DNA of 44,737 bases from a virus. Position numbers and translations under genes: made by a program. Location: positions 1 through 44,737 of IMG/VR virus record IMGVR_UViG_3300042887_001676; one strand, 5' to 3'. The notes under the pieces were generated by a model that made no database searches, was not told the origin of the DNA, and worked only from the letters and a program-made list of their open reading frames with translations. Below are positions 1-44,737 of this stretch, piece by piece. Position 1 is the first letter of the stretch; each line of letters opens with the position of its first letter.

Positions 1-47
1 GATATTATAATGTTGGGGATATAATGACAGAAGTAATAGAAATATAA
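1..47 (+). CDS. 3' end of an upstream gene (partial)
   Basis: An open frame enters the window (codons in phase from base 3) and ends at a TAA at 45-47. Only about 14 residues are visible, so no function can be given. The next gene starts 3 bases later in the same direction, which suits one operon. Confidence 0.35.
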   Translation, partial: YYNVGDIMTEVIEI

Positions 48-50
48 ATT

Positions 51-251
51 ATGGAAGAAGAAAAACACATTATTGAAACTTTAGCAAATATTGGGGTAGA
101 AAAAGAAAAGACACTTGAAATAATGCACGAATTATTATTTAATTCAAATAAGTACTCCGGTAATCAAGATGAGATTAACACTATGTTAAGAAAAAAATTG
201 GGAATTGATTTATACCTAACATTAACAGAGTATAAAAATTTAAACAAATGA
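51..251 (+). CDS. small helical protein of unknown function
   Basis: A 66-residue protein rich in Glu, Lys and Leu, with no cysteine pair, signal peptide or membrane segment. The composition suggests two or three helices. ATG lies 3 bases after the upstream stop and has no Shine-Dalgarno sequence, like most genes here. Not recognised. The codon pattern (AAA, GAA, TTA rich) matches its neighbours, so it is probably real. Confidence 0.6.
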   Translation: MEEEKHIIETLANIGVEKEKTLEIMHELLFNSNKYSGNQDEINTMLRKKLGIDLYLTLTEYKNLNK

Positions 252-275
252 TAGAAGAATTAAAAAATTTTTTAT

Positions 276-283
276 TATCTTTG
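276..283 (+). promoter_or_regulatory. Bacteroidota-type -7 box
   Basis: TATCTTTG lies 17 bases upstream of the ATG at 301. No clear TTTG is seen 19-21 bases further up, so this is a weak or half promoter for the metallophosphoesterase. Confidence 0.4.
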
Positions 284-300
284 TAAAAAAAATAGAAATT

Positions 301-993
301 ATGAAAATCACATTAATAAGCGATACACACAATAAACACAAACAAATAACCGGAGATTTACCGGGAGGTGATTTATTGGTACATAGTGGAGATTTAACAT
401 CTATGGGTTACGAGCACGAAATCAGAGAGTTCTGTAAGTGGTTTAATAACATCGAAGGTTATACTCACAAGGTATTCATCGCCGGAAACCACGATTGGGG
501 ATTCCAAGACAACGTTGAGAAGGTAAAAGAGATATTAGATTTCTACACCGGAATTACGTATCTTCAAGATAGTGAATTGGTAATCAAAGTTGGTGATGAG
601 AGAGAAGTAAAAATCTATGGTAGTCCTTGGCAACCTTGGTTTCACGATTGGGCGTTTAACCTACAAAAAAATGGTTTAGCTCTTTCGGGTAAATGGGAAG
701 GAATCCCTGACGATACCGATATCTTACTTACTCACGGACCAGCGTTTGGAATATTAGATACCGTTGATGGTAGAAGATACAATAATTTAGGTTGTGAGTT
801 ACTAGTTGAGAGATTAGAGAGATTAAACGTTAAAATCCATAATGTTGGTCATATCCATACCGGTTATGGTTACGTTAGAAAAGGAGATACACATCACTTT
901 AACTCTGCGGTTTTAGATGAGAGATACATCTACACTCAAAAACCAATGACGATTGATTGGAACCCGGAAACAAACGAAGTAGAGTTTGTATAA
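301..993 (+). CDS. calcineurin-like metallophosphoesterase
   Basis: A 230-residue protein with the whole metallophosphoesterase motif set: D8-x-H10, G30-D31, G62-N-H-D65, H145 in THGP, and G183-H-I-H186. These residues bind two metal ions in the family, whose members hydrolyse phosphomonoesters or phosphodiesters. The protein appears complete and cytoplasmic. The substrate cannot be read from sequence; relatives act on nucleotides, 2',3'-cyclic nucleotides or proteins. A second member of the fold lies at 40844-41494. A strong bidirectional terminator follows directly. Confidence 0.9.
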   Translation: MKITLISDTHNKHKQITGDLPGGDLLVHSGDLTSMGYEHEIREFCKWFNNIEGYTHKVFIAGNHDWGFQDNVEKVKEILDFYTGITYLQDSELVIKVGDEREVKIYGSPWQPWFHDWAFNLQKNGLALSGKWEGIPDDTDILLTHGPAFGILDTVDGRRYNNLGCELLVERLERLNVKIHNVGHIHTGYGYVRKGDTHHFNSAVLDERYIYTQKPMTIDWNPETNEVEFV

Positions 994-997
994 TAAA

Positions 998-1026
998 AAC
1001 CCCCATTAAACGTGGGGGTTATTTTT
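998..1026 (+). terminator. bidirectional Rho-independent terminator
   Basis: AACCCCCA (998-1005) pairs with TGGGGGTT (1013-1020), followed by a T-run. The upstream A-run also lets it serve the converging minus-strand gene. Confidence 0.85.
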
Positions 1027-1215
1027 TTATCCGTTCATAATCTGTTGTAACTGAGTCATAATCCTTCCTTGTTGTTCTTGGAGTTTTTGGATTTTGTTAA
1101 GTTGTTCTTGATTTAAATCTAGACTCTCACCTTTAATTGAGGCAATTTCATTAGCAATTCTATCGAAACCATACGTTAGATTACTGTACTGTTGGGCTTT
1201 TTGTTCATCGTTCAT
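1027..1215 (-). CDS. small Gln-rich coiled-coil protein
   Basis: A 62-residue reading from ATG at 1215 (starts MNDEQK). The open frame runs up to 1290, but that extension is AT-rich leader and crosses a plus-strand promoter and mini-gene, so I use the internal ATG. The C-terminal half is rich in Gln and Leu with heptad-like spacing, consistent with a short coiled coil. Function unknown. It ends at the shared bidirectional terminator. Confidence 0.6.
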   Translation of the reverse strand: MNDEQKAQQYSNLTYGFDRIANEIASIKGESLDLNQEQLNKIQKLQEQQGRIMTQLQQIMNG

Positions 1216-1276
1216 ACAATAATTTAAACCAATAAAAAAAAAAGTAAAACATATTGACTTTTTATCTGAATATAGT

Positions 1277-1286
1277 ATATTTATTA
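1277..1286 (+). promoter_or_regulatory. TATTTATT late-type box
   Basis: TATATTTATT ends 3 bases before the ATG of a 14-codon gene at 1290. The same octamer precedes many genes of this window. Confidence 0.5.
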
Positions 1287-1289
1287 CCA

Positions 1290-1334
1290 ATGAAGAAATA
1301 CAAACTATACACGCCGAACAATTATATTACTTAA
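1290..1334 (+). CDS. 14-residue putative micropeptide
   Basis: ATG at 1290 opens MKKYKLYTPNNYIT followed by TAA. The frame sits between a late-type box (1277-1286) and a strong terminator (1341-1370), so a transcript of about 80 bases is plausible. The transcript could equally be a small RNA with a fortuitous frame. Confidence 0.35.
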   Translation: MKKYKLYTPNNYIT

Positions 1335-1340
1335 CAAGTA

Positions 1341-1370
1341 AATCCCTTCTCTATTGAAGGGATTTTTTTT
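1341..1370 (+). terminator. Rho-independent terminator
   Basis: AATCCCTTC (1341-1349) pairs with GAAGGGATT (1356-1364), followed by eight Ts. It closes the short 1277-1370 unit. Confidence 0.85.
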
Positions 1371-1410
1371 GCCCATACGTGAACAATAAATAAACATAAA
1401 TAAAACAAAA

Positions 1411-2271
1411 ATGAAAAACACAAAAACTTACCACGAATTGGTACAAAAAATGAGAACGTTCTTTGTTAACAAGAACTTTATTGAGGTTCCATCTCAATCA
1501 CGATTATCTATTTTAGCAGCTTGCGAAAATCCACATTCAGTAAAAACATTTGAATATAGTGGTGAAATTTGGCCGTTACCACAAACCGGACAAATGTGGT
1601 TAGAATATGAACTATTAAAAAACCCAGAATGGGACGGAGTATTTTGTATTTCAACTTCATATAGAGAAGAAAAAAATCCAATCCCGGGTCGTCACGAATT
1701 AATATTCCCAATGTTTGAATTTGAATCAAAAGGAACGATGGAAGATTTGGTATCCTTAGAACTTGAGTTATTACAATTTTTAGGGTTTGAAACTCCGGTT
1801 GAAGTAAATTATGAAGATGTTTGTGAAGAATACGGTGGGGTATCAATTTTAGAAGACGAACACGAATCAAGAATGTGGAAAGAAAAAGGTAAAATTATCT
1901 CACTTCAGAACTTTCCAATCAGAACTAACCCTTTTTGGAATATGAAACATAATTCGGATAATATTTTCAACAAAGTTGATGTTATTATGTTTGGACAAGA
2001 AACAATTGGTTCTGCTGAAAGAAGTTGTGATGTTGAAAAGATGAGAGAAATGTTTTATACAATCGAAGGTGGTGGTTATTCCTCTAAGTTGTTTGAATTA
2101 TTTGGTAAAGAAAGAGTTGAGAAAGAATTAGAAGAATTTTTATCATTAAATTTCTTCCCACGTTTTGGTGCGGGAATAGGTCTAACAAGATTGGCTCGAG
2201 CATACGAAATGAATAATGAGCAAAAACAAATCATTTATAGAGAATTAATTGAAATGTCAGAAAATGAGTAG
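1411..2271 (+). CDS. class II aminoacyl-tRNA-synthetase-like protein (Asx/Lys-type core)
   Basis: A 286-residue protein. Motif 2 is visible as SYREE (83-87) with a loop running to R94-H-E and FPMFEFE. Motif 3 is G253-A-G-I-G-L-T-R260. These match the catalytic core of AspRS/AsnRS/LysRS and of their stand-alone relatives: the asparagine-synthetase-related archaeal paralogue, AsnA and EpmA. There is no N-terminal OB-fold anticodon-binding domain; the protein starts directly at the catalytic region. It could therefore amidate or ligate an amino acid, modify a protein lysine, or charge a tRNA without reading the anticodon. Phage copies are uncommon, and the large tRNA array makes a tRNA link tempting but unproven. 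Confidence 0.75.
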   Translation: MKNTKTYHELVQKMRTFFVNKNFIEVPSQSRLSILAACENPHSVKTFEYSGEIWPLPQTGQMWLEYELLKNPEWDGVFCISTSYREEKNPIPGRHELIFPMFEFESKGTMEDLVSLELELLQFLGFETPVEVNYEDVCEEYGGVSILEDEHESRMWKEKGKIISLQNFPIRTNPFWNMKHNSDNIFNKVDVIMFGQETIGSAERSCDVEKMREMFYTIEGGGYSSKLFELFGKERVEKELEEFLSLNFFPRFGAGIGLTRLARAYEMNNEQKQIIYRELIEMSENE

Positions 2272-2279
2272 TATTTATT
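2272..2279 (+). promoter_or_regulatory. TATTTATT late-type box
   Basis: It lies 3 bases before the ATG at 2283, immediately after the stop of the synthetase-like gene. Confidence 0.5.
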
Positions 2280-2282
2280 ACT

Positions 2283-2480
2283 ATGAAGAAATTTTTAACA
2301 TTTTTTATAATATGGATGGGTAGTAACTTGGCAGTCCCTTTTTGGGTTGTGGGTCACGTTCATTTAACTATGAATATTTATGAAGATTTTTTAGAAATAA
2401 TTGCGTCGTTTGGTATGAACATATTAGTTCTATTGGCTTTTTGGTTGGAATGGAAAAAACACAAAAAAAAAGAAGAATAA
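2283..2480 (+). CDS. small two-helix membrane protein
   Basis: 65 residues. Two hydrophobic stretches (about 4-25 and 39-56) are followed by a strongly basic tail ending KKHKKKEE. The layout suits a small inner-membrane protein such as a holin, antiholin or superinfection-exclusion factor, but nothing specific identifies it. A late-type box directly abuts the start codon. Confidence 0.6.
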   Translation: MKKFLTFFIIWMGSNLAVPFWVVGHVHLTMNIYEDFLEIIASFGMNILVLLAFWLEWKKHKKKEE

Positions 2481-2481
2481 T

Positions 2482-2512
2482 TTTGTTTTATTATAAATTT
2501 TAATTAATTTTG
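2482..2512 (+). promoter_or_regulatory. Bacteroidota-type promoter, leaderless spacing
   Basis: TTTG (2482-2485), 19 bases, TAATTTTG (2505-2512). The ATG at 2517 is only 4 bases after the -7 box, so the transcript would be leaderless or nearly so. Confidence 0.65.
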
Positions 2513-2516
2513 TCCT

Positions 2517-2699
2517 ATGAGTTTAGTAGTAAAAGAATTAGGTAAAAAGTGGGAGCAAGTTTATGATGACCCGAACGAAACAGTTATTTGGAGATATGAT
2601 ACTTCAAAAAATAAATTTGGACCTTATGAGGTTGAAATAAAATATAAAAAACCTGTCCCAAAAATTAAGAAGGTTACAAGAAAGGTTACTGTGAAGTAA
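2517..2699 (+). CDS. small basic protein of unknown function
   Basis: 60 residues, Lys-rich, with a Trp-containing N-terminal half and a basic C-terminus ending KVTVK. It has its own promoter, and its last codons form one arm of its terminator. Not recognised; nucleic-acid binding is possible from charge alone. Confidence 0.65.
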   Translation: MSLVVKELGKKWEQVYDDPNETVIWRYDTSKNKFGPYEVEIKYKKPVPKIKKVTRKVTVK

Positions 2700-2709
2700 C
2701 CTTTTTTTT
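2682..2709 (+). terminator. terminator overlapping a gene end
   Basis: AGGTTAC and GTAACCT form the stem around the TAA at 2697-2699, followed by a T-run. Confidence 0.8.
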
Positions 2710-2775
2710 ATTTAAAAATTTTATAATATAATTAAAAAAAAAATAAAATAAATAGTTAATACAATTATTTGTTGA

Positions 2776-2783
2776 TATTTATA
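2776..2783 (+). promoter_or_regulatory. TATTTATA late-type box
   Basis: Lies 29 bases upstream of the PAS protein start at 2813. Confidence 0.45.
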
Positions 2784-2812
2784 GATAACCAAATCTATAA
2801 AACACAACAATT

Positions 2813-3928
2813 ATGAAAAACCTATCAAAAGAAGAATTATTAAGCCGTCTTGAGGCAATTAACAGAAGTAACGCCATTATTTATTTCGATTTATCAGGAA
2901 TTATATTAGGTGTTAATGATATTTTTTTGGTGGCGATGGGGTATGGAATAGGTAATCACGATGAACTTATTGGTAAACACCATAGTACTTTTGTATGTGA
3001 AGAATATGCAAAGTCACCTGAATATGAAAAATTTTGGGACATATTAAGAAGTGGTAAGTATTATCAAGGAGAATTTGAAAGAAGAAAAAAAGATAAAAGT
3101 CTTATAAATCTTCAAGCAACGTATAATCCTATTTTTGATGAGAGTGGTAAGATTACTAAAATAATGAAAATTGCTACTGACATTACGTCAATTGTTGATA
3201 GCAAGAAACAAATAGACGCAATTAACCGAAGTACCGCTCTTATTAATTTTAATACAGATGGATTTATATTAGATGTAAATTCTATATTTTTAGAAACTAT
3301 GGGTTATAAGTTTAATGAAAAAGATAAACTCATTGGGAAACATCATAGTATTTTTGTAAGTTATGAGTATTCAAAGTCAGATGAGTATATTAAGTTTTGG
3401 GAAAATTTAAGAAAGGGTAAATTTTTTGATGGAATATTTGAAAGAAGAAAAGTAGATGGTTCTATTGTTTATTTACAAGCATCTTATAATCCTGTGGTTG
3501 ACAGTAAAGGAAATATTACTGAAGTAGTTAAAATTGCGACAGATATTACTGAGTCAGTAAATAATAAGAAAAAAATAGATGAACTTACAACTAATTTGAC
3601 AATTGAGTTGGAAAACTCTCAAAAACTTAAACACTCAATTGAATTAGAAAAGGATGCTGCTTTAAATGATTTAGATGTAGTATTAAAAAAGAGTCAAAAT
3701 GAATTAATAAAAATAATTGTTAAATGTGCATTAGCTGTCATAGTTGGTGTTGGTATTGTGACAACTATGTTATATTGGATGGCTATTGTGACAAATCAAG
3801 ATACACAAATTATTGGTTCAACTTGGTCAAATATGTTTAGTGTTTTATTGACCAACGCATTCTCAATAGTTGGTACAATTATGGGAATAAAATACGCCAC
3901 ACAGGATGGTAGTAAACAACAACAGTAA
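2813..3928 (+). CDS. tandem PAS-domain membrane protein
   Basis: 371 residues. Two PAS/PAC repeats (about 10-130 and 133-250) share the pattern AINRS, GKHHS, FERRK and IATDIT and clearly arose by duplication. A coiled-coil stretch follows (about 250-300), then two membrane helices (about 305-325 and 340-362). There is no kinase, cyclase or methyl-accepting output domain. PAS domains of this kind bind small ligands or haem/flavin and mediate protein contacts. A role in sensing host state or in lysis timing is inference only. It lies just upstream of the endolysin. Confidence 0.75.
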   Translation: MKNLSKEELLSRLEAINRSNAIIYFDLSGIILGVNDIFLVAMGYGIGNHDELIGKHHSTFVCEEYAKSPEYEKFWDILRSGKYYQGEFERRKKDKSLINLQATYNPIFDESGKITKIMKIATDITSIVDSKKQIDAINRSTALINFNTDGFILDVNSIFLETMGYKFNEKDKLIGKHHSIFVSYEYSKSDEYIKFWENLRKGKFFDGIFERRKVDGSIVYLQASYNPVVDSKGNITEVVKIATDITESVNNKKKIDELTTNLTIELENSQKLKHSIELEKDAALNDLDVVLKKSQNELIKIIVKCALAVIVGVGIVTTMLYWMAIVTNQDTQIIGSTWSNMFSVLLTNAFSIVGTIMGIKYATQDGSKQQQ

Positions 3929-3989
3929 AAACTAATAAATACACAACACTAAAAACTAATAAACACACAAATAATAACTAAAATTCACA

Positions 3990-4024
3990 AGTCCCAAAAA
4001 ATAAATGATTTGGGACTTTTTTTT
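3990..4024 (+). terminator. Rho-independent terminator
   Basis: AGTCCCAAA and TTTGGGACT flank a ten-base loop, followed by eight Ts. Confidence 0.85.
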
Positions 4025-4028
4025 ATGA

Positions 4029-4036
4029 TATTTATT
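4029..4036 (+). promoter_or_regulatory. TATTTATT late-type box before the endolysin
   Basis: Lies between the upstream terminator and the endolysin ATG at 4068, so it starts a new transcription unit. Late expression is expected of an endolysin. Confidence 0.55.
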
Positions 4037-4067
4037 ATAAAAATAAACTATTGTAAAATTAAAAATT

Positions 4068-4889
4068 ATGTTATTAAAAGTAGGGTCAAAAGGTGACGAC
4101 GTAAAAAAACTACAAACAAAGTTAGGAACAGGTGCTGACGGTACCTTCGGACCGGGAACTGAAAAGTTAGTTAAAGAATGGCAAACTAAAAATGGGTTAA
4201 CTGCCGACGGAATTGTTGGTGATGGAACTTGGAAAAAAATGTTTCCGGGAGAAGTTATTAAAGAAGATGTCGTAATCCCAACCGGAGGACCATTCAAATT
4301 AGAAAAATTAAAAGGACATATCCCTGAGGCGGTTATCGCTCAAATTCCGGATACTGCAAAAAAATTCAACATTACAAACGCATTAAGATTATCTCATTTC
4401 TTGGCTCAGTGTGGTCACGAATCAGGTGGGTTCAAAGCGGTGTCGGAAAATGTTAACTATTCATCAGATGGTCTTAAAAAGATATTCCCAAAATACTTTC
4501 CCGGTAACTTAGCGGAATCTTACGCAAGAAACCCTGAAAAAATCGCATCAAAAGTATATGGTGGTAGAATGGGTAATGGTGATGAATCAACAAAAGAAGG
4601 GTTCAAATTTAGAGGTCGTGGGTATATCCAATTAACCGGTAAAGACAATTATAAAAACTTTACTAAATTCATTGGGGAGGATTGTATTGGGAACCCTGAT
4701 TTAGTCGCTACAAAATATCCATTAGCTTCTGCGGCATTCTTCTTTGACTCAAATAAATTATGGTCTATTTGTGATAAAGGTGCCGATGACGCTACGGTAA
4801 CTGCGGTAACTAAAAGAGTGAATGGTGGAACTATTGGGCTTGCCGATAGAATCAAACACTTCAAAGAATATTATAACTTATTAAAGTAA
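4068..4889 (+). CDS. endolysin: peptidoglycan-binding domain plus GH19 muramidase/chitinase-like domain
   Basis: 273 residues. Residues 1-60 form a PG_binding_1 repeat (DDVKKLQTKLG, DGTFGPGT, DGIVGDGTWKKMF). Residues 80-273 match glycoside hydrolase family 19, with the putative catalytic Glu118 in CGHESGGF and the FRGRGYIQLTG motif (181-191). Phage GH19 enzymes cleave the glycan strand of the host wall at the end of infection. No signal peptide is seen, so export probably depends on a holin; the candidate is the minus-strand gene 14415-14651. The gene has its own late-type box and terminator. Confidence 0.92.
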   Translation: MLLKVGSKGDDVKKLQTKLGTGADGTFGPGTEKLVKEWQTKNGLTADGIVGDGTWKKMFPGEVIKEDVVIPTGGPFKLEKLKGHIPEAVIAQIPDTAKKFNITNALRLSHFLAQCGHESGGFKAVSENVNYSSDGLKKIFPKYFPGNLAESYARNPEKIASKVYGGRMGNGDESTKEGFKFRGRGYIQLTGKDNYKNFTKFIGEDCIGNPDLVATKYPLASAAFFFDSNKLWSICDKGADDATVTAVTKRVNGGTIGLADRIKHFKEYYNLLK

Positions 4890-4895
4890 TCAACT

Positions 4896-4921
4896 AACCC
4901 TCCTGAAAATGGGGGTTTTTT
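4896..4921 (+). terminator. Rho-independent terminator
   Basis: AACCCTC pairs with GGGGGTT across an eight-base loop, with a T-run after it. Confidence 0.75.
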
Positions 4922-4932
4922 ATTTTATTGGA

Positions 4933-4940
4933 TATTTATA
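4933..4940 (+). promoter_or_regulatory. TATTTATA late-type box
   Basis: Lies 16 bases before the ATG at 4957, directly after a terminator. Confidence 0.55.
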
Positions 4941-4956
4941 ATTAAAAACAATTAAA

Positions 4957-5601
4957 ATGGACAAGAAATTAATTAATGAAGATATTCAAAATATGAAATA
5001 CCTTTTTGGTTATAAACCGGGAAGAGTTATTTCAGAACAGGATATTGATTACACTACTGATGAGTATGTGGATATGACTGAAGACAAAGATGATTTATTT
5101 TTAAGACGAAGATTATCCACCATTGAAGAACTTATTGATAAGAATATTGAAAAGGTTAATGATGAAGGAGGATATGGGTTTAGTGATGAATTTGAATTCG
5201 GTAGTAATATCATTCGTTGGGTTGTTGATGAGTTAACAAATTATGACTATGATACTTATGATTATGACGAACTTGTTGACTTAATAAAAGATAACTTTGG
5301 TGAATACATACTTTCACAATATGTTGAAGAAGATTTTGACTTTGATGATGAGGATGAAGACGAAGGTGCTTTATTTGAACAAGATGAGCCTGAAAATGAT
5401 AGATATATGTTTTTCAGTAATTTAGAACAAATTCACAGACAAACAGGTATATTGTTAGAGAAAGACCCTGAAATGATTCATAGTATATTAGAAAACGGTC
5501 ACGATTGGGCTCAAGACCATATTGCTACGGCAAAAGAATCTATTGACCAAGTATTCGATTTTATAATGAATGAAGAAAAAGGTGATGATAATAACATTTA
5601 A
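4957..5601 (+). CDS. acidic protein with N-terminal [IL]-x-E peptide
   Basis: 214 residues, very acidic, with Asp/Glu runs around 60-75 and 115-140. The N-terminus MDKKLINEDIQ carries LINE, and VISE follows at about residue 29. Both fit the [IL]-x-E site of T4-type prohead proteases. The catalytic or structural role is unknown. The late-type box and similar N-termini nearby suggest a head-packaged protein (inference). Confidence 0.7.
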   Translation: MDKKLINEDIQNMKYLFGYKPGRVISEQDIDYTTDEYVDMTEDKDDLFLRRRLSTIEELIDKNIEKVNDEGGYGFSDEFEFGSNIIRWVVDELTNYDYDTYDYDELVDLIKDNFGEYILSQYVEEDFDFDDEDEDEGALFEQDEPENDRYMFFSNLEQIHRQTGILLEKDPEMIHSILENGHDWAQDHIATAKESIDQVFDFIMNEEKGDDNNI

Positions 5602-5611
5602 TATTTTAAGA

Positions 5612-5619
5612 TATTTATA
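5612..5619 (+). promoter_or_regulatory. TATTTATA late-type box
   Basis: Lies 16 bases upstream of ATG 5636, the same distance as the box before 4957. Confidence 0.55.
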
Positions 5620-5635
5620 ATAAAAAACTAATAAT

Positions 5636-6136
5636 ATGAAAAATTTGTTAACAACTATTTCTCAAGAAGAGAAAAAAAGAATACTTGAGATGCACTCAGG
5701 AATGAAGAAAACAATTAAGGAATATGACGACCGAAACGGTATGAATTGGGTTCAAAATACAACAATGGATAGACCTGAACCTATTGATGAACCAATGTTT
5801 GATGAGGAAGAAGGAAGTGTAATATCAATCCTTAAAAAACATCATTTGATTGATGACGTAGAAGAACCGGATGACAGAAGAATATTAGTTAGAAATCAAT
5901 CATCTGAAGTAGTTCAGAAGATTTTATCACTTTTACCTTCATTTACTGAATTAGTGTTTTTAGCGTTTTTGAATTGTGAATCAGCAGATTTTTCTGATGT
6001 GGACATTTGTAGTTTACCTGAATTAGCGTTTGTGAACTTAACAGGTACTGAAAATAATTTTGAAGAACAAGGTTATGAATGTGCTATAAAAGAAAAACTT
6101 GATGATGGTTCTTATAGTTTTTATTACATATCATAA
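5636..6136 (+). CDS. acidic protein with ISQEEKKRILEMH N-terminus
   Basis: 166 residues. The first 20 residues (LLTTISQEEKKRILEMHSG) are related to those of the genes at 18983, 33619 and 33995. Residues about 95-150 have a leucine-rich-like spacing (LPSFTEL, SLPELAFVNL), compatible with one or two LRR-type repeats. Function unknown. A bidirectional terminator follows. Confidence 0.65.
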   Translation: MKNLLTTISQEEKKRILEMHSGMKKTIKEYDDRNGMNWVQNTTMDRPEPIDEPMFDEEEGSVISILKKHHLIDDVEEPDDRRILVRNQSSEVVQKILSLLPSFTELVFLAFLNCESADFSDVDICSLPELAFVNLTGTENNFEEQGYECAIKEKLDDGSYSFYYIS

Positions 6137-6141
6137 TAATA

Positions 6142-6166
6142 AACCCCCAATTAAGGGGGTTTTTTA
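6142..6166 (+). terminator. bidirectional Rho-independent terminator
   Basis: AACCCCC and GGGGGTT with loop AATTAA, followed by Ts. It lies between convergent genes and serves both strands. Confidence 0.85.
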
Positions 6167-6167
6167 T

Positions 6168-6848
6168 TTAAGATAAGTCTTTGGACATATTGATTGCTGC
6201 TTGTAAACATTCTTTAAAATTATCAATAACTTTACCACCTCTTTTGTTAAACGGTATTACATAACCAATCCCTTCTTTATCCATCCATTTTTTATCTAAA
6301 TCATCTCCTTTGGAATATAATTCTTCAAATTTTAATTGCCATCCGGCCCATTCCCACTCTTCGTAATCATCTTCGTTTGGGGTATAAGACGCGTAAAATA
6401 ATCTATCACCGATTTTAAATGTTTGACCACCTCTGTGGGTGTATCCGTGATATCCAATAAGATTACCTTTGTCATCATATCTTTCAGCAACTCCGTGAGG
6501 ATATTGTTCACATACTTTCATATTGTTTTCGTAATACCACCAACCACGTTCAATATTGCCAATATACCCACCATCTTTGGTTAAGAATGAATTTGGTAGA
6601 GTATGTTCATTTTTATCCCCAAAACTATGGGAACCAATTTTTCCTCCGGTATGTTTTTGTATTAGATATATACATTCCGGATTAATTAACCACCCATTTA
6701 AATCTTTATGTGGTGTTATTCTTGAAACCAATTTTGTGAACCCCAAATTAAGGTGAATTTTATTTAATTTTGATTTTCCGGTATATTCGGGGTATTTTTC
6801 AAATTTAAATTTGATTTTCCCAATGTAAGGTGTGGTATTTTTTATCAT
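6168..6848 (-). CDS. unrecognised 226-residue protein rich in aromatics
   Basis: 226 residues with many Gly, Tyr and Trp (RGWWYYE, WEWAGW), a predicted beta-rich composition and no membrane segment. The repeated patterns GGYIGN and GYHGYTHRGG resemble beta-hairpin turns of tail-fibre or carbohydrate-binding proteins, but I cannot assign a family. It is one of few minus-strand genes here and converges on 5636-6136. Confidence 0.65.
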   Translation of the reverse strand: MIKNTTPYIGKIKFKFEKYPEYTGKSKLNKIHLNLGFTKLVSRITPHKDLNGWLINPECIYLIQKHTGGKIGSHSFGDKNEHTLPNSFLTKDGGYIGNIERGWWYYENNMKVCEQYPHGVAERYDDKGNLIGYHGYTHRGGQTFKIGDRLFYASYTPNEDDYEEWEWAGWQLKFEELYSKGDDLDKKWMDKEGIGYVIPFNKRGGKVIDNFKECLQAAINMSKDLS

Positions 6849-6885
6849 AATAAAATATTTTATGTAATGATATGAAATACCAAAG

Positions 6886-6893
6886 TATTTATC
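6886..6893 (+). promoter_or_regulatory. TATTTATC late-type box, near-leaderless
   Basis: Only 3 bases separate the box from ATG 6897. Confidence 0.55.
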
Positions 6894-6896
6894 AAT

Positions 6897-7355
6897 ATGA
6901 AATTAATAATTACAGAATCTCAATATAGAAAAATAATCAAAGAAGATACTCAATTAGAATACACTAGTGAATTTTTGGACGGTGTTACGGTTGTTGTGGT
7001 ATTTGAAGATGACCCATTATATGAACAAGTTGAAGGATACTTTGAAGAGTATGGGTTTGGTTTTATGGTTCCCGGTAAGAATTTAATTATTATTGATGGT
7101 GAAATATTAGTTGGACAACCGGATGCTAAAAGTATTTTAAAATTTATTGAGGCTCACGAGGTTACTCACGTATTATTAAGTCACGATGGACCAAGAGATG
7201 AGAAAGATGAGTTGGAAGCTGACTTGGGGGCTTACTTATTATTACAAGATAAAGGGTATTACGAATCAATCCGAACATTATTAGACCACTTCCAAGAAAG
7301 ACACGGAGTCGAGTTTGATGAGAGTATGTTGGACGACATAAAAGAAAGAATGTAA
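6897..7355 (+). CDS. zinc metallopeptidase with N-terminal ITE peptide
   Basis: 152 residues. The zincin helix is H87-E-V-T-H91, followed by LLSHDG and a third-ligand region E105-LEAD. This arrangement resembles ImmA/IrrE-type (DUF955) and related small gluzincins. The N-terminus MKLIITESQYRKIIKED is the ITE-type peptide shared with other late genes. A packaged and injected peptidase acting on a host regulator is an attractive but untested idea. A structural or chaperone-like inactive role is less likely because the metal ligands are intact. Confidence 0.75.
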   Translation: MKLIITESQYRKIIKEDTQLEYTSEFLDGVTVVVVFEDDPLYEQVEGYFEEYGFGFMVPGKNLIIIDGEILVGQPDAKSILKFIEAHEVTHVLLSHDGPRDEKDELEADLGAYLLLQDKGYYESIRTLLDHFQERHGVEFDESMLDDIKERM

Positions 7356-7378
7356 TCAACCTGACATAATAACAATTT

Positions 7379-7404
7379 AACCTGACAATATGTCAGGTTT
7401 TTTG
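7379..7404 (+). terminator. Rho-independent terminator
   Basis: AACCTGACA and TGTCAGGTT with a short loop, then TTTTTTG. A second copy of the 5' arm lies at about 7359-7366. Confidence 0.8.
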
Positions 7405-7488
7405 TTTTGGCATAATTTTGATAATAATCGTGTTGTGCTTGACACATTGAAAATAAACATATATACTTTAACAAAACTTATTAAAACT

Positions 7489-9357
7489 ATGGGAAAAATT
7501 TTAGGTGTGGATTTAGGAACCACAAATTCTTGTTGTTCAATTATGGAGGGTGGAGACCCAATAATTATTGCTAATTCCGAAGGTAAAAGAACAACACCTT
7601 CAATCATTGCTTTCTTAGAAGGTGGTGAAAGAAAAGTTGGTGACCCAGCAAAAAGACAAGCGGTTACCAATCCAACAAAAACTATTCACTCAATTAAACG
7701 ATTTATGGGACTTACCTATGATGAGAGTAAAAAAGAACTTAAGAATGTTCCTTACTCAGTAATCAACGAAGGTTCTCAACCAAGAGTTCAAATTGATGAT
7801 AGACAATACTCACCACAAGAATTATCTGCAATTATCTTACAAAAGATGAAACAAACTGCGGAAGATTATGTTGGTGAAACAATTACTGATGCGGTAATTA
7901 CCGTACCAGCTTATTTTAACGATGCCCAACGTCAGGCAACCATTGAAGCAGGACAAATCGCCGGATTAAATGTGTTAAGGATAATTTCGGAACCTACAGC
8001 GGCGGCTCTTGCATACGGTCTTGACAAAAAAGGGGATAGTAAAATTGTTGTGTTTGACTGCGGAGGTGGAACTCACGACGTATCTGTTCTTGATTTAGGT
8101 GGTGGTGTATTTGAGGTATTATCTACCGATGGAGACACACACTTAGGAGGGGACGACTTTGACAGAGTCATTATTGATTTCTTGGTTGAGGAATTCAAGA
8201 ACGATAATGGTGGTTTAGACATCTCAAAAGACGCTATGGCATTACAAAGGTTAAGAGAAGGTGCTGAGAAAGCGAAGGTTGAATTATCTTCATCTCCTCA
8301 AACTGAAATCAACTTACCTTATTTAAGTGCTGATGCGACCGGACCAAAACACTTGGTGAAAACATTAACGAGAGCAAAGTTTGAACAACTTTCTGCTGAC
8401 TTAATCAAAAGAACAATCGACCCTTGTAAAACGGCATTGAAAAACGCGAAACTTAAGGTTTCCGATATTGATGAGATTATTCTTGTTGGTGGAACAACAA
8501 GAATCCCGGCAATACAAGATGCGGTTAAGAAGTTCTTTGGTAAAGAACCATCAAAAGGTGTTAATCCGGATGAAGTAGTTGCGTTAGGAGCGGCTATTCA
8601 AGGAGGTGTATTGGCTGGTGATGTGAAAGACGTGTTGTTATTAGACGTAACACCACTTTCATTAGGTATTGAAACAATGGGTGGTATTTTAACACGACTT
8701 ATTGAGGCAAATACTACAATCCCAACCAAAAAGTCACAAGTGTTCTCAACCGCTGTTGATAATCAACCTTCTGTGGAGATTCACGTCTTACAAGGGGAGA
8801 GACCAATGGCAAAAGACAACAGAACGATGGGTAGATTCCATTTAGATGGTTTACCACCGTCTATGAGAGGTGTTCCTCAAATTGAGGTTATCTTTGATAT
8901 TGACGCGAATGGTATCATCAATGTATCTGCAGTTGACAAAGCAACAAACAAAACACAATCAATTAGAATTGAGGGTTCAACGGGATTATCTCAAGAAGAT
9001 ATTGAAAGAATGAAGGCTGAAGCTGAAGAAAACGCTGAGGCGGACAAAAAAGTTAAAGAGGATGTGGATACACTAAACTCTGCTGACAACCTGATATTCC
9101 AAACAGGTAAATCTTTAACGGATTTAGAGGATAAGATTTCTGAAGAACAAAAAACAGAAATAACAACTCTTCTTGATACCTTGAAAGAATCTCATTCTAA
9201 TAAAGATGTGGAAAATGTTAAAACGATTATGGAAGAACTTACCCAAAAGTTCCAAACCATTACACAAGATTTATACAATAGTGTAAATGAAAGTGAAGTA
9301 AGTGAATCAGATATAAACGCTTCAGACGTAGAGTTTGAAGAAGTTAAACCTGAGTAA
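7489..9357 (+). CDS. dnaK: DnaK (Hsp70) chaperone
   Basis: 622 residues from ATG 7489, giving [14 protein letters not shown]. The frame opens at 7390, but that stretch overlaps the upstream terminator. The whole bacterial Hsp70 layout is present: the ATPase phosphate-1 motif GVDLGTTNS (6-14), [14 protein letters not shown], the phosphate-2 motif [18 protein letters not shown], the adenosine motif [13 protein letters not shown], the interdomain linker [15 protein letters not shown], a substrate-binding domain and a helical lid. The C-terminus ends in VEFEEVKPE, close to the usual EEVK tail. Hsp70s fold and remodel proteins in the cytoplasm with DnaJ and GrpE. Neither partner gene is visible, so it would use those of the host. 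A complete phage-borne dnaK is rare; the AT-rich codon use matches its neighbours, so any transfer is not recent. Confidence 0.97.
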
Positions 9358-9378
9358 CATTTTACAATAATGTTTTTT

Positions 9379-9410
9379 AATCCCAATAAATTTTTTTATT
9401 GGGATTTTTT
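9379..9410 (+). terminator. Rho-independent terminator
   Basis: AATCCCAATAAA pairs with TTTATTGGGATT across a T-rich loop. The following T-run merges with the next -7 box. Confidence 0.8.
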
Positions 9411-9413
9411 GTT

Positions 9414-9421
9414 TATCTTTG
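9414..9421 (+). promoter_or_regulatory. Bacteroidota-type -7 box
   Basis: TATCTTTG lies 18 bases upstream of ATG 9440 and immediately after the dnaK terminator. The -33 region overlaps the terminator and is not clear. Confidence 0.5.
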
Positions 9422-9439
9422 TCCCATAAAATAAAAATT

Positions 9440-9661
9440 ATGAAAGTAGTAGAGTTATTAGATTGGATTGTTGCAATGAATTTTCAATATTACAAAACAG
9501 AATCATTCCCTGATTATACACCGGATGGTTCATCTCATTTTTACATACTTGGAAGTCCGGAAAGATTTACAAGTGAGGAATTAGAAAATATTTACACAGG
9601 TAAAATGAATGATGAATTACGTGACCGATGGAATTGGGCTTTAACTGAAAAAAATAAGTAA
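9440..9661 (+). CDS. small protein of unknown function, first gene of an operon
   Basis: 73 residues from ATG 9440. A TTG at 9419 would overlap the -7 box, so it is rejected. Contains WIVAMNFQYY and a RWNWAL motif near the end. Not recognised. The following genes to about 13859 are packed with short gaps or overlaps, so this is probably the start of one long operon. Confidence 0.65.
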   Translation: MKVVELLDWIVAMNFQYYKTESFPDYTPDGSSHFYILGSPERFTSEELENIYTGKMNDELRDRWNWALTEKNK

Positions 9662-9664
9662 GAA

Positions 9665-10075
9665 ATGAAAGGAACATTAAAAATTAGTTCATCCGGTTGG
9701 TGGGTTTGGTATGATAAACCTGTTGATGAGGTTTCAACAACTTACGAATCAATCCAGTTACATCCAAAGGCTACCGAGGGGTGGTCGGTGATAGAACGTG
9801 AGGATTTCTTTAAAAAATTTGTTAATAAAGAAATTGATTTTGAAATTGTTAATGAGGTTGTTACCGGAGAATTTAGTGGGTTTGGTGGATATGTTAATTA
9901 TAATGTCCAATACGCTAAACCAATTAAACCAAAATTTGATTGGGAATATTGGAAACACAGATGTTTGGCGGCTGAGAAGTTTATTGTGGAAAAAAATAAA
10001 GAAGAAGATTGGACACTTGATAATGAGATGGACGCGTATTACGAATGGGAAAAATGGGTAAAAGATGAAAGGTAA
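9665..10075 (+). CDS. protein of unknown function, MKG-type N-terminus
   Basis: 136 residues. The start MKGTLKISSSGWWVWYD and a later LHP motif resemble the start of the next gene (MKGKLIKVDDKWYVEY, then LHPN), so the two are probably diverged paralogues sharing a small beta domain. The C-terminal part is acidic and Trp-rich. It overlaps the next gene by 11 bases. Confidence 0.7.
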   Translation: MKGTLKISSSGWWVWYDKPVDEVSTTYESIQLHPKATEGWSVIEREDFFKKFVNKEIDFEIVNEVVTGEFSGFGGYVNYNVQYAKPIKPKFDWEYWKHRCLAAEKFIVEKNKEEDWTLDNEMDAYYEWEKWVKDER

Positions 10076-10730
10076 ATTAATCAAAGTAGACGATAAATGG
10101 TATGTAGAATACACCGGTGTTTCATATAAGGGTGGTAATCCAAAACGATTAGGTAGTTACACAAAAAAATTTGAAAAAAAAACTTTACCATTACACCCAA
10201 ATTTTGTTACAATGACAGATTATGTTTGGGTTAAAGGTGTTAAGGTTTACGATGGGGATAAGGTAAAGTTTACTGAAGTATTAGTTAATCCTATGGGTAG
10301 AGAAGTCGACTCAAATGATTTAGGTCAAAATCACTCAAAATGTGTGTGGTATGTTAGACCCTATTTAGATAAAAAAGAAGAACAAAAACAACATCTAATT
10401 GATATGATGAAGGGTGATGAAGAATTGGGGTTGTATGATGGGTCTAAACAAGAAGATTTGGATTGTCCGTTTAATTTTACAAGCAGATGTACAATAGGAA
10501 GATGTGATTGTAAACCTAAACAAGAAATACTAATTGAAGATGTCTTCAACGATGAGAAAAGAGAAGGTGCTAAAAGAGTAATCCATCAACACAAAGTTCT
10601 AAAAAGTTTAAGTTTAGTTAACCCCGCTCATTTGGAAATGACTAGTAATGGTCACGGAGAATTTCCTGATGGTTATAAATTAACTGAAAAAGGTATTCAA
10701 TATATTATTGAACAATTAAATAAAGAATGA
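10065..10730 (+). CDS. protein of unknown function with Cys cluster
   Basis: 221 residues. The N-terminal beta-type domain resembles the previous gene product. The middle carries four Cys in CPFNFTSRCTIGRCDC (about 138-153), a possible metal site. The C-terminal 50 residues look helical. Function unknown; its place next to a HAD phosphatase gives no firm hint. Confidence 0.65.
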   Translation: MKGKLIKVDDKWYVEYTGVSYKGGNPKRLGSYTKKFEKKTLPLHPNFVTMTDYVWVKGVKVYDGDKVKFTEVLVNPMGREVDSNDLGQNHSKCVWYVRPYLDKKEEQKQHLIDMMKGDEELGLYDGSKQEDLDCPFNFTSRCTIGRCDCKPKQEILIEDVFNDEKREGAKRVIHQHKVLKSLSLVNPAHLEMTSNGHGEFPDGYKLTEKGIQYIIEQLNKE

Positions 10731-10733
10731 AAA

Positions 10734-11234
10734 ATGGAAAAGATTAAGGTTATATTTTTGGACATAGATGGTGTTCTTAATGTTTACTCCCACGACCACG
10801 ATGAGTTTGGTAGTCAATTTATGCCACAATTCGTCAATAACCTTAAACGAGTTGTTGAAGAAACCGGTGCCAAGATTGTAATATCATCAACTTGGAGATA
10901 CGCCGGATTAGAAAGAATGAAAGAAATGTGGGAAAAGAGAAACTTACCTGGTGAGGTTATTGATATCACACCGGATTGTAATGACCTTTTCAACGAAGGT
11001 TCGTTTAAGTGGTTAGACCAAATTGAAAGAGGTCACGAAGTGGAATATTGGTTGGACGAACATCCTGAAGTTGAAAGATATGTTATCTTTGATGATGATA
11101 ACGATTTCTTAACTCACCAAAGAGGTAATTTTGTGAGAACGGGAAATAACATCAACCATCCGGATGCGTTGGATATTGGATATGGGTTGACAAATGAATG
11201 TGCTAACAGAGCAATTAGAATATTAAACGGATAA
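10734..11234 (+). CDS. HAD phosphatase of the RNA-repair-associated type
   Basis: 166 residues. HAD motif I is D10-I-D12-G-V-L-N, motif II is ISSTWR (50-55), and a late acidic motif is IFDDDND (118-124). Length and the SSTWR form match the HAD domain described with Swiss-army-knife RNA-repair proteins. The likely chemistry is phosphate removal through an aspartyl-phosphate intermediate. A related gene lies at 12818-13396, and RNA-end enzymes occur at 39863, 43019 and 44587, so a role in RNA 3'-end healing is a reasonable inference. A nucleotide phosphatase is the alternative. Confidence 0.8.
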   Translation: MEKIKVIFLDIDGVLNVYSHDHDEFGSQFMPQFVNNLKRVVEETGAKIVISSTWRYAGLERMKEMWEKRNLPGEVIDITPDCNDLFNEGSFKWLDQIERGHEVEYWLDEHPEVERYVIFDDDNDFLTHQRGNFVRTGNNINHPDALDIGYGLTNECANRAIRILNG

Positions 11235-11386
11235 TGATAAATAAAATTTTTAAAAAATTCTCAAACATTAAATGTAATCATTCATTCAAAATGGATGAAG
11301 TTTGGGATACCGATAAAGACCCAAAATGTACTAAATGTGGCAAATTATTAAGTGAATTAACACCAAAAGTTGAAAAGAAAAAATAA
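11234..11386 (+). CDS. small zinc-ribbon protein
   Basis: 50 residues from ATG 11234, which overlaps the TAA of the HAD gene (TAATG). A CNH near residue 14 and a CTKCGK near residue 32 give a likely C-x2-H / C-x2-C zinc site. The codon pattern matches the operon. Function unknown; zinc ribbons this short usually bind nucleic acid or a protein partner. Confidence 0.65.
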   Translation: MINKIFKKFSNIKCNHSFKMDEVWDTDKDPKCTKCGKLLSELTPKVEKKK

Positions 11387-11397
11387 TAGTAAAAAAA

Positions 11398-12162
11398 ATG
11401 GAATTAAATAACATTTATTTAGGTGATTGCTTGGAATTAATGATAGAAATTCCTGACAAATCTATTGATATGGTATTGTGTGACCTCCCGTATGGTACCA
11501 CAAAATGTAAATGGGATGTAATTATCCCATTAGATAAATTATGGGAACAATACAAGAGAATTATTAAGGATAATGGTGTTATATTGTTATTTGGTCAAAC
11601 ACCATTTGACAAAGTTTTGGGATACTCTAATTTAGAATGGTTAAAGTATGAATGGATTTGGGAGAAGACACAGGCAACCGGTTTTCTAAATGCTAAAAAA
11701 ATGCCGATGAAGGCTCACGAAAATATTTTAGTATTTTATAAAAACCCCCCGACTTATAATCCCCAAAAAACCACAGGTCATAACCCTATGAATTCTTATA
11801 CTAAAAAACCTGAGGTTCAAAATAAAACAACTTTGTATGGTGAGATGAATAGAGTGATTAAAGGAGGTGGAGACACTGACCGATACCCAAGGAGTGTTCA
11901 AGTATTTAGTTCTGACAAACAAAAAACCAAGTCAAGTGGATTTATTCATCCAACTCAAAAACCGGTTGGATTGTTGGAGTATTTGATTAAAACCTATACG
12001 AATGAAAGTGAGGTTGTTTTAGATAATGCTGCGGGTAGTAGCTCAACAGCCATTGCTTGTCTTAATACTAATCGTAATTGGATTATGATGGAAAATGATG
12101 AGTCGTATTATGAATTATCATTAAAAAGAATTGAGTCACAGAAAAAATTATTATCTTTGTAA
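11398..12162 (+). CDS. DNA (N6-adenine or N4-cytosine) methyltransferase, beta-class order
   Basis: 254 residues. Catalytic motif IV D29-L-P-Y32 precedes the SAM-binding motif I (VVLDNAAGSSSTA, about 216-228). HPTQKP, just before motif I, is typical of this family. The order IV then target domain then I is that of beta-class amino-methyltransferases. No restriction enzyme is nearby, so it is solitary. It probably modifies phage DNA to evade host restriction or marks its own genome. The recognition site cannot be read. Confidence 0.9.
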   Translation: MELNNIYLGDCLELMIEIPDKSIDMVLCDLPYGTTKCKWDVIIPLDKLWEQYKRIIKDNGVILLFGQTPFDKVLGYSNLEWLKYEWIWEKTQATGFLNAKKMPMKAHENILVFYKNPPTYNPQKTTGHNPMNSYTKKPEVQNKTTLYGEMNRVIKGGGDTDRYPRSVQVFSSDKQKTKSSGFIHPTQKPVGLLEYLIKTYTNESEVVLDNAAGSSSTAIACLNTNRNWIMMENDESYYELSLKRIESQKKLLSL

Positions 12163-12174
12163 AAAATTTAAAAT

Positions 12175-12357
12175 ATGAAAACAAAATTAAGAGTAATAAG
12201 TCGTGAGGGAACAGAATATTTTGATATTCCAAATCCATATAATATGACACCGAGAAAAGATGATAGTTTTGTGTGGGAAGGTATAAGTTATATTGTTTCT
12301 TGGGTTGAGTTTGACTTTGATAGTAATACTCTCTACATTATAACCGTAACAGATTAA
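12175..12357 (+). CDS. small beta-rich protein of unknown function
   Basis: 60 residues beginning MKTKLRVISREG and ending in a Tyr/Ile-rich beta stretch. There is no membrane or metal motif. It sits 12 bases after the methyltransferase in the same operon. Not recognised. Confidence 0.6.
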   Translation: MKTKLRVISREGTEYFDIPNPYNMTPRKDDSFVWEGISYIVSWVEFDFDSNTLYIITVTD

Positions 12358-12361
12358 TATT

Positions 12362-12532
12362 ATGCAAAACACATTTACAATAGACGAGATTAGAAAGTAT
12401 ATCCTATCACAGGATAGTATGGGTGACATCCTTTACAATTTAAGTGTCTCAAAAATAATTGAGGCGAATTTACCGGAAGAGGAAGAAGATGATGAGGATG
12501 ATTTTGATTATACAATAAAATATGATTTATGA
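12362..12532 (+). CDS. small acidic protein of unknown function
   Basis: 56 residues from ATG 12362. A helical N-terminal half is followed by an acidic run (EEEEDDEDD). The stop overlaps the next start as ATGA (12529-12532), the classic sign of translational coupling, which supports it as a real gene. Confidence 0.65.
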   Translation: MQNTFTIDEIRKYILSQDSMGDILYNLSVSKIIEANLPEEEEDDEDDFDYTIKYDL

Positions 12533-12828
12533 TTACCCCCGAACAATTACAAGAAGGGTGGGTTAAATTCAGTAGAGTTCCCTGTGTAGAAGGGTGTATT
12601 GATGTATGGTATGGTGATTGTGCTCATAACCCAAATAGTGAAATTAAACCACGTTGGAACTTAAACAGTTTCAGAACCTATGTCAGATTAAATGGCGAGG
12701 GGAAATGGTTTAGTAACGATTACCGAAGAGGGTTAAAAAGTTTTACTATGGAAATGGGTGAAGTCTCAACATCACAGGAAATTTGGGACGAAATAAGTAA
12801 ATATAATTACGAAGAAAATGGAAAATAA
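12529..12828 (+). CDS. protein of unknown function
   Basis: 99 residues containing three Cys and several Trp (WVKFSRVPCVEGCIDVWYGD). It starts by ATGA overlap with the previous gene and overlaps the following HAD gene by 11 bases, so it is translated as part of the operon. Not recognised. Confidence 0.65.
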   Translation: MITPEQLQEGWVKFSRVPCVEGCIDVWYGDCAHNPNSEIKPRWNLNSFRTYVRLNGEGKWFSNDYRRGLKSFTMEMGEVSTSQEIWDEISKYNYEENGK

Positions 12829-13396
12829 AAAAGCGGTGCTCTTCCTTGATAACGATGGTGTTATCTGTTTAGCAAATAATTGGGGAAGTCGTATGAATAA
12901 ACGAAAGAAAGACAAAGTTTCTTTGGTAATGAATGACCCTGATGTTGAGGTAAAATATCGTTTTGATAATTTTGATAAAAAAGCAATCAAGGTATTGAAT
13001 CAGGTATTAGAAGAAACCGGAGCGGAAATCGTTGTATCTTCCGATTGGAGATTATACGCAAATTTAGAAGAACTTGGTGAATATTACCTATCAGAAGGAA
13101 TCATCAAAAAACCAATAGGTGTTACCAAACGTTATTTTGATTGTGATAATCCTGACGAATACGAATGGAATCGAAATACAAAATATGAACAACAAAGATG
13201 TTTAGAGGTTAAACAATATTTAACCGACCACCCTGAAATTACACATTGGGTTTGTATTGATGATTTAACATTAGGTTTGGAATCAAATGGTTTGGAACAA
13301 AAGTGGGGATTATCCAACTTTGTTCACACACCAAGAGAAAATGAAGGAATCAAACAATCCGGTATTAAAGAAAAATTATTGGAATACCTTAAATAA
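12818..13396 (+). CDS. second HAD phosphatase of the RNA-repair-associated type
   Basis: 192 residues. Motif I D11-N-D13-G-V, motif II VSSDWR (73-78) and a late IDD (147-149) mark an active HAD enzyme. It shares the ETGAEIVVSS-WR block with the protein at 10734 (ETGAKIVISS-TWR) but is longer, with an inserted segment at about 95-125. The two probably act on different phosphorylated ends or partners. The pairing within one operon supports an RNA-end processing role, as inference. Confidence 0.8.
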   Translation: MENKKAVLFLDNDGVICLANNWGSRMNKRKKDKVSLVMNDPDVEVKYRFDNFDKKAIKVLNQVLEETGAEIVVSSDWRLYANLEELGEYYLSEGIIKKPIGVTKRYFDCDNPDEYEWNRNTKYEQQRCLEVKQYLTDHPEITHWVCIDDLTLGLESNGLEQKWGLSNFVHTPRENEGIKQSGIKEKLLEYLK

Positions 13397-13397
13397 T

Positions 13398-13859
13398 ATG
13401 GAAAGAATAGAACATAAAACATTCAAAGATAACAGAGGGTCATACACACCCATTTCAACAACAGAATTAGACCTAAAATGGACTCAGTGTTCAATCAGTG
13501 TCAATGATAAGGAATACACCTTTAGAGGTCTTCATTATCAGTTAAACCCACCACAAACAAAATACATTAAAGTGGTTCAGGGTTCAATCGTTGATTTTGC
13601 TGTTGATTTACAAACCGGTGAGACCGATTATATTGTTCTTCGTGATTCTGACTCTGTGTTAATCCCAAATGATAAGGTACACGGATTCTTAACTTTGGAA
13701 CCCAACACAATTGTGGTATATTTGGTGGAAGGTGAATACAATCCGGAATCAGAACATAGTATTGTTTGGACAACTAATCCGGTTGTTAAAGACGTTGTAA
13801 ATATTTATAGAGGTAACCACCCACTAGTGATATCCGAGAAAGACGCTTTGGGTAAATAA
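13398..13859 (+). CDS. dTDP-4-dehydrorhamnose 3,5-epimerase-like cupin (RmlC family)
   Basis: 153 residues from ATG 13398; the longer frame overlaps the HAD gene and is not needed. The RmlC core is visible: FRGLHYQ, the QTKYIKVVQGSIVDFAVDL cupin strand, and VLIPNDKVHGF with a conserved HGF. The usual length is about 180, so the C-terminus is a little short. RmlC converts dTDP-4-keto-6-deoxyglucose to the L-rhamnose precursor. In a phage it could change host surface sugars or make a glycan donor. No other rhamnose gene is in the window. Confidence 0.82.
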   Translation: MERIEHKTFKDNRGSYTPISTTELDLKWTQCSISVNDKEYTFRGLHYQLNPPQTKYIKVVQGSIVDFAVDLQTGETDYIVLRDSDSVLIPNDKVHGFLTLEPNTIVVYLVEGEYNPESEHSIVWTTNPVVKDVVNIYRGNHPLVISEKDALGK

Positions 13860-13874
13860 TTCTTGAATGACTGA

Positions 13875-13882
13875 TATTTATC
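13875..13882 (+). promoter_or_regulatory. TATTTATC late-type box, near-leaderless
   Basis: Three bases before ATG 13886. It marks the end of the upstream operon and the start of a new unit. Confidence 0.55.
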
Positions 13883-13885
13883 AGT

Positions 13886-14386
13886 ATGATTCAATACTTT
13901 AAAGAAATACTCACAACATTTTCAATAACTCAACGTATTTGGGCTTTGATTATACTATGTATTGCCGTGTTTTTCATATCATTTGGTTCAAATATAATCG
14001 AAGTTGTAAAACCTGACCCAACACAACAAAATTTGGTCGTTAAAAGACAAAGAAAACAAATTATAATTCTTAACACCCAATTGGATAGTTTAACCTTTAG
14101 AGTTGATGATTTGACTCAGGAAGTTATAGATGGTCAGTCCGAATGTAATAGAAGAAGAATTAATCGGGAGAAAGAAATAATTGTTCAAATTGATGAAATA
14201 ATGAATATGGTTCGGAATAATGTTAAACCTCATCAAATGGTTATAAAACCTCATTCATCACCACGGGTTAACGAAGATACAATAGTTGTTGCATCTAGTG
14301 AAGTCAGATATATTGAGGATGATAATTCTGAACAAATCATTAAAGGATTGTGTGACCTAAAAAATAAGATTAAAAGTAAGAAATAA
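13886..14386 (+). CDS. membrane-anchored coiled-coil protein (spanin-like candidate)
   Basis: 166 residues. One membrane helix (about 17-37) is followed by a long charged periplasmic-type region with heptad-like repeats (about 50-115). This is the layout of an inner-membrane spanin or a tail-tube-associated anchor. It faces a holin-like gene across a bidirectional terminator, which supports a lysis role, but no sequence motif proves it. Confidence 0.6.
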   Translation: MIQYFKEILTTFSITQRIWALIILCIAVFFISFGSNIIEVVKPDPTQQNLVVKRQRKQIIILNTQLDSLTFRVDDLTQEVIDGQSECNRRRINREKEIIVQIDEIMNMVRNNVKPHQMVIKPHSSPRVNEDTIVVASSEVRYIEDDNSEQIIKGLCDLKNKIKSKK

Positions 14387-14388
14387 AA

Positions 14389-14410
14389 AACCCCCTCGTT
14401 AAAGGGGGTT
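14389..14410 (+). terminator. bidirectional Rho-independent terminator
   Basis: AACCCCCT and AGGGGGTT with a short loop, between convergent genes. Confidence 0.85.
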
Positions 14411-14414
14411 AATT

Positions 14415-14651
14415 TTATTCTTCCTCGTTTTTCTTACCAAAGATTTTGTTAGCGGCCCCTAACCCTAATGCTCCGAATGCTAATGCAGCGACAGAATGGA
14501 TTAAAGCGGGTGCAGGTGCAACGTCCTCAGTTGAGAAACTATTGTGATACATAGTAACACAAAGTGAAATAGCACACATTATACCTACAAAACGGTTAGA
14601 AGAAAATCTACCGTGTTCATCTTGGAAGATTTCTGAAAAAAATTTTTTCAT
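14415..14651 (-). CDS. holin-like small membrane protein
   Basis: 78 residues. Two hydrophobic segments (about 22-38 and 47-66, the latter Ala/Gly rich) are followed by a charged tail (GKKNEEE). The N-terminus (FSEIFQDEHGRFSSNRFVG) is common in small phage membrane proteins that accompany endolysins. It could release the GH19 endolysin at 4068. Confidence 0.6.
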   Translation of the reverse strand: MKKFFSEIFQDEHGRFSSNRFVGIMCAISLCVTMYHNSFSTEDVAPAPALIHSVAALAFGALGLGAANKIFGKKNEEE

Positions 14652-14688
14652 AATTTAACTTTTAAAGTTTTATGAAAAATAAACGGGA

Positions 14689-14802
14689 TTAACGACCTTG
14701 TCCCCTATAGTTTTGCTCGGTCTTGTCGTGTTTACCTGAAAATTTTTTCTTGTTAAAAGAAAGTTTGTTACTTGAAGATGAGCCTGCTTTAGGTTTTGCC
14801 AT
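14689..14802 (-). CDS. small basic protein ending YRGQGR
   Basis: 37 residues read from ATG at 14802: a Ser-rich start (AKPKAGSSSS), Lys-rich middle, and a C-terminal YRGQGR. Strongly basic. A late-type box in the right orientation lies upstream at 14835-14842. A virion or DNA-binding peptide is possible; it is too short for a family call. Confidence 0.55.
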   Translation of the reverse strand: MAKPKAGSSSSNKLSFNKKKFSGKHDKTEQNYRGQGR

Positions 14803-14834
14803 TTTAATTAAGATTATACGTTTATTTACTCATA

Positions 14835-14842
14835 TATAAATA
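14835..14842 (-). promoter_or_regulatory. late-type box on the minus strand
   Basis: TATAAATA on the plus strand is TATTTATA on the minus strand, 32 bases before the start of the 37-residue gene. Confidence 0.45.
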
Positions 14843-14855
14843 TCTGATAAAATAA

Positions 14856-14886
14856 AAAAGGGGACGTAGCGATACTTCCCCTTTAT
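14856..14886 (-). terminator. hairpin, probable terminator
   Basis: AAAGGGGA pairs with TCCCCTTT. The flanking A- and T-runs make it usable on either strand. It lies downstream of the minus-strand gene 14938-15435. Confidence 0.6.
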
Positions 14887-14937
14887 TTTGTTACCATCAC
14901 TGATAACGGTCCTAAACGTCCCCAATGGTGGGGTATA

Positions 14938-15435
14938 TTATTTCTCCTTAACAAGGATTAAACATCTTTTCAAATATTCTTTTGCTCTTGAAGATGGGTC
15001 TTTGTGTGCCAATACTTTTTCAATATCTTTAACAAGGTCTTCTCCGTGTTCATTTTCTTTATACAATTCAATTACTTTATCCATTGCTTTTTGACATTCA
15101 CCGTTGGTTTCGTCAAAATAGTTTTTGTTTCTAAAAGTATTGATATGGTTCATTAAGTTATATGCTAAATGTTCTCCACTATCATCAATACCGTTGTGTA
15201 ATCTTAATGTTCTTAATACATCTAAAGTATCGACCATTCCGTTAATTCCACCATCACGTTTTAAAACGCTTGATGTGTAGTTACTAAAGTTATCCGATGG
15301 TCCAACCATCATATCTAAAGGAATTACGTTACCTGTAACACATCTTGGTTTGTTGTCTTTTTCTGAATCTTGCTCAATCAAATGTTTTCTAATTGATTGT
15401 TTAAGTTCTCTTTCGTTAATTGATATCTTGTTCAT
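14938..15435 (-). CDS. protein with N-terminal INE/LIE peptide
   Basis: 165 residues. The N-terminus MNKISINEREL and HLIEQD (about 18-23) give two [IL]-x-E sites spaced about 12 residues apart. The rest is mixed helical with single Cys residues. Function unknown. Promoter, tag and strand arrangement group it with the other candidate head-packaged proteins. Confidence 0.65.
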   Translation of the reverse strand: MNKISINERELKQSIRKHLIEQDSEKDNKPRCVTGNVIPLDMMVGPSDNFSNYTSSVLKRDGGINGMVDTLDVLRTLRLHNGIDDSGEHLAYNLMNHINTFRNKNYFDETNGECQKAMDKVIELYKENEHGEDLVKDIEKVLAHKDPSSRAKEYLKRCLILVKEK

Positions 15436-15453
15436 ATATGAAATCTTTTATAC

Positions 15454-15461
15454 TATAAATA
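15454..15461 (-). promoter_or_regulatory. late-type box on the minus strand
   Basis: TATAAATA on the plus strand, 18 bases before the minus-strand start at 15435. Confidence 0.5.
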
Positions 15462-15476
15462 TAGTGATAAATAGAA

Positions 15477-15881
15477 TTATTTAGTTAGTTCAATTAAGTT
15501 TTCTATTTTTTTTCGGCCCTTTTCATTAATTGGTATAGCATTACCTTCTTCATCAATTCTGACAAATTTAATATTTGTTCTTAAAACAATAACTTGATTA
15601 CCGGTATAAACATTATGGGCTCTTGCCTCCATATATAAGGTTACGGATGTATTTCCAAGAGCCGATGGTACACCATATATTTTAAGTAGTTGACCTTCTT
15701 TTGCTGGTTTTTCAAACAAACATTTATCAATTGATACTGTTACCATTCTTGGTGTATCACATAATTGCATTGCGTAACCAGCGGCGGCTGAATCTATAAA
15801 TTTTAATAATGTTCCCCCAAAGAGGTTTCCGTGAAATCCCAAATCGGATTTTTTAATTGGGTGTGTTGATATTAATTCCAT
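15477..15881 (-). CDS. hotdog-fold acyl-CoA thioesterase
   Basis: 134 residues, the normal length for the YciA/BFIT family. The core helix motif is GNLFGGTLLKFIDSAAAGYA, and the strands VTVSIDKCLFEKPAKEGQLLKIYG and NIKFVRIDEEG match the fold. Family members hydrolyse acyl-CoA thioesters. In a phage this would be an auxiliary metabolic gene that could alter host lipid or CoA pools. It may have been acquired from a host, although base composition matches its neighbours. Confidence 0.85.
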   Translation of the reverse strand: MELISTHPIKKSDLGFHGNLFGGTLLKFIDSAAAGYAMQLCDTPRMVTVSIDKCLFEKPAKEGQLLKIYGVPSALGNTSVTLYMEARAHNVYTGNQVIVLRTNIKFVRIDEEGNAIPINEKGRKKIENLIELTK

Positions 15882-15934
15882 ATCTTAATTATAATTAAAT
15901 TTTAAACAAAAAAAACATTAATTGAATATAAAAG

Positions 15935-15942
15935 TATTTATT
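15935..15942 (+). promoter_or_regulatory. TATTTATT late-type box, near-leaderless
   Basis: Three bases before ATG 15946. Confidence 0.55.
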
Positions 15943-15945
15943 GTT

Positions 15946-16923
15946 ATGATAAGTCAAAGACAAATAGATTTAATAAATAAAATAGCCTCTAAACAGACAT
16001 TCAAATATACAGGTGAGTTAATTCAAGGAGTTGACCAACCTGCGGATATTGATTATAAATTTCAAATAACCGGTCATAGAAAAATGATGAGTGTTGGTGA
16101 ATATTATGATTACCTATTACTTGAAGTAGTAATTACAGGAGTTCACGACTATATAAGTAAATTAATATTTACACCTCAATCAACGGATACAGGTAAAGAG
16201 GTTGCTAGAATGTTTGAGAGTCAATTATATGGATTTTACTCAAGATTAAATCAAGAAATTATGAATTATTTAAGATATTTTAATGATTCCGAAGAAGAAT
16301 TTGTGAGAACAACAATTGATGATTTAAGTTTTGATTTAAAAAAACCTGAAAACATAACAGAATCAAGAATGAGTAGAGTTGCAATTAGAACGACTGTAAC
16401 GGATATTGTCCACAAGTTAAAAGATGGTAAACCTGGTACTTTTTATTTACCCGGAGAAGATGGGGAAGAATATTATTTCACCAATTTACCATTTAGATAT
16501 TCTGTGGAATTAATAATTCAGATTGATGAAAATATGGATGGTTATAAGATGAATGGTGATTATTCATCTGAAGATGATGTTATTGAAATTATTATCAGAT
16601 TCAATCCAAAAACATTAAGAAGAAATTTCTATAATATAATAGGACAATTAAATGATATTGTTGCTCACGAATTAGAACACGGATTTCAATATAATCGTGA
16701 TGGACATATTCACCAAGACGCACCGGACGAATCATTTGAGTATTACACCCAACCACACGAAATAACAGCACAAAGAGCCGGATTCAGACGAGTTGCTAAA
16801 TTAAGAAAATTACCATTTAATGATGTGGTTAGAGATTGGTTTGAGGACCATAAAGAAGTTCACGGATTAACAGACGATGAAATGGAAGAAGTAATTCATA
16901 TTATTATAAATGGCGGTAAATAA
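15946..16923 (+). CDS. HExxH metallopeptidase-like protein with internal ITES segment
   Basis: 325 residues from ATG 15946; an upstream TTG would overlap the late-type box. The zincin motif H241-E-L-E-H245 is followed by Gly/Tyr/His residues and a second HE at 271-272 that may supply a ligand. Residues about 136-142 (ENITESR) look like the N-terminal peptide of other late proteins placed internally. The protein may therefore be a fusion, or be cut there by the head protease. Target unknown. It overlaps the next gene by 14 bases. Confidence 0.7.
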   Translation: MISQRQIDLINKIASKQTFKYTGELIQGVDQPADIDYKFQITGHRKMMSVGEYYDYLLLEVVITGVHDYISKLIFTPQSTDTGKEVARMFESQLYGFYSRLNQEIMNYLRYFNDSEEEFVRTTIDDLSFDLKKPENITESRMSRVAIRTTVTDIVHKLKDGKPGTFYLPGEDGEEYYFTNLPFRYSVELIIQIDENMDGYKMNGDYSSEDDVIEIIIRFNPKTLRRNFYNIIGQLNDIVAHELEHGFQYNRDGHIHQDAPDESFEYYTQPHEITAQRAGFRRVAKLRKLPFNDVVRDWFEDHKEVHGLTDDEMEEVIHIIINGGK

Positions 16924-17695
16924 TGGTCAAATAAAAGGTATAATAACCTATCTAATTAAATTAACACATACTGTTAATGAGTTTAGATTTAAGTTTACTA
17001 ATGTTAATGTTAATTATGTAACTAAAGGTATGAAATCTCAACCGGAGATTCAATATGATTTAGAAATAACCCCAAAACAATCAGACATTCCTTTTATGTG
17101 GGATTTTTTCAGTTGTAAATCAAAACACATTATTGAAGAGGGTTGTGAAATGGTTAGCGTTAATTTTGGTGAGGTTTTTACTAATCTTAACAACATTTAT
17201 TATAACGGTAAAAGAATGAATAGATATGGCGGAAATATTCCGGCATCATTTATTCAAAAAATATCTGACAATATACAACAATTAGGTCCAAAACAAATAA
17301 AAGGATTCTTTTGGTGTGGTGGTGAAAAAAAACAACTAAGTTTAAATATTACTTATAAACTTTCTGATGTTTTTATAGAAGATGGAATAACTATAGATGT
17401 TTCCGTATATTGTCATCAAGTATTAGTTGATGGTGAACCTTTAGAAAACATACCTCAAGACCTTGCAGAAACTATTGTTGGATATATGACTGAAAGTGAT
17501 GACCTTAGAAGTCCATTATATGGTATTGTTTGGGATGAAGTAACTAAATATATGGATTTAGAGGATTGTGAGTTATGGACACATACTTACACGTATATTA
17601 GGAATATTGGAGATATTGAGATTGATGATTACAATTATGTTAATCACTCAATATTTTCAAGTAAATTATGTGATTTTATTAGTGGAGATTATTAA
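16910..17695 (+). CDS. paralogue-like partner of the upstream HExxH protein, no metal motif
   Basis: 261 residues. The N-terminal pattern (QIKGIITYLIKLT, then YDLEITPKQSD) resembles that of the upstream gene (QIDLINKIASK, then YKFQITGHRK). The C-terminal half has no HExxH. It may be a non-catalytic partner or subunit. Its stop overlaps the convergent minus-strand gene by 4 bases. Confidence 0.6.
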   Translation: MAVNNGQIKGIITYLIKLTHTVNEFRFKFTNVNVNYVTKGMKSQPEIQYDLEITPKQSDIPFMWDFFSCKSKHIIEEGCEMVSVNFGEVFTNLNNIYYNGKRMNRYGGNIPASFIQKISDNIQQLGPKQIKGFFWCGGEKKQLSLNITYKLSDVFIEDGITIDVSVYCHQVLVDGEPLENIPQDLAETIVGYMTESDDLRSPLYGIVWDEVTKYMDLEDCELWTHTYTYIRNIGDIEIDDYNYVNHSIFSSKLCDFISGDY

Positions 17696-18318
17696 CCTCT
17701 AAATCTTTTGATTACTTTAACCATAATTTCTTTTAGAGTTGAACTTGTTATAGTTATAACTCCATAAGACAATAAAATTGTGACAATTTTATTAATATCC
17801 ATCATAGATAATTTACCTTCAGACATTTGATGAATATACGGTAATAGTGGGATTAAAAACGCGAATCCTAATATATTCGATACTTTAAATAACGTAATAT
17901 TAAGACTTTCCATAAAATCAAAAAAAGTGTCTTTTAATTCTTTAGTTTTAGACAACGTAATTTCAAATTCAGACTCCAAACCTTTGTCTTTAATTATTTC
18001 TTTAATATTATTGAGTAACTTTGGGCTGCTATAAAAAAAAGTTGCAATTGCTCCGGTTAATAATAAACTAATTTCAACGTCATTCATTGATGGGTATTTA
18101 CCCTCAAGAAAATTACCAACAGGACCCATAAGACCACCAATAGATGCCCCAAAAGTTAATAAACCCATTTTGTCGTTACCGGTGATTTCTTTAATTTGTG
18201 TCGTAATTAATTTACCAATATCACTATTTCGTCTTAAAATATTACCAAATTCACGTCCGATTGATTCGTTAATAATCATTCTTTCTTGAGATTCGGTGAT
18301 TAAAATATTCATTTTCAT
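17692..18318 (-). CDS. membrane protein with ILITES N-terminus
   Basis: 208 residues from ATG 18318 (MKMNILITESQERMIINES). The longer frame to 18462 crosses the divergent promoter region. After the tag come three or four hydrophobic segments (about 50-68, 80-100, 145-168 and 183-200). A head protein that is also membrane-embedded could be an ejected pore component, or simply a late membrane protein. Confidence 0.65.
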   Translation of the reverse strand: MKMNILITESQERMIINESIGREFGNILRRNSDIGKLITTQIKEITGNDKMGLLTFGASIGGLMGPVGNFLEGKYPSMNDVEISLLLTGAIATFFYSSPKLLNNIKEIIKDKGLESEFEITLSKTKELKDTFFDFMESLNITLFKVSNILGFAFLIPLLPYIHQMSEGKLSMMDINKIVTILLSYGVITITSSTLKEIMVKVIKRFRG

Positions 18319-18321
18319 AAT

Positions 18322-18346
18322 TATAAATACTTTAAATATATTTATT
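18322..18346. promoter_or_regulatory. divergent pair of late-type boxes
   Basis: TATAAATA (18322-18329) serves the minus-strand gene 3 bases away. TATTTATT (18339-18346) serves the plus-strand gene starting at 18369. Confidence 0.6.
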
Positions 18347-18368
18347 GTTATATAATATAAAAAAAAAT

Positions 18369-18944
18369 ATGAATCCAAAATTAAAAAAAGGTGATAGAGT
18401 TTTACTTCTGTATATGTCAGGTGAGTCAGGTATGTTTCCTGGTGAGAGTGGTACCGTAACAAGTGTCGATAAAGTTTTCGGTAACATTCAATATGGTGTA
18501 AAATGGGATAATGGTCGTAATTTAGCGTTATTATCTGACACAGATGCTTGGAAATTTGAAAAAAAACAAATTAAAGAAGATGAATTAGATAGAATGAATG
18601 TTTTATACAAAAACATTGATGTGTTTGAATTTTTTAAGATGGCGTTTTTATACAAATACTTACGAGTTATTAGAGAGGCGAGTATTGTTAATATGTTTCA
18701 AGCACCACCTTATTTATGGATGGGTAGTGAAAGAATTAAACACGAATTCAAATACAAAGATATTCATAATGAAGAGGCTTTTGAAGAAATGTTAGATATG
18801 GCAGACCAAGCTCAAGCTGAAATGATTAATGGGGTGATAGATTATTTAGAAAGTGAGGGTATAGAAGAAGATATGTCAAATATTAACAAATACTTAAAAA
18901 TATTTGCCACTAAAATAGTTCAGAACTATATGCACATCGGATAA
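18369..18944 (+). CDS. DUF4314-like beta-barrel domain plus helical C-terminus
   Basis: 191 residues from ATG 18369. Residues 5-65 carry the pattern KGDRVLLLYM, GESGTVTSVD and VKWDNGRNLALLSDTDAW, which I associate with DUF4314/KOW-like small beta domains found in phages. The rest is helical and charged. Role unknown, possibly RNA or protein contact. Confidence 0.65.
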   Translation: MNPKLKKGDRVLLLYMSGESGMFPGESGTVTSVDKVFGNIQYGVKWDNGRNLALLSDTDAWKFEKKQIKEDELDRMNVLYKNIDVFEFFKMAFLYKYLRVIREASIVNMFQAPPYLWMGSERIKHEFKYKDIHNEEAFEEMLDMADQAQAEMINGVIDYLESEGIEEDMSNINKYLKIFATKIVQNYMHIG

Positions 18945-18959
18945 TTCAATAAACAAATA

Positions 18960-18967
18960 TATTTATA
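18960..18967 (+). promoter_or_regulatory. TATTTATA late-type box
   Basis: Lies 15 bases before ATG 18983. Confidence 0.55.
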
Positions 18968-18982
18968 TACAAAACAAACAAT

Positions 18983-19693
18983 ATGAACGCATATTTTTTT
19001 AAAATGACAAACGAGGAAAGAGAAAACATCCTTGACCAACATAAAACAGTTTATGACGGGTATTTAACAAGTTATGTTCAACCTGAAAAGAACCAACCAC
19101 TATATGTTCAAGATATGGCTAACGACAAACAAGGTATTACCGTGAGTAATAAAGGTGTTGTTACCTCATATAAAAATATGGGTATCAACGAGATGAGATT
19201 TGATAATAAATCAACCGGATTATTTGCCGATGAAGAAAATGGTTTTAAAGAAACGATGGAGCAAGGTCATATATCAGGTGGTAGTATCTATGAACCGGAA
19301 GAATCTTTTGAATCTGAAGATAAAGATGATGAATACTACGTTTCATTAGGTGAACAATTAGATATGATTGGTGATGGTGATAACGATTTAGAACACGGTG
19401 TTTTTGGACACAATGATGAATCAGATATGGTTTTAGTTAGTCCTGAGGTTAATTTTGAAGTTGAAGATGATTATTCAGATGATGAATATGATTATTCAGA
19501 TGACGAATATCTACGTATAAAATCAGGTGAAGGTCGATATTTTGACGATGAAGATGAGGATAAATTAGATTTTAATCTTGATGATAGAATGTTTGACGAT
19601 GAAGATGATATTAATGATGAAGAAGTTGAGGGATTATTTGATGATTTAAGAGAATCGTTAGATATGTTTAAAAGATTTACAAAATATAATTAA
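18983..19693 (+). CDS. highly acidic protein with TNEERENILDQHK N-terminus
   Basis: 236 residues. The N-terminal helix MTNEERENILDQHK is near-identical in pattern to those at 33619 and 33995. The C-terminal half has long Asp/Glu runs and repeated YSDDEY units. Such acidic proteins can act as head scaffold/core proteins or DNA mimics. The lysine-poor acidic tail would suit DNA mimicry, but this is speculation. Confidence 0.65.
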   Translation: MNAYFFKMTNEERENILDQHKTVYDGYLTSYVQPEKNQPLYVQDMANDKQGITVSNKGVVTSYKNMGINEMRFDNKSTGLFADEENGFKETMEQGHISGGSIYEPEESFESEDKDDEYYVSLGEQLDMIGDGDNDLEHGVFGHNDESDMVLVSPEVNFEVEDDYSDDEYDYSDDEYLRIKSGEGRYFDDEDEDKLDFNLDDRMFDDEDDINDEEVEGLFDDLRESLDMFKRFTKYN

Positions 19694-19707
19694 TTAGACC
19701 GCAAAAA

Positions 19708-20013
19708 ATGGAAATTAAAGAGTTAGAGTCGTTTTATATAAATGAGACATCCCAAACTTTAGATGTTACGTTTAGGATATTATCCGATAACGACGACGAA
19801 ATTAGAACAGACCAAATTGATTTAACAGAATCAAAAACATTCGGATACGATTTTTCAAAAGACGATACCGATGAATTATGGGATGACGATGATGAAGATT
19901 ATTTTGACACCTATGGTGAAGAATTTGAAATGGATGAAGAAGAGATAATATCGTTTTTAAATGAATATTATTTAATTTATCCAACACGATTACCGGATTC
20001 ACAATTATATTAA
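19708..20013 (+). CDS. small acidic protein of unknown function
   Basis: 101 residues with a strongly acidic centre (WDDDDEDYFDTYGEEFEMDEEE). It follows the acidic protein by 14 bases and shares its composition, so it belongs to the same transcription unit. Not recognised. Confidence 0.6.
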   Translation: MEIKELESFYINETSQTLDVTFRILSDNDDEIRTDQIDLTESKTFGYDFSKDDTDELWDDDDEDYFDTYGEEFEMDEEEIISFLNEYYLIYPTRLPDSQLY

Positions 20014-20019
20014 AAAATT

Positions 20020-20047
20020 AACCCCTCCGTTAAGAGGGGTTTTTTTA
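20020..20047 (+). terminator. bidirectional Rho-independent terminator
   Basis: AACCCCTC and GAGGGGTT with loop CGTTAA, followed by Ts, between convergent genes. Confidence 0.85.
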
Positions 20048-20551
20048 TGGTCCGATACGAGTTAAATATAGGGTAACAATTTGATTTGGTCCCATATTCG
20101 AATAAGGCCATAATCCGGTGGTTTGAAGAGTTAAACTTTCCAACCCATCGTCAAGGATTTTAAATGTCCTTACAGACCCATTTATTTGAAATTGGACATA
20201 ACCCAAGTCATATACGTTATTGTGTCCAACAACGGAGTAAAAGTATTGTCTCTGCCAAGTTGTGGTTCCATCACCATTTGGAATTGGGTAAAATGATATT
20301 ACACTATAATCGAAATGCCATCTTGTAAAACCAACTTGAATGTTGTCCATAGGTTGAGAATCATATGGGTTCACATAATTGGAACCGGGAGAAAAAATTG
20401 TACCACCCGTATTAGATGTGTTTTCAGTACTTAATAATGTCACCTTAGTAATAACGTATTCACCACTTAATGATAATAATGTTGGTTCTTGATATACCTC
20501 ACAAGAATTGAAGGTTATAATAACCAACAATAATAAAAGTAATTTCTTCAT
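20045..20551 (-). CDS. secreted lipoprotein
   Basis: 168 residues. The N-terminus MKKLLLLLLVIITFNSC is a type II signal peptide with Cys17 as the lipidation site. The mature part is beta-rich (LSGEYVITKVTL, LQTTGLWPYSNMGPNQIVTLYLTRIG), similar in style to small Bacteroidota lipoproteins. It has its own divergent early-type promoter. Surface lipoproteins on phages can exclude superinfecting phage; an acquired host gene is the alternative. Confidence 0.8.
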   Translation of the reverse strand: MKKLLLLLLVIITFNSCEVYQEPTLLSLSGEYVITKVTLLSTENTSNTGGTIFSPGSNYVNPYDSQPMDNIQVGFTRWHFDYSVISFYPIPNGDGTTTWQRQYFYSVVGHNNVYDLGYVQFQINGSVRTFKILDDGLESLTLQTTGLWPYSNMGPNQIVTLYLTRIGP

Positions 20552-20568
20552 AGTATTTTATTTTTTTA

Positions 20569-20599
20569 CAAATATATTACTTTTTTATTGATTTACAAA
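20569..20599 (-). promoter_or_regulatory. Bacteroidota-type promoter for the lipoprotein
   Basis: On the minus strand TTTG (20599-20596), 19 bases, TATATTTG (20576-20569). The -33 box abuts the late-type box of the plus-strand gene. Confidence 0.7.
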
Positions 20600-20600
20600 A

Positions 20601-20608
20601 TATTTATC
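20601..20608 (+). promoter_or_regulatory. TATTTATC late-type box
   Basis: Four bases before ATG 20613. Confidence 0.55.
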
Positions 20609-20612
20609 TATT

Positions 20613-20864
20613 ATGAGAACAGATATTGATTATATTATTTCTTTAATGAAGAAATATACACCAAAAAACGAAGGTGAATTGGACGAACAGGAGGCTGCAG
20701 CATCAGGTGGTAGTGGTGGAGGAGCCGGTGCCGGAAACAATTTAAACACTAGAGGTAGAAAATGGGAAACCGGATTAAATAGGGGTAAAGCAAATAAATT
20801 GGGGTTAAAAGGTGAGAAATGGGAAACCGGTCTTACAAGAGGACACGCAAATCCTGTCGCTTAA
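20613..20864 (+). CDS. small Gly-rich protein with two KWETGL repeats
   Basis: 83 residues: a helical start with LDEQ near residue 25, then a Gly/Ser/Ala linker (ASGGSGGGAGAG), then two copies of the unit RG-KWETGLNRGKAN / KGEKWETGLTRGHAN. The linker-plus-repeat design suits a small virion or decoration peptide. Its late-type box and position before the large virion candidates support this. Confidence 0.6.
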   Translation: MRTDIDYIISLMKKYTPKNEGELDEQEAAASGGSGGGAGAGNNLNTRGRKWETGLNRGKANKLGLKGEKWETGLTRGHANPVA

Positions 20865-20885
20865 AAATAATTATCAATTTACGTA

Positions 20886-20893
20886 TATTTATA
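20886..20893 (+). promoter_or_regulatory. TATTTATA late-type box
   Basis: Four bases before ATG 20898. Confidence 0.55.
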
Positions 20894-20897
20894 GATT

Positions 20898-21986
20898 ATG
20901 AATACAACTTATACACTTACAGAAGGTAATGACGCTTTAAATAGGGTTCTTCTTATGATGCAATACGAATTAGGTAAAACATTAGATGAACAAAGAAGTG
21001 ATTTTGCGATGGACCGACAAGCGAATGCAATTGCGAGAAGTACTGGTATTAGAAGTCAAAAAGATTATGAAACAACTGAAAAAATAATTAAAAAGGCTAA
21101 TTCTCTACCATCTAAAACAATGACTTTAGATGAGTTTATGGAAGGTTATAGAGAGACGTTAACACATCCTGTTATGGTTGGGTTAGAAGTGGCATTAACA
21201 TCAACAGGTTATGGTGCTGGAGTGGTTGTCGCGGCATATACGGCACTTTTGGCGTATGATGTATATAAAGGTGTAGTTGAAAAAGATTGGGATTGGTTAA
21301 ACATAGTTTTTGATGTTTTGGGAATTGTTAGTTCAGGTGTATTATCGTCAACTTTAAGACCAATAATGAAAGGAGCTCAAGGACTTAAATTTAAAAATTT
21401 TCAAGAAGTATTTACATATTTAACAAAAACAAATAAATGGTACGAAATTAAACCGTATTTAGAAACAGGTTTTAGTGTATTAAAAAGTGTTTCAAAAGGT
21501 ATTTGGAAAGCACTTGAGTGGATAAGTAGAAAAACAGGATTTAGACAATTAAAAGTTGCGGGTAAATCTGTTGAAGTTATGATACAAAATATTATATATA
21601 GTGTTGAAGAATTTTTAAAATCATCAGTTAAAAAAACCGTTAAATTTTTAGAACCGGGCGCTAATGTTGGAATTAAACAAGCCCTTAAACGAGGTCTTAT
21701 ATCCGCAGGTTTAGCTGCGGCATTACCTTTAGGTATAAATGCGGTTTACGATAAACTTATTAAACCTAAATTAAAGGGGGGGTCATTTGAATATACTAAA
21801 TTAGACCCTGTTGATAATGGTTTCCTTAGAGCATATTATGTTAAAAACAATAAAGAATACTTCCCCAACGGTATTAACAAAATTGAATTTGCGAGCGATA
21901 AACAAAAAAATTTAATAGGTTTGAGAATTGATGGTAAAATGTATCAAATTGTTGACCCAAAAAAATATAAATTAAAAAAAATATAA
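20898..21986 (+). CDS. large probable virion protein with membrane-like segments
   Basis: 362 residues. N-terminal LTEGND gives an [IL]-x-E site and TLDEQ follows at about 33. Hydrophobic stretches occur at about 95-125 (Gly/Ala/Val rich), 135-150 and 270-290. Together with the next two genes it forms a block of related style (tag, helical region, hydrophobic segment). Injected internal proteins that insert in the host envelope have such features. No family recognised. Confidence 0.6.
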   Translation: MNTTYTLTEGNDALNRVLLMMQYELGKTLDEQRSDFAMDRQANAIARSTGIRSQKDYETTEKIIKKANSLPSKTMTLDEFMEGYRETLTHPVMVGLEVALTSTGYGAGVVVAAYTALLAYDVYKGVVEKDWDWLNIVFDVLGIVSSGVLSSTLRPIMKGAQGLKFKNFQEVFTYLTKTNKWYEIKPYLETGFSVLKSVSKGIWKALEWISRKTGFRQLKVAGKSVEVMIQNIIYSVEEFLKSSVKKTVKFLEPGANVGIKQALKRGLISAGLAAALPLGINAVYDKLIKPKLKGGSFEYTKLDPVDNGFLRAYYVKNNKEYFPNGINKIEFASDKQKNLIGLRIDGKMYQIVDPKKYKLKKI

Positions 21987-21992
21987 ATAATT

Positions 21993-22862
21993 ATGAGTAT
22001 AATAGTAGAAATTAATCAGATGAGAAATAATATGGGATTAAACCCCATAAATGAAAGTGATATCCTAAACGAAGCTAATCCATTAAAGGGAATTGCAAAA
22101 TTAATTGATGACGTAATTAAACTAGGTAAAGTTTCGTTTACGGTCGCTGAAAAAAGTGCCTTAGACAAATTTATAGTATTAAATAATATGGATGACTTTT
22201 TAAAAGATGAACTAAATAGTAAAACTTTAAAAAATTTTGTTAGAAGTACTAGAGGAAAAGAATTTTTAAATGATTTAGCGGAACTTATTGCAGATGAACC
22301 TGATATTCGTAAAAAAGTTGGATATCAAGCGTATGTTGATGCCTTACAGGAGTTACCGACTAAAAAATTAGCTAAAGAGATTGGTAAAGAGATTACTAAT
22401 GTCGATACATTAGTTAACGAATTACTTGACTATTCTAAATTGGAAATTAAAAAAAATCCTGACCTTTTTAGAAAAATCCAACTTGCAAAAACTAAATTGA
22501 GTGGTATAACACAAAAAAATATTCAGAGCTTACCTCAAGATATGAAAGATGACATATGGAGATTAGGTAAAATAATAAAGGATAAAAATCCGGGATTGTG
22601 GACTCAAATTAAAGCAATGTTTCCATCATTAAAAGCGGGGTGGGAATCAATCGGTACTTTGGGTAGATTTATAGTCATTGTTTTAGCTGCGAGTACATCT
22701 CTTGGAGCCTCGATTTTAGCATTTTTTAAACCATCCTTTAAAGAAGGAATTTGTAATCTGATATCTTTACCTTGGATATGTGAAGGTGTTTCAACATCTG
22801 ATAACGGAGGTGGTGGAACGTATCAAGGTTTAGACGATAACGGTAACCCAATTTTTAAATAA
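21993..22862 (+). CDS. probable virion protein, helical, one hydrophobic segment
   Basis: 289 residues. The N-terminus has three [IL]-x-E sites (IIVE, INE, LNE) within 30 residues. A long charged helical body is followed by a hydrophobic stretch (about 225-248) and a Gly-rich tail (DNGGGGTYQGLDDNG). It starts 6 bases after the previous stop, so the genes are co-transcribed. Confidence 0.6.
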   Translation: MSIIVEINQMRNNMGLNPINESDILNEANPLKGIAKLIDDVIKLGKVSFTVAEKSALDKFIVLNNMDDFLKDELNSKTLKNFVRSTRGKEFLNDLAELIADEPDIRKKVGYQAYVDALQELPTKKLAKEIGKEITNVDTLVNELLDYSKLEIKKNPDLFRKIQLAKTKLSGITQKNIQSLPQDMKDDIWRLGKIIKDKNPGLWTQIKAMFPSLKAGWESIGTLGRFIVIVLAASTSLGASILAFFKPSFKEGICNLISLPWICEGVSTSDNGGGGTYQGLDDNGNPIFK

Positions 22863-22880
22863 AAAAAAAATAATAAAATA

Positions 22881-25613
22881 ATGTTAACACCTGAAAGAAA
22901 AAAACAATTAGACGACAATATTAAAAAAATGGTTGCAAATGGTGCAACTGAAGCTCAGATACTTGCTTACTCACAAGATTTTCACGCAAAATATGATAAT
23001 GAACAATCAACAGGTTTTCCTGAATGGGCAAAATGTATTAGTAATTCTCTTACAGTTAAAAAGATAAATGATAATGTTGTATCTGGTGTAGATAAAGAAG
23101 GTAATAACTTATATTTTAGTAAAAGTGGTAAATTCGTATATAGTTATATTAAATTAGGTACAAAAGAAGACGGTAATTGGAGATGTAACGGAACTAATGG
23201 TTATTTAATTAATATGGATAATGGTGATAGATGGGATGGAACTAAATGGATTGAAGGTAGTCAAAATACCGGAGGTGGAGGTGGAAATTCATCATCTGAT
23301 GAAAATAGTGTATCAAATGGAATTTATACAACAAAAGGTGACCCATATCAATATAAAATAGTTGATTGTGTATGGTATACCAAAGGTAAAGCAATTACTA
23401 ATTGGAAGTCATTAGAAGATAATAAAGATGCGACGGGTATATTAGACGGAAGATTCCCTAATGCTAGAAAAAAATGTAAAGAAAATAAACCTGAAGAAAA
23501 TAAGCCTGAGGAAATTGTTCAGGTTGTATTACCTGATTGGGCAACTTGTTTAAAAGGGTTAAAGAATGTTAAGTTAGGTAGAGATAGTAAAGGTGATGAA
23601 ATTGTTATTAAAATGTTTGAGACTGATTCAGGTTATTTTTGGAATGATTTCACATTTTTATATGTTTCAAAAGAAGGTGGTAAAGTTTACGGTAAATGGT
23701 CTTGTAAAAACAATTCATTAGTAGTTACTACTGAAGATGGACAGGTGTGGATGCCTGGTTCATCGTGGTCTAATACTCCGGATAAAACTGAAACACCTGA
23801 TACAAATTTTGACCCTACTTGGGTAGATAGTGACGATTTTTCATTATCGAATACACCTAAAAACGAATCTGATATGGATAATTTAGAAAATATTATAAAT
23901 GAAGTTAATTCTCTTATTATTGAACAAACACAACAAATAGTTCAAGCACCAAAAGATGAATTAACTATATTAACAACAAACTCATTCTTAAAAGATAAAG
24001 GGACTTTAGTTGCTTTATGTAGAAGCCAAAATGGAACATCAAAACCTGTTAATGTTAACGGTAAAATATATTTTGCAGCTAAAAAGTCGTTTAAAAAAGG
24101 TGATACAAAACCATATTATTTAACATATGATGGAATGATTTTAACGGGTGATACTTGTAAATTTACTTACGCTTTGAATGACAAAAATAGTCCTATGAAA
24201 ATCAAAGGAATGGCGTTTTCTGATTTAGATTTACAATATACCGATATTTTAAAAAAATTTGGTATTGACCCTAAAAACTACGATTCAGACCCATATTATT
24301 TAATTGGTAATATTAGTGCACAATTAAAACAACTTGGATTACAAGGTGCTCTATCTTATGTATTTAAAAGTTGGAATGATATGTTAACATATTATTACCC
24401 TAATAATTATGCTGACTATCAAATTCAACCGAAAGAAAGTGGTACCACATTAAATCCTCCGGTTAATAGAGGTGAATTAAGTCAATATTACCCAATTAAT
24501 GGTAGAGATTATGGTTTAATGTATAACAATAAAGATGTTGTAATTTATTTCCCTAAAAATGCGGTACCTGAAATTTCAGGTGGAACTGATAATAATGAAT
24601 ACACTAAAGATAAATGTGAAAAAGCAATCAAAACTTATTTATCAGCAGTTATTAGATACGCGACTCGTCAAGACACTCAAGCAAATTCATCAGTTAACAA
24701 TGGAAGATATAAATCGTTCCTTCAAGGATGTTGGGGTTCAGGTGTATATGAAGACCTTAAAATTAAACCTGAGGAATTACCAAAAGTTAATAAACAAAAT
24801 AAATTATTCACATTTTGGAGAGGTAAAACTTTGAATAAGAATAATGTTTATAATATATTAGCGGGTAAAGAAGATAAATTCCCTGCAGGTCAAAATCCAT
24901 ATTTACCATTAACTCTTGATGGAAAAGGTGTGAACGAATCTAAATCAAAATTAGATAAATTAATCAAAGAAAATTTACAAAAATTATCTGAAGAGAAAAA
25001 TAGTAATTTATTATCTGAGACTAAAATTATCCAAACAAGGACTAAAATTTTAACTGAAAATAGGATTCTTAAATTTAAACAACCAAGAGAAAAATTCTTT
25101 AACGAACTTATCTCTGAGGCAATTTATTTAGAATCACAAGGTTTTGATAAACAACTTATCAAAGAAGAGTTTTGGGATACTATTAAAGGTATGTTTGGTC
25201 AACACGGGTCAGAAGCAATATTTGGAACATTTAAAGAATATATGGGTAAATGGTTACTTCAAAAACTTACTCCGGTAAATCCTGAAGGATGGATTGGTAG
25301 TATTATTGTTACGGCAATAGGTAACTTACATATTGATGATATATCTAAATTAACTGATTGTAACTTTGTAACTAAAAAATTAGCATCATCTATTGGTGAA
25401 GGTATTGCTCGTAAAATACAACACGATAAAGGATACGATGGTGGTATTTCAGACGTAGTTAGAAATGGTTTATTTAGTGCTATTGACAATAGTGAAATGG
25501 TAAAATCATTAGAATCAGGTTTGGCTAAATTAGTTTGTCCGGCACTTAGTGGTGTTAAAACAAAATTAGAGAACAAAGCTAATAAAATGAAAATAATGGC
25601 CTTACAAGCCTAA
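22881..25613 (+). CDS. 910-residue multidomain protein, probable virion component
   Basis: The N-terminal 40 residues are a helical cap (PERKKQLDDNIKKMVANGAT). Two copies of a WA-C repeat follow (about 48-135 and 215-295): each starts WAKC/WATC, contains G-W-C and ends in a D-G-Q/D-W motif, so it is a tandem beta domain with paired Cys. A YQYKIVDCVWY segment sits between them. The middle (about 360-690) is unassigned. The C-terminal 220 residues are helical with LTENR/LSETK sites. It may be a tail or ejected protein; no enzyme motif is visible. Confidence 0.6.
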   Translation: MLTPERKKQLDDNIKKMVANGATEAQILAYSQDFHAKYDNEQSTGFPEWAKCISNSLTVKKINDNVVSGVDKEGNNLYFSKSGKFVYSYIKLGTKEDGNWRCNGTNGYLINMDNGDRWDGTKWIEGSQNTGGGGGNSSSDENSVSNGIYTTKGDPYQYKIVDCVWYTKGKAITNWKSLEDNKDATGILDGRFPNARKKCKENKPEENKPEEIVQVVLPDWATCLKGLKNVKLGRDSKGDEIVIKMFETDSGYFWNDFTFLYVSKEGGKVYGKWSCKNNSLVVTTEDGQVWMPGSSWSNTPDKTETPDTNFDPTWVDSDDFSLSNTPKNESDMDNLENIINEVNSLIIEQTQQIVQAPKDELTILTTNSFLKDKGTLVALCRSQNGTSKPVNVNGKIYFAAKKSFKKGDTKPYYLTYDGMILTGDTCKFTYALNDKNSPMKIKGMAFSDLDLQYTDILKKFGIDPKNYDSDPYYLIGNISAQLKQLGLQGALSYVFKSWNDMLTYYYPNNYADYQIQPKESGTTLNPPVNRGELSQYYPINGRDYGLMYNNKDVVIYFPKNAVPEISGGTDNNEYTKDKCEKAIKTYLSAVIRYATRQDTQANSSVNNGRYKSFLQGCWGSGVYEDLKIKPEELPKVNKQNKLFTFWRGKTLNKNNVYNILAGKEDKFPAGQNPYLPLTLDGKGVNESKSKLDKLIKENLQKLSEEKNSNLLSETKIIQTRTKILTENRILKFKQPREKFFNELISEAIYLESQGFDKQLIKEEFWDTIKGMFGQHGSEAIFGTFKEYMGKWLLQKLTPVNPEGWIGSIIVTAIGNLHIDDISKLTDCNFVTKKLASSIGEGIARKIQHDKGYDGGISDVVRNGLFSAIDNSEMVKSLESGLAKLVCPALSGVKTKLENKANKMKIMALQA

Positions 25614-25682
25614 ACTTACCTCCGGTGTAGAAACCGGACGGGATTAACCAACTAAAAGAAAGGGGAAAATTCTGTATCTAGC

Positions 25683-25711
25683 AAAAGGGTGTCATTTGAC
25701 ACCTTTTTGTT
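25683..25711 (+). terminator. Rho-independent terminator
   Basis: AAAGGGTGTCA and TGACACCTTTTT closely paired. It closes the 20.6-25.6 kb block. Confidence 0.85.
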
Positions 25712-25739
25712 TTTTATGTATACTTATGAAAAAAAGATT

Positions 25740-25916
25740 ATGTGGGTAATAGTAAAAATAATAAAACATCACACCGGAGTTGAGTTACCGGTTATTTTAG
25801 TTGATTCTTATTCTGAAATAATGAGTTTTGAAACTGAATCTGAGGCGATAAAAATGAAAGAGATTTTTGAGGTGAATTCTGATTCCGGACACAAATATTT
25901 AGTAAAAAAACATTAA
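25740..25916 (+). CDS. small protein of unknown function
   Basis: 58 residues from ATG 25740. Longer starts at 25716 or 25689 are possible, but the latter lies inside the terminator. A hydrophobic start (MWVIVKIIKHH) is followed by an acidic body. Not recognised. Confidence 0.5.
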   Translation: MWVIVKIIKHHTGVELPVILVDSYSEIMSFETESEAIKMKEIFEVNSDSGHKYLVKKH

Positions 25917-25920
25917 TTTT

Positions 25921-25950
25921 TTTGTAATATAAAAAATATATATATATTTG
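25921..25950 (+). promoter_or_regulatory. Bacteroidota-type promoter, leaderless spacing
   Basis: TTTG (25921-25924), 18 bases, TATATTTG (25943-25950). The ATG at 25955 is 4 bases after the -7 box, the same spacing as at 2512/2517. Confidence 0.65.
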
Positions 25951-25954
25951 CATT

Positions 25955-26218
25955 ATGAAAACATTTGATGATTTAGTATTTAAACCACACCCATTAGGTA
26001 GAGGTTCTGTTATGGCAAGATTGGATTTAGGAAACGATATTGAAGTTTCTGTGGTTGGAGGTCCGGGATTATACGGAAATGGAAAAACTTCCTTTGAAGT
26101 TGCTGCATTTTACAAGACTCTTGGTAAGTTCGTACCATTTGAGGATGGTGACGATGTTTCAGGATGGAATTCAAAAGAGGAAGTAACAAAAATTATTAAC
26201 AGATTAGAAAATTTATAA
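25955..26218 (+). CDS. small protein of unknown function
   Basis: 87 residues with the Gly-rich turn SVVGGPGLYGNGKTSFEVA and a C-terminal helix. The GNGKTS looks P-loop-like but lacks the GxxxxGK spacing, so no nucleotide binding is claimed. It is the first gene of a two-gene unit. Confidence 0.65.
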   Translation: MKTFDDLVFKPHPLGRGSVMARLDLGNDIEVSVVGGPGLYGNGKTSFEVAAFYKTLGKFVPFEDGDDVSGWNSKEEVTKIINRLENL

Positions 26219-26221
26219 ATT

Positions 26222-26488
26222 ATGCCATATTTTAGTACAGAAATCGATATTGAGCCTTGGGAATATATCGAAGAGTGTAGTCGTCGTGAAATTGAAGATT
26301 TAATTGAATCACTTGTTGAAGATGGTCATTTAGACTCTTTCAACGGAAAAGTTAAACCAAAAAAAGAGGGGGTTACCATAATGGAGTTAGAGTGGGACGA
26401 ATTAATAACAAAGATTAGAAATTCTAAACATTTACTATCAAATGAGGATGAAAGTAGAATAATTGACATTGCGAACAAATTGGTTTAA
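26222..26488 (+). CDS. small acidic helical protein of unknown function
   Basis: 88 residues, Glu/Asp rich, starting 3 bases after the previous stop. The motif EIDIEPWEYIEECSRREIEDLIE suggests an N-terminal helix pair. Not recognised. Confidence 0.65.
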   Translation: MPYFSTEIDIEPWEYIEECSRREIEDLIESLVEDGHLDSFNGKVKPKKEGVTIMELEWDELITKIRNSKHLLSNEDESRIIDIANKLV

Positions 26489-26509
26489 TAAAAAAAATTT
26501 TAAAAAATA

Positions 26510-26540
26510 TTTGACTTTTATTAAACTTTTCGTAAGTTTG
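26510..26540 (+). promoter_or_regulatory. Bacteroidota-type promoter
   Basis: TTTG (26510-26513), 19 bases, TAAGTTTG (26533-26540). It drives a short unit that ends at the terminator 26734-26769. Confidence 0.7.
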
Positions 26541-26588
26541 ATATAATTATAAGAAACAAAGGTAGAGATACCACAAAATTTAAAAAAA

Positions 26589-26699
26589 ATGAAAAACACT
26601 AATAAACATATGAACGTCTCAATTTGGAAACAACAATTTAGTAATTGTTCGTATCCGCGTATCTCGCATACAAGTTCAGGTGATAATGATTTAGTGTAA
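26589..26699 (+). CDS. 36-residue putative peptide gene
   Basis: ATG at 26589, TAA at 26697. It encodes a polar peptide with one Cys (WKQQFSNCSYPRIS). A canonical promoter upstream and a terminator downstream define a transcript of about 220 bases. It may be a small regulatory RNA instead; a similar short unit lies at 34499-34667. Confidence 0.4.
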   Translation: MKNTNKHMNVSIWKQQFSNCSYPRISHTSSGDNDLV

Positions 26700-26733
26700 T
26701 ATAGTGTAAAAAAATAATATACAATATAAACAT

Positions 26734-26769
26734 AAGTCCTGAACTCAAAAAGTTCAGGATTTTTTTTTT
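26734..26769 (+). terminator. Rho-independent terminator
   Basis: AGTCCTGAAC and GTTCAGGAT with an A-rich loop, then nine Ts. Confidence 0.9.
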
Positions 26770-26778
26770 ACAAAAAAG

Positions 26779-26809
26779 TTTGGTAGAGTGAAAAAAAGGA
26801 TTACCTTTG
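26779..26809 (+). promoter_or_regulatory. Bacteroidota-type promoter of the first tRNA array
   Basis: TTTG (26779-26782), 19 bases, TACCTTTG (26802-26809). It is followed by the 22-base leader repeat and tRNA-Ser. Confidence 0.75.
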
Positions 26810-26827
26810 TCCCATCAAAATAAAGGA

Positions 26828-26849
26828 ACGTTATTTGAAATATTGGTAA
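26828..26849 (+). repeat. tRNA leader repeat, copy 1
   Basis: 22 bases identical to 34899-34920. Each copy ends exactly 8 bases before the 5' end of a tRNA (Ser here, Glu there). Confidence 0.75.
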
Positions 26850-26857
26850 GAAAAAAT

Positions 26858-26945
26858 GGAAGGGTAAGCCAAGTCGGTCTACTGGTTGCGGTCTTGAAAA
26901 CCGTTGGGGGTAACACCCGTGTGGGTTCGAGTCCCACTCCTTCCG
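26858..26945 (+). tRNA. tRNA-Ser(UGA)
   Basis: Acceptor GGAAGGG/TCCTTCC, anticodon loop CTTGAAA, long variable arm (GGGGGTAACACCC) as expected for Ser, T-loop TTCGAGT, discriminator G, then C74. Confidence 0.93.
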
Positions 26946-27046
26946 CGGGTTAGTTAAATAGTTTAATCCACGCCCAAAAAAGAATGTCCGGAGAGAGTCC
27001 GGGGCGAACGTAATTGTGGTAACCGTTCTTTAACTAAAAAATATTT

Positions 27047-27118
27047 TGCCCCTTCGTATATCGGTTAGTACACATGGTTTTGGTCCATGCGGGGGGAGTT
27101 CGATTCTCTCAGGGGTAA
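27047..27118 (+). tRNA. tRNA-Gln(UUG)
   Basis: Starts with U1, as do many Gln tRNAs. Anticodon arm CATGG-TTTTGGT-CCATG, T-loop TTCGATT, discriminator A, C74 encoded, no CCA. Confidence 0.92.
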
Positions 27119-27125
27119 CAAAAAT

Positions 27126-27197
27126 GGTGATATGGTCGAGTGGTTTAGGCGCTGGATTGCAAACTCAGCTAGGTGGGTTCGATTCCTACTATCACCT
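27126..27197 (+). tRNA. tRNA-Cys(GCA)
   Basis: Acceptor GGTGATA/TATCACC, anticodon loop TTGCAAA (stem has one A-C mismatch next to the loop), T-loop TTCGATT, discriminator U as in bacterial Cys tRNA. Confidence 0.9.
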
Positions 27198-27201
27198 CAA
27201 C

Positions 27202-27246
27202 GGGTTCGGTGGAAACCCAAGAATAGATGATGAATCTATGTCCACC
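27202..27246 (+). ncRNA. compact pseudoknot-like spacer RNA
   Basis: GGGTT (27202-27206) and AACCC (27214-27218) close the loop CGGTGGA. GGTGGA in that loop can pair with TCCACC at 27241-27246, giving an H-type pseudoknot. ATAGAT/ATCTAT forms a hairpin inside the second loop. Not a tRNA. Function unknown; it may be a tRNA-processing spacer. Confidence 0.45.
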
Positions 27247-27252
27247 AAAACT

Positions 27253-27320
27253 ACCGAGAGGTCAAGGACCAAAGACGGCTCATATCTGACTTTAGAATGG
27301 AGCGTTACCATTTCTCGGTA
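27253..27320 (+). tRNA. reduced tRNA-like element with CAU anticodon
   Basis: Acceptor ACCGAGA/TCTCGGT with A73-C74, anticodon loop CTCATAT, and T-arm AATGG-AGCGTTA-CCATT of the non-canonical class. The D-arm collapses to GGTC-AAG-GACC with no bases 8-9, and the anticodon stem has an A-A mismatch. Either a highly reduced Met/Ile2 tRNA or a decaying one. Confidence 0.55.
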
Positions 27321-27326
27321 CAATTT

Positions 27327-27397
27327 GCCCCGATGGCGTAATGGAAGCGTATTTGTCTTACATACAAATGGTGGTGGTTCAATTCCATCTCGGGGTA
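27327..27397 (+). tRNA. tRNA-Val(UAC)
   Basis: Acceptor GCCCCGA/TCGGGGT with a terminal G1-U72, anticodon arm TTTGT-CTTACAT-ACAAA, T-loop TTCAATT, discriminator A, C74. Confidence 0.92.
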
Positions 27398-27402
27398 CAA
27401 AA

Positions 27403-27483
27403 GGAAAATAAAAGTCGTTCGGATACGATAGCCTGACTGTAAATCAGGTCCTCACGGGAGTGGTTCGAGTCCACTATTTTCCA
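27403..27483 (+). tRNA. tRNA-Tyr(GUA)
   Basis: Acceptor GGAAAAT/ATTTTCC, anticodon arm CCTGA-CTGTAAA-TCAGG, a long variable arm typical of bacterial Tyr, T-loop TTCGAGT, discriminator A. Confidence 0.93.
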
Positions 27484-27484
27484 C

Positions 27485-27624
27485 AATGATAATGGTTTTC
27501 TCTATCTACCGGATGTCGACAATCCAAGATAGGTTCAAGAATTCATACACCCCCTGCCGGTGCACCGTAAAACTTCTTAAAGCAGTTAAGATTGGAGCGA
27601 GATGGGTACTCCAACATTATCATT
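27485..27624 (+). ncRNA. structured spacer RNA closed by a ~10-bp inverted repeat
   Basis: AATGATAATG (27485-27494) pairs with CATTATCATT at the other end. Inside are hairpins CTATC..GATAG with inner GGAT..ATCC, the palindrome GGTGCACC, TCTTAA..TTAAGA, and TTGGAG..CTCCAA just before the closing strand. It has a multi-branched, tRNA-like size but no readable anticodon arm. It is followed by A-C like the tRNAs. Function unknown. Confidence 0.5.
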
Positions 27625-27628
27625 ACTC

Positions 27629-27700
27629 GGTACTGTAGCTCAGGGGTAGAGCACTTGGTTGAAGCCCAAGGTGTCGTTGGTTCGATTCCAACCAGTACCA
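27629..27700 (+). tRNA. tRNA-Phe(GAA)
   Basis: Acceptor GGTACTG/CAGTACC, D-arm GCTC..GAGC, anticodon loop TTGAAGC, T-loop TTCGATT, discriminator A, C74. Confidence 0.93.
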
Positions 27701-27724
27701 CGGAGTCCCGAAATAACGGGAAAC

Positions 27725-27770
27725 CCCCACTCCCATATGGCAGCCGGTCCGTTAATCCGGTGAAGTGGGG
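27725..27770 (+). ncRNA. short cloverleaf-like spacer without T-arm
   Basis: CCCCACT/AGTGGGG closes 46 bases holding CCATATGG and an arm CCGG..CCGG. CCCG..CGGG lies just 5'. The shape recalls a tRNA lacking the T-arm, but base 33 is C and there is no C74, so it is left as an unassigned structured RNA. Confidence 0.35.
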
Positions 27771-27780
27771 TAAAATAAAT

Positions 27781-27838
27781 GACTACTATTAAGGAATGAT
27801 ACGAGTTTCATAAGCTCGAAAGGAGTCAGGTAGTAGTC
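27781..27838 (+). ncRNA. T-armless tRNA-like RNA with CAU anticodon arm
   Basis: GACTACTA/TAGTAGTC (8 bp) closes 58 bases. The centre is a perfect 17-base anticodon arm, CGAGT-TTCATAA-GCTCG, with U33, CAU and A37. Where a T-arm should be there are only 12 bases. It lacks the N73-C74 end shared by the tRNAs. It may be a minimal tRNA or a mimic; not proven. Confidence 0.4.
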
Positions 27839-27844
27839 AAAATT

Positions 27845-27916
27845 GGACTTGTAGCTCAGAGGAAGAGCGTTCGCCTGTTAAGCGAAGGGTCGGGATATCG
27901 TGATTCCCCAAGTCCG
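27845..27916 (+). tRNA. tRNA-Asn(GUU) with ATCGTGA T-loop
   Basis: Acceptor GGACTTG/CAAGTCC, D-loop with GG, anticodon arm TTCGC-CTGTTAA-GCGAA. The T-arm is GGGAT-ATCGTGA-TTCCC: A54 and U58 replace T54 and A58, and 53-61 is U-U. Discriminator G, C74. Confidence 0.88.
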
Positions 27917-27919
27917 CAA

Positions 27920-28023
27920 AACCTTAAATGTGGTATCAGATACTGACAGCTCCTGCTTAAGAAGGGGTGATGGGTGTGAAAGCTGATTGAAAAGGGTACA
28001 TCTCAAACCCACATTATTAGGTT
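27920..28023 (+). ncRNA. structured spacer RNA with ~14-bp closing helix
   Basis: 27920-27933 pairs with 28009-28023 with one bulge. Inside are TCAG..CTGA, CAGCT..AGCTG and GGGT..ACCC hairpins. CTCCT-GCTTAAGA-AGGGG contains the CTTAAGA loop typical of Leu(UAA), but the loop is 8 bases and no normal T-loop is present. Unassigned; possibly a diverged Leu-like RNA. Confidence 0.45.
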
Positions 28024-28030
28024 TATATAT

Positions 28031-28104
28031 GGTGATTGTAGCTGAAATGGTAAAGCGTCTGATTGTGGTTCAGAAGATTGCGGGTTCGACCCCCGCCTTT
28101 CACA
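28031..28104 (+). tRNA. tRNA-His(GUG)
   Basis: Encodes an extra G at -1 as His tRNAs do. Anticodon arm TCTGA-TTGTGGT-TCAGA, T-loop TTCGACC. The acceptor GTGATTG/CTTTCAC has two U-U mismatches, and residue 73 is A instead of the usual C. Confidence 0.85.
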
Positions 28105-28118
28105 CTTAATTATGTGTT

Positions 28119-28376
28119 ATGGATGAGAATGAAAAAATTGAAGAATTAGAGGGTCTAATTGTAGATTTAAGATTTGATTTAAAGAAATCCAAAGACAAAG
28201 AGATGGTTTACTTGGACATTTTATCCAACATTGATAATTCGTTAAAAGTGTTGTTCAAGAGGGAACAAGAAAATGAGAGATTTAATCTTGGTGATGATGT
28301 TAATTACCGAGAATGTATTGAGAATCTAAAGTCAGCGTTGGACGAATATAAACGAGTTTATAAATTACGGTTATGA
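28119..28376 (+). CDS. small coiled-coil protein within the tRNA array
   Basis: 85 residues starting MDENEKIEELEGLIVDL, charged and heptad-like throughout. The gene lies between tRNA-His and a hairpin, in the transcription direction of the tRNAs. Function unknown. Confidence 0.65.
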   Translation: MDENEKIEELEGLIVDLRFDLKKSKDKEMVYLDILSNIDNSLKVLFKREQENERFNLGDDVNYRECIENLKSALDEYKRVYKLRL

Positions 28377-28388
28377 AAAAGGTATTGG

Positions 28389-28428
28389 ATAATCTTTGAG
28401 GTCTGCTAAACAACAGACTCAAGATTAT
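28389..28428 (+). ncRNA. long near-perfect hairpin
   Basis: ATAATCTTTGAG..TCAAGATTAT plus GTCTG..CAGAC close an eight-base loop. No T-run follows, so it is a processing or stability hairpin more than a terminator. Confidence 0.5.
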
Positions 28429-28615
28429 GAGTGTAAACACAAACAGAATGAAACTGAACAGGGCGACTTGTTCAAAAGATTACAGATTGATTTGGTTAAA
28501 GTTTGAATACCCATCTTATTGGGATGAGGGATTAAATTTCAAGAAAGGACATTCGTCAATTAAGTACAGAAGTTATAAAACTTGGAAGTATAACCGAAGA
28601 ACTCAGTGGAAGTAA
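28427..28615 (+). CDS. small basic aromatic protein of unknown function
   Basis: 62 residues, rich in Lys, Arg, Tyr and Trp (WLKFEYPSYW, YRSYKTWKYNRRTQWK). The ATG overlaps the hairpin end. The codon pattern looks coding, but with no similarity recognised it remains tentative. Confidence 0.5.
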   Translation: MSVNTNRMKLNRATCSKDYRLIWLKFEYPSYWDEGLNFKKGHSSIKYRSYKTWKYNRRTQWK

Positions 28616-28617
28616 AA

Positions 28618-28693
28618 TGTGTTGTTCCCGGTGAGAGGGGAATACTATACGGGGCGAAAAAAAGAATGACCCGTACATAGTTCTTACAACACA
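28618..28693 (+). ncRNA. structured spacer RNA closed by TGTGTTGT/ACAACACA
   Basis: Inside are TTCCC..GGGGAA and ACTAT-CGGG..CCCG-ATAGT helices. About 76 bases, tRNA-sized, directly before the Leu-like tRNA. No anticodon arm found. Confidence 0.45.
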
Positions 28694-28715
28694 GAGGATT
28701 TCTCAACCTCAAAAT

Positions 28716-28806
28716 GGTCAGGTGGCGGAACGGTAGACGCAAAGGAATGTCTAAGGTTGGTATCATTCATTCTGTCCAATTACAGGTTCGAGACCTGTCC
28801 TGACTA
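28716..28806 (+). tRNA. tRNA-Leu-like, anticodon not resolved
   Basis: Acceptor GGTCAGG/CCTGACT with G1-U72, Leu-type D-arm GCGGAACGGTAGACGC, T-arm ACAGG-TTCGAGA-CCTGT, A73-C74. The central 41 bases are about 8 longer than usual and fold as GAATG..CATTC or TTGG..CCAA. CTAAGGT would give AAG and TCTAAGG would give UAA, neither with a clean 5-bp stem. Confidence 0.65.
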
Positions 28807-28812
28807 CAAATT

Positions 28813-28883
28813 GTCTCCATAGTTCAACGGAAGAATTTATCTTTACGGCAGATAGGGTAGGGGTTCGAATCCTCTTGGGGACT
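28813..28883 (+). tRNA. tRNA-Arg(ACG)
   Basis: Acceptor GTCTCCA/TGGGGAC, anticodon arm TATCT-TTACGGC-AGATA, T-loop TTCGAAT, discriminator U, C74. A34 would need conversion to inosine by a TadA-type enzyme. Confidence 0.88.
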
Positions 28884-28889
28884 CAAAAT

Positions 28890-28975
28890 GGAGAGTAAAA
28901 CAATCAGGGTATTGTCACCGCCTGCTAAGCGAGTGGTTCGGTAAAATGGATGGATTTCGAGTATTCTGCTCTCCG
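28890..28975 (+). tRNA. tRNA-Ser(GCU)
   Basis: Acceptor GGAGAGT/GCTCTCC, anticodon loop CTGCTAA, long variable region, T-loop TTCGAGT closed by U53-A61 rather than G-C, discriminator G. Confidence 0.85.
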
Positions 28976-28991
28976 CAGAAAAAAAAAGAAT

Positions 28992-29192
28992 ATGGGAACA
29001 AATGAATATCTTAAGTATATGGAAATTAACAATATTCCTTATACAATTGACACAAGTCCTAATCAAGAAACAATAAACCGAGTTAAGGTTATTATTGAGA
29101 AAAGAGAAGAACAAGAAAAACTTTGGTATGAAGCAGGGTCTTTTATCCCTAAAAGGGGGGGTAAAGTTACTGTGTATCGAGAAGTGAAATAA
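28992..29192 (+). CDS. small protein of unknown function in the tRNA array
   Basis: 66 residues from ATG 28992. The open frame begins at 28950 but that part is tRNA-Ser. Helical, with EKREEQEKLWYEAG and a basic C-terminus. Not recognised. Confidence 0.6.
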   Translation: MGTNEYLKYMEINNIPYTIDTSPNQETINRVKVIIEKREEQEKLWYEAGSFIPKRGGKVTVYREVK

Positions 29193-29196
29193 AATA

Positions 29197-29268
29197 CGGG
29201 GTGTATTCTCGGAGCGAGAAGCCTGCCTTGGACGCAGGAAGCGGGAAGTGCAACTCTTCTCACCCCGA
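29197..29268 (+). tRNA. tRNA-Pro(UGG) with TGCAACT T-loop
   Basis: Acceptor CGGGGTG/CACCCCG, anticodon arm CCTGC-CTTGGAC-GCAGG. The D-arm TTCTC-GGAGC-GAGAA has a five-base loop. The T-loop TGCAACT has G55 in place of U55. A73-C74. Confidence 0.87.
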
Positions 29269-29327
29269 CTATTATTAGTCGTAATAAAAATATTTGGTTC
29301 AAATACGACTTTTACGACATTTCCATA

Positions 29328-29335
29328 TATTTATA
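29328..29335 (+). promoter_or_regulatory. TATTTATA late-type box
   Basis: Three bases before the homing-endonuclease start at 29339. Confidence 0.5.
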
Positions 29336-29338
29336 TAT

Positions 29339-29893
29339 ATGGAAGAAATTATTAAAAATTGTAAAACAATATCTGAGGCTGTTAGAAATACTCTTGGATA
29401 TGATAATGGTAGAACTAGAAAAAAGTTCTTGTCTATCGTTGAAGAACAAAACTTGGATATAACACATTTAAGGTCTAAACCTTTATTATATGAAAGAGTT
29501 ATTAAAGAATGTCCGGTATGTGGTAAAGAGTTTGAGGATTTAGTCGGTCACCCAAAACAAAAAACAACTTGTTCTTATTCTTGTTCTAACACACACTTTA
29601 GAAGTGGTAAAAATCATCCTAATTGGAGAGATGAAGTGTCGGAATTTAACAATAAAAAATATAGAACATTATGTTTTATGTATCATAAAAAAGAATGTGT
29701 GATTTGTGGTGAAAATAAAATTGTTGCTGTTCATCACTACGATGAAAATCATAATAACGATTCTATAGAAAATTTAATACCTTTGTGTCCGACACATCAC
29801 AATTATGTTCATTCCCGATATAAGGATGAAGTAATTGATACGATAAACAAATATCGTGAAGAATTTATATCAAAAAATAATTTGGGTACGTAA
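29339..29893 (+). CDS. HNH homing endonuclease inserted next to tRNA-Ile
   Basis: 184 residues from ATG 29339. A Cys4-type zinc motif (CPVCGKEF..CSYSCS, about 59-83) precedes an HNH domain: CVICGENK, HHYDENHNNDSIENLIPLCPTHH (about 118-162). Such enzymes cut DNA and spread by gene conversion. The last codons and the TAA stop (29891-29893) lie inside tRNA-Ile, so the insertion abuts the tRNA precisely. Confidence 0.88.
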   Translation: MEEIIKNCKTISEAVRNTLGYDNGRTRKKFLSIVEEQNLDITHLRSKPLLYERVIKECPVCGKEFEDLVGHPKQKTTCSYSCSNTHFRSGKNHPNWRDEVSEFNNKKYRTLCFMYHKKECVICGENKIVAVHHYDENHNNDSIENLIPLCPTHHNYVHSRYKDEVIDTINKYREEFISKNNLGT

Positions 29894-29955
29894 CTCAGGG
29901 GTAGAGTTCCATTCTGATGAAATGGCTGTCGATGGTTCGATTCCATCCGTACCTA
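29884..29955 (+). tRNA. tRNA-Ile(GAU)
   Basis: Acceptor GGGTACG/CGTACCT with G1-U72, anticodon arm CCATT-CTGATGA-AATGG, T-loop TTCGATT, A73-C74. Its first ten bases also encode the end of the HNH gene. Confidence 0.92.
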
Positions 29956-29976
29956 CAAATGTGGCTCACAAAGTTT

Positions 29977-30040
29977 GATTATTAAGTTCAAATTAGTTAT
30001 AATTTGAGACAAATAACAAAGTGAGATGAGCTCAATAATC
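29977..30040 (+). ncRNA. structured spacer RNA closed by GATTATT/AATAATC
   Basis: Inside, TCAAATTA..TAATTTGA forms a long hairpin and GAG..CTC a short one. The 3' closing strand overlaps the first two bases of tRNA-Lys, so pairing would compete with tRNA folding or guide 5' processing. Confidence 0.4.
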
Positions 30041-30110
30041 CCCCGTAGCAAACCGGTGTAGGCAACTGGCTTTTAACCAGTGGGGTCAGGTTCAACTCCT
30101 GACGGGGGAA
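30039..30110 (+). tRNA. tRNA-Lys(UUU)
   Basis: Acceptor TCCCCCG/CGGGGGA, anticodon arm ACTGG-CTTTTAA-CCAGT, T-loop TTCAACT, A73-C74. Confidence 0.93.
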
Positions 30111-30142
30111 CAAAAAAATGTTTAACTAATAAATCAAAAGTC

Positions 30143-30649
30143 GTGAGTAAGTACGGAAAAACATTGGTTTTGGATTCAAGTTATATGCCAAGGTCTATCA
30201 TAAATACTGAGAGGGCTTTTGTAATTTCTTATAAAGGTAATGCAAGTGTTATTGCCGAACATCCGGAATCATTCAAGTTAATCAATCCTGAATTGGATAT
30301 TAAAAAACCTTCAATTATTAGGGTTTACAAATATGTGAATCAACCGATTCAAAAAGTTCCTTTAAGTAGAGAAAATGTTTATAGAAGAGATGGATATACC
30401 TGTGTTTATTGTGGGTGTGACAATCGTAAGACATTGACATTAGACCACGTAGTACCCCAATCTAAGGGTGGTAAAGATGCGTGGGATAACTTGGTAACCG
30501 CTTGTAGAAGATGTAACGGTGAGAAGTCCAATTTGACTTTGGAAGAGTATGGTAAAGAAATTCCACAACCAAGACGACCACACTATTTGATGTTAATGAG
30601 ACAGGTTCATTATATCCCGGAAGAATGGGAACCATATTTATTATTTTAA
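30143..30649 (+). CDS. HNH endonuclease of the single-domain bacterial type
   Basis: 168 residues from a GTG at 30143 (reads MSKYGKTLVLDSSYMPRS). No in-frame ATG exists upstream of that point and the frame otherwise runs back into tRNA-Lys. The HNH motif is YTCVYCG..LTLDHVVPQSKGGKDAWDNLVTACRRCNGEK. The N-terminal LVLDSSYMP motif and length match a common free-standing HNH family in bacteria. It may be a homing enzyme or a DNA-packaging nuclease; its site among tRNAs favours homing. Confidence 0.85.
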   Translation: MSKYGKTLVLDSSYMPRSIINTERAFVISYKGNASVIAEHPESFKLINPELDIKKPSIIRVYKYVNQPIQKVPLSRENVYRRDGYTCVYCGCDNRKTLTLDHVVPQSKGGKDAWDNLVTACRRCNGEKSNLTLEEYGKEIPQPRRPHYLMLMRQVHYIPEEWEPYLLF

Positions 30650-30653
30650 AAAA

Positions 30654-30684
30654 TTTGGTAGAGTAAAATTTAATTGTATCTTTG
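30654..30684 (+). promoter_or_regulatory. Bacteroidota-type promoter
   Basis: TTTG (30654-30657), 19 bases, TATCTTTG (30677-30684), followed by ATG 30701. Confidence 0.75.
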
Positions 30685-30700
30685 TAAAAAAATAAACGAT

Positions 30701-31024
30701 ATGACATTAGAGAAAGAATTATTGGATTTTACAAATTGGTTATACAATAACAATTGGAAACTAATTGGTGATGGAATGTGTTTGAACACAGAAACAAAAC
30801 AATTGAGTTCACTTAATGAACTTGTACCTCAAAGTAATTCTCTTGATTATTACCAACAAGATTTTCAGGTGGGTGATAAAGTTAGGGTTAAAGATGGTGG
30901 TGATGAGGTTAAATTAATAAGTGTTGATTATAATAAATACGACCGAGAATATCAATATTGGTATGAGGACGAAGAAGGTTCTGAATGGTACGGATTCGGT
31001 GATGAGTTTGAAAAGATAAAATAA
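30701..31024 (+). CDS. small protein with SH3-like C-terminal half
   Basis: 107 residues from ATG 30701 (the 30674 start would overlap the -7 box). The N-terminus is helical (FTNWLYNNNWK). The second half, VGDKVRVKDGGDEVKLISVD, reads like a small SH3/KOW-type beta barrel. Function unknown. Confidence 0.65.
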   Translation: MTLEKELLDFTNWLYNNNWKLIGDGMCLNTETKQLSSLNELVPQSNSLDYYQQDFQVGDKVRVKDGGDEVKLISVDYNKYDREYQYWYEDEEGSEWYGFGDEFEKIK

Positions 31025-31038
31025 AATAGGATATTAAG

Positions 31039-31257
31039 ATGATAGATAATTTAGAATTAAAAAATCACATTTCTTACTTAATGGAGAAAAGAAATGATGA
31101 ACTTGAGAAACTTATAAAAATTGGAGTAATTCCAATTTCTGAAAATAACAAAAGTGAAGAAGATTTTAGTAAAACATATGATGTAGTAATGAGTTTGGAA
31201 AAACAAATAAAGTTAAGTGAAAATTGTTTAGAAATTTCTAAAATAATAAACTCATAA
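31039..31257 (+). CDS. small helical protein of unknown function
   Basis: 72 residues, Glu/Lys/Ile rich with long heptad-like stretches. It shares the start MIDN with the next gene but little else. It sits in the same unit as 30701. Confidence 0.6.
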   Translation: MIDNLELKNHISYLMEKRNDELEKLIKIGVIPISENNKSEEDFSKTYDVVMSLEKQIKLSENCLEISKIINS

Positions 31258-31338
31258 CAATATTATAAATGTAATATTCTCTAACTTATTAATTTTCAAC
31301 AGGTTATAGGGGAATCAAATTAAAAAAATTAAAGTAAG

Positions 31339-31941
31339 ATGATAGATAACATAAAAGAAATCAAAGAATTACTGAATTTCTCGGACAAAAACGATTTCTA
31401 TATGTTATACGTTTTCAAAAGAAAAAAAGACCAACCTGAGGGTGAGAGAGATAATCACCAATCGGTTAGAACAATCAAAACATATTGTATTGATAGTATT
31501 GAACATCTTGATAAAAGATACGATGAAATCAAACAATTATGTGAGATGTTTAAGGCAAGAGCTTACATCCACGTTCAGAAACAAAACCATATGGATGTTT
31601 CTTTGGAAATGATGATGTCGTTAGCTGAGAGAATTAAAAATGGTGTGAAAAACCAAAAGGGTTTATTTGATTCAGTTGTGGGTCAAATCAAAACTCAAGA
31701 AAAAAGATGGATTGTTGATGTTGATACAACGGATAAAAAATTCTTGAGAGACATTACAATGGATTTAATGGAAATCCAACCGGTAGGTAATAAAGTTGAG
31801 AAAGTAATTAAAACCAAAAATGGTTTTCACTTAATAACCGGTAAGTTTAATGTATTGGAGTTTAAGAAACTTTATCCGGAAACTGAAATACAGAAAAAAA
31901 ACCCAACATTATTATATTATCCGGATAGTTTAGAAAAATAA
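31339..31941 (+). CDS. conserved-looking phage protein, possible nucleic-acid enzyme
   Basis: 200 residues. Notable blocks: FYMLYVFKRKKDQ, RAYIHVQKQNHMDV, KRWIVDVDTTD and KTKNGFHLITGKFN. The WIVDVDTTD and NGFHLIT pair recalls acidic and His motifs of archaeo-eukaryotic primase-type folds, but the evidence is too thin for an assignment. The 81 bases upstream contain no gene, promoter box or strong hairpin. Confidence 0.6.
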   Translation: MIDNIKEIKELLNFSDKNDFYMLYVFKRKKDQPEGERDNHQSVRTIKTYCIDSIEHLDKRYDEIKQLCEMFKARAYIHVQKQNHMDVSLEMMMSLAERIKNGVKNQKGLFDSVVGQIKTQEKRWIVDVDTTDKKFLRDITMDLMEIQPVGNKVEKVIKTKNGFHLITGKFNVLEFKKLYPETEIQKKNPTLLYYPDSLEK

Positions 31942-31976
31942 TTTACTTAAAATTGTTCTTTTGAATATCTATAATA

Positions 31977-31984
31977 TATTTATA
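31977..31984 (+). promoter_or_regulatory. TATTTATA late-type box
   Basis: Fourteen bases before ATG 31999. Confidence 0.5.
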
Positions 31985-31998
31985 ATAAAGAGAATTTT

Positions 31999-32742
31999 AT
32001 GTTTCATTACACTTATAGGTTAGATTTATTAGAAACTGGTGAATATTATTTTGGTAGTAGGTCATCAAAAGTAGAACCTTTGAAAGATAGTTATATGGGG
32101 TCTATGAAAAGTTGGAGACCCGATAAAACAAAGTTAGTTAAAACTATTATTAGAGATGATTTTGAAAATAGACAAGATTGTATGTTACACGAGCGTCAAT
32201 TGATTATAGAACATATTAGTGATTTACTTAATAAAAACGCATATATTCCGGATGTTGGATTTGTTACTGTAGGATTGGGACAATATATTGATGAAAATGG
32301 TAAAGTTTTTAGATTAAGTAAAGACGACAAGTTAGTATTAAACGGTAAGTTAAAACCTTTTTGGGAGGGTAAACATCACTCTAACGAAAGTAAATATAAA
32401 ATGAGTCAATCCGCTTTAGGTAGAAAAATTAGTGATGACACCAAAAAAAAGATGAGTGAATTTTGGAAAGGTAAATCTAAATCAGATACACATAGGAAAA
32501 AAATGAGTGAATCGTCTAAAGGTGATAATAATAATTACAAAAGATATTTGGAACGAACAGGATTACCTCACGCAAAATCAAAACCAATCTTACAATTTTC
32601 ACTAAACGGTGAATTAATAAAAGAATGGGTTAATGGGAATATTGCATCTAAAGAAAGTGGTATAAGTTATAAAGGTATTAATAATAATTTAAGAGGTAAA
32701 ACAAAAACGTCGGGAGGTTTTGTTTGGAAATATAAAGATTAA
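31999..32742 (+). CDS. GIY-YIG-type homing endonuclease with NUMOD repeats
   Basis: 247 residues. The N-terminal YTYRL..GEYYFGSR is a GIY-YIG variant, with a catalytic-type E in CMLHERQLI. Residues about 128-175 hold NUMOD3-like DNA-binding repeats (YKMSQSALGRKIS, KKKMSEFWKGKS, RKKMSESSKG). The C-terminal 55 residues form a NUMOD1-like helix-turn-helix (GNIASKESGISYKGI). It lies directly upstream of the second tRNA group. Confidence 0.82.
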   Translation: MFHYTYRLDLLETGEYYFGSRSSKVEPLKDSYMGSMKSWRPDKTKLVKTIIRDDFENRQDCMLHERQLIIEHISDLLNKNAYIPDVGFVTVGLGQYIDENGKVFRLSKDDKLVLNGKLKPFWEGKHHSNESKYKMSQSALGRKISDDTKKKMSEFWKGKSKSDTHRKKMSESSKGDNNNYKRYLERTGLPHAKSKPILQFSLNGELIKEWVNGNIASKESGISYKGINNNLRGKTKTSGGFVWKYKD

Positions 32743-32810
32743 AACCCTCGCTACGTAGTCACTGCAGGATAACACGTACAGACAAGGAAGAAAAGGTCAG
32801 TCCGGGGGTT
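32743..32810 (+). ncRNA. structured spacer RNA or terminator-like hairpin
   Basis: AACCCTCG pairs with CGGGGGTT and TTTTT follows. The internal part has small palindromes (CTACGTAG, CTGCAG). It could terminate the endonuclease mRNA or be another inter-tRNA RNA. Confidence 0.4.
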
Positions 32811-32816
32811 TTTAAT

Positions 32817-32909
32817 GGTCAGGTTGGATACAAGGTCGGTTCGAGTCCGATGGAAGGTCACGGATGACGGGTAGCTCCCTGTAGAGAGGTTCGATTCCTC
32901 TCCTGACTA
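32817..32909 (+). tRNA. composite Leu-like tRNA with two T-arm-like hairpins
   Basis: Acceptor GGTCAGG/CCTGACT, identical to the Leu-like tRNA at 28716, with A73-C74 and T-arm GAGG-TTCGATT-CCTC. A second, perfect T-arm-like hairpin GTCGG-TTCGAGT-CCGAT lies where D/anticodon arms are expected. A variable-arm hairpin GGGTAGCTCCC follows. The anticodon is unresolved. It may be a recombinant, interrupted or decayed tRNA. Confidence 0.5.
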
Positions 32910-32915
32910 CAAAAT

Positions 32916-32986
32916 ACATCGTTGGTGAAATGGTATCATTTTGAGTTCCAACCTCAAAGTTCAGGGTTCGAGTCCTTGGCGGTGTG
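32916..32986 (+). tRNA. tRNA-Trp(CCA)
   Basis: Acceptor ACATCGT/GCGGTGT, anticodon arm TTGAG-TTCCAAC-CTCAA, T-loop TTCGAGT, discriminator G as required for Trp, C74. Confidence 0.9.
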
Positions 32987-32995
32987 CAAGAAGAC

Positions 32996-33047
32996 GGAGA
33001 GTGAGCCAAGGGTAATTCCGTTATGGTTATCCCTTGGGGGTCTCTCC
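32996..33047 (+). ncRNA. long bipartite hairpin RNA
   Basis: GGAGAG/CTCTCC encloses CCAAGGGTAA/TTATCCCTTGG with an 11-base loop. No T-run at the end. Stable structured RNA of unknown role. Confidence 0.5.
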
Positions 33048-33056
33048 TGAAGAATT

Positions 33057-33264
33057 AAAAAGTTTAACAACCGGGGTGTCCATACCCTTAAAAACTAATG
33101 GACTAGGTGTGTTGATAGGGGTGACCTCCCAACAGTAGCTGATTAAATTCAAGATAGATAAGGACTGGTACGCCGGTGAGGAACACGACCAATTCCGGAA
33201 TTCCCACGAGAAGAAATTCTCAAGTTGCTCGCTACGACCCGAGGGCGGGGTTGTTAAACTTTTT
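33057..33264 (+). ncRNA. ~208-nt structured RNA closed by a perfect 16-bp stem
   Basis: 33057-33072 is perfectly complementary to 33249-33264. Inside are GTCCAT..ATGGAC, GTTG..CAAC, CTGG-TACG-CCGG, AATTCC..GGAATT and GAGAA-GAAA-TTCTC (a GNRA tetraloop), plus loose single-stranded joins. No reading frame of note. It resembles a folded functional RNA more than a terminator. An RNase-P-like block (ACGCC..GACCA) was noted, but the rest does not fit. Confidence 0.6.
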
Positions 33265-33270
33265 TCTTTA

Positions 33271-33278
33271 TATTTATT
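33271..33278 (+). promoter_or_regulatory. TATTTATT late-type box, near-leaderless
   Basis: Three bases before ATG 33282 and directly after the 208-nt RNA. Confidence 0.55.
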
Positions 33279-33281
33279 AAT

Positions 33282-33602
33282 ATGAAATACTTTATAACTG
33301 AATCCCGATTACACGATACCGTTATTAAATTTTTAAATAATAATTATGGTGGGTTAGAACCGTTTGTGTCTAAAAAACATCCGGGTCATATTTTTTTTAT
33401 AAAAGATGGTGAAATTATTATTGAGTTTACAAGAGTTAACGGACTTGCTTTGGTATCATATGAAGAAGTTTGGGATTTATTACTAAATTTTTTTGGATTT
33501 AATTTTGAAGAAGGTCAAGAAATAATTAAAAAATGGATTATTGAAAATTATGATTTACCAGTAAAACACGTTACACAATATAAATGGAACATAGACCTAT
33601 AA
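33282..33602 (+). CDS. late protein with ITES N-terminus
   Basis: 106 residues. MKYFITESRLHD carries the ITE site. The rest is a compact alpha/beta sequence with an aromatic-rich C-terminus (HVTQYKWNIDL). Function unknown. Confidence 0.6.
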   Translation: MKYFITESRLHDTVIKFLNNNYGGLEPFVSKKHPGHIFFIKDGEIIIEFTRVNGLALVSYEEVWDLLLNFFGFNFEEGQEIIKKWIIENYDLPVKHVTQYKWNIDL

Positions 33603-33607
33603 TTAGA

Positions 33608-33615
33608 TATTTATC
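33608..33615 (+). promoter_or_regulatory. TATTTATC late-type box, near-leaderless
   Basis: Three bases before ATG 33619. The box and start context are the same as at 6886-6899. Confidence 0.55.
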
Positions 33616-33618
33616 AAT

Positions 33619-33993
33619 ATGAAATTTATAATCACAGAAGAAGAAAAGGACGAAATATTAGGTCAACATAAAGAAATGAAGGACATTCAAATGGATAGAC
33701 GAATGTTAGATGCGGATTTAACCCCAATGACATTAGCAAAAATCAAATCTAAAGGATTAACACCATATTACATTAATGATATGGATTTAATTGAGTTATC
33801 AGGACCCTTAAAACAAAAAGCATCTTGGGATTATAAACCAACTGAAGTATTTTTATTCAGTCCGGATGATTATGATAAGATTAAAAAGTTATCAGATAAT
33901 ATCAAAGAAATGATTGAACTTAAAAAGAAACAGATTGAATTATATAAACAATACATCCCATCTGTTGCGATTGAACTTACAAAGAAAAAATAA
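33619..33993 (+). CDS. late protein with ITEEEKDEILGQHK N-terminus
   Basis: 124 residues. The first 17 residues match the next gene (ITEEEKDNILNQHK) almost exactly, then the sequences diverge. The body is Lys-rich and helical at the C-terminus. The shared tag on unrelated bodies is the key observation. Confidence 0.65.
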   Translation: MKFIITEEEKDEILGQHKEMKDIQMDRRMLDADLTPMTLAKIKSKGLTPYYINDMDLIELSGPLKQKASWDYKPTEVFLFSPDDYDKIKKLSDNIKEMIELKKKQIELYKQYIPSVAIELTKKK

Positions 33994-33994
33994 T

Positions 33995-34456
33995 ATGAAA
34001 AAGTTAGTGATAACCGAGGAGGAAAAGGACAATATCTTAAATCAACATAAAAAAATAAAAACCACACATTATTCTGATGATGATTATGAATGGTTTGAGA
34101 ATGTGTTACCCCTTGGGTTGGATAGAAATAGATTGTCATCTTTAGATGGTTTATATACATCACATCATAATAACGATGGAAAACTCATTTTTAAGATAAA
34201 TGGTGAAAATTGTCATTTGAACGCTATTGGAGTTGTAAATGATAAACGTAAAACAGGTGTTGGTAAAAAATTAATGTATGAAGCTATCAGATTTTGTAAA
34301 TCTAAAGGTGTTACTAAAATAACTGCCAATATTTCTGAAAAAAACACACCGTCACTATCGTTAATTAAATCTTTAGGTATATTTAAAGAAAATAAAAATG
34401 TTGATAGATTTTATGATGATGGTAGTAGAAAATTGGCTTTTTACACAAACATTTAA
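33995..34456 (+). CDS. GNAT acetyltransferase with ITEEEKDNIL N-terminal tag
   Basis: 153 residues from ATG 33995; the longer frame overlaps the previous gene. After the tag and a short linker, residues about 60-140 form a GNAT core: the acetyl-CoA loop RKTGVGKKLM, the helix YEAIRFCKSKGV, and NTPSLSLIKSLGI. GNAT enzymes transfer acetyl groups to amines on proteins, RNA or small molecules. With a putative head-targeting tag it could be an injected modifier of host proteins, comparable in concept to T4 Alt (inference). Confidence 0.8.
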   Translation: MKKLVITEEEKDNILNQHKKIKTTHYSDDDYEWFENVLPLGLDRNRLSSLDGLYTSHHNNDGKLIFKINGENCHLNAIGVVNDKRKTGVGKKLMYEAIRFCKSKGVTKITANISEKNTPSLSLIKSLGIFKENKNVDRFYDDGSRKLAFYTNI

Positions 34457-34498
34457 TTTTTTTTTCAAAAATACTTGACACTTTTATAAAAAGGTGTA

Positions 34499-34506
34499 TA
34501 TTTATT
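34499..34506 (+). promoter_or_regulatory. TATTTATT box
   Basis: Precedes the 24-codon frame at 34529. A TTGACA-like hexamer lies about 20 bases further up. Confidence 0.4.
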
Positions 34507-34528
34507 AGAAATTACAATAACACAGAAA

Positions 34529-34603
34529 ATGCAAACTTTAAATACATTATTACTTACGATAGGAGCCGAGGGTAGAGATACAACTTGGACGGAGATGGTA
34601 TGA
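34529..34603 (+). CDS. 24-residue putative peptide gene
   Basis: ATG 34529 to TGA 34603. A GGTAGAGATAC stretch inside it also occurs at about 26561 in the leader of the other short transcript. Promoter and strong terminator flank it. It may be a small RNA. Confidence 0.35.
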   Translation: MQTLNTLLLTIGAEGRDTTWTEMV

Positions 34604-34631
34604 TGTATATTTAAGTAAAAAATAATATAGT

Positions 34632-34667
34632 AAAATCCATCTCCAAAAGAGGTGGATTTTTTTTTTT
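34632..34667 (+). terminator. Rho-independent terminator
   Basis: AATCCATCTC and GAGGTGGATT with an A-rich loop and a run of Ts. Confidence 0.85.
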
Positions 34668-34675
34668 GAAATACA

Positions 34676-34708
34676 TTTGGAATATTAAAAATAATATTCG
34701 TACCTTTG
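34676..34708 (+). promoter_or_regulatory. Bacteroidota-type promoter
   Basis: TTTG (34676-34679), 21 bases, TACCTTTG (34701-34708), followed by ATG 34727. Confidence 0.65.
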
Positions 34709-34726
34709 TCGAAACAAAATTAAAAG

Positions 34727-34843
34727 ATGGAAGGACAAGAAAAAAACGATACAAAGTATCAAGAATTAGAAATGGTTTATTCACCAATCTTAGGAGTAGA
34801 ATACATTTTAGTTGATGTAGAAGAAACTGAAGAAAAAGAATAA
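34727..34843 (+). CDS. 38-residue acidic peptide
   Basis: ATG 34727 to TAA 34843. The sequence contains EMVYSPILGVEYILVDVEET. It has its own early-type promoter, so expression is likely. Function unknown. Confidence 0.5.
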   Translation: MEGQEKNDTKYQELEMVYSPILGVEYILVDVEETEEKE

Positions 34844-34849
34844 AAAAAA

Positions 34850-34881
34850 TTTGGTAGATTAAAAAAGATATTATATCTTTG
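34850..34881 (+). promoter_or_regulatory. Bacteroidota-type promoter of a tRNA unit
   Basis: TTTG (34850-34853), 20 bases, TATCTTTG (34874-34881), then the leader repeat and tRNA-Glu. Confidence 0.75.
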
Positions 34882-34898
34882 TACCGGAATTAAAAAAT

Positions 34899-34920
34899 AC
34901 GTTATTTGAAATATTGGTAA
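34899..34920 (+). repeat. tRNA leader repeat, copy 2
   Basis: Identical to 26828-26849 and again 8 bases before a tRNA. It may be a processing signal or an antitermination-type leader. Confidence 0.75.
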
Positions 34921-34928
34921 TATAAAAT

Positions 34929-34999
34929 GGCCCGTTAGTTTAGTAGTAGAACCTATCCCTTTCACGGATAAGAGGACGGAGCGTAACCGTTACGGGCTA
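34929..34999 (+). tRNA. tRNA-Glu(UUC) with AGCGTAA T-loop
   Basis: Acceptor GGCCCGT/ACGGGCT with G1-U72, anticodon arm TATCC-CTTTCAC-GGATA, T-arm GACGG-AGCGTAA-CCGTT. The D-arm GTTTAGTAGTAGAAC has no GG pair. All other positions are canonical. A73-C74. Confidence 0.85.
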
Positions 35000-35051
35000 C
35001 AAATAAATAAAAAAAAGTGGTTAGGATGTAAGATTTTACAAGAGTTCGTGA

Positions 35052-35059
35052 TATTTATA
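35052..35059 (+). promoter_or_regulatory. TATTTATA late-type box
   Basis: Twelve bases before ATG 35072. Confidence 0.5.
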
Positions 35060-35071
35060 ATAAAAGGTGTT

Positions 35072-35983
35072 ATGATAAAATGTGAAGTTTGTAATAGAGA
35101 GTTCAAAAATAAAGGGGGGTATTCCTCACATAAAAAAACTTGTGATTATGTTTTTACTATAAAGGATGAGATTATTTCATTATATGTGGATTCGTTAGTT
35201 AGTATTAACGAGATTGGTAAAAAATATGGTATTGGTAAAGATATTGTTATTAGAGTTTTAGGTGATAAAAAACGAACATTATCTGAAGGTATTAAAACAG
35301 CTCATAAGAAATATCCTGAAAGATATTTACATAGTGATGAAACTAAAGAAATAATGAGGGTAAAACGAATTGAGTTTATGAAAAATAACCCTGATAAAAC
35401 AGCCTGGAGAACATCTAACTTATCTTATCCCGAAAAACTTTTTTTAGAAAAATTAGAAGTATTAAATTGGGGTGAAAAATATTCAATTATTAGAGAATAT
35501 TGTATTTTTCCATATTTTATTGATTTTGCGTTTGTAAATGAAAAAGTTGCAGTTGAAATTGACGGCTCCCAACATTTATTGGCGGATAGAAAAGAAAGGG
35601 ATGATAAAAAAGACAAGTTATTATTAAAAGATGGTTGGAATGTTATTCGGATAACGGATAAAGAAGTTAAATCTAATCTTGATAATGTTATGTTAGAAAT
35701 TAAAAATATTCTTAATTCTAAAACATCATCTAAAAAATATAATTTAGGGATTCTTTCAATACCGGTAGGGTATCAAAAAAAAGAAAAAAATACTTTTGGT
35801 TATACCAAGGCTCAATTTGAAAGTTGTGTCAAACAACGAAAAGTTGAGAGACCTGATTATGAAACACTGAAACAATTAGTATTTGAACTTAAATATGTTA
35901 AAACAGGTAAAATGTTCGGTGTATCGGAAAATACAATTCGTAAGTGGTTAAAATTTTACGAAAAAACCGGAGGTGAATATTAA
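35072..35983 (+). CDS. EDxHD/Vsr-like homing endonuclease
   Basis: 303 residues from ATG 35072. An N-terminal zinc finger (CEVCNREF..HKKTC) is followed by a helix-turn-helix-like segment (INEIGKKYGIGKDI). A Vsr/DUF559-type nuclease core comes next: SYPEKLFLEKL, FIDFAFVNEKVAVEIDGSQH and WNVIRITDKEV. A C-terminal helix-turn-helix closes it (TGKMFGVSENTIRKWLKFYE). The E-x-D-G..H set matches I-Bth0305I-type homing enzymes. It lies between tRNA-Glu and tRNA-Ala. Confidence 0.83.
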   Translation: MIKCEVCNREFKNKGGYSSHKKTCDYVFTIKDEIISLYVDSLVSINEIGKKYGIGKDIVIRVLGDKKRTLSEGIKTAHKKYPERYLHSDETKEIMRVKRIEFMKNNPDKTAWRTSNLSYPEKLFLEKLEVLNWGEKYSIIREYCIFPYFIDFAFVNEKVAVEIDGSQHLLADRKERDDKKDKLLLKDGWNVIRITDKEVKSNLDNVMLEIKNILNSKTSSKKYNLGILSIPVGYQKKEKNTFGYTKAQFESCVKQRKVERPDYETLKQLVFELKYVKTGKMFGVSENTIRKWLKFYEKTGGEY

Positions 35984-35991
35984 AATAAATT

Positions 35992-36063
35992 GGGGGTATC
36001 GTATAAAAGCAATTACAGTGGTTTTGCAAATCACAGAACACGGAGCGTTACCGTGTACCTCCA
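35992..36063 (+). tRNA. tRNA-Ala(UGC) with AGCGTTA T-loop
   Basis: Acceptor GGGGGTA/TACCTCC, anticodon arm GTGGT-TTTGCAA-ATCAC, T-arm CACGG-AGCGTTA-CCGTG. The D-arm GTATAAAAGCAATTAC lacks GG. The G3-U70 pair required by AlaRS is present. A73-C74. Confidence 0.87.
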
Positions 36064-36085
36064 CAAAAAAAAAAGTAAAAAAAGA

Positions 36086-36117
36086 TTTGGTAGTTTAAAT
36101 TGTTCTACCTATCTTTG
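36086..36117 (+). promoter_or_regulatory. Bacteroidota-type promoter of a tRNA unit
   Basis: TTTG (36086-36089), 20 bases, TATCTTTG (36110-36117). tRNA-Asp begins 16 bases later. Confidence 0.75.
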
Positions 36118-36133
36118 TAGAGAATAAAAACAA

Positions 36134-36204
36134 GGTCTATTAGTGAAGAAGTATCATCCAACACTGTCACTGTTGAGTAGACGGAGCGTTACCGTCATAG
36201 ACCG
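36134..36204 (+). tRNA. tRNA-Asp(GUC) with AGCGTTA T-loop
   Basis: Acceptor GGTCTAT/ATAGACC, anticodon arm CAACA-CTGTCAC-TGTTG, T-arm GACGG-AGCGTTA-CCGTC. The D-arm GTGAAGAAGTATCAT lacks GG. Discriminator G, the Asp identity base; C74. Confidence 0.88.
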
Positions 36205-36209
36205 CAAAA

Positions 36210-36251
36210 CTCAAGATTAATTACCTTGAGAATGGAAGGTTCGAAACTTCC
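36210..36251 (+). other. two tRNA-like hairpins, possible tRNA remnant
   Basis: CTCAAG..CTTGAG resembles an anticodon arm with a nine-base loop. GGAAG-GTTCGAAA-CTTCC resembles a T-arm with an eight-base loop. No acceptor stem pairs around them. Probably the 3' half of a lost tRNA. Confidence 0.35.
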
Positions 36252-36254
36252 GAT

Positions 36255-36361
36255 TGATTATAGTGTAATGGTGCACACCATCCCCCAAAACAGGGTTCGA
36301 GTCCCTGGAACGTGGGCTTCTCAGGGGAAGGAGGATTAAGGTTCGAATCCTTACTAATCAG
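36255..36361 (+). tRNA. composite tRNA-like element with two T-arms
   Basis: Acceptor TGATTA/TAATCA, D-arm TGTAATGGTGCACA, T-arm TAAGG-TTCGAAT-CCTTA and G73-C74 define the ends. Between D-arm and final T-arm lie CAGGG-TTCGAGT-CCCTG and CTTC..GAAG. At 107 bases it is too long for one tRNA. It parallels the composite at 32817. Isotype unresolved. Confidence 0.45.
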
Positions 36362-36366
36362 CAAAA

Positions 36367-36490
36367 TGTAATTAACATAATGTCCTTAGCGGGAGAGCCT
36401 AATAAGTTACGGATAATCCTTCGGTAATTTATGATATGGTAACGTGGAAACAAGAGTAAGAGGATTTGAGTTCCGCCTATGTTAATTACA
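36367..36490 (+). ncRNA. structured spacer RNA with perfect 13-bp closing stem
   Basis: TGTAATTAACATA (36367-36379) pairs perfectly with 36478-36490. Inside, GCGG..CCGC continues the stem and TAAGTTAC..GTAATTTA forms an 8-bp hairpin. About 124 bases, no reading frame. One of the clearest members of the spacer-RNA set. Confidence 0.6.
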
Positions 36491-36500
36491 AACAATAAAT

Positions 36501-36570
36501 TGCGTTAAAGTGTAAAGGTTGCATCTAAGTCTCATAAGCTTGGGGGGTGGTTCGAGTCCACGCTACGCTA
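36501..36570 (+). tRNA. tRNA with CAU anticodon (Met or Ile2)
   Basis: Anticodon arm TAAGT-CTCATAA-GCTTG and T-arm GGTGG-TTCGAGT-CCACG are clear, with A73-C74. The acceptor TGCGTTA/CTACGCT pairs in only four positions. It could be the lysidine-type Ile(CAU) tRNA or a decaying Met tRNA. Confidence 0.65.
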
Positions 36571-36584
36571 CTAAGAATAAACAT

Positions 36585-36657
36585 CGTGGGATAGAGCAGT
36601 TGGCAGCTCGTGTGGCTCATAACCATAAGGTCGGAGGTTCGAGTCCTCCTCCCGCTA
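36585..36657 (+). tRNA. initiator-like tRNA-fMet(CAU)
   Basis: Acceptor CGTGGGA/TCCCGCT with a C1-U72 mismatch and an A11-U24 pair in the D-stem (GAGC..GCTC). Both are bacterial initiator hallmarks. Anticodon arm TGTGG-CTCATAA-CCATA, T-loop TTCGAGT. Only two of the three initiator G-C pairs in the anticodon stem are present. Confidence 0.85.
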
Positions 36658-36683
36658 CTAATTATTAATCTAAAAACCGAAGT

Positions 36684-36854
36684 ATGGCTACAGCAGCGAA
36701 AAGGTCAAGACAATCAAGAGCACTTGATATGTTACAAAACCAACTGAAAAGTGGTGTGAAAACACAAAAAGGTACAAGGGACGTAAAAGTTCCATTAACA
36801 GATTCTGATAAGAAAAGAATCGAAAAAGAGATGGGGATTCTCCAATCTAGATAA
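36684..36854 (+). CDS. small basic protein encoded between tRNAs
   Basis: 56 residues from ATG 36684. Basic and helical (AAKRSRQSRALDMLQNQLKSGVKT), ending KKRIEKEMGILQSR. There is no promoter box of its own, so it probably shares the tRNA transcript. RNA binding is plausible from charge; no family recognised. Confidence 0.6.
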   Translation: MATAAKRSRQSRALDMLQNQLKSGVKTQKGTRDVKVPLTDSDKKRIEKEMGILQSR

Positions 36855-36934
36855 TGAAAAAGTGTCTCGGTACGCTCTGACGAAAGTTAACGACGAGGTC
36901 TCGGTAGGCAGAAGGCCTCTGACCTACCCAATAC

Positions 36935-37006
36935 GCGAGTATCGTATAATGGTTATTATCTCTGGCTTCCAACCAGATGATGTCGGTTCAATCCCGTCTA
37001 CTCGCT
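36935..37006 (+). tRNA. tRNA-Gly(UCC)
   Basis: Acceptor GCGAGTA/TACTCGC, anticodon arm TCTGG-CTTCCAA-CCAGA, T-loop TTCAATC, discriminator U as usual for Gly. Confidence 0.93.
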
Positions 37007-37012
37007 CTTTTT

Positions 37013-37085
37013 GCCTCCATAGCATAAATGGAAATGCCACATCCTTCTAAGATGTTTCATACACGTTCAAATCGTGTTGGAGGTA
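37013..37085 (+). tRNA. tRNA-Arg(UCU)
   Basis: Acceptor GCCTCCA/TGGAGGT with G1-U72, anticodon arm ACATC-CTTCTAA-GATGT, T-arm ACACG-TTCAAAT-CGTGT, A73-C74. Confidence 0.92.
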
Positions 37086-37093
37086 CAACAATT

Positions 37094-37167
37094 ACCCTCG
37101 TGGGCAAACGGGAAAGCCGCTTCACTTAGGATGAAGAGTTTTGTGAGTTCGACTCTCACCGTGGGTA
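37094..37167 (+). tRNA. tRNA-Leu(UAG) with short variable region
   Basis: Anticodon arm CTTCA-CTTAGGA-TGAAG, T-arm GTGAG-TTCGACT-CTCAC, A73 (Leu identity) and C74. Only six bases (AGTTTT) form the variable region, whereas bacterial Leu tRNAs have a long arm. The acceptor ACCCTCG/CGTGGGT has one U-U mismatch. Confidence 0.85.
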
Positions 37168-37355
37168 CAAAATTTACACATAGAAAGGCAAACAAGTAAT
37201 TCGGTGTATTGAACACAGGGGAAAGAAAAATTCATTACAACACTACAAGAAGTGTTATGTTTGTTGAGTAAGATAAGTTTTAAACTTAACTGTAGAAAGA
37301 ATGTAAGTCCCATAAGGTAACTTGGGCGAAGTTTTATAAGGGTGTTAAGCTAAGC
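37168..37355 (+). other. ~190-base gap in the tRNA array
   Basis: No tRNA or credible gene. It holds local hairpins AACACT..AGTGTT and CCCA..TGGG and a loose GTAAT..ATTAC pairing. It may be part of a longer structured RNA but shows no single closing stem. Confidence 0.4.
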
Positions 37356-37390
37356 GGGGTATGAGGGTTTGGGCTCATACAACTTACCCC
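37356..37390 (+). ncRNA. short stable hairpin
   Basis: GTATGAG (37359-37365) pairs with CTCATAC (37374-37380), with an alternative outer pairing GGGGTA/TACCCC. The two are mutually exclusive, as in a switch-like element. Confidence 0.4.
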
Positions 37391-37413
37391 ATCTTGAGGG
37401 ATGTGTAAAAATA

Positions 37414-37507
37414 TACATTATCATAACTCGGTGTGATACACCGCCAACTACCTCCTTAAACAACGTGGGAACTGCGGTTCTCCCAATGTGGCCGAAGTGA
37501 TAATGTA
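37414..37507 (+). ncRNA. structured spacer RNA closed by TACATTATCA/TGATAATGTA
   Basis: The 10-bp stem continues as ACTCGG/CCGAAG. Inside are CGGTGT..ACACCG and GGGAAC-TGCG-GTTCTCCC hairpins. 94 bases, directly before tRNA-Thr. A further member of the spacer-RNA set. Confidence 0.55.
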
Positions 37508-37512
37508 AACAG

Positions 37513-37595
37513 GCTGGTGTCGCATAGAGGTTGATTGCACCTGATTTGTAATCAGGAACCGAAAGGTCACGTTGGTTCGAATCCAATCACCAGCT
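37513..37595 (+). tRNA. tRNA-Thr(UGU) with long variable arm
   Basis: Acceptor GCTGGTG/CACCAGC, anticodon arm CCTGA-TTTGTAA-TCAGG, T-loop TTCGAAT, U73-C74. The variable region has 14 bases and forms ACC-GAAA-GGT, a class II feature not expected for Thr. Confidence 0.85.
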
Positions 37596-37719
37596 CGAGT
37601 CGTTTTTTGTGGGTTTAGTCTGTGAGTTCTGTTTTTCTGTTGTTAAGAAAAATCAGTGGGAAGTGGATAGTTTGTTACAAATTTCTTTATCTTAAAAGAA
37701 AATAAAGTACGGTTTGTTA
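37596..37719 (+). other. gene-free AT-rich stretch
   Basis: No tRNA, no credible frame. Contains T-runs after tRNA-Thr and an imperfect TTTCTTTAT..ATAAAG pairing. I see no clear function. Confidence 0.4.
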
Positions 37720-37753
37720 AGAGATTTACGTTTACTTTAAAGTGGAAATCTCT
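37720..37753 (+). ncRNA. perfect 8-bp hairpin
   Basis: AGAGATTT and AAATCTCT enclose a loop with its own ACTTTAAAGT palindrome. A-run follows, so it is not a plus-strand terminator. Confidence 0.4.
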
Positions 37754-37763
37754 CAAAAAAAAA

Positions 37764-37824
37764 TGGAAAAATGGTAAAGACAAACTCAAGTCGAAGATGG
37801 TAAACGTAACCATCAGTTTTTCCA
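37764..37824 (+). ncRNA. structured spacer RNA closed by TGGAAAAA/TTTTTCCA
   Basis: Inside, GATGGT..ACCATC forms a 6-bp hairpin. About 61 bases, ending 8 bases before the next tRNA. Confidence 0.45.
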
Positions 37825-37831
37825 AAAGGTT

Positions 37832-37907
37832 TGGTAAGAAGTTTTGCTGGCGAAACACTCGGTGGGAAACTGCCGAGAGTCCGTGGGTTCGAATCCCACC
37901 TTACCAT
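37832..37907 (+). tRNA. tRNA with enlarged anticodon loop, Pro(GGG)-like
   Basis: Acceptor TGGTAAG/CTTACCA, D-arm GTTTTGCTGGCGAAAC, T-arm GTGGG-TTCGAAT-CCCAC, U73-C74 are all canonical. The anticodon arm is 20 bases: CTCGG..CCGAG around TGGGAAACTG, i.e. a 10-base loop, or 8 if a U-G pair extends the stem. TGGGA would place a GGG anticodon after U33. A frameshift-reading tRNA is possible. Confidence 0.7.
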
Positions 37908-38096
37908 CAGGTCATCCACTTTCGTTCTCTCCGTATGAGGGTATGGGTTCTTGGATGTAAAATGTAGAACTCGGACGGTTGAAATAGACTAAACGACAAT
38001 ACGGCCTTTTTACAAATTTTTGTGCGGACAAAAAATACGGGTTCTTCGGTGGGCACCGGGTTATTTCTCTTAAAATAACACAACTACAAAAAGAAT

Positions 38097-38127
38097 GGAC
38101 ACATATGGGGAAACCGAACCCGTGTCC
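38097..38127 (+). ncRNA. stable hairpin before tRNA-Leu
   Basis: GGACAC/GTGTCC continues as GGG/CCC. It ends 5 bases before tRNA-Leu(UAA). Confidence 0.45.
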
Positions 38128-38132
38128 TATAT

Positions 38133-38205
38133 ATCCTCGTGGTGAAACGGTAAACACAACAAGTTTAAGCCTTGTAAGCTGCAGGTTCGACTCCTGTCGG
38201 GGATA
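38133..38205 (+). tRNA. tRNA-Leu(UAA) with short variable region
   Basis: Acceptor ATCCTCG/CGGGGAT, D-arm GTG..CAC, anticodon arm ACAAG-TTTAAGC-CTTGT, T-arm GCAGG-TTCGACT-CCTGT, A73-C74. The variable region is only AAGCT, as in tRNA-Leu(UAG) at 37094 and unlike bacterial Leu tRNAs. Confidence 0.87.
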
Positions 38206-38307
38206 CAAAATTTCAAACATTAAAGTGACATTGACAAATAGACCAAGTGTGGCACACGTAAAATTGTATCAGTCGAAAGTTGAGGTGATAGACCACCATA
38301 TGTTTGA

Positions 38308-38315
38308 TATTTATA
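38308..38315 (+). promoter_or_regulatory. TATTTATA late-type box
   Basis: Lies 73 bases upstream of ATG 38389. A nine-codon frame lies between. Confidence 0.4.
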
Positions 38316-38388
38316 TTTAATTGATTATATTACTAATATGAAAAACCAACAACCAAACTCCACATAGTTTTAGCAGTTAGCTAAGATT

Positions 38389-38619
38389 ATGACTCAGAAA
38401 TTGAGAATTTGGAGAGTAGTTCCCGTTTATAACGGTGTTCAGGCTCCCACTTTTTTCGTAGAAACTACGGAAGAGGGACGTGAGAAGGCAGAGGAATCTG
38501 CAATTAAACAAGCACGAATTAAATCGGGCTTAGGAAAGTTCAAACAATGGAACTTTAGATTGGAGAAACTCTCTGTGAGGGTTGATAAATTTGGTCGGTA
38601 TGTGAAACACCACCAATAA
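38389..38619 (+). CDS. small basic protein of unknown function
   Basis: 76 residues: a beta-type N-terminus (LRIWRVVPVYNGVQ), a helical middle, and a basic C-terminus (VDKFGRYVKHHQ). Complete, with phage-like codon use. Not recognised; it lies between tRNA-Leu and tRNA-Met. Confidence 0.65.
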   Translation: MTQKLRIWRVVPVYNGVQAPTFFVETTEEGREKAEESAIKQARIKSGLGKFKQWNFRLEKLSVRVDKFGRYVKHHQ

Positions 38620-38659
38620 GTTAATTAAGTGTTTTTGGGGACACTAAAACCCCATAAAT

Positions 38660-38732
38660 GGTCTCGTAACTCAGAGGTCAGAGTGCTACACTCATAATGT
38701 AGAAGTCGGGATATCGTAATTCTCCGGGACCA
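38660..38732 (+). tRNA. tRNA-Met(CAU) with ATCGTAA T-loop
   Basis: Acceptor GGTCTCG/CGGGACC, D-arm with GG, anticodon arm CTACA-CTCATAA-TGTAG. The T-arm GGGAT-ATCGTAA-TTCTC is almost the same as in tRNA-Asn. Fully paired 1-72, so an elongator. A73-C74. Confidence 0.88.
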
Positions 38733-38736
38733 CAAT

Positions 38737-38764
38737 AACCTTCAAGGAAACTTGGGGGTTTTTA
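38737..38764 (+). terminator. terminator ending the tRNA region
   Basis: AACCTTCAAG and CTTGGGGGTT with a GAAA tetraloop, followed by Ts. Confidence 0.75.
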
Positions 38765-38789
38765 TTTACAACAAAATAAAGTATCCTTA

Positions 38790-38797
38790 TATTTATA
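38790..38797 (+). promoter_or_regulatory. TATTTATA late-type box with long leader
   Basis: The next gene starts at 38904, leaving a leader of about 100 bases. It contains AACCT..AGGTT and GTTGG..CCAAC hairpins, unlike the other short leaders. Confidence 0.45.
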
Positions 38798-38903
38798 ACT
38801 GAAACCTTGTTGCTGAGGTTCTCGTGTCCACAGAGGCATTTGAGTTGGAATTGATACCAACGAAGAGAAGTTCAATAAACATAAAAAATAAAATAAGGAA
38901 ATT

Positions 38904-39758
38904 ATGTATTACCAAACAAAAACAGGTACGCCTTGTGCGTACATCTCAAAAGACAGAAAACGTCTTAAACAATTTGGACAAACTGTCTATCTAAACAACG
39001 GGGACGAATTCCAATTGGAATTATTCAACCCATCATCAACCACAGTATTAGCAAAAATCAAACTTGACGGAAGTTATATTTCCGGAGGAGGAATTGTTCT
39101 TAAACCGGGACAAAGAGTATTTCTTGAGAGATATCTTGATGACCCACGTAAATTTAAGTTTGAGACCTATGAGGTTGACGGAACATCAAATGAGGTATTG
39201 GACGCCATCGCCGGAAATGGGGATGTTGTTATTGACTTCTTTGATGAATATAAACAACCGGTGTGGAATAACCCTATAACTTATGTTGGTGGTTCATTCG
39301 GTGGTCCGGTTCATCTTTATAATACCAATACTTTTTCAGGCGGATACGCTCATACAACATTAAGTAATAATGTATCGTTTACATCATCATCTAATACCGC
39401 AGGTGTTAATTTTAATACCACATCAATGAGTAATACTTTTGCCGGACCAAACATTAGAAGTAAAAGAGGTATATTAAAATCTAAAGGTAATTCTCGTAGT
39501 GAAGTTACTATGGATATGTTATCTATGGACTCTATTGAAACCGGTAGAGTTGAAAAAGGTGGTTCATCTGACCAATCTTTCAAAACTGTGGATAAAACTT
39601 TTAATCACCACACTTGTGCAAGTTCTGTATGGAAGATTCTTCCTATGTCACAAAAGGTATATGAGAAACAAGACTTAAAAGTGTATTGTTCTAACTGTGG
39701 GAAAAAAAGAAAAAAAGATTCCGATAAATTTTGTTCTTCTTGTGGGAACAAATTCTAA
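38904..39758 (+). CDS. beta-domain protein with C-terminal zinc ribbon
   Basis: 284 residues. The N-terminal 120 residues read as an ordered beta domain (CAYISKDRKRLKQFGQTVYLNNGDEF and GGGIVLKPGQRVFLERYLDD in style). A Ser/Thr/Asn-rich low-complexity linker follows (about 135-190). The end carries a CSNCG..CSSCG zinc ribbon (about 262-280). It may be a structural or DNA-binding phage protein. Not assigned to a family. Confidence 0.65.
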   Translation: MYYQTKTGTPCAYISKDRKRLKQFGQTVYLNNGDEFQLELFNPSSTTVLAKIKLDGSYISGGGIVLKPGQRVFLERYLDDPRKFKFETYEVDGTSNEVLDAIAGNGDVVIDFFDEYKQPVWNNPITYVGGSFGGPVHLYNTNTFSGGYAHTTLSNNVSFTSSSNTAGVNFNTTSMSNTFAGPNIRSKRGILKSKGNSRSEVTMDMLSMDSIETGRVEKGGSSDQSFKTVDKTFNHHTCASSVWKILPMSQKVYEKQDLKVYCSNCGKKRKKDSDKFCSSCGNKF

Positions 39759-39789
39759 AAAATAAACAAATAACAAGGTTTCAAAATAT

Positions 39790-39821
39790 AATCCATCATT
39801 TTTTTAGTGATGGATTTTTTT
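39790..39821 (+). terminator. Rho-independent terminator
   Basis: AATCCATCA and TGATGGATT around a T-rich loop, then Ts. Confidence 0.85.
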
Positions 39822-39837
39822 ATTACGATATTTTGAT

Positions 39838-39845
39838 TACCTTTG
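39838..39845 (+). promoter_or_regulatory. Bacteroidota-type -7 box
   Basis: TACCTTTG, 17 bases before ATG 39863. The -33 region falls in the terminator T-run. Confidence 0.5.
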
Positions 39846-39862
39846 TATAAAATTATAGAATT

Positions 39863-40333
39863 ATGGAAAATAATATGAAACCACCTTACCGTATCTATTT
39901 AGATGACGTAAGAACCCCAACCGGAGATAATTGGATTGTTGTGAGAAATTACGATGAATTTGTTAATAAAATTAATGAGATTGGATTGGGTAATATTGAT
40001 ATTATTTCATTGGACCACGATTTAGGTGATACTGCGATGAATGAGTATTTCAATAACGTTTCTCCAAATTATGAATTAAATTATGATAATATTAAGGAAA
40101 AAACCGGATATGATGCTGCTAAGTTCTTGGTTGCGTTATTTCACAATACAAATGAGGGTAGATTCAATATGAGTAGAAGTGAGAGAAAGGCCGACAAGTT
40201 TATATTTCCAATTGTGTATGTTCATTCAGCAAACCCAATCGGTAGTGCAAACATAATGGGATATTTGAACAATTTTTATATGAACGAGGGTCAAGCACAA
40301 ACTTGTGTGAGAGTCCAAATACCACACGTATAA
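39863..40333 (+). CDS. cREC: receiver-like domain of cyclic-phosphate RNA repair systems
   Basis: 156 residues. The N-terminus IYLDDVRTP (D14-D15) and the second strand ISLDHDLGD (D51, D53) match the cREC family, followed by GYDAAKFLVAL and a late VYVHSANPIG strand. The family was described from genomic association with RNA-end repair and cyclic-phosphate processing. It is a phosphoreceiver-like fold without a classical receiver context. Its stop overlaps the next start (TAATG). Confidence 0.8.
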   Translation: MENNMKPPYRIYLDDVRTPTGDNWIVVRNYDEFVNKINEIGLGNIDIISLDHDLGDTAMNEYFNNVSPNYELNYDNIKEKTGYDAAKFLVALFHNTNEGRFNMSRSERKADKFIFPIVYVHSANPIGSANIMGYLNNFYMNEGQAQTCVRVQIPHV

Positions 40334-40851
40334 TGAATATATTTTTCTTAGATGAGAATCCGACATTGTCGGCAAAATACCACGTAGATAAACACGTAGT
40401 TAAAATGATTTTGGAAACGGCTCAGTTATTATGTGGTGTTCACCATATGACCGACCAAGTAACGACTAAGTACCGACCAAGTAACGACCAAGTACCGTAC
40501 AAGTTGTCACATAAGAATCATCCTTGTGCTGTTTGGGCTCGTGAAAGTTTATCAAATTATTTGTATTTGTGTGAGTTGGGATTGGAACTTGGAAAAGAAT
40601 ATACCCACAGGTATGGTAAAAGACACAAATCAATAGATGTGATTAATTGGTGTATTATAAATAAACCAAACATCCCGGATATTGGTTTTACTAAACCGGC
40701 TATGGCGATGCCGGATGAGTTTAAGGTGGATTCTGTTGTGGAATCTTATAGAAATTATTATATGGGGGCCAAAAGTGATTTGGCTTCTTGGAAAAACAGA
40801 GAAAAACCTTTTTGGTTTGGAAAAAAAGAATTAGATTTGCAGTATGATTAA
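40333..40851 (+). CDS. conserved phage protein, possible Pyr_excise (DenV-like) relative
   Basis: 172 residues from ATG 40333. The motifs MNIFFLDENPTLSAKYHVDKHVVKMILE-type start, CAVWARESLSNY, EYTHRYGK and AMPDEFK..SYRNYY recur in many phage proteins. The DKHVVK start is like that of pyrimidine-dimer glycosylase (Pyr_excise) proteins. DNA repair is possible, but the active site cannot be confirmed here. It overlaps the next gene by 8 bases. Confidence 0.65.
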   Translation: MNIFFLDENPTLSAKYHVDKHVVKMILETAQLLCGVHHMTDQVTTKYRPSNDQVPYKLSHKNHPCAVWARESLSNYLYLCELGLELGKEYTHRYGKRHKSIDVINWCIINKPNIPDIGFTKPAMAMPDEFKVDSVVESYRNYYMGAKSDLASWKNREKPFWFGKKELDLQYD

Positions 40852-41494
40852 GATAGATAAAGATAGAAAAGTTTTTGTAACGTCCGATACACACTACGGA
40901 CACAAAAACATATGTAGAGGAGTGACGGCTTGGAGATTACCGGATGGTAGTGTACCAATAGACCAAACAAGAGATTTTGAAACCGTAGAACAAATGAATG
41001 AGGTAATCATCAGTGGAATCAATAGTGTTGTTGGTGAAGACGATGTATTAATTCACTTGGGAGACTGGTCTTTTGGAGGATTTGAAAACATTCAAAAGTT
41101 CAGAGATAGAATTGTGTGTAAAGAGATTCACCTTATATTGGGGAACCACGATACACATATTGAGAATAACCGAGATAATGCTCAAGAGTTATTTACTAGC
41201 GTAAATCACTACTCAAAATTATTATATAAATTCAAAACATTTGTACTATGTCATTATCCTATACAGAGCTGGGACGGATTAAATAAAGGTCATATCCAAC
41301 TTCACGGGCACTGTCATTTACCGACAAATTTAAGATTTGGTAAAGGTAAGAAAATGGATGTTGGGATTGATGGTCACCCAATGTTTGGGTTATATAATAT
41401 AGATGAAATCATTAGAATAATGGATAAACGTGAGATTATGTCAGATATGTTATTTGACCACCATACGGACGAATTAAAGGGGATTGTCGGATAG
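40844..41494 (+). CDS. metallophosphoesterase (calcineurin-like)
   Basis: 216 residues. D15-T-H17, LGDW (72-75), GNHD (100-103), a CHYPI motif near 134 and LHGHCH near 151 complete the metal site. The H-YGHKNI insertion is typical of the phosphoesterase subfamily common in phages, which is distinct from the enzyme at 301-993. The substrate is probably a nucleic-acid phosphate. It is co-transcribed with cREC, which favours a role in RNA-end processing. Confidence 0.9.
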   Translation: MIKIDKDRKVFVTSDTHYGHKNICRGVTAWRLPDGSVPIDQTRDFETVEQMNEVIISGINSVVGEDDVLIHLGDWSFGGFENIQKFRDRIVCKEIHLILGNHDTHIENNRDNAQELFTSVNHYSKLLYKFKTFVLCHYPIQSWDGLNKGHIQLHGHCHLPTNLRFGKGKKMDVGIDGHPMFGLYNIDEIIRIMDKREIMSDMLFDHHTDELKGIVG

Positions 41495-42067
41495 TTTAAT
41501 TACTTTTCGTCTGTGTAAATTTAACGATTTACAAGCTTGTTGAATTGAACCATATTTAACACCATTTATGGTTATTTGGATAGAATTTGGGTGTTCTTCA
41601 CCTTCTTTAAATTGAGAACCAAATTTACGTCCGTACCATAAATGGTCTTCTCCTTTTTTATATTCTCTTTGAGATATTTTTAATTTTGTTTCGGGAGTAT
41701 GTTTTTTCCCATAAAAAGGGTTCTTATCACCGGAAACATCTGCGTGTTTACCGGTTATAACCCCGATTTCTCCACCTAACGTAGAGTTATACCCATCAGT
41801 ATATGAGTTATATTTTTTAATAAAAAAAATTTCTTTATCTAACGCCTCTTTTTCATTATCACATTCAAATAGTAATTCAATAATAAAATTATCTCTACCA
41901 TATTTTAATATAGCGTTAGCAAATTTATTATTAACCATTGAGTTTTTCTTTGAATTTCTAAAATGAGTTGATAATCTATGTTTTAACGTATGTTTAGTAA
42001 AACCAATATAAACTTTTTCATTTATTAATGATTTTATCATATAAACTTTGTAATTATTACATTCCAT
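41474..42067 (-). CDS. GIY-YIG homing endonuclease
   Basis: 197 residues. The GIY-YIG core is YKVYMIKSLINEKVYIGFTKH with R31 and an E in EALDKEIFFIKKY. NUMOD3-like motifs NPFYGKKHTPETKLKIS and DHLWYGRKFGSQF follow, then a C-terminal helix-turn-helix (SIQQACKSLNLHRRKV). It lies on the opposite strand to its surroundings, and its 3' end overlaps the phosphoesterase gene. Confidence 0.88.
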   Translation of the reverse strand: MECNNYKVYMIKSLINEKVYIGFTKHTLKHRLSTHFRNSKKNSMVNNKFANAILKYGRDNFIIELLFECDNEKEALDKEIFFIKKYNSYTDGYNSTLGGEIGVITGKHADVSGDKNPFYGKKHTPETKLKISQREYKKGEDHLWYGRKFGSQFKEGEEHPNSIQITINGVKYGSIQQACKSLNLHRRKVIKLSDNPL

Positions 42068-42200
42068 AATATTTTCTTAATAATTTTTCAATTAATTTTG
42101 ATTTATTGGTTAAATCATCTTCCATTTTTTTGTTAATTTCCGGAGTTAAAGTTATGGATACTTTAACACGCTTGTCTTCTTCTTTTAATGTTGGTCTCAT
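42057..42200 (-). CDS. ribbon-helix-helix-like small DNA-binding protein
   Basis: 47 residues from ATG at 42200. The basic beta strand RVKVSITLTPEIN and two helices (KKMEDDL, SKLIEKLLRKYY) fit a CopG/Arc-type RHH fold. Its stop overlaps the start of the GIY-YIG gene by 11 bases, so the two are coupled. It may repress the endonuclease operon. Confidence 0.7.
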   Translation of the reverse strand: MRPTLKEEDKRVKVSITLTPEINKKMEDDLTNKSKLIEKLLRKYYGM

Positions 42201-42203
42201 ATA

Positions 42204-42211
42204 TATAAATA
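42204..42211 (-). promoter_or_regulatory. late-type box on the minus strand
   Basis: TATAAATA on the plus strand, 3 bases before the RHH start at 42200. Confidence 0.5.
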
Positions 42212-42255
42212 TACGGAAAAAATGTAAAATACTATTTTTATTAAAAAAAAATGTT

Positions 42256-42263
42256 TATCTTTG
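42256..42263 (+). promoter_or_regulatory. Bacteroidota-type -7 box
   Basis: TATCTTTG, 12 bases before ATG 42276. The upstream T-rich stretch may provide a weak -33 box. Confidence 0.5.
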
Positions 42264-42275
42264 TAAAAAAATAAT

Positions 42276-42539
42276 ATGTTAAACACAAGAGTTGAGGATA
42301 ATCATTTTAATGAAGATGATTCATTTATATCGTCACGAATAATAATTGAGGTCCCGTTATCTCACGAAATGATACAAGATTGTTATTTATATGCACCAAT
42401 GGATGCACCGGCAGAAATAAAAAGAATGTTGATGGAATGTCTTGGAGATACAATTGATGAAATTATTTTAGGTAAAAGACCGGATAATGTTGATGAACAG
42501 TGGTTAAGAAGAAAATTAATAGAAGTAAAAGTAAGTTAA
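42276..42539 (+). CDS. small protein of unknown function
   Basis: 87 residues, acidic, with SRIIIEVPLSHEMIQDCYLYAP in the first half. First of a tightly packed run of genes to the window end. Not recognised. Confidence 0.65.
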   Translation: MLNTRVEDNHFNEDDSFISSRIIIEVPLSHEMIQDCYLYAPMDAPAEIKRMLMECLGDTIDEIILGKRPDNVDEQWLRRKLIEVKVS

Positions 42540-42540
42540 T

Positions 42541-42816
42541 ATGGAAAAAGAAAGAGAAATTGTTATCTGTGCTTGTCATAGTACAGAACATATGATGGTT
42601 GTATCATATTCGGAAGATGTTGTAGATGGTGAAAGATATCCGGAAGTATATCTCCAATTACATTTAACAAAAAAACCTTTTTGGGAAAGAGTTAAATACG
42701 GAATTAAATATATCTTCGGTCATCAATGTAGATATGGTGCTTTTGACGAGATGATTATTGATAAGAAAGACGTTGATAAATTTAAAAAAATTGTTGAACA
42801 CTTAGAAAATTTATAA
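42541..42816 (+). CDS. small phage protein of unknown function
   Basis: 91 residues. A CACHSTEHMM motif near the start and a HQCRYGAFDEMIID segment near the end place Cys/His residues that could bind a metal. The middle (VYLQLHLTKKPFWERVKYGIKYIFG) is amphipathic. One base separates it from the previous gene. Confidence 0.65.
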   Translation: MEKEREIVICACHSTEHMMVVSYSEDVVDGERYPEVYLQLHLTKKPFWERVKYGIKYIFGHQCRYGAFDEMIIDKKDVDKFKKIVEHLENL

Positions 42817-43019
42817 TGAAACATTTAATAATATTATTTTTATTTTTCACTTTGGTGTCTTGTGATGCCGAACGAAGAATTTATGAACATTCATATACTG
42901 ATGAATGGTACTACATTGATACAATGAGATTTCAAGTCTATAAAACAAAATCAGGTGAAAGATACATCATCGTATTAAACGAAAAACAAACAAAATTTAA
43001 ACGACAATACATAAAGTGA
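42816..43019 (+). CDS. small lipoprotein
   Basis: 67 residues. The hydrophobic start MKHLIILFLFFTLVSC ends in a lipobox (LVSC, Cys16). The mature part is about 50 polar residues. It could act at the host outer membrane, for example in superinfection exclusion or as an outer spanin. The start overlaps the previous stop. Confidence 0.7.
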   Translation: MKHLIILFLFFTLVSCDAERRIYEHSYTDEWYYIDTMRFQVYKTKSGERYIIVLNEKQTKFKRQYIK

Positions 43020-43435
43020 TGAAAGAGTTATATTTAATTCGCGGATGCCCCGGCTCGGGTAAGAGCACATTAGCAAAATCATTAGGAGGAACTCATATTG
43101 AGGCGGATATGTATTTTATGGAAGATGGTGGATATCAATTTGATGTCACCAGATTAAAAGATGCCCATAAATGGTGTCAAGACTCTGTAGAGGAAGCAAT
43201 GACTTGGGATGAATATCCTGAAATAGAATTTTTATCATCAGGAGTTTCAAAAATTGTGGTATCAAACACATTTACCCAAGAGTGGGAAATGAAACCATAT
43301 TTTGACTTGGCTGAAAAACACGGATATACGGTTTATTCTTTAATCGTTGAAAACAGACACGGAGGAGTTAATGAACACGGGGTTCCGGAAGATAAGTTGG
43401 AAATTATGCGAGCGAGATTTGAATTTTCTTTGTAA
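43019..43435 (+). CDS. P-loop kinase, polynucleotide-kinase-like (AAA_33 type)
   Basis: 138 residues from ATG 43019; a GTG at 43016 is also in frame. Walker A is G9-C-P-G-S-G-K15-S-T. HIEADMYF supplies the conserved acidic position, VVSNTFTQEWEMKPY the second strand, and ENRHGGVNEHGVP a lid with Arg and His. This matches small phage 5'-polynucleotide-kinase-type enzymes. In a repair pathway it would phosphorylate the 5'-OH of cleaved RNA. The RNA ligase gene follows about 1.1 kb downstream. Confidence 0.82.
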   Translation: MKELYLIRGCPGSGKSTLAKSLGGTHIEADMYFMEDGGYQFDVTRLKDAHKWCQDSVEEAMTWDEYPEIEFLSSGVSKIVVSNTFTQEWEMKPYFDLAEKHGYTVYSLIVENRHGGVNEHGVPEDKLEIMRARFEFSL

Positions 43436-43439
43436 AAAA

Positions 43440-43471
43440 TTTGGCGGATAGAAATATTCGCCTTATTTTTG
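43440..43471 (+). promoter_or_regulatory. Bacteroidota-type promoter
   Basis: TTTG (43440-43443), 20 bases, TATTTTTG (43464-43471). The spacer contains GGCGGATA..TATTCGCC, a palindrome that could be an operator. Confidence 0.7.
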
Positions 43472-43509
43472 TCGAATAAATAATAACAAATACTTTAACA
43501 TTAACAATT

Positions 43510-43881
43510 ATGGCAACACGTAGCAAAACTTTGGGATTACACGAATGGACAAAAGAGGACAACATCTTGGCGTTCTATTATACAAAATACGGAACTTATG
43601 GTTTGTATTTGAAAGATGAGGGTTCATTGGCAAAATGGATTGGTTCTTCACTTGGTTCTTTAAAAATGCAATCAGCCAACTTCCGTGGATTAATGGGGGA
43701 ATCTGAAAGAGCTTTGAGTGATTACTCAAAACTACAAGCAGAAGTGTATAACGAGTGTGGTAATATGTCTAAAATGGAATTGATGAAAGTAGCAAAACGT
43801 ATCATCGACCAAGACACATACGAGAGAAATGAAATATTGAAAAAAATGGGTAAAGACCCTAAAAAAATGGTAAGAGTATGA
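43510..43881 (+). CDS. protein of unknown function
   Basis: 123 residues beginning MATRSKTLGLHEWTKEDNILAFYY. The sequence is helical, with WIGSSLGSLKMQSANFRGLMG resembling a DNA-binding helix-turn-helix in spacing. It overlaps the next gene by 4 bases. Confidence 0.65.
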   Translation: MATRSKTLGLHEWTKEDNILAFYYTKYGTYGLYLKDEGSLAKWIGSSLGSLKMQSANFRGLMGESERALSDYSKLQAEVYNECGNMSKMELMKVAKRIIDQDTYERNEILKKMGKDPKKMVRV

Positions 43882-44207
43882 GCGGAGGAGCATTTGATTA
43901 CAACCAATATAAGATTGGTTATATCGCAGACCAAATAGAAGAGGTTATTGTGAAGAATGGTGTTGAAAAAACGCCTGAAGATTTAAAGCAAGAAGGTTGG
44001 AGAGACCCTGAATGGTATAAAAAATACCCTGAGGACTTATTCCATTACAAATATCCGGATGAGGTTATTGAGAAGATGAAAGAGGCGGTTAAAGCTCTTA
44101 AAATAGCTCAAGAATACGCTCAACGAGTGGATTGGTTATTATCAGGTGATGACGGTGAGGAATCATTCTTACGTAGATTAGAAGAGAATTTGAAAAAAAT
44201 AGAATAA
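43878..44207 (+). CDS. phage protein with SGGAFDYNQYKI N-terminus
   Basis: 109 residues. The start SGGAFDYNQYKIGYIADQIE is a pattern I recognise from small phage proteins of unknown function. The rest is helical and rich in Glu, Lys and aromatic residues. ATGA overlap with the preceding gene indicates coupled translation. Confidence 0.7.
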   Translation: MSGGAFDYNQYKIGYIADQIEEVIVKNGVEKTPEDLKQEGWRDPEWYKKYPEDLFHYKYPDEVIEKMKEAVKALKIAQEYAQRVDWLLSGDDGEESFLRRLEENLKKIE

Positions 44208-44208
44208 T

Positions 44209-44580
44209 ATGATATCATTCACAACATTAGTATTTGTATTGTTAATCCACTTCTTGGCTGATTTTGGATTACAGACACACGAACAAGCAACCGGTAAAAG
44301 TACCAGTCTTAAATGGTTAACATACCACGTTGGAGTTTACTCAATAATGTGGTTATTAGCATCTTGGGTTTATTTTGGTGACATCAGTTTAGCAATCACA
44401 TTCTCAACCATAACGTTCATCTGTCATTGGGCAACAGATTGGTTAACAAGTAGAATTGGAAAACCATTTTGGGATAAACAGGACTTTCACAACGGATTTG
44501 TGGTGGTTGGATTTGACCAAGTATTACATTACATACAATTAGTCGGGACATTATTATTTTGTTCCGTCACAATAAATTAA
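44209..44580 (+). CDS. DUF3307-like membrane protein
   Basis: 123 residues with four hydrophobic segments. LIHFLADFGLQTHEQATGKS and the later HWATDWLTSRIGKPFWDKQDFHNGF and FDQVLHYIQL blocks fit the DUF3307 family, which is integral to the membrane and of unknown function. Found in bacteria and some phages. Confidence 0.8.
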   Translation: MISFTTLVFVLLIHFLADFGLQTHEQATGKSTSLKWLTYHVGVYSIMWLLASWVYFGDISLAITFSTITFICHWATDWLTSRIGKPFWDKQDFHNGFVVVGFDQVLHYIQLVGTLLFCSVTIN

Positions 44581-44586
44581 AAAATT

Positions 44587-44737
44587 ATGTTAGAAAAACT
44601 AAACAAATATTACGAAGACGGATTACTTTACAAACAAGTACATCCAACACTTCCATTAACCATATGGAACTACTCTGAAAAAGTTCAGTATGAAAATCTT
44701 TGGAATGAAACTCTTTTGATGTGCCGTGGATTAGTTA
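44587..44737 (+). CDS. RNA ligase, T4 Rnl1-like (N-terminal fragment, cut by window end)
   Basis: About 50 residues are visible. The segment PLTIWNYSEKVQYENLWNE followed by LLMCRGLV aligns with the N-terminus of T4 RNA ligase 1 (IFSYNY..LECRGIM) and related ligases, just upstream of the nucleotidyl-acceptor Lys motif. The rest, including the catalytic KxDG, lies beyond the window. Its place next to a polynucleotide kinase repeats the T4 Pnkp/Rnl1 tRNA-repair pairing. Confidence 0.78.
   Translation, partial: MLEKLNKYYEDGLLYKQVHPTLPLTIWNYSEKVQYENLWNETLLMCRGLV

Follow-up and report, generated by a model that had tools for sequence, protein, structure and literature searches.

The window analysed here is a stretch of 44,737 nucleotides from a virus (IMG/VR record IMGVR_UViG_3300042887_001676, positions 1 to 44,737). 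Positions 33057–33264, inside a tRNA array, are a stand-alone structured noncoding RNA gene, here termed RNA-A, which depends for its function on a three-dimensional structure that has been conserved (Table 1). As the initial annotation had it, the gene lies beside tRNA-Trp, beginning 69 nt downstream of it; on the other side, a 106-codon open reading frame (ORF) on the plus strand (33282–33602) begins 17 nt past the RNA-A 3' end. The perfect 16-bp inverted repeat that had been described at the two ends is exactly where it was placed and is compensated in relatives. The reported lack of a reading frame was likewise confirmed, the overlapping ORFs being only spurious (24–42 codons), and relatives are separated by indels of 1 and 15 nt. 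In single-sequence folding, 199 of 200 shuffled versions gave a less stable structure than RNA-A itself (z −2.61).

Table 1. Positions of RNA-A, its structural elements and further stem-bracketed segments. Coordinates refer to the window unless preceded by the handle of another locus.
Feature	Position	Strand	Description
RNA-A, whole RNA gene	33057–33264	+	208 nt; homologs match covariance model R1
tRNA-Trp	32916–32987	+	upstream neighbour of RNA-A
P1, 5' strand	33057–33072	+	16-bp closing stem
P1, 3' strand	33249–33264	+	runs into U-run
Pseudoknot a, S1 5' strand	33073–33077	+	pairs with 33084–33088
Pseudoknot a, S2 5' strand	33078–33083	+	GUCCAU; pairs with 33098–33103
Pseudoknot a, S1 3' strand	33084–33088	+	
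Pseudoknot a, S2 3' strand	33098–33103	+	AUGGAC
Pseudoknot b, 5' strand	33107–33113	+	pairs with P5b loop 33182–33188
P3 hairpin	33118–33130	+	33118–33121 / 33126, 33128–33130
Pseudoknot c, 5' strand	33135–33139	+	GUAGC; pairs with P7 loop 33231–33235
P4	33140–33151	+	variable hairpin
Unpaired stretch, about 20 nt	33152–33171	+	strongly conserved; GAUAGAUAAGGACUNGUAC
P5, 5' strand	33172–33176	+	pairs with 33195–33199
P5b hairpin	33180–33190	+	33180–33181 / 33189–33190
Pseudoknot b, 3' strand	33182–33188	+	7-nt P5b loop AACACGA
P5, 3' strand	33195–33199	+	
P6	33208–33221	+	optional hairpin GAGAA-GAAA-UUCUC
P7 hairpin	33227–33246	+	33227–33230 / 33243–33246; loop forms pseudoknot c
Pseudoknot c, 3' strand	33231–33235	+	GCUAC
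Inter-tRNA noncoding gaps	26950–27037, 27485–27624, 36367–36490, 37414–37507		bracketed by perfect 9–13-bp stems
RNA-B, 145–152 nt	L006:6350–6501, L016:8696–8846, L063:5565–5715, others	−	closed by AAAAACAGAC/GUCUGUUUUU

RNA-A has at least 19 distinct relatives on about 30 IMG/VR contigs of up to 322 kb. A 20-letter core pattern retrieved 10 viral contigs with RNA-A, two additional patterns brought the total to 27 loci, and later scans added L062, L063, L081 and L082; the 19 distinct full-length sequences score 97–277 bits with the covariance model R1. Contigs cut within RNA-A aside, there is one full-length copy per scanned record, with L063 carrying a complete divergent copy plus an extra 3' remnant and L064 the 3' tail only. 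All copies lie inside phage tRNA arrays or at the array edge and are encoded on the tRNA strand. In the main group RNA-A is found 3' of tRNA-Trp/Cys and 5' of tRNA-Glu/Asp, and the two most distant copies are at the array edge, after tRNA-Met in L081 and before tRNA-Ser in L082. Six published records of huge phages (four from uncultured phages of 635–735 kb, one of 484 kb and one Lak phage) contained no RNA-A, an exact-pattern search of GTDB genomes gave no copy, and a DNA search of 50,697 phage records returned nothing beyond the adjacent tRNA and short stretches alike by chance. An open-literature search found no published description. Pattern matches in GTDB (L037–L039) and in viral records (L032, L033, L036 and L065–L068) were rejected as chance or coding matches, and a 14.9-bit match in the 634-kb phage LR745206 proved to be a P1-like chance stem that was absent from the whole-record scan.

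RNA-A is carried by a group of very large phages that have not been cultivated, and their records include contigs of 308–322 kb. Identity between their terminase and those of named phages does not exceed 29%, the nearest being T4-like and Flavobacterium phages. The window contains a full gene for the chaperone DnaK (7390–9357; 972 bits), whose relatives are 85–98% identical and include DnaKs of huge phages. An ORF at 1411–2271 resembles class II aminoacyl-tRNA synthetases (PF00152; weak EpmA/GenX-like match), and homing endonuclease-like ORFs (phrog_314, HNH) are found inside the tRNA array at 31999–32742 and 30080–30649.

Comparison of the 19 sequences defined RNA-A as a 16-bp clamp, P1, closing a core with three pseudoknots. 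Pseudoknot a is of the H-type and lies immediately inside P1, with helices S1 and S2 interleaving; in pseudoknot b a 5' strand kisses the P5b loop, and in pseudoknot c GUAGC kisses the P7 loop. Overall, pairing is kept in 96.7% of 1150 cells, and two-sided changes occur at 33 of the 65 pairs, a number matched in none of 500 shuffles (mean 10.6 pairs), while sliding the columns by 1–3 positions as a control gave 7–12 two-sided pairs and 37–47% paired cells. S1 and the helices of pseudoknots b and c had been left out of the R1 model used for aligning, so that the alignment did not produce their covariation. The fold of this new RNA family is settled by covariation. The initial annotation had named a search for co-varying stems in related phages as a check, with loss of pairing as the outcome that would speak against an RNA, and the pairing was found to be conserved. 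The long unpaired stretches are also strongly conserved.

In the closing stem, 14 of the 16 P1 pairs show two-sided changes among relatives. The P1 strands are AAAAAGUUUAACAACC/GGUUGUUAAACUUUUU in the main group, AAUUUAACACCUC/GAGGUGUUAAAUU in L081 and UUUAGGUAAGGA/UCCUUACCUAAA in L082, with almost every pair in the latter two swapped for another complementary pair. S1 reads GGGGU/ACUCU, becomes AGAGU/ACUCU in L062 and is altered on both sides in L081 and L082; S2 varies as UCUGU/ACAGA (L063), GUCUAU/AUAGAC (L081) and UUCUAU/AUAGAA (L082). Pseudoknot b includes a pair (33108–33187) that is C-G in 10 sequences, U-A in eight and U-G in one, and pseudoknot c changes from GUAGC/GCUAC to GUACC/GGUAC in L063, L081 and L082. 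P5 is GCCGG/CCGGA, with AGUGG/CCACU in L026 and L062, GGGAG/CUCUC in L063 and UUAGG/CCUAA in L081, and its outer pair is G-A in 14 of the 19 sequences. P5b has G-C in 11 and C-G in eight sequences, with G-C, C-G, U-A and U-G types over its two pairs. P3 (98.7% of cells paired) changes from G-C to U-G in two relatives, and P4, which is ACCGUA-NNAA-UACGGU in most relatives, from G-C to A-U in two. P6 is missing from about half of the relatives, and P7 has 96% of cells paired, although the three copies that diverge most have a broken third pair.

The earlier reading of the interior, with several helices, one of them capped by a GNRA and one by a UACG tetraloop, was not supported as drawn; the two hairpins gave way to the three pseudoknots. 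The proposed UACG hairpin CUGG-UACG-CCGG is contradicted: many relatives have CUAG with CCGG unchanged, and CCGG covaries instead with 33195–33199. The GUGA sequence read as a GNRA loop is conserved only in part, becoming GUAG in L062 and GUAA in L063, L081 and L082. Two further helices were considered and discarded: a GGG/CCC helix beside P1, proposed by RNAalifold and built into R1, is broken in L062 and is replaced by S1, and a helix 33133–33136/33164–33167, suggested by a C/U-G/A correlation, clashes with pseudoknot c and has exceptions in L023, L026 and L063.

Since the fold has been kept while the letters changed, RNA-A is very probably a working RNA. RNA-A is 92–97% identical between phages whose large terminase subunits (TerL) share 70–85% aa identity, which signals importance in the lineage; the third codon positions of terL are about 52–69% identical in the pairs compared. 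RNA-A similarity does not closely track that of TerL, so that exchange of the gene between phages appears likely, and the very high identity could stem in part from recent exchange. Homing endonuclease genes in the arrays offer a possible route, and in L063 the end of a GIY-YIG gene abuts the RNA-A 3' remnant at P6, beside the complete divergent copy. RNA-A may nonetheless be dispensable, because in L064, a contig of only 26 kb, fusion of a neighbouring RNA (RNA-B, see below) to the RNA-A 3' tail seems to have removed it.

The initial annotation had pointed to GOLLD and ROOL as ornate RNAs near phage tRNAs and had seen no obvious match to either. This was borne out by the Rfam scan, in which RNA-A belonged to neither of these nor to any other Rfam family. 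With cmscan and all 4227 Rfam families, no meaningful match to RNA-A was obtained at E values up to 10 for the copy in the window or for five related loci, nor at E up to 2 for L016, L006 and L063; these scans likewise gave no match over RNA-A for the covariance models of GOLLD, ROOL and raiA (E up to 10 or 2). The single sub-threshold entry over RNA-A was a plastid group II domain 5 model (20 nt, 19 bits, cut-off 61). It is close to certain that RNA-A represents a real, structured and independent RNA family without a described Rfam counterpart.

These scans also bear on a catalytic role, in which RNA-A would be a ribozyme, or what is left of a small element capable of self-splicing or homing, that cleaves itself or the neighbouring tRNA precursor. 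Intron peripheral loops often carry homing endonuclease genes; such genes occur in the same arrays, with the GIY-YIG gene of L063 touching an RNA-A remnant, and the compact multi-pseudoknot fold and long conserved unpaired strands would suit catalysis. Such a role is nevertheless rather unlikely, given that no Rfam ribozyme or intron matched at E up to 10 over RNA-A in the loci scanned, apart from the short domain 5 hit at 19 bits, that RNA-A lies between complete genes with no exon junction, and that nothing resembling the P7 core of group I introns was seen. An intron match had been named beforehand as a finding that would count against a new RNA; no group I match appeared at E up to 10 and there are no flanking exons.

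RNA-A resembles tmRNA (RF00023) in its closing helix, its pseudoknots and its occurrence among phage tRNAs, but it contains no tRNA-like domain or T arm and no tag reading frame with a stop codon (spurious ORFs; 1-nt indels among relatives). RF00023 matches L034 and not RNA-A. A true phage tmRNA (L034:4600–4881; 59.7 bits) is located beside tRNA-Leu/Ala/Ser in that other phage and has the pattern GGTGTCCAT..ATGGACTAG in common with RNA-A. Kinship with tmRNA through L031, L034 and L035 was rejected, as a true tmRNA is present there, only the search pattern is common and R1 does not match.

Stable RNAs of unassigned role have been known for decades in the tRNA cluster of phage T4, which has the same terminase superfamily as the RNA-A phages. 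Two of them, rnaC (species 1) and rnaD (species 2), are annotated within that cluster as small stable noncoding RNAs of 139 and 119 nt, next to segB, a GIY-YIG homing endonuclease gene. RNA-A shares this setting, being noncoding and on the tRNA strand within an array with homing endonucleases nearby. No homology to rnaC or rnaD was found by sequence or structure, the highest R1 score across the T4 region being 5.4 bits. RNA-A has no counterpart of the tRNA-like T arm in which rnaC terminates, and neither T4 RNA is predicted to have a 16-bp clamp. In kind, the nearest known RNAs are ROOL and GOLLD, multi-pseudoknot noncoding phage RNAs encoded near tRNA islands, and the raiA motif RNA, which is compact (about 205 nt) and was resolved as a monomer (PMC12286853). 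ROOL and GOLLD are several times longer than RNA-A, GOLLD often exceeding 800 nt, whereas raiA, a bacterial example (Clostridium) with no Rfam match over RNA-A, is of about its size. RNA-A may thus be likened to rnaC/rnaD in setting and to the raiA/ROOL type in its compact multi-pseudoknot form, and by the tests made it is a member of none of these families.

The likeness to ROOL and GOLLD raises the prospect of RNA-only oligomers or cages, perhaps formed through the palindromic AAUUCCGGAAUU, a self-complementary segment of RNA-A. These RNAs are likewise multi-pseudoknotted and near phage tRNA islands (PMC12286853), but RNA-A measures no more than about 200 nt, L026, L062, L063, L081 and L082 have lost the palindrome, the CCGG half of the palindrome is part of P5, and raiA, of equal size (205 nt), is a monomer (PMC12286853). 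Cage formation is highly improbable. From ROOL and GOLLD it was already clear that unexplained RNAs occur in phage tRNA islands, and RNA-A adds a family to these.

Conservation of RNA-A stops at P1. Upstream, the 3' end of a tRNA adjoins directly in some loci and another RNA in others; downstream, the next ORF differs between loci and in several there is none within 260 nt. An examination of the downstream genes for a cis-regulatory relationship found no conserved gene class, the next ORFs being unrelated or absent. A cis element, be it a terminator, a regulator of the next gene such as an attenuator or riboswitch, or simply a processing signal for the tRNA precursor, would account for the U-run at the RNA-A 3' end and for the closeness of the next ORF in the window, and a terminator-like hairpin is present at 33234–33254, although at chance frequency (one found, 0.9 expected). 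This hairpin overlaps P1 and P7, and its arms ACGACCC/GGGGUUGU are non-complementary in L063 and L082, two copies that retain P1 and pseudoknot c; moreover, termination has no need of three pseudoknots. A simple terminator, the other finding named in advance as counting against a new RNA, was accordingly not what was seen, as RNA-A has the U-run but no conserved GC-rich hairpin. Because the downstream gene differs between loci, a role as a cis-acting switch, leader or riboswitch appears unlikely, and the same verdict is reached for cis elements in general.

Since conservation ends at P1 and the neighbours vary, RNA-A acts as a unit, probably in trans, and is likely to work in this way as a stable RNA. 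The best explanation, held with moderate confidence, is an independent, fold-dependent RNA gene giving an array-derived, clamp-protected stable RNA that acts in trans on one conserved partner. RNA-A would be transcribed together with the tRNA array, and RNases cutting the flanking AU-rich strands or at P1 would release it. The P1 clamp would then protect the released RNA, which could act stably in trans by binding a single conserved partner, either a protein or a ribosomal part, of host or phage. Its setting may be phage take-over or defence of translation, a link drawn from the place of the gene among the tRNAs, a near-complete set of which accompanies it. Decoy and mimicry roles are known for other phage RNAs, and RNA-A, being phage-borne, strongly conserved and within a tRNA arsenal, might serve as a decoy against host defence or RNases, or regulate RNA polymerase or the ribosome by mimicry; this is quite improbable, no similarity of RNA-A to a known target RNA having been found. 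At its size, RNA-A is amenable to cryo-EM or crystallography by routine means and to tests with compensatory mutants, and the role of tRNA-array noncoding RNAs for the phage becomes directly testable, and the same arrays hold more candidates.

Among these candidates are the inter-tRNA gaps of the window listed in Table 1, one of which (36367–36490) folds with a z of −4.1. Across nine arrays, 22 of 106 tRNA-flanking gaps had a terminal stem of at least 8 bp, with about 1.9 expected from edge shuffles. The bracket after tRNA-Tyr varies in sequence between phages while its complementarity is kept, and several bracketed noncoding stretches are conserved between records. RNA-B adjoins RNA-A on the upstream side in many relatives and was not found in the window. 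RNA-A thereby becomes one member of a set, a context that the initial annotation had not noticed and that lends support to its release from a presumed common transcript. Tentatively, RNA-A could be the best-conserved of maybe ten or more stem-bracketed noncoding RNAs in huge T4-related phages, a set that might remodel or defend host translation.

Other segments of the arrays showed comparable features. In the window, a hairpin GACGGAGAG..CUCUCC (32988–33050) that is nearly identical in many relatives is located between tRNA-Trp and RNA-A, and a bracketed segment AAAACCC..GGGGGUUUUU (32740–32819), for which relatives show AAAACACCCGCUACGUAACGAAAGCGCUACGACACGUAC..GGGUGUUUU, gave a single-sequence fold no better than shuffles. 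Two tRNA-like genes (32817–32910 and 36255–36362) each contain two T-arm-like hairpins (GGTTCGA..), with inconsistent ARAGORN calls, and the first of them recurs in L023 and L026. In the tRNA array of L063, positions 2886–2954 (minus strand) gave a sub-threshold match to an HDV-like ribozyme (33 bits, cut-off 44). Upstream of RNA-A in L016 and L063, and at L026:2455–2600, there is an RNA of about 145 nt that resembles a tRNA (GGGUAAC..GUUACCC) and carries a T arm; it is reminiscent of T4 rnaC, which likewise ends in a T arm.
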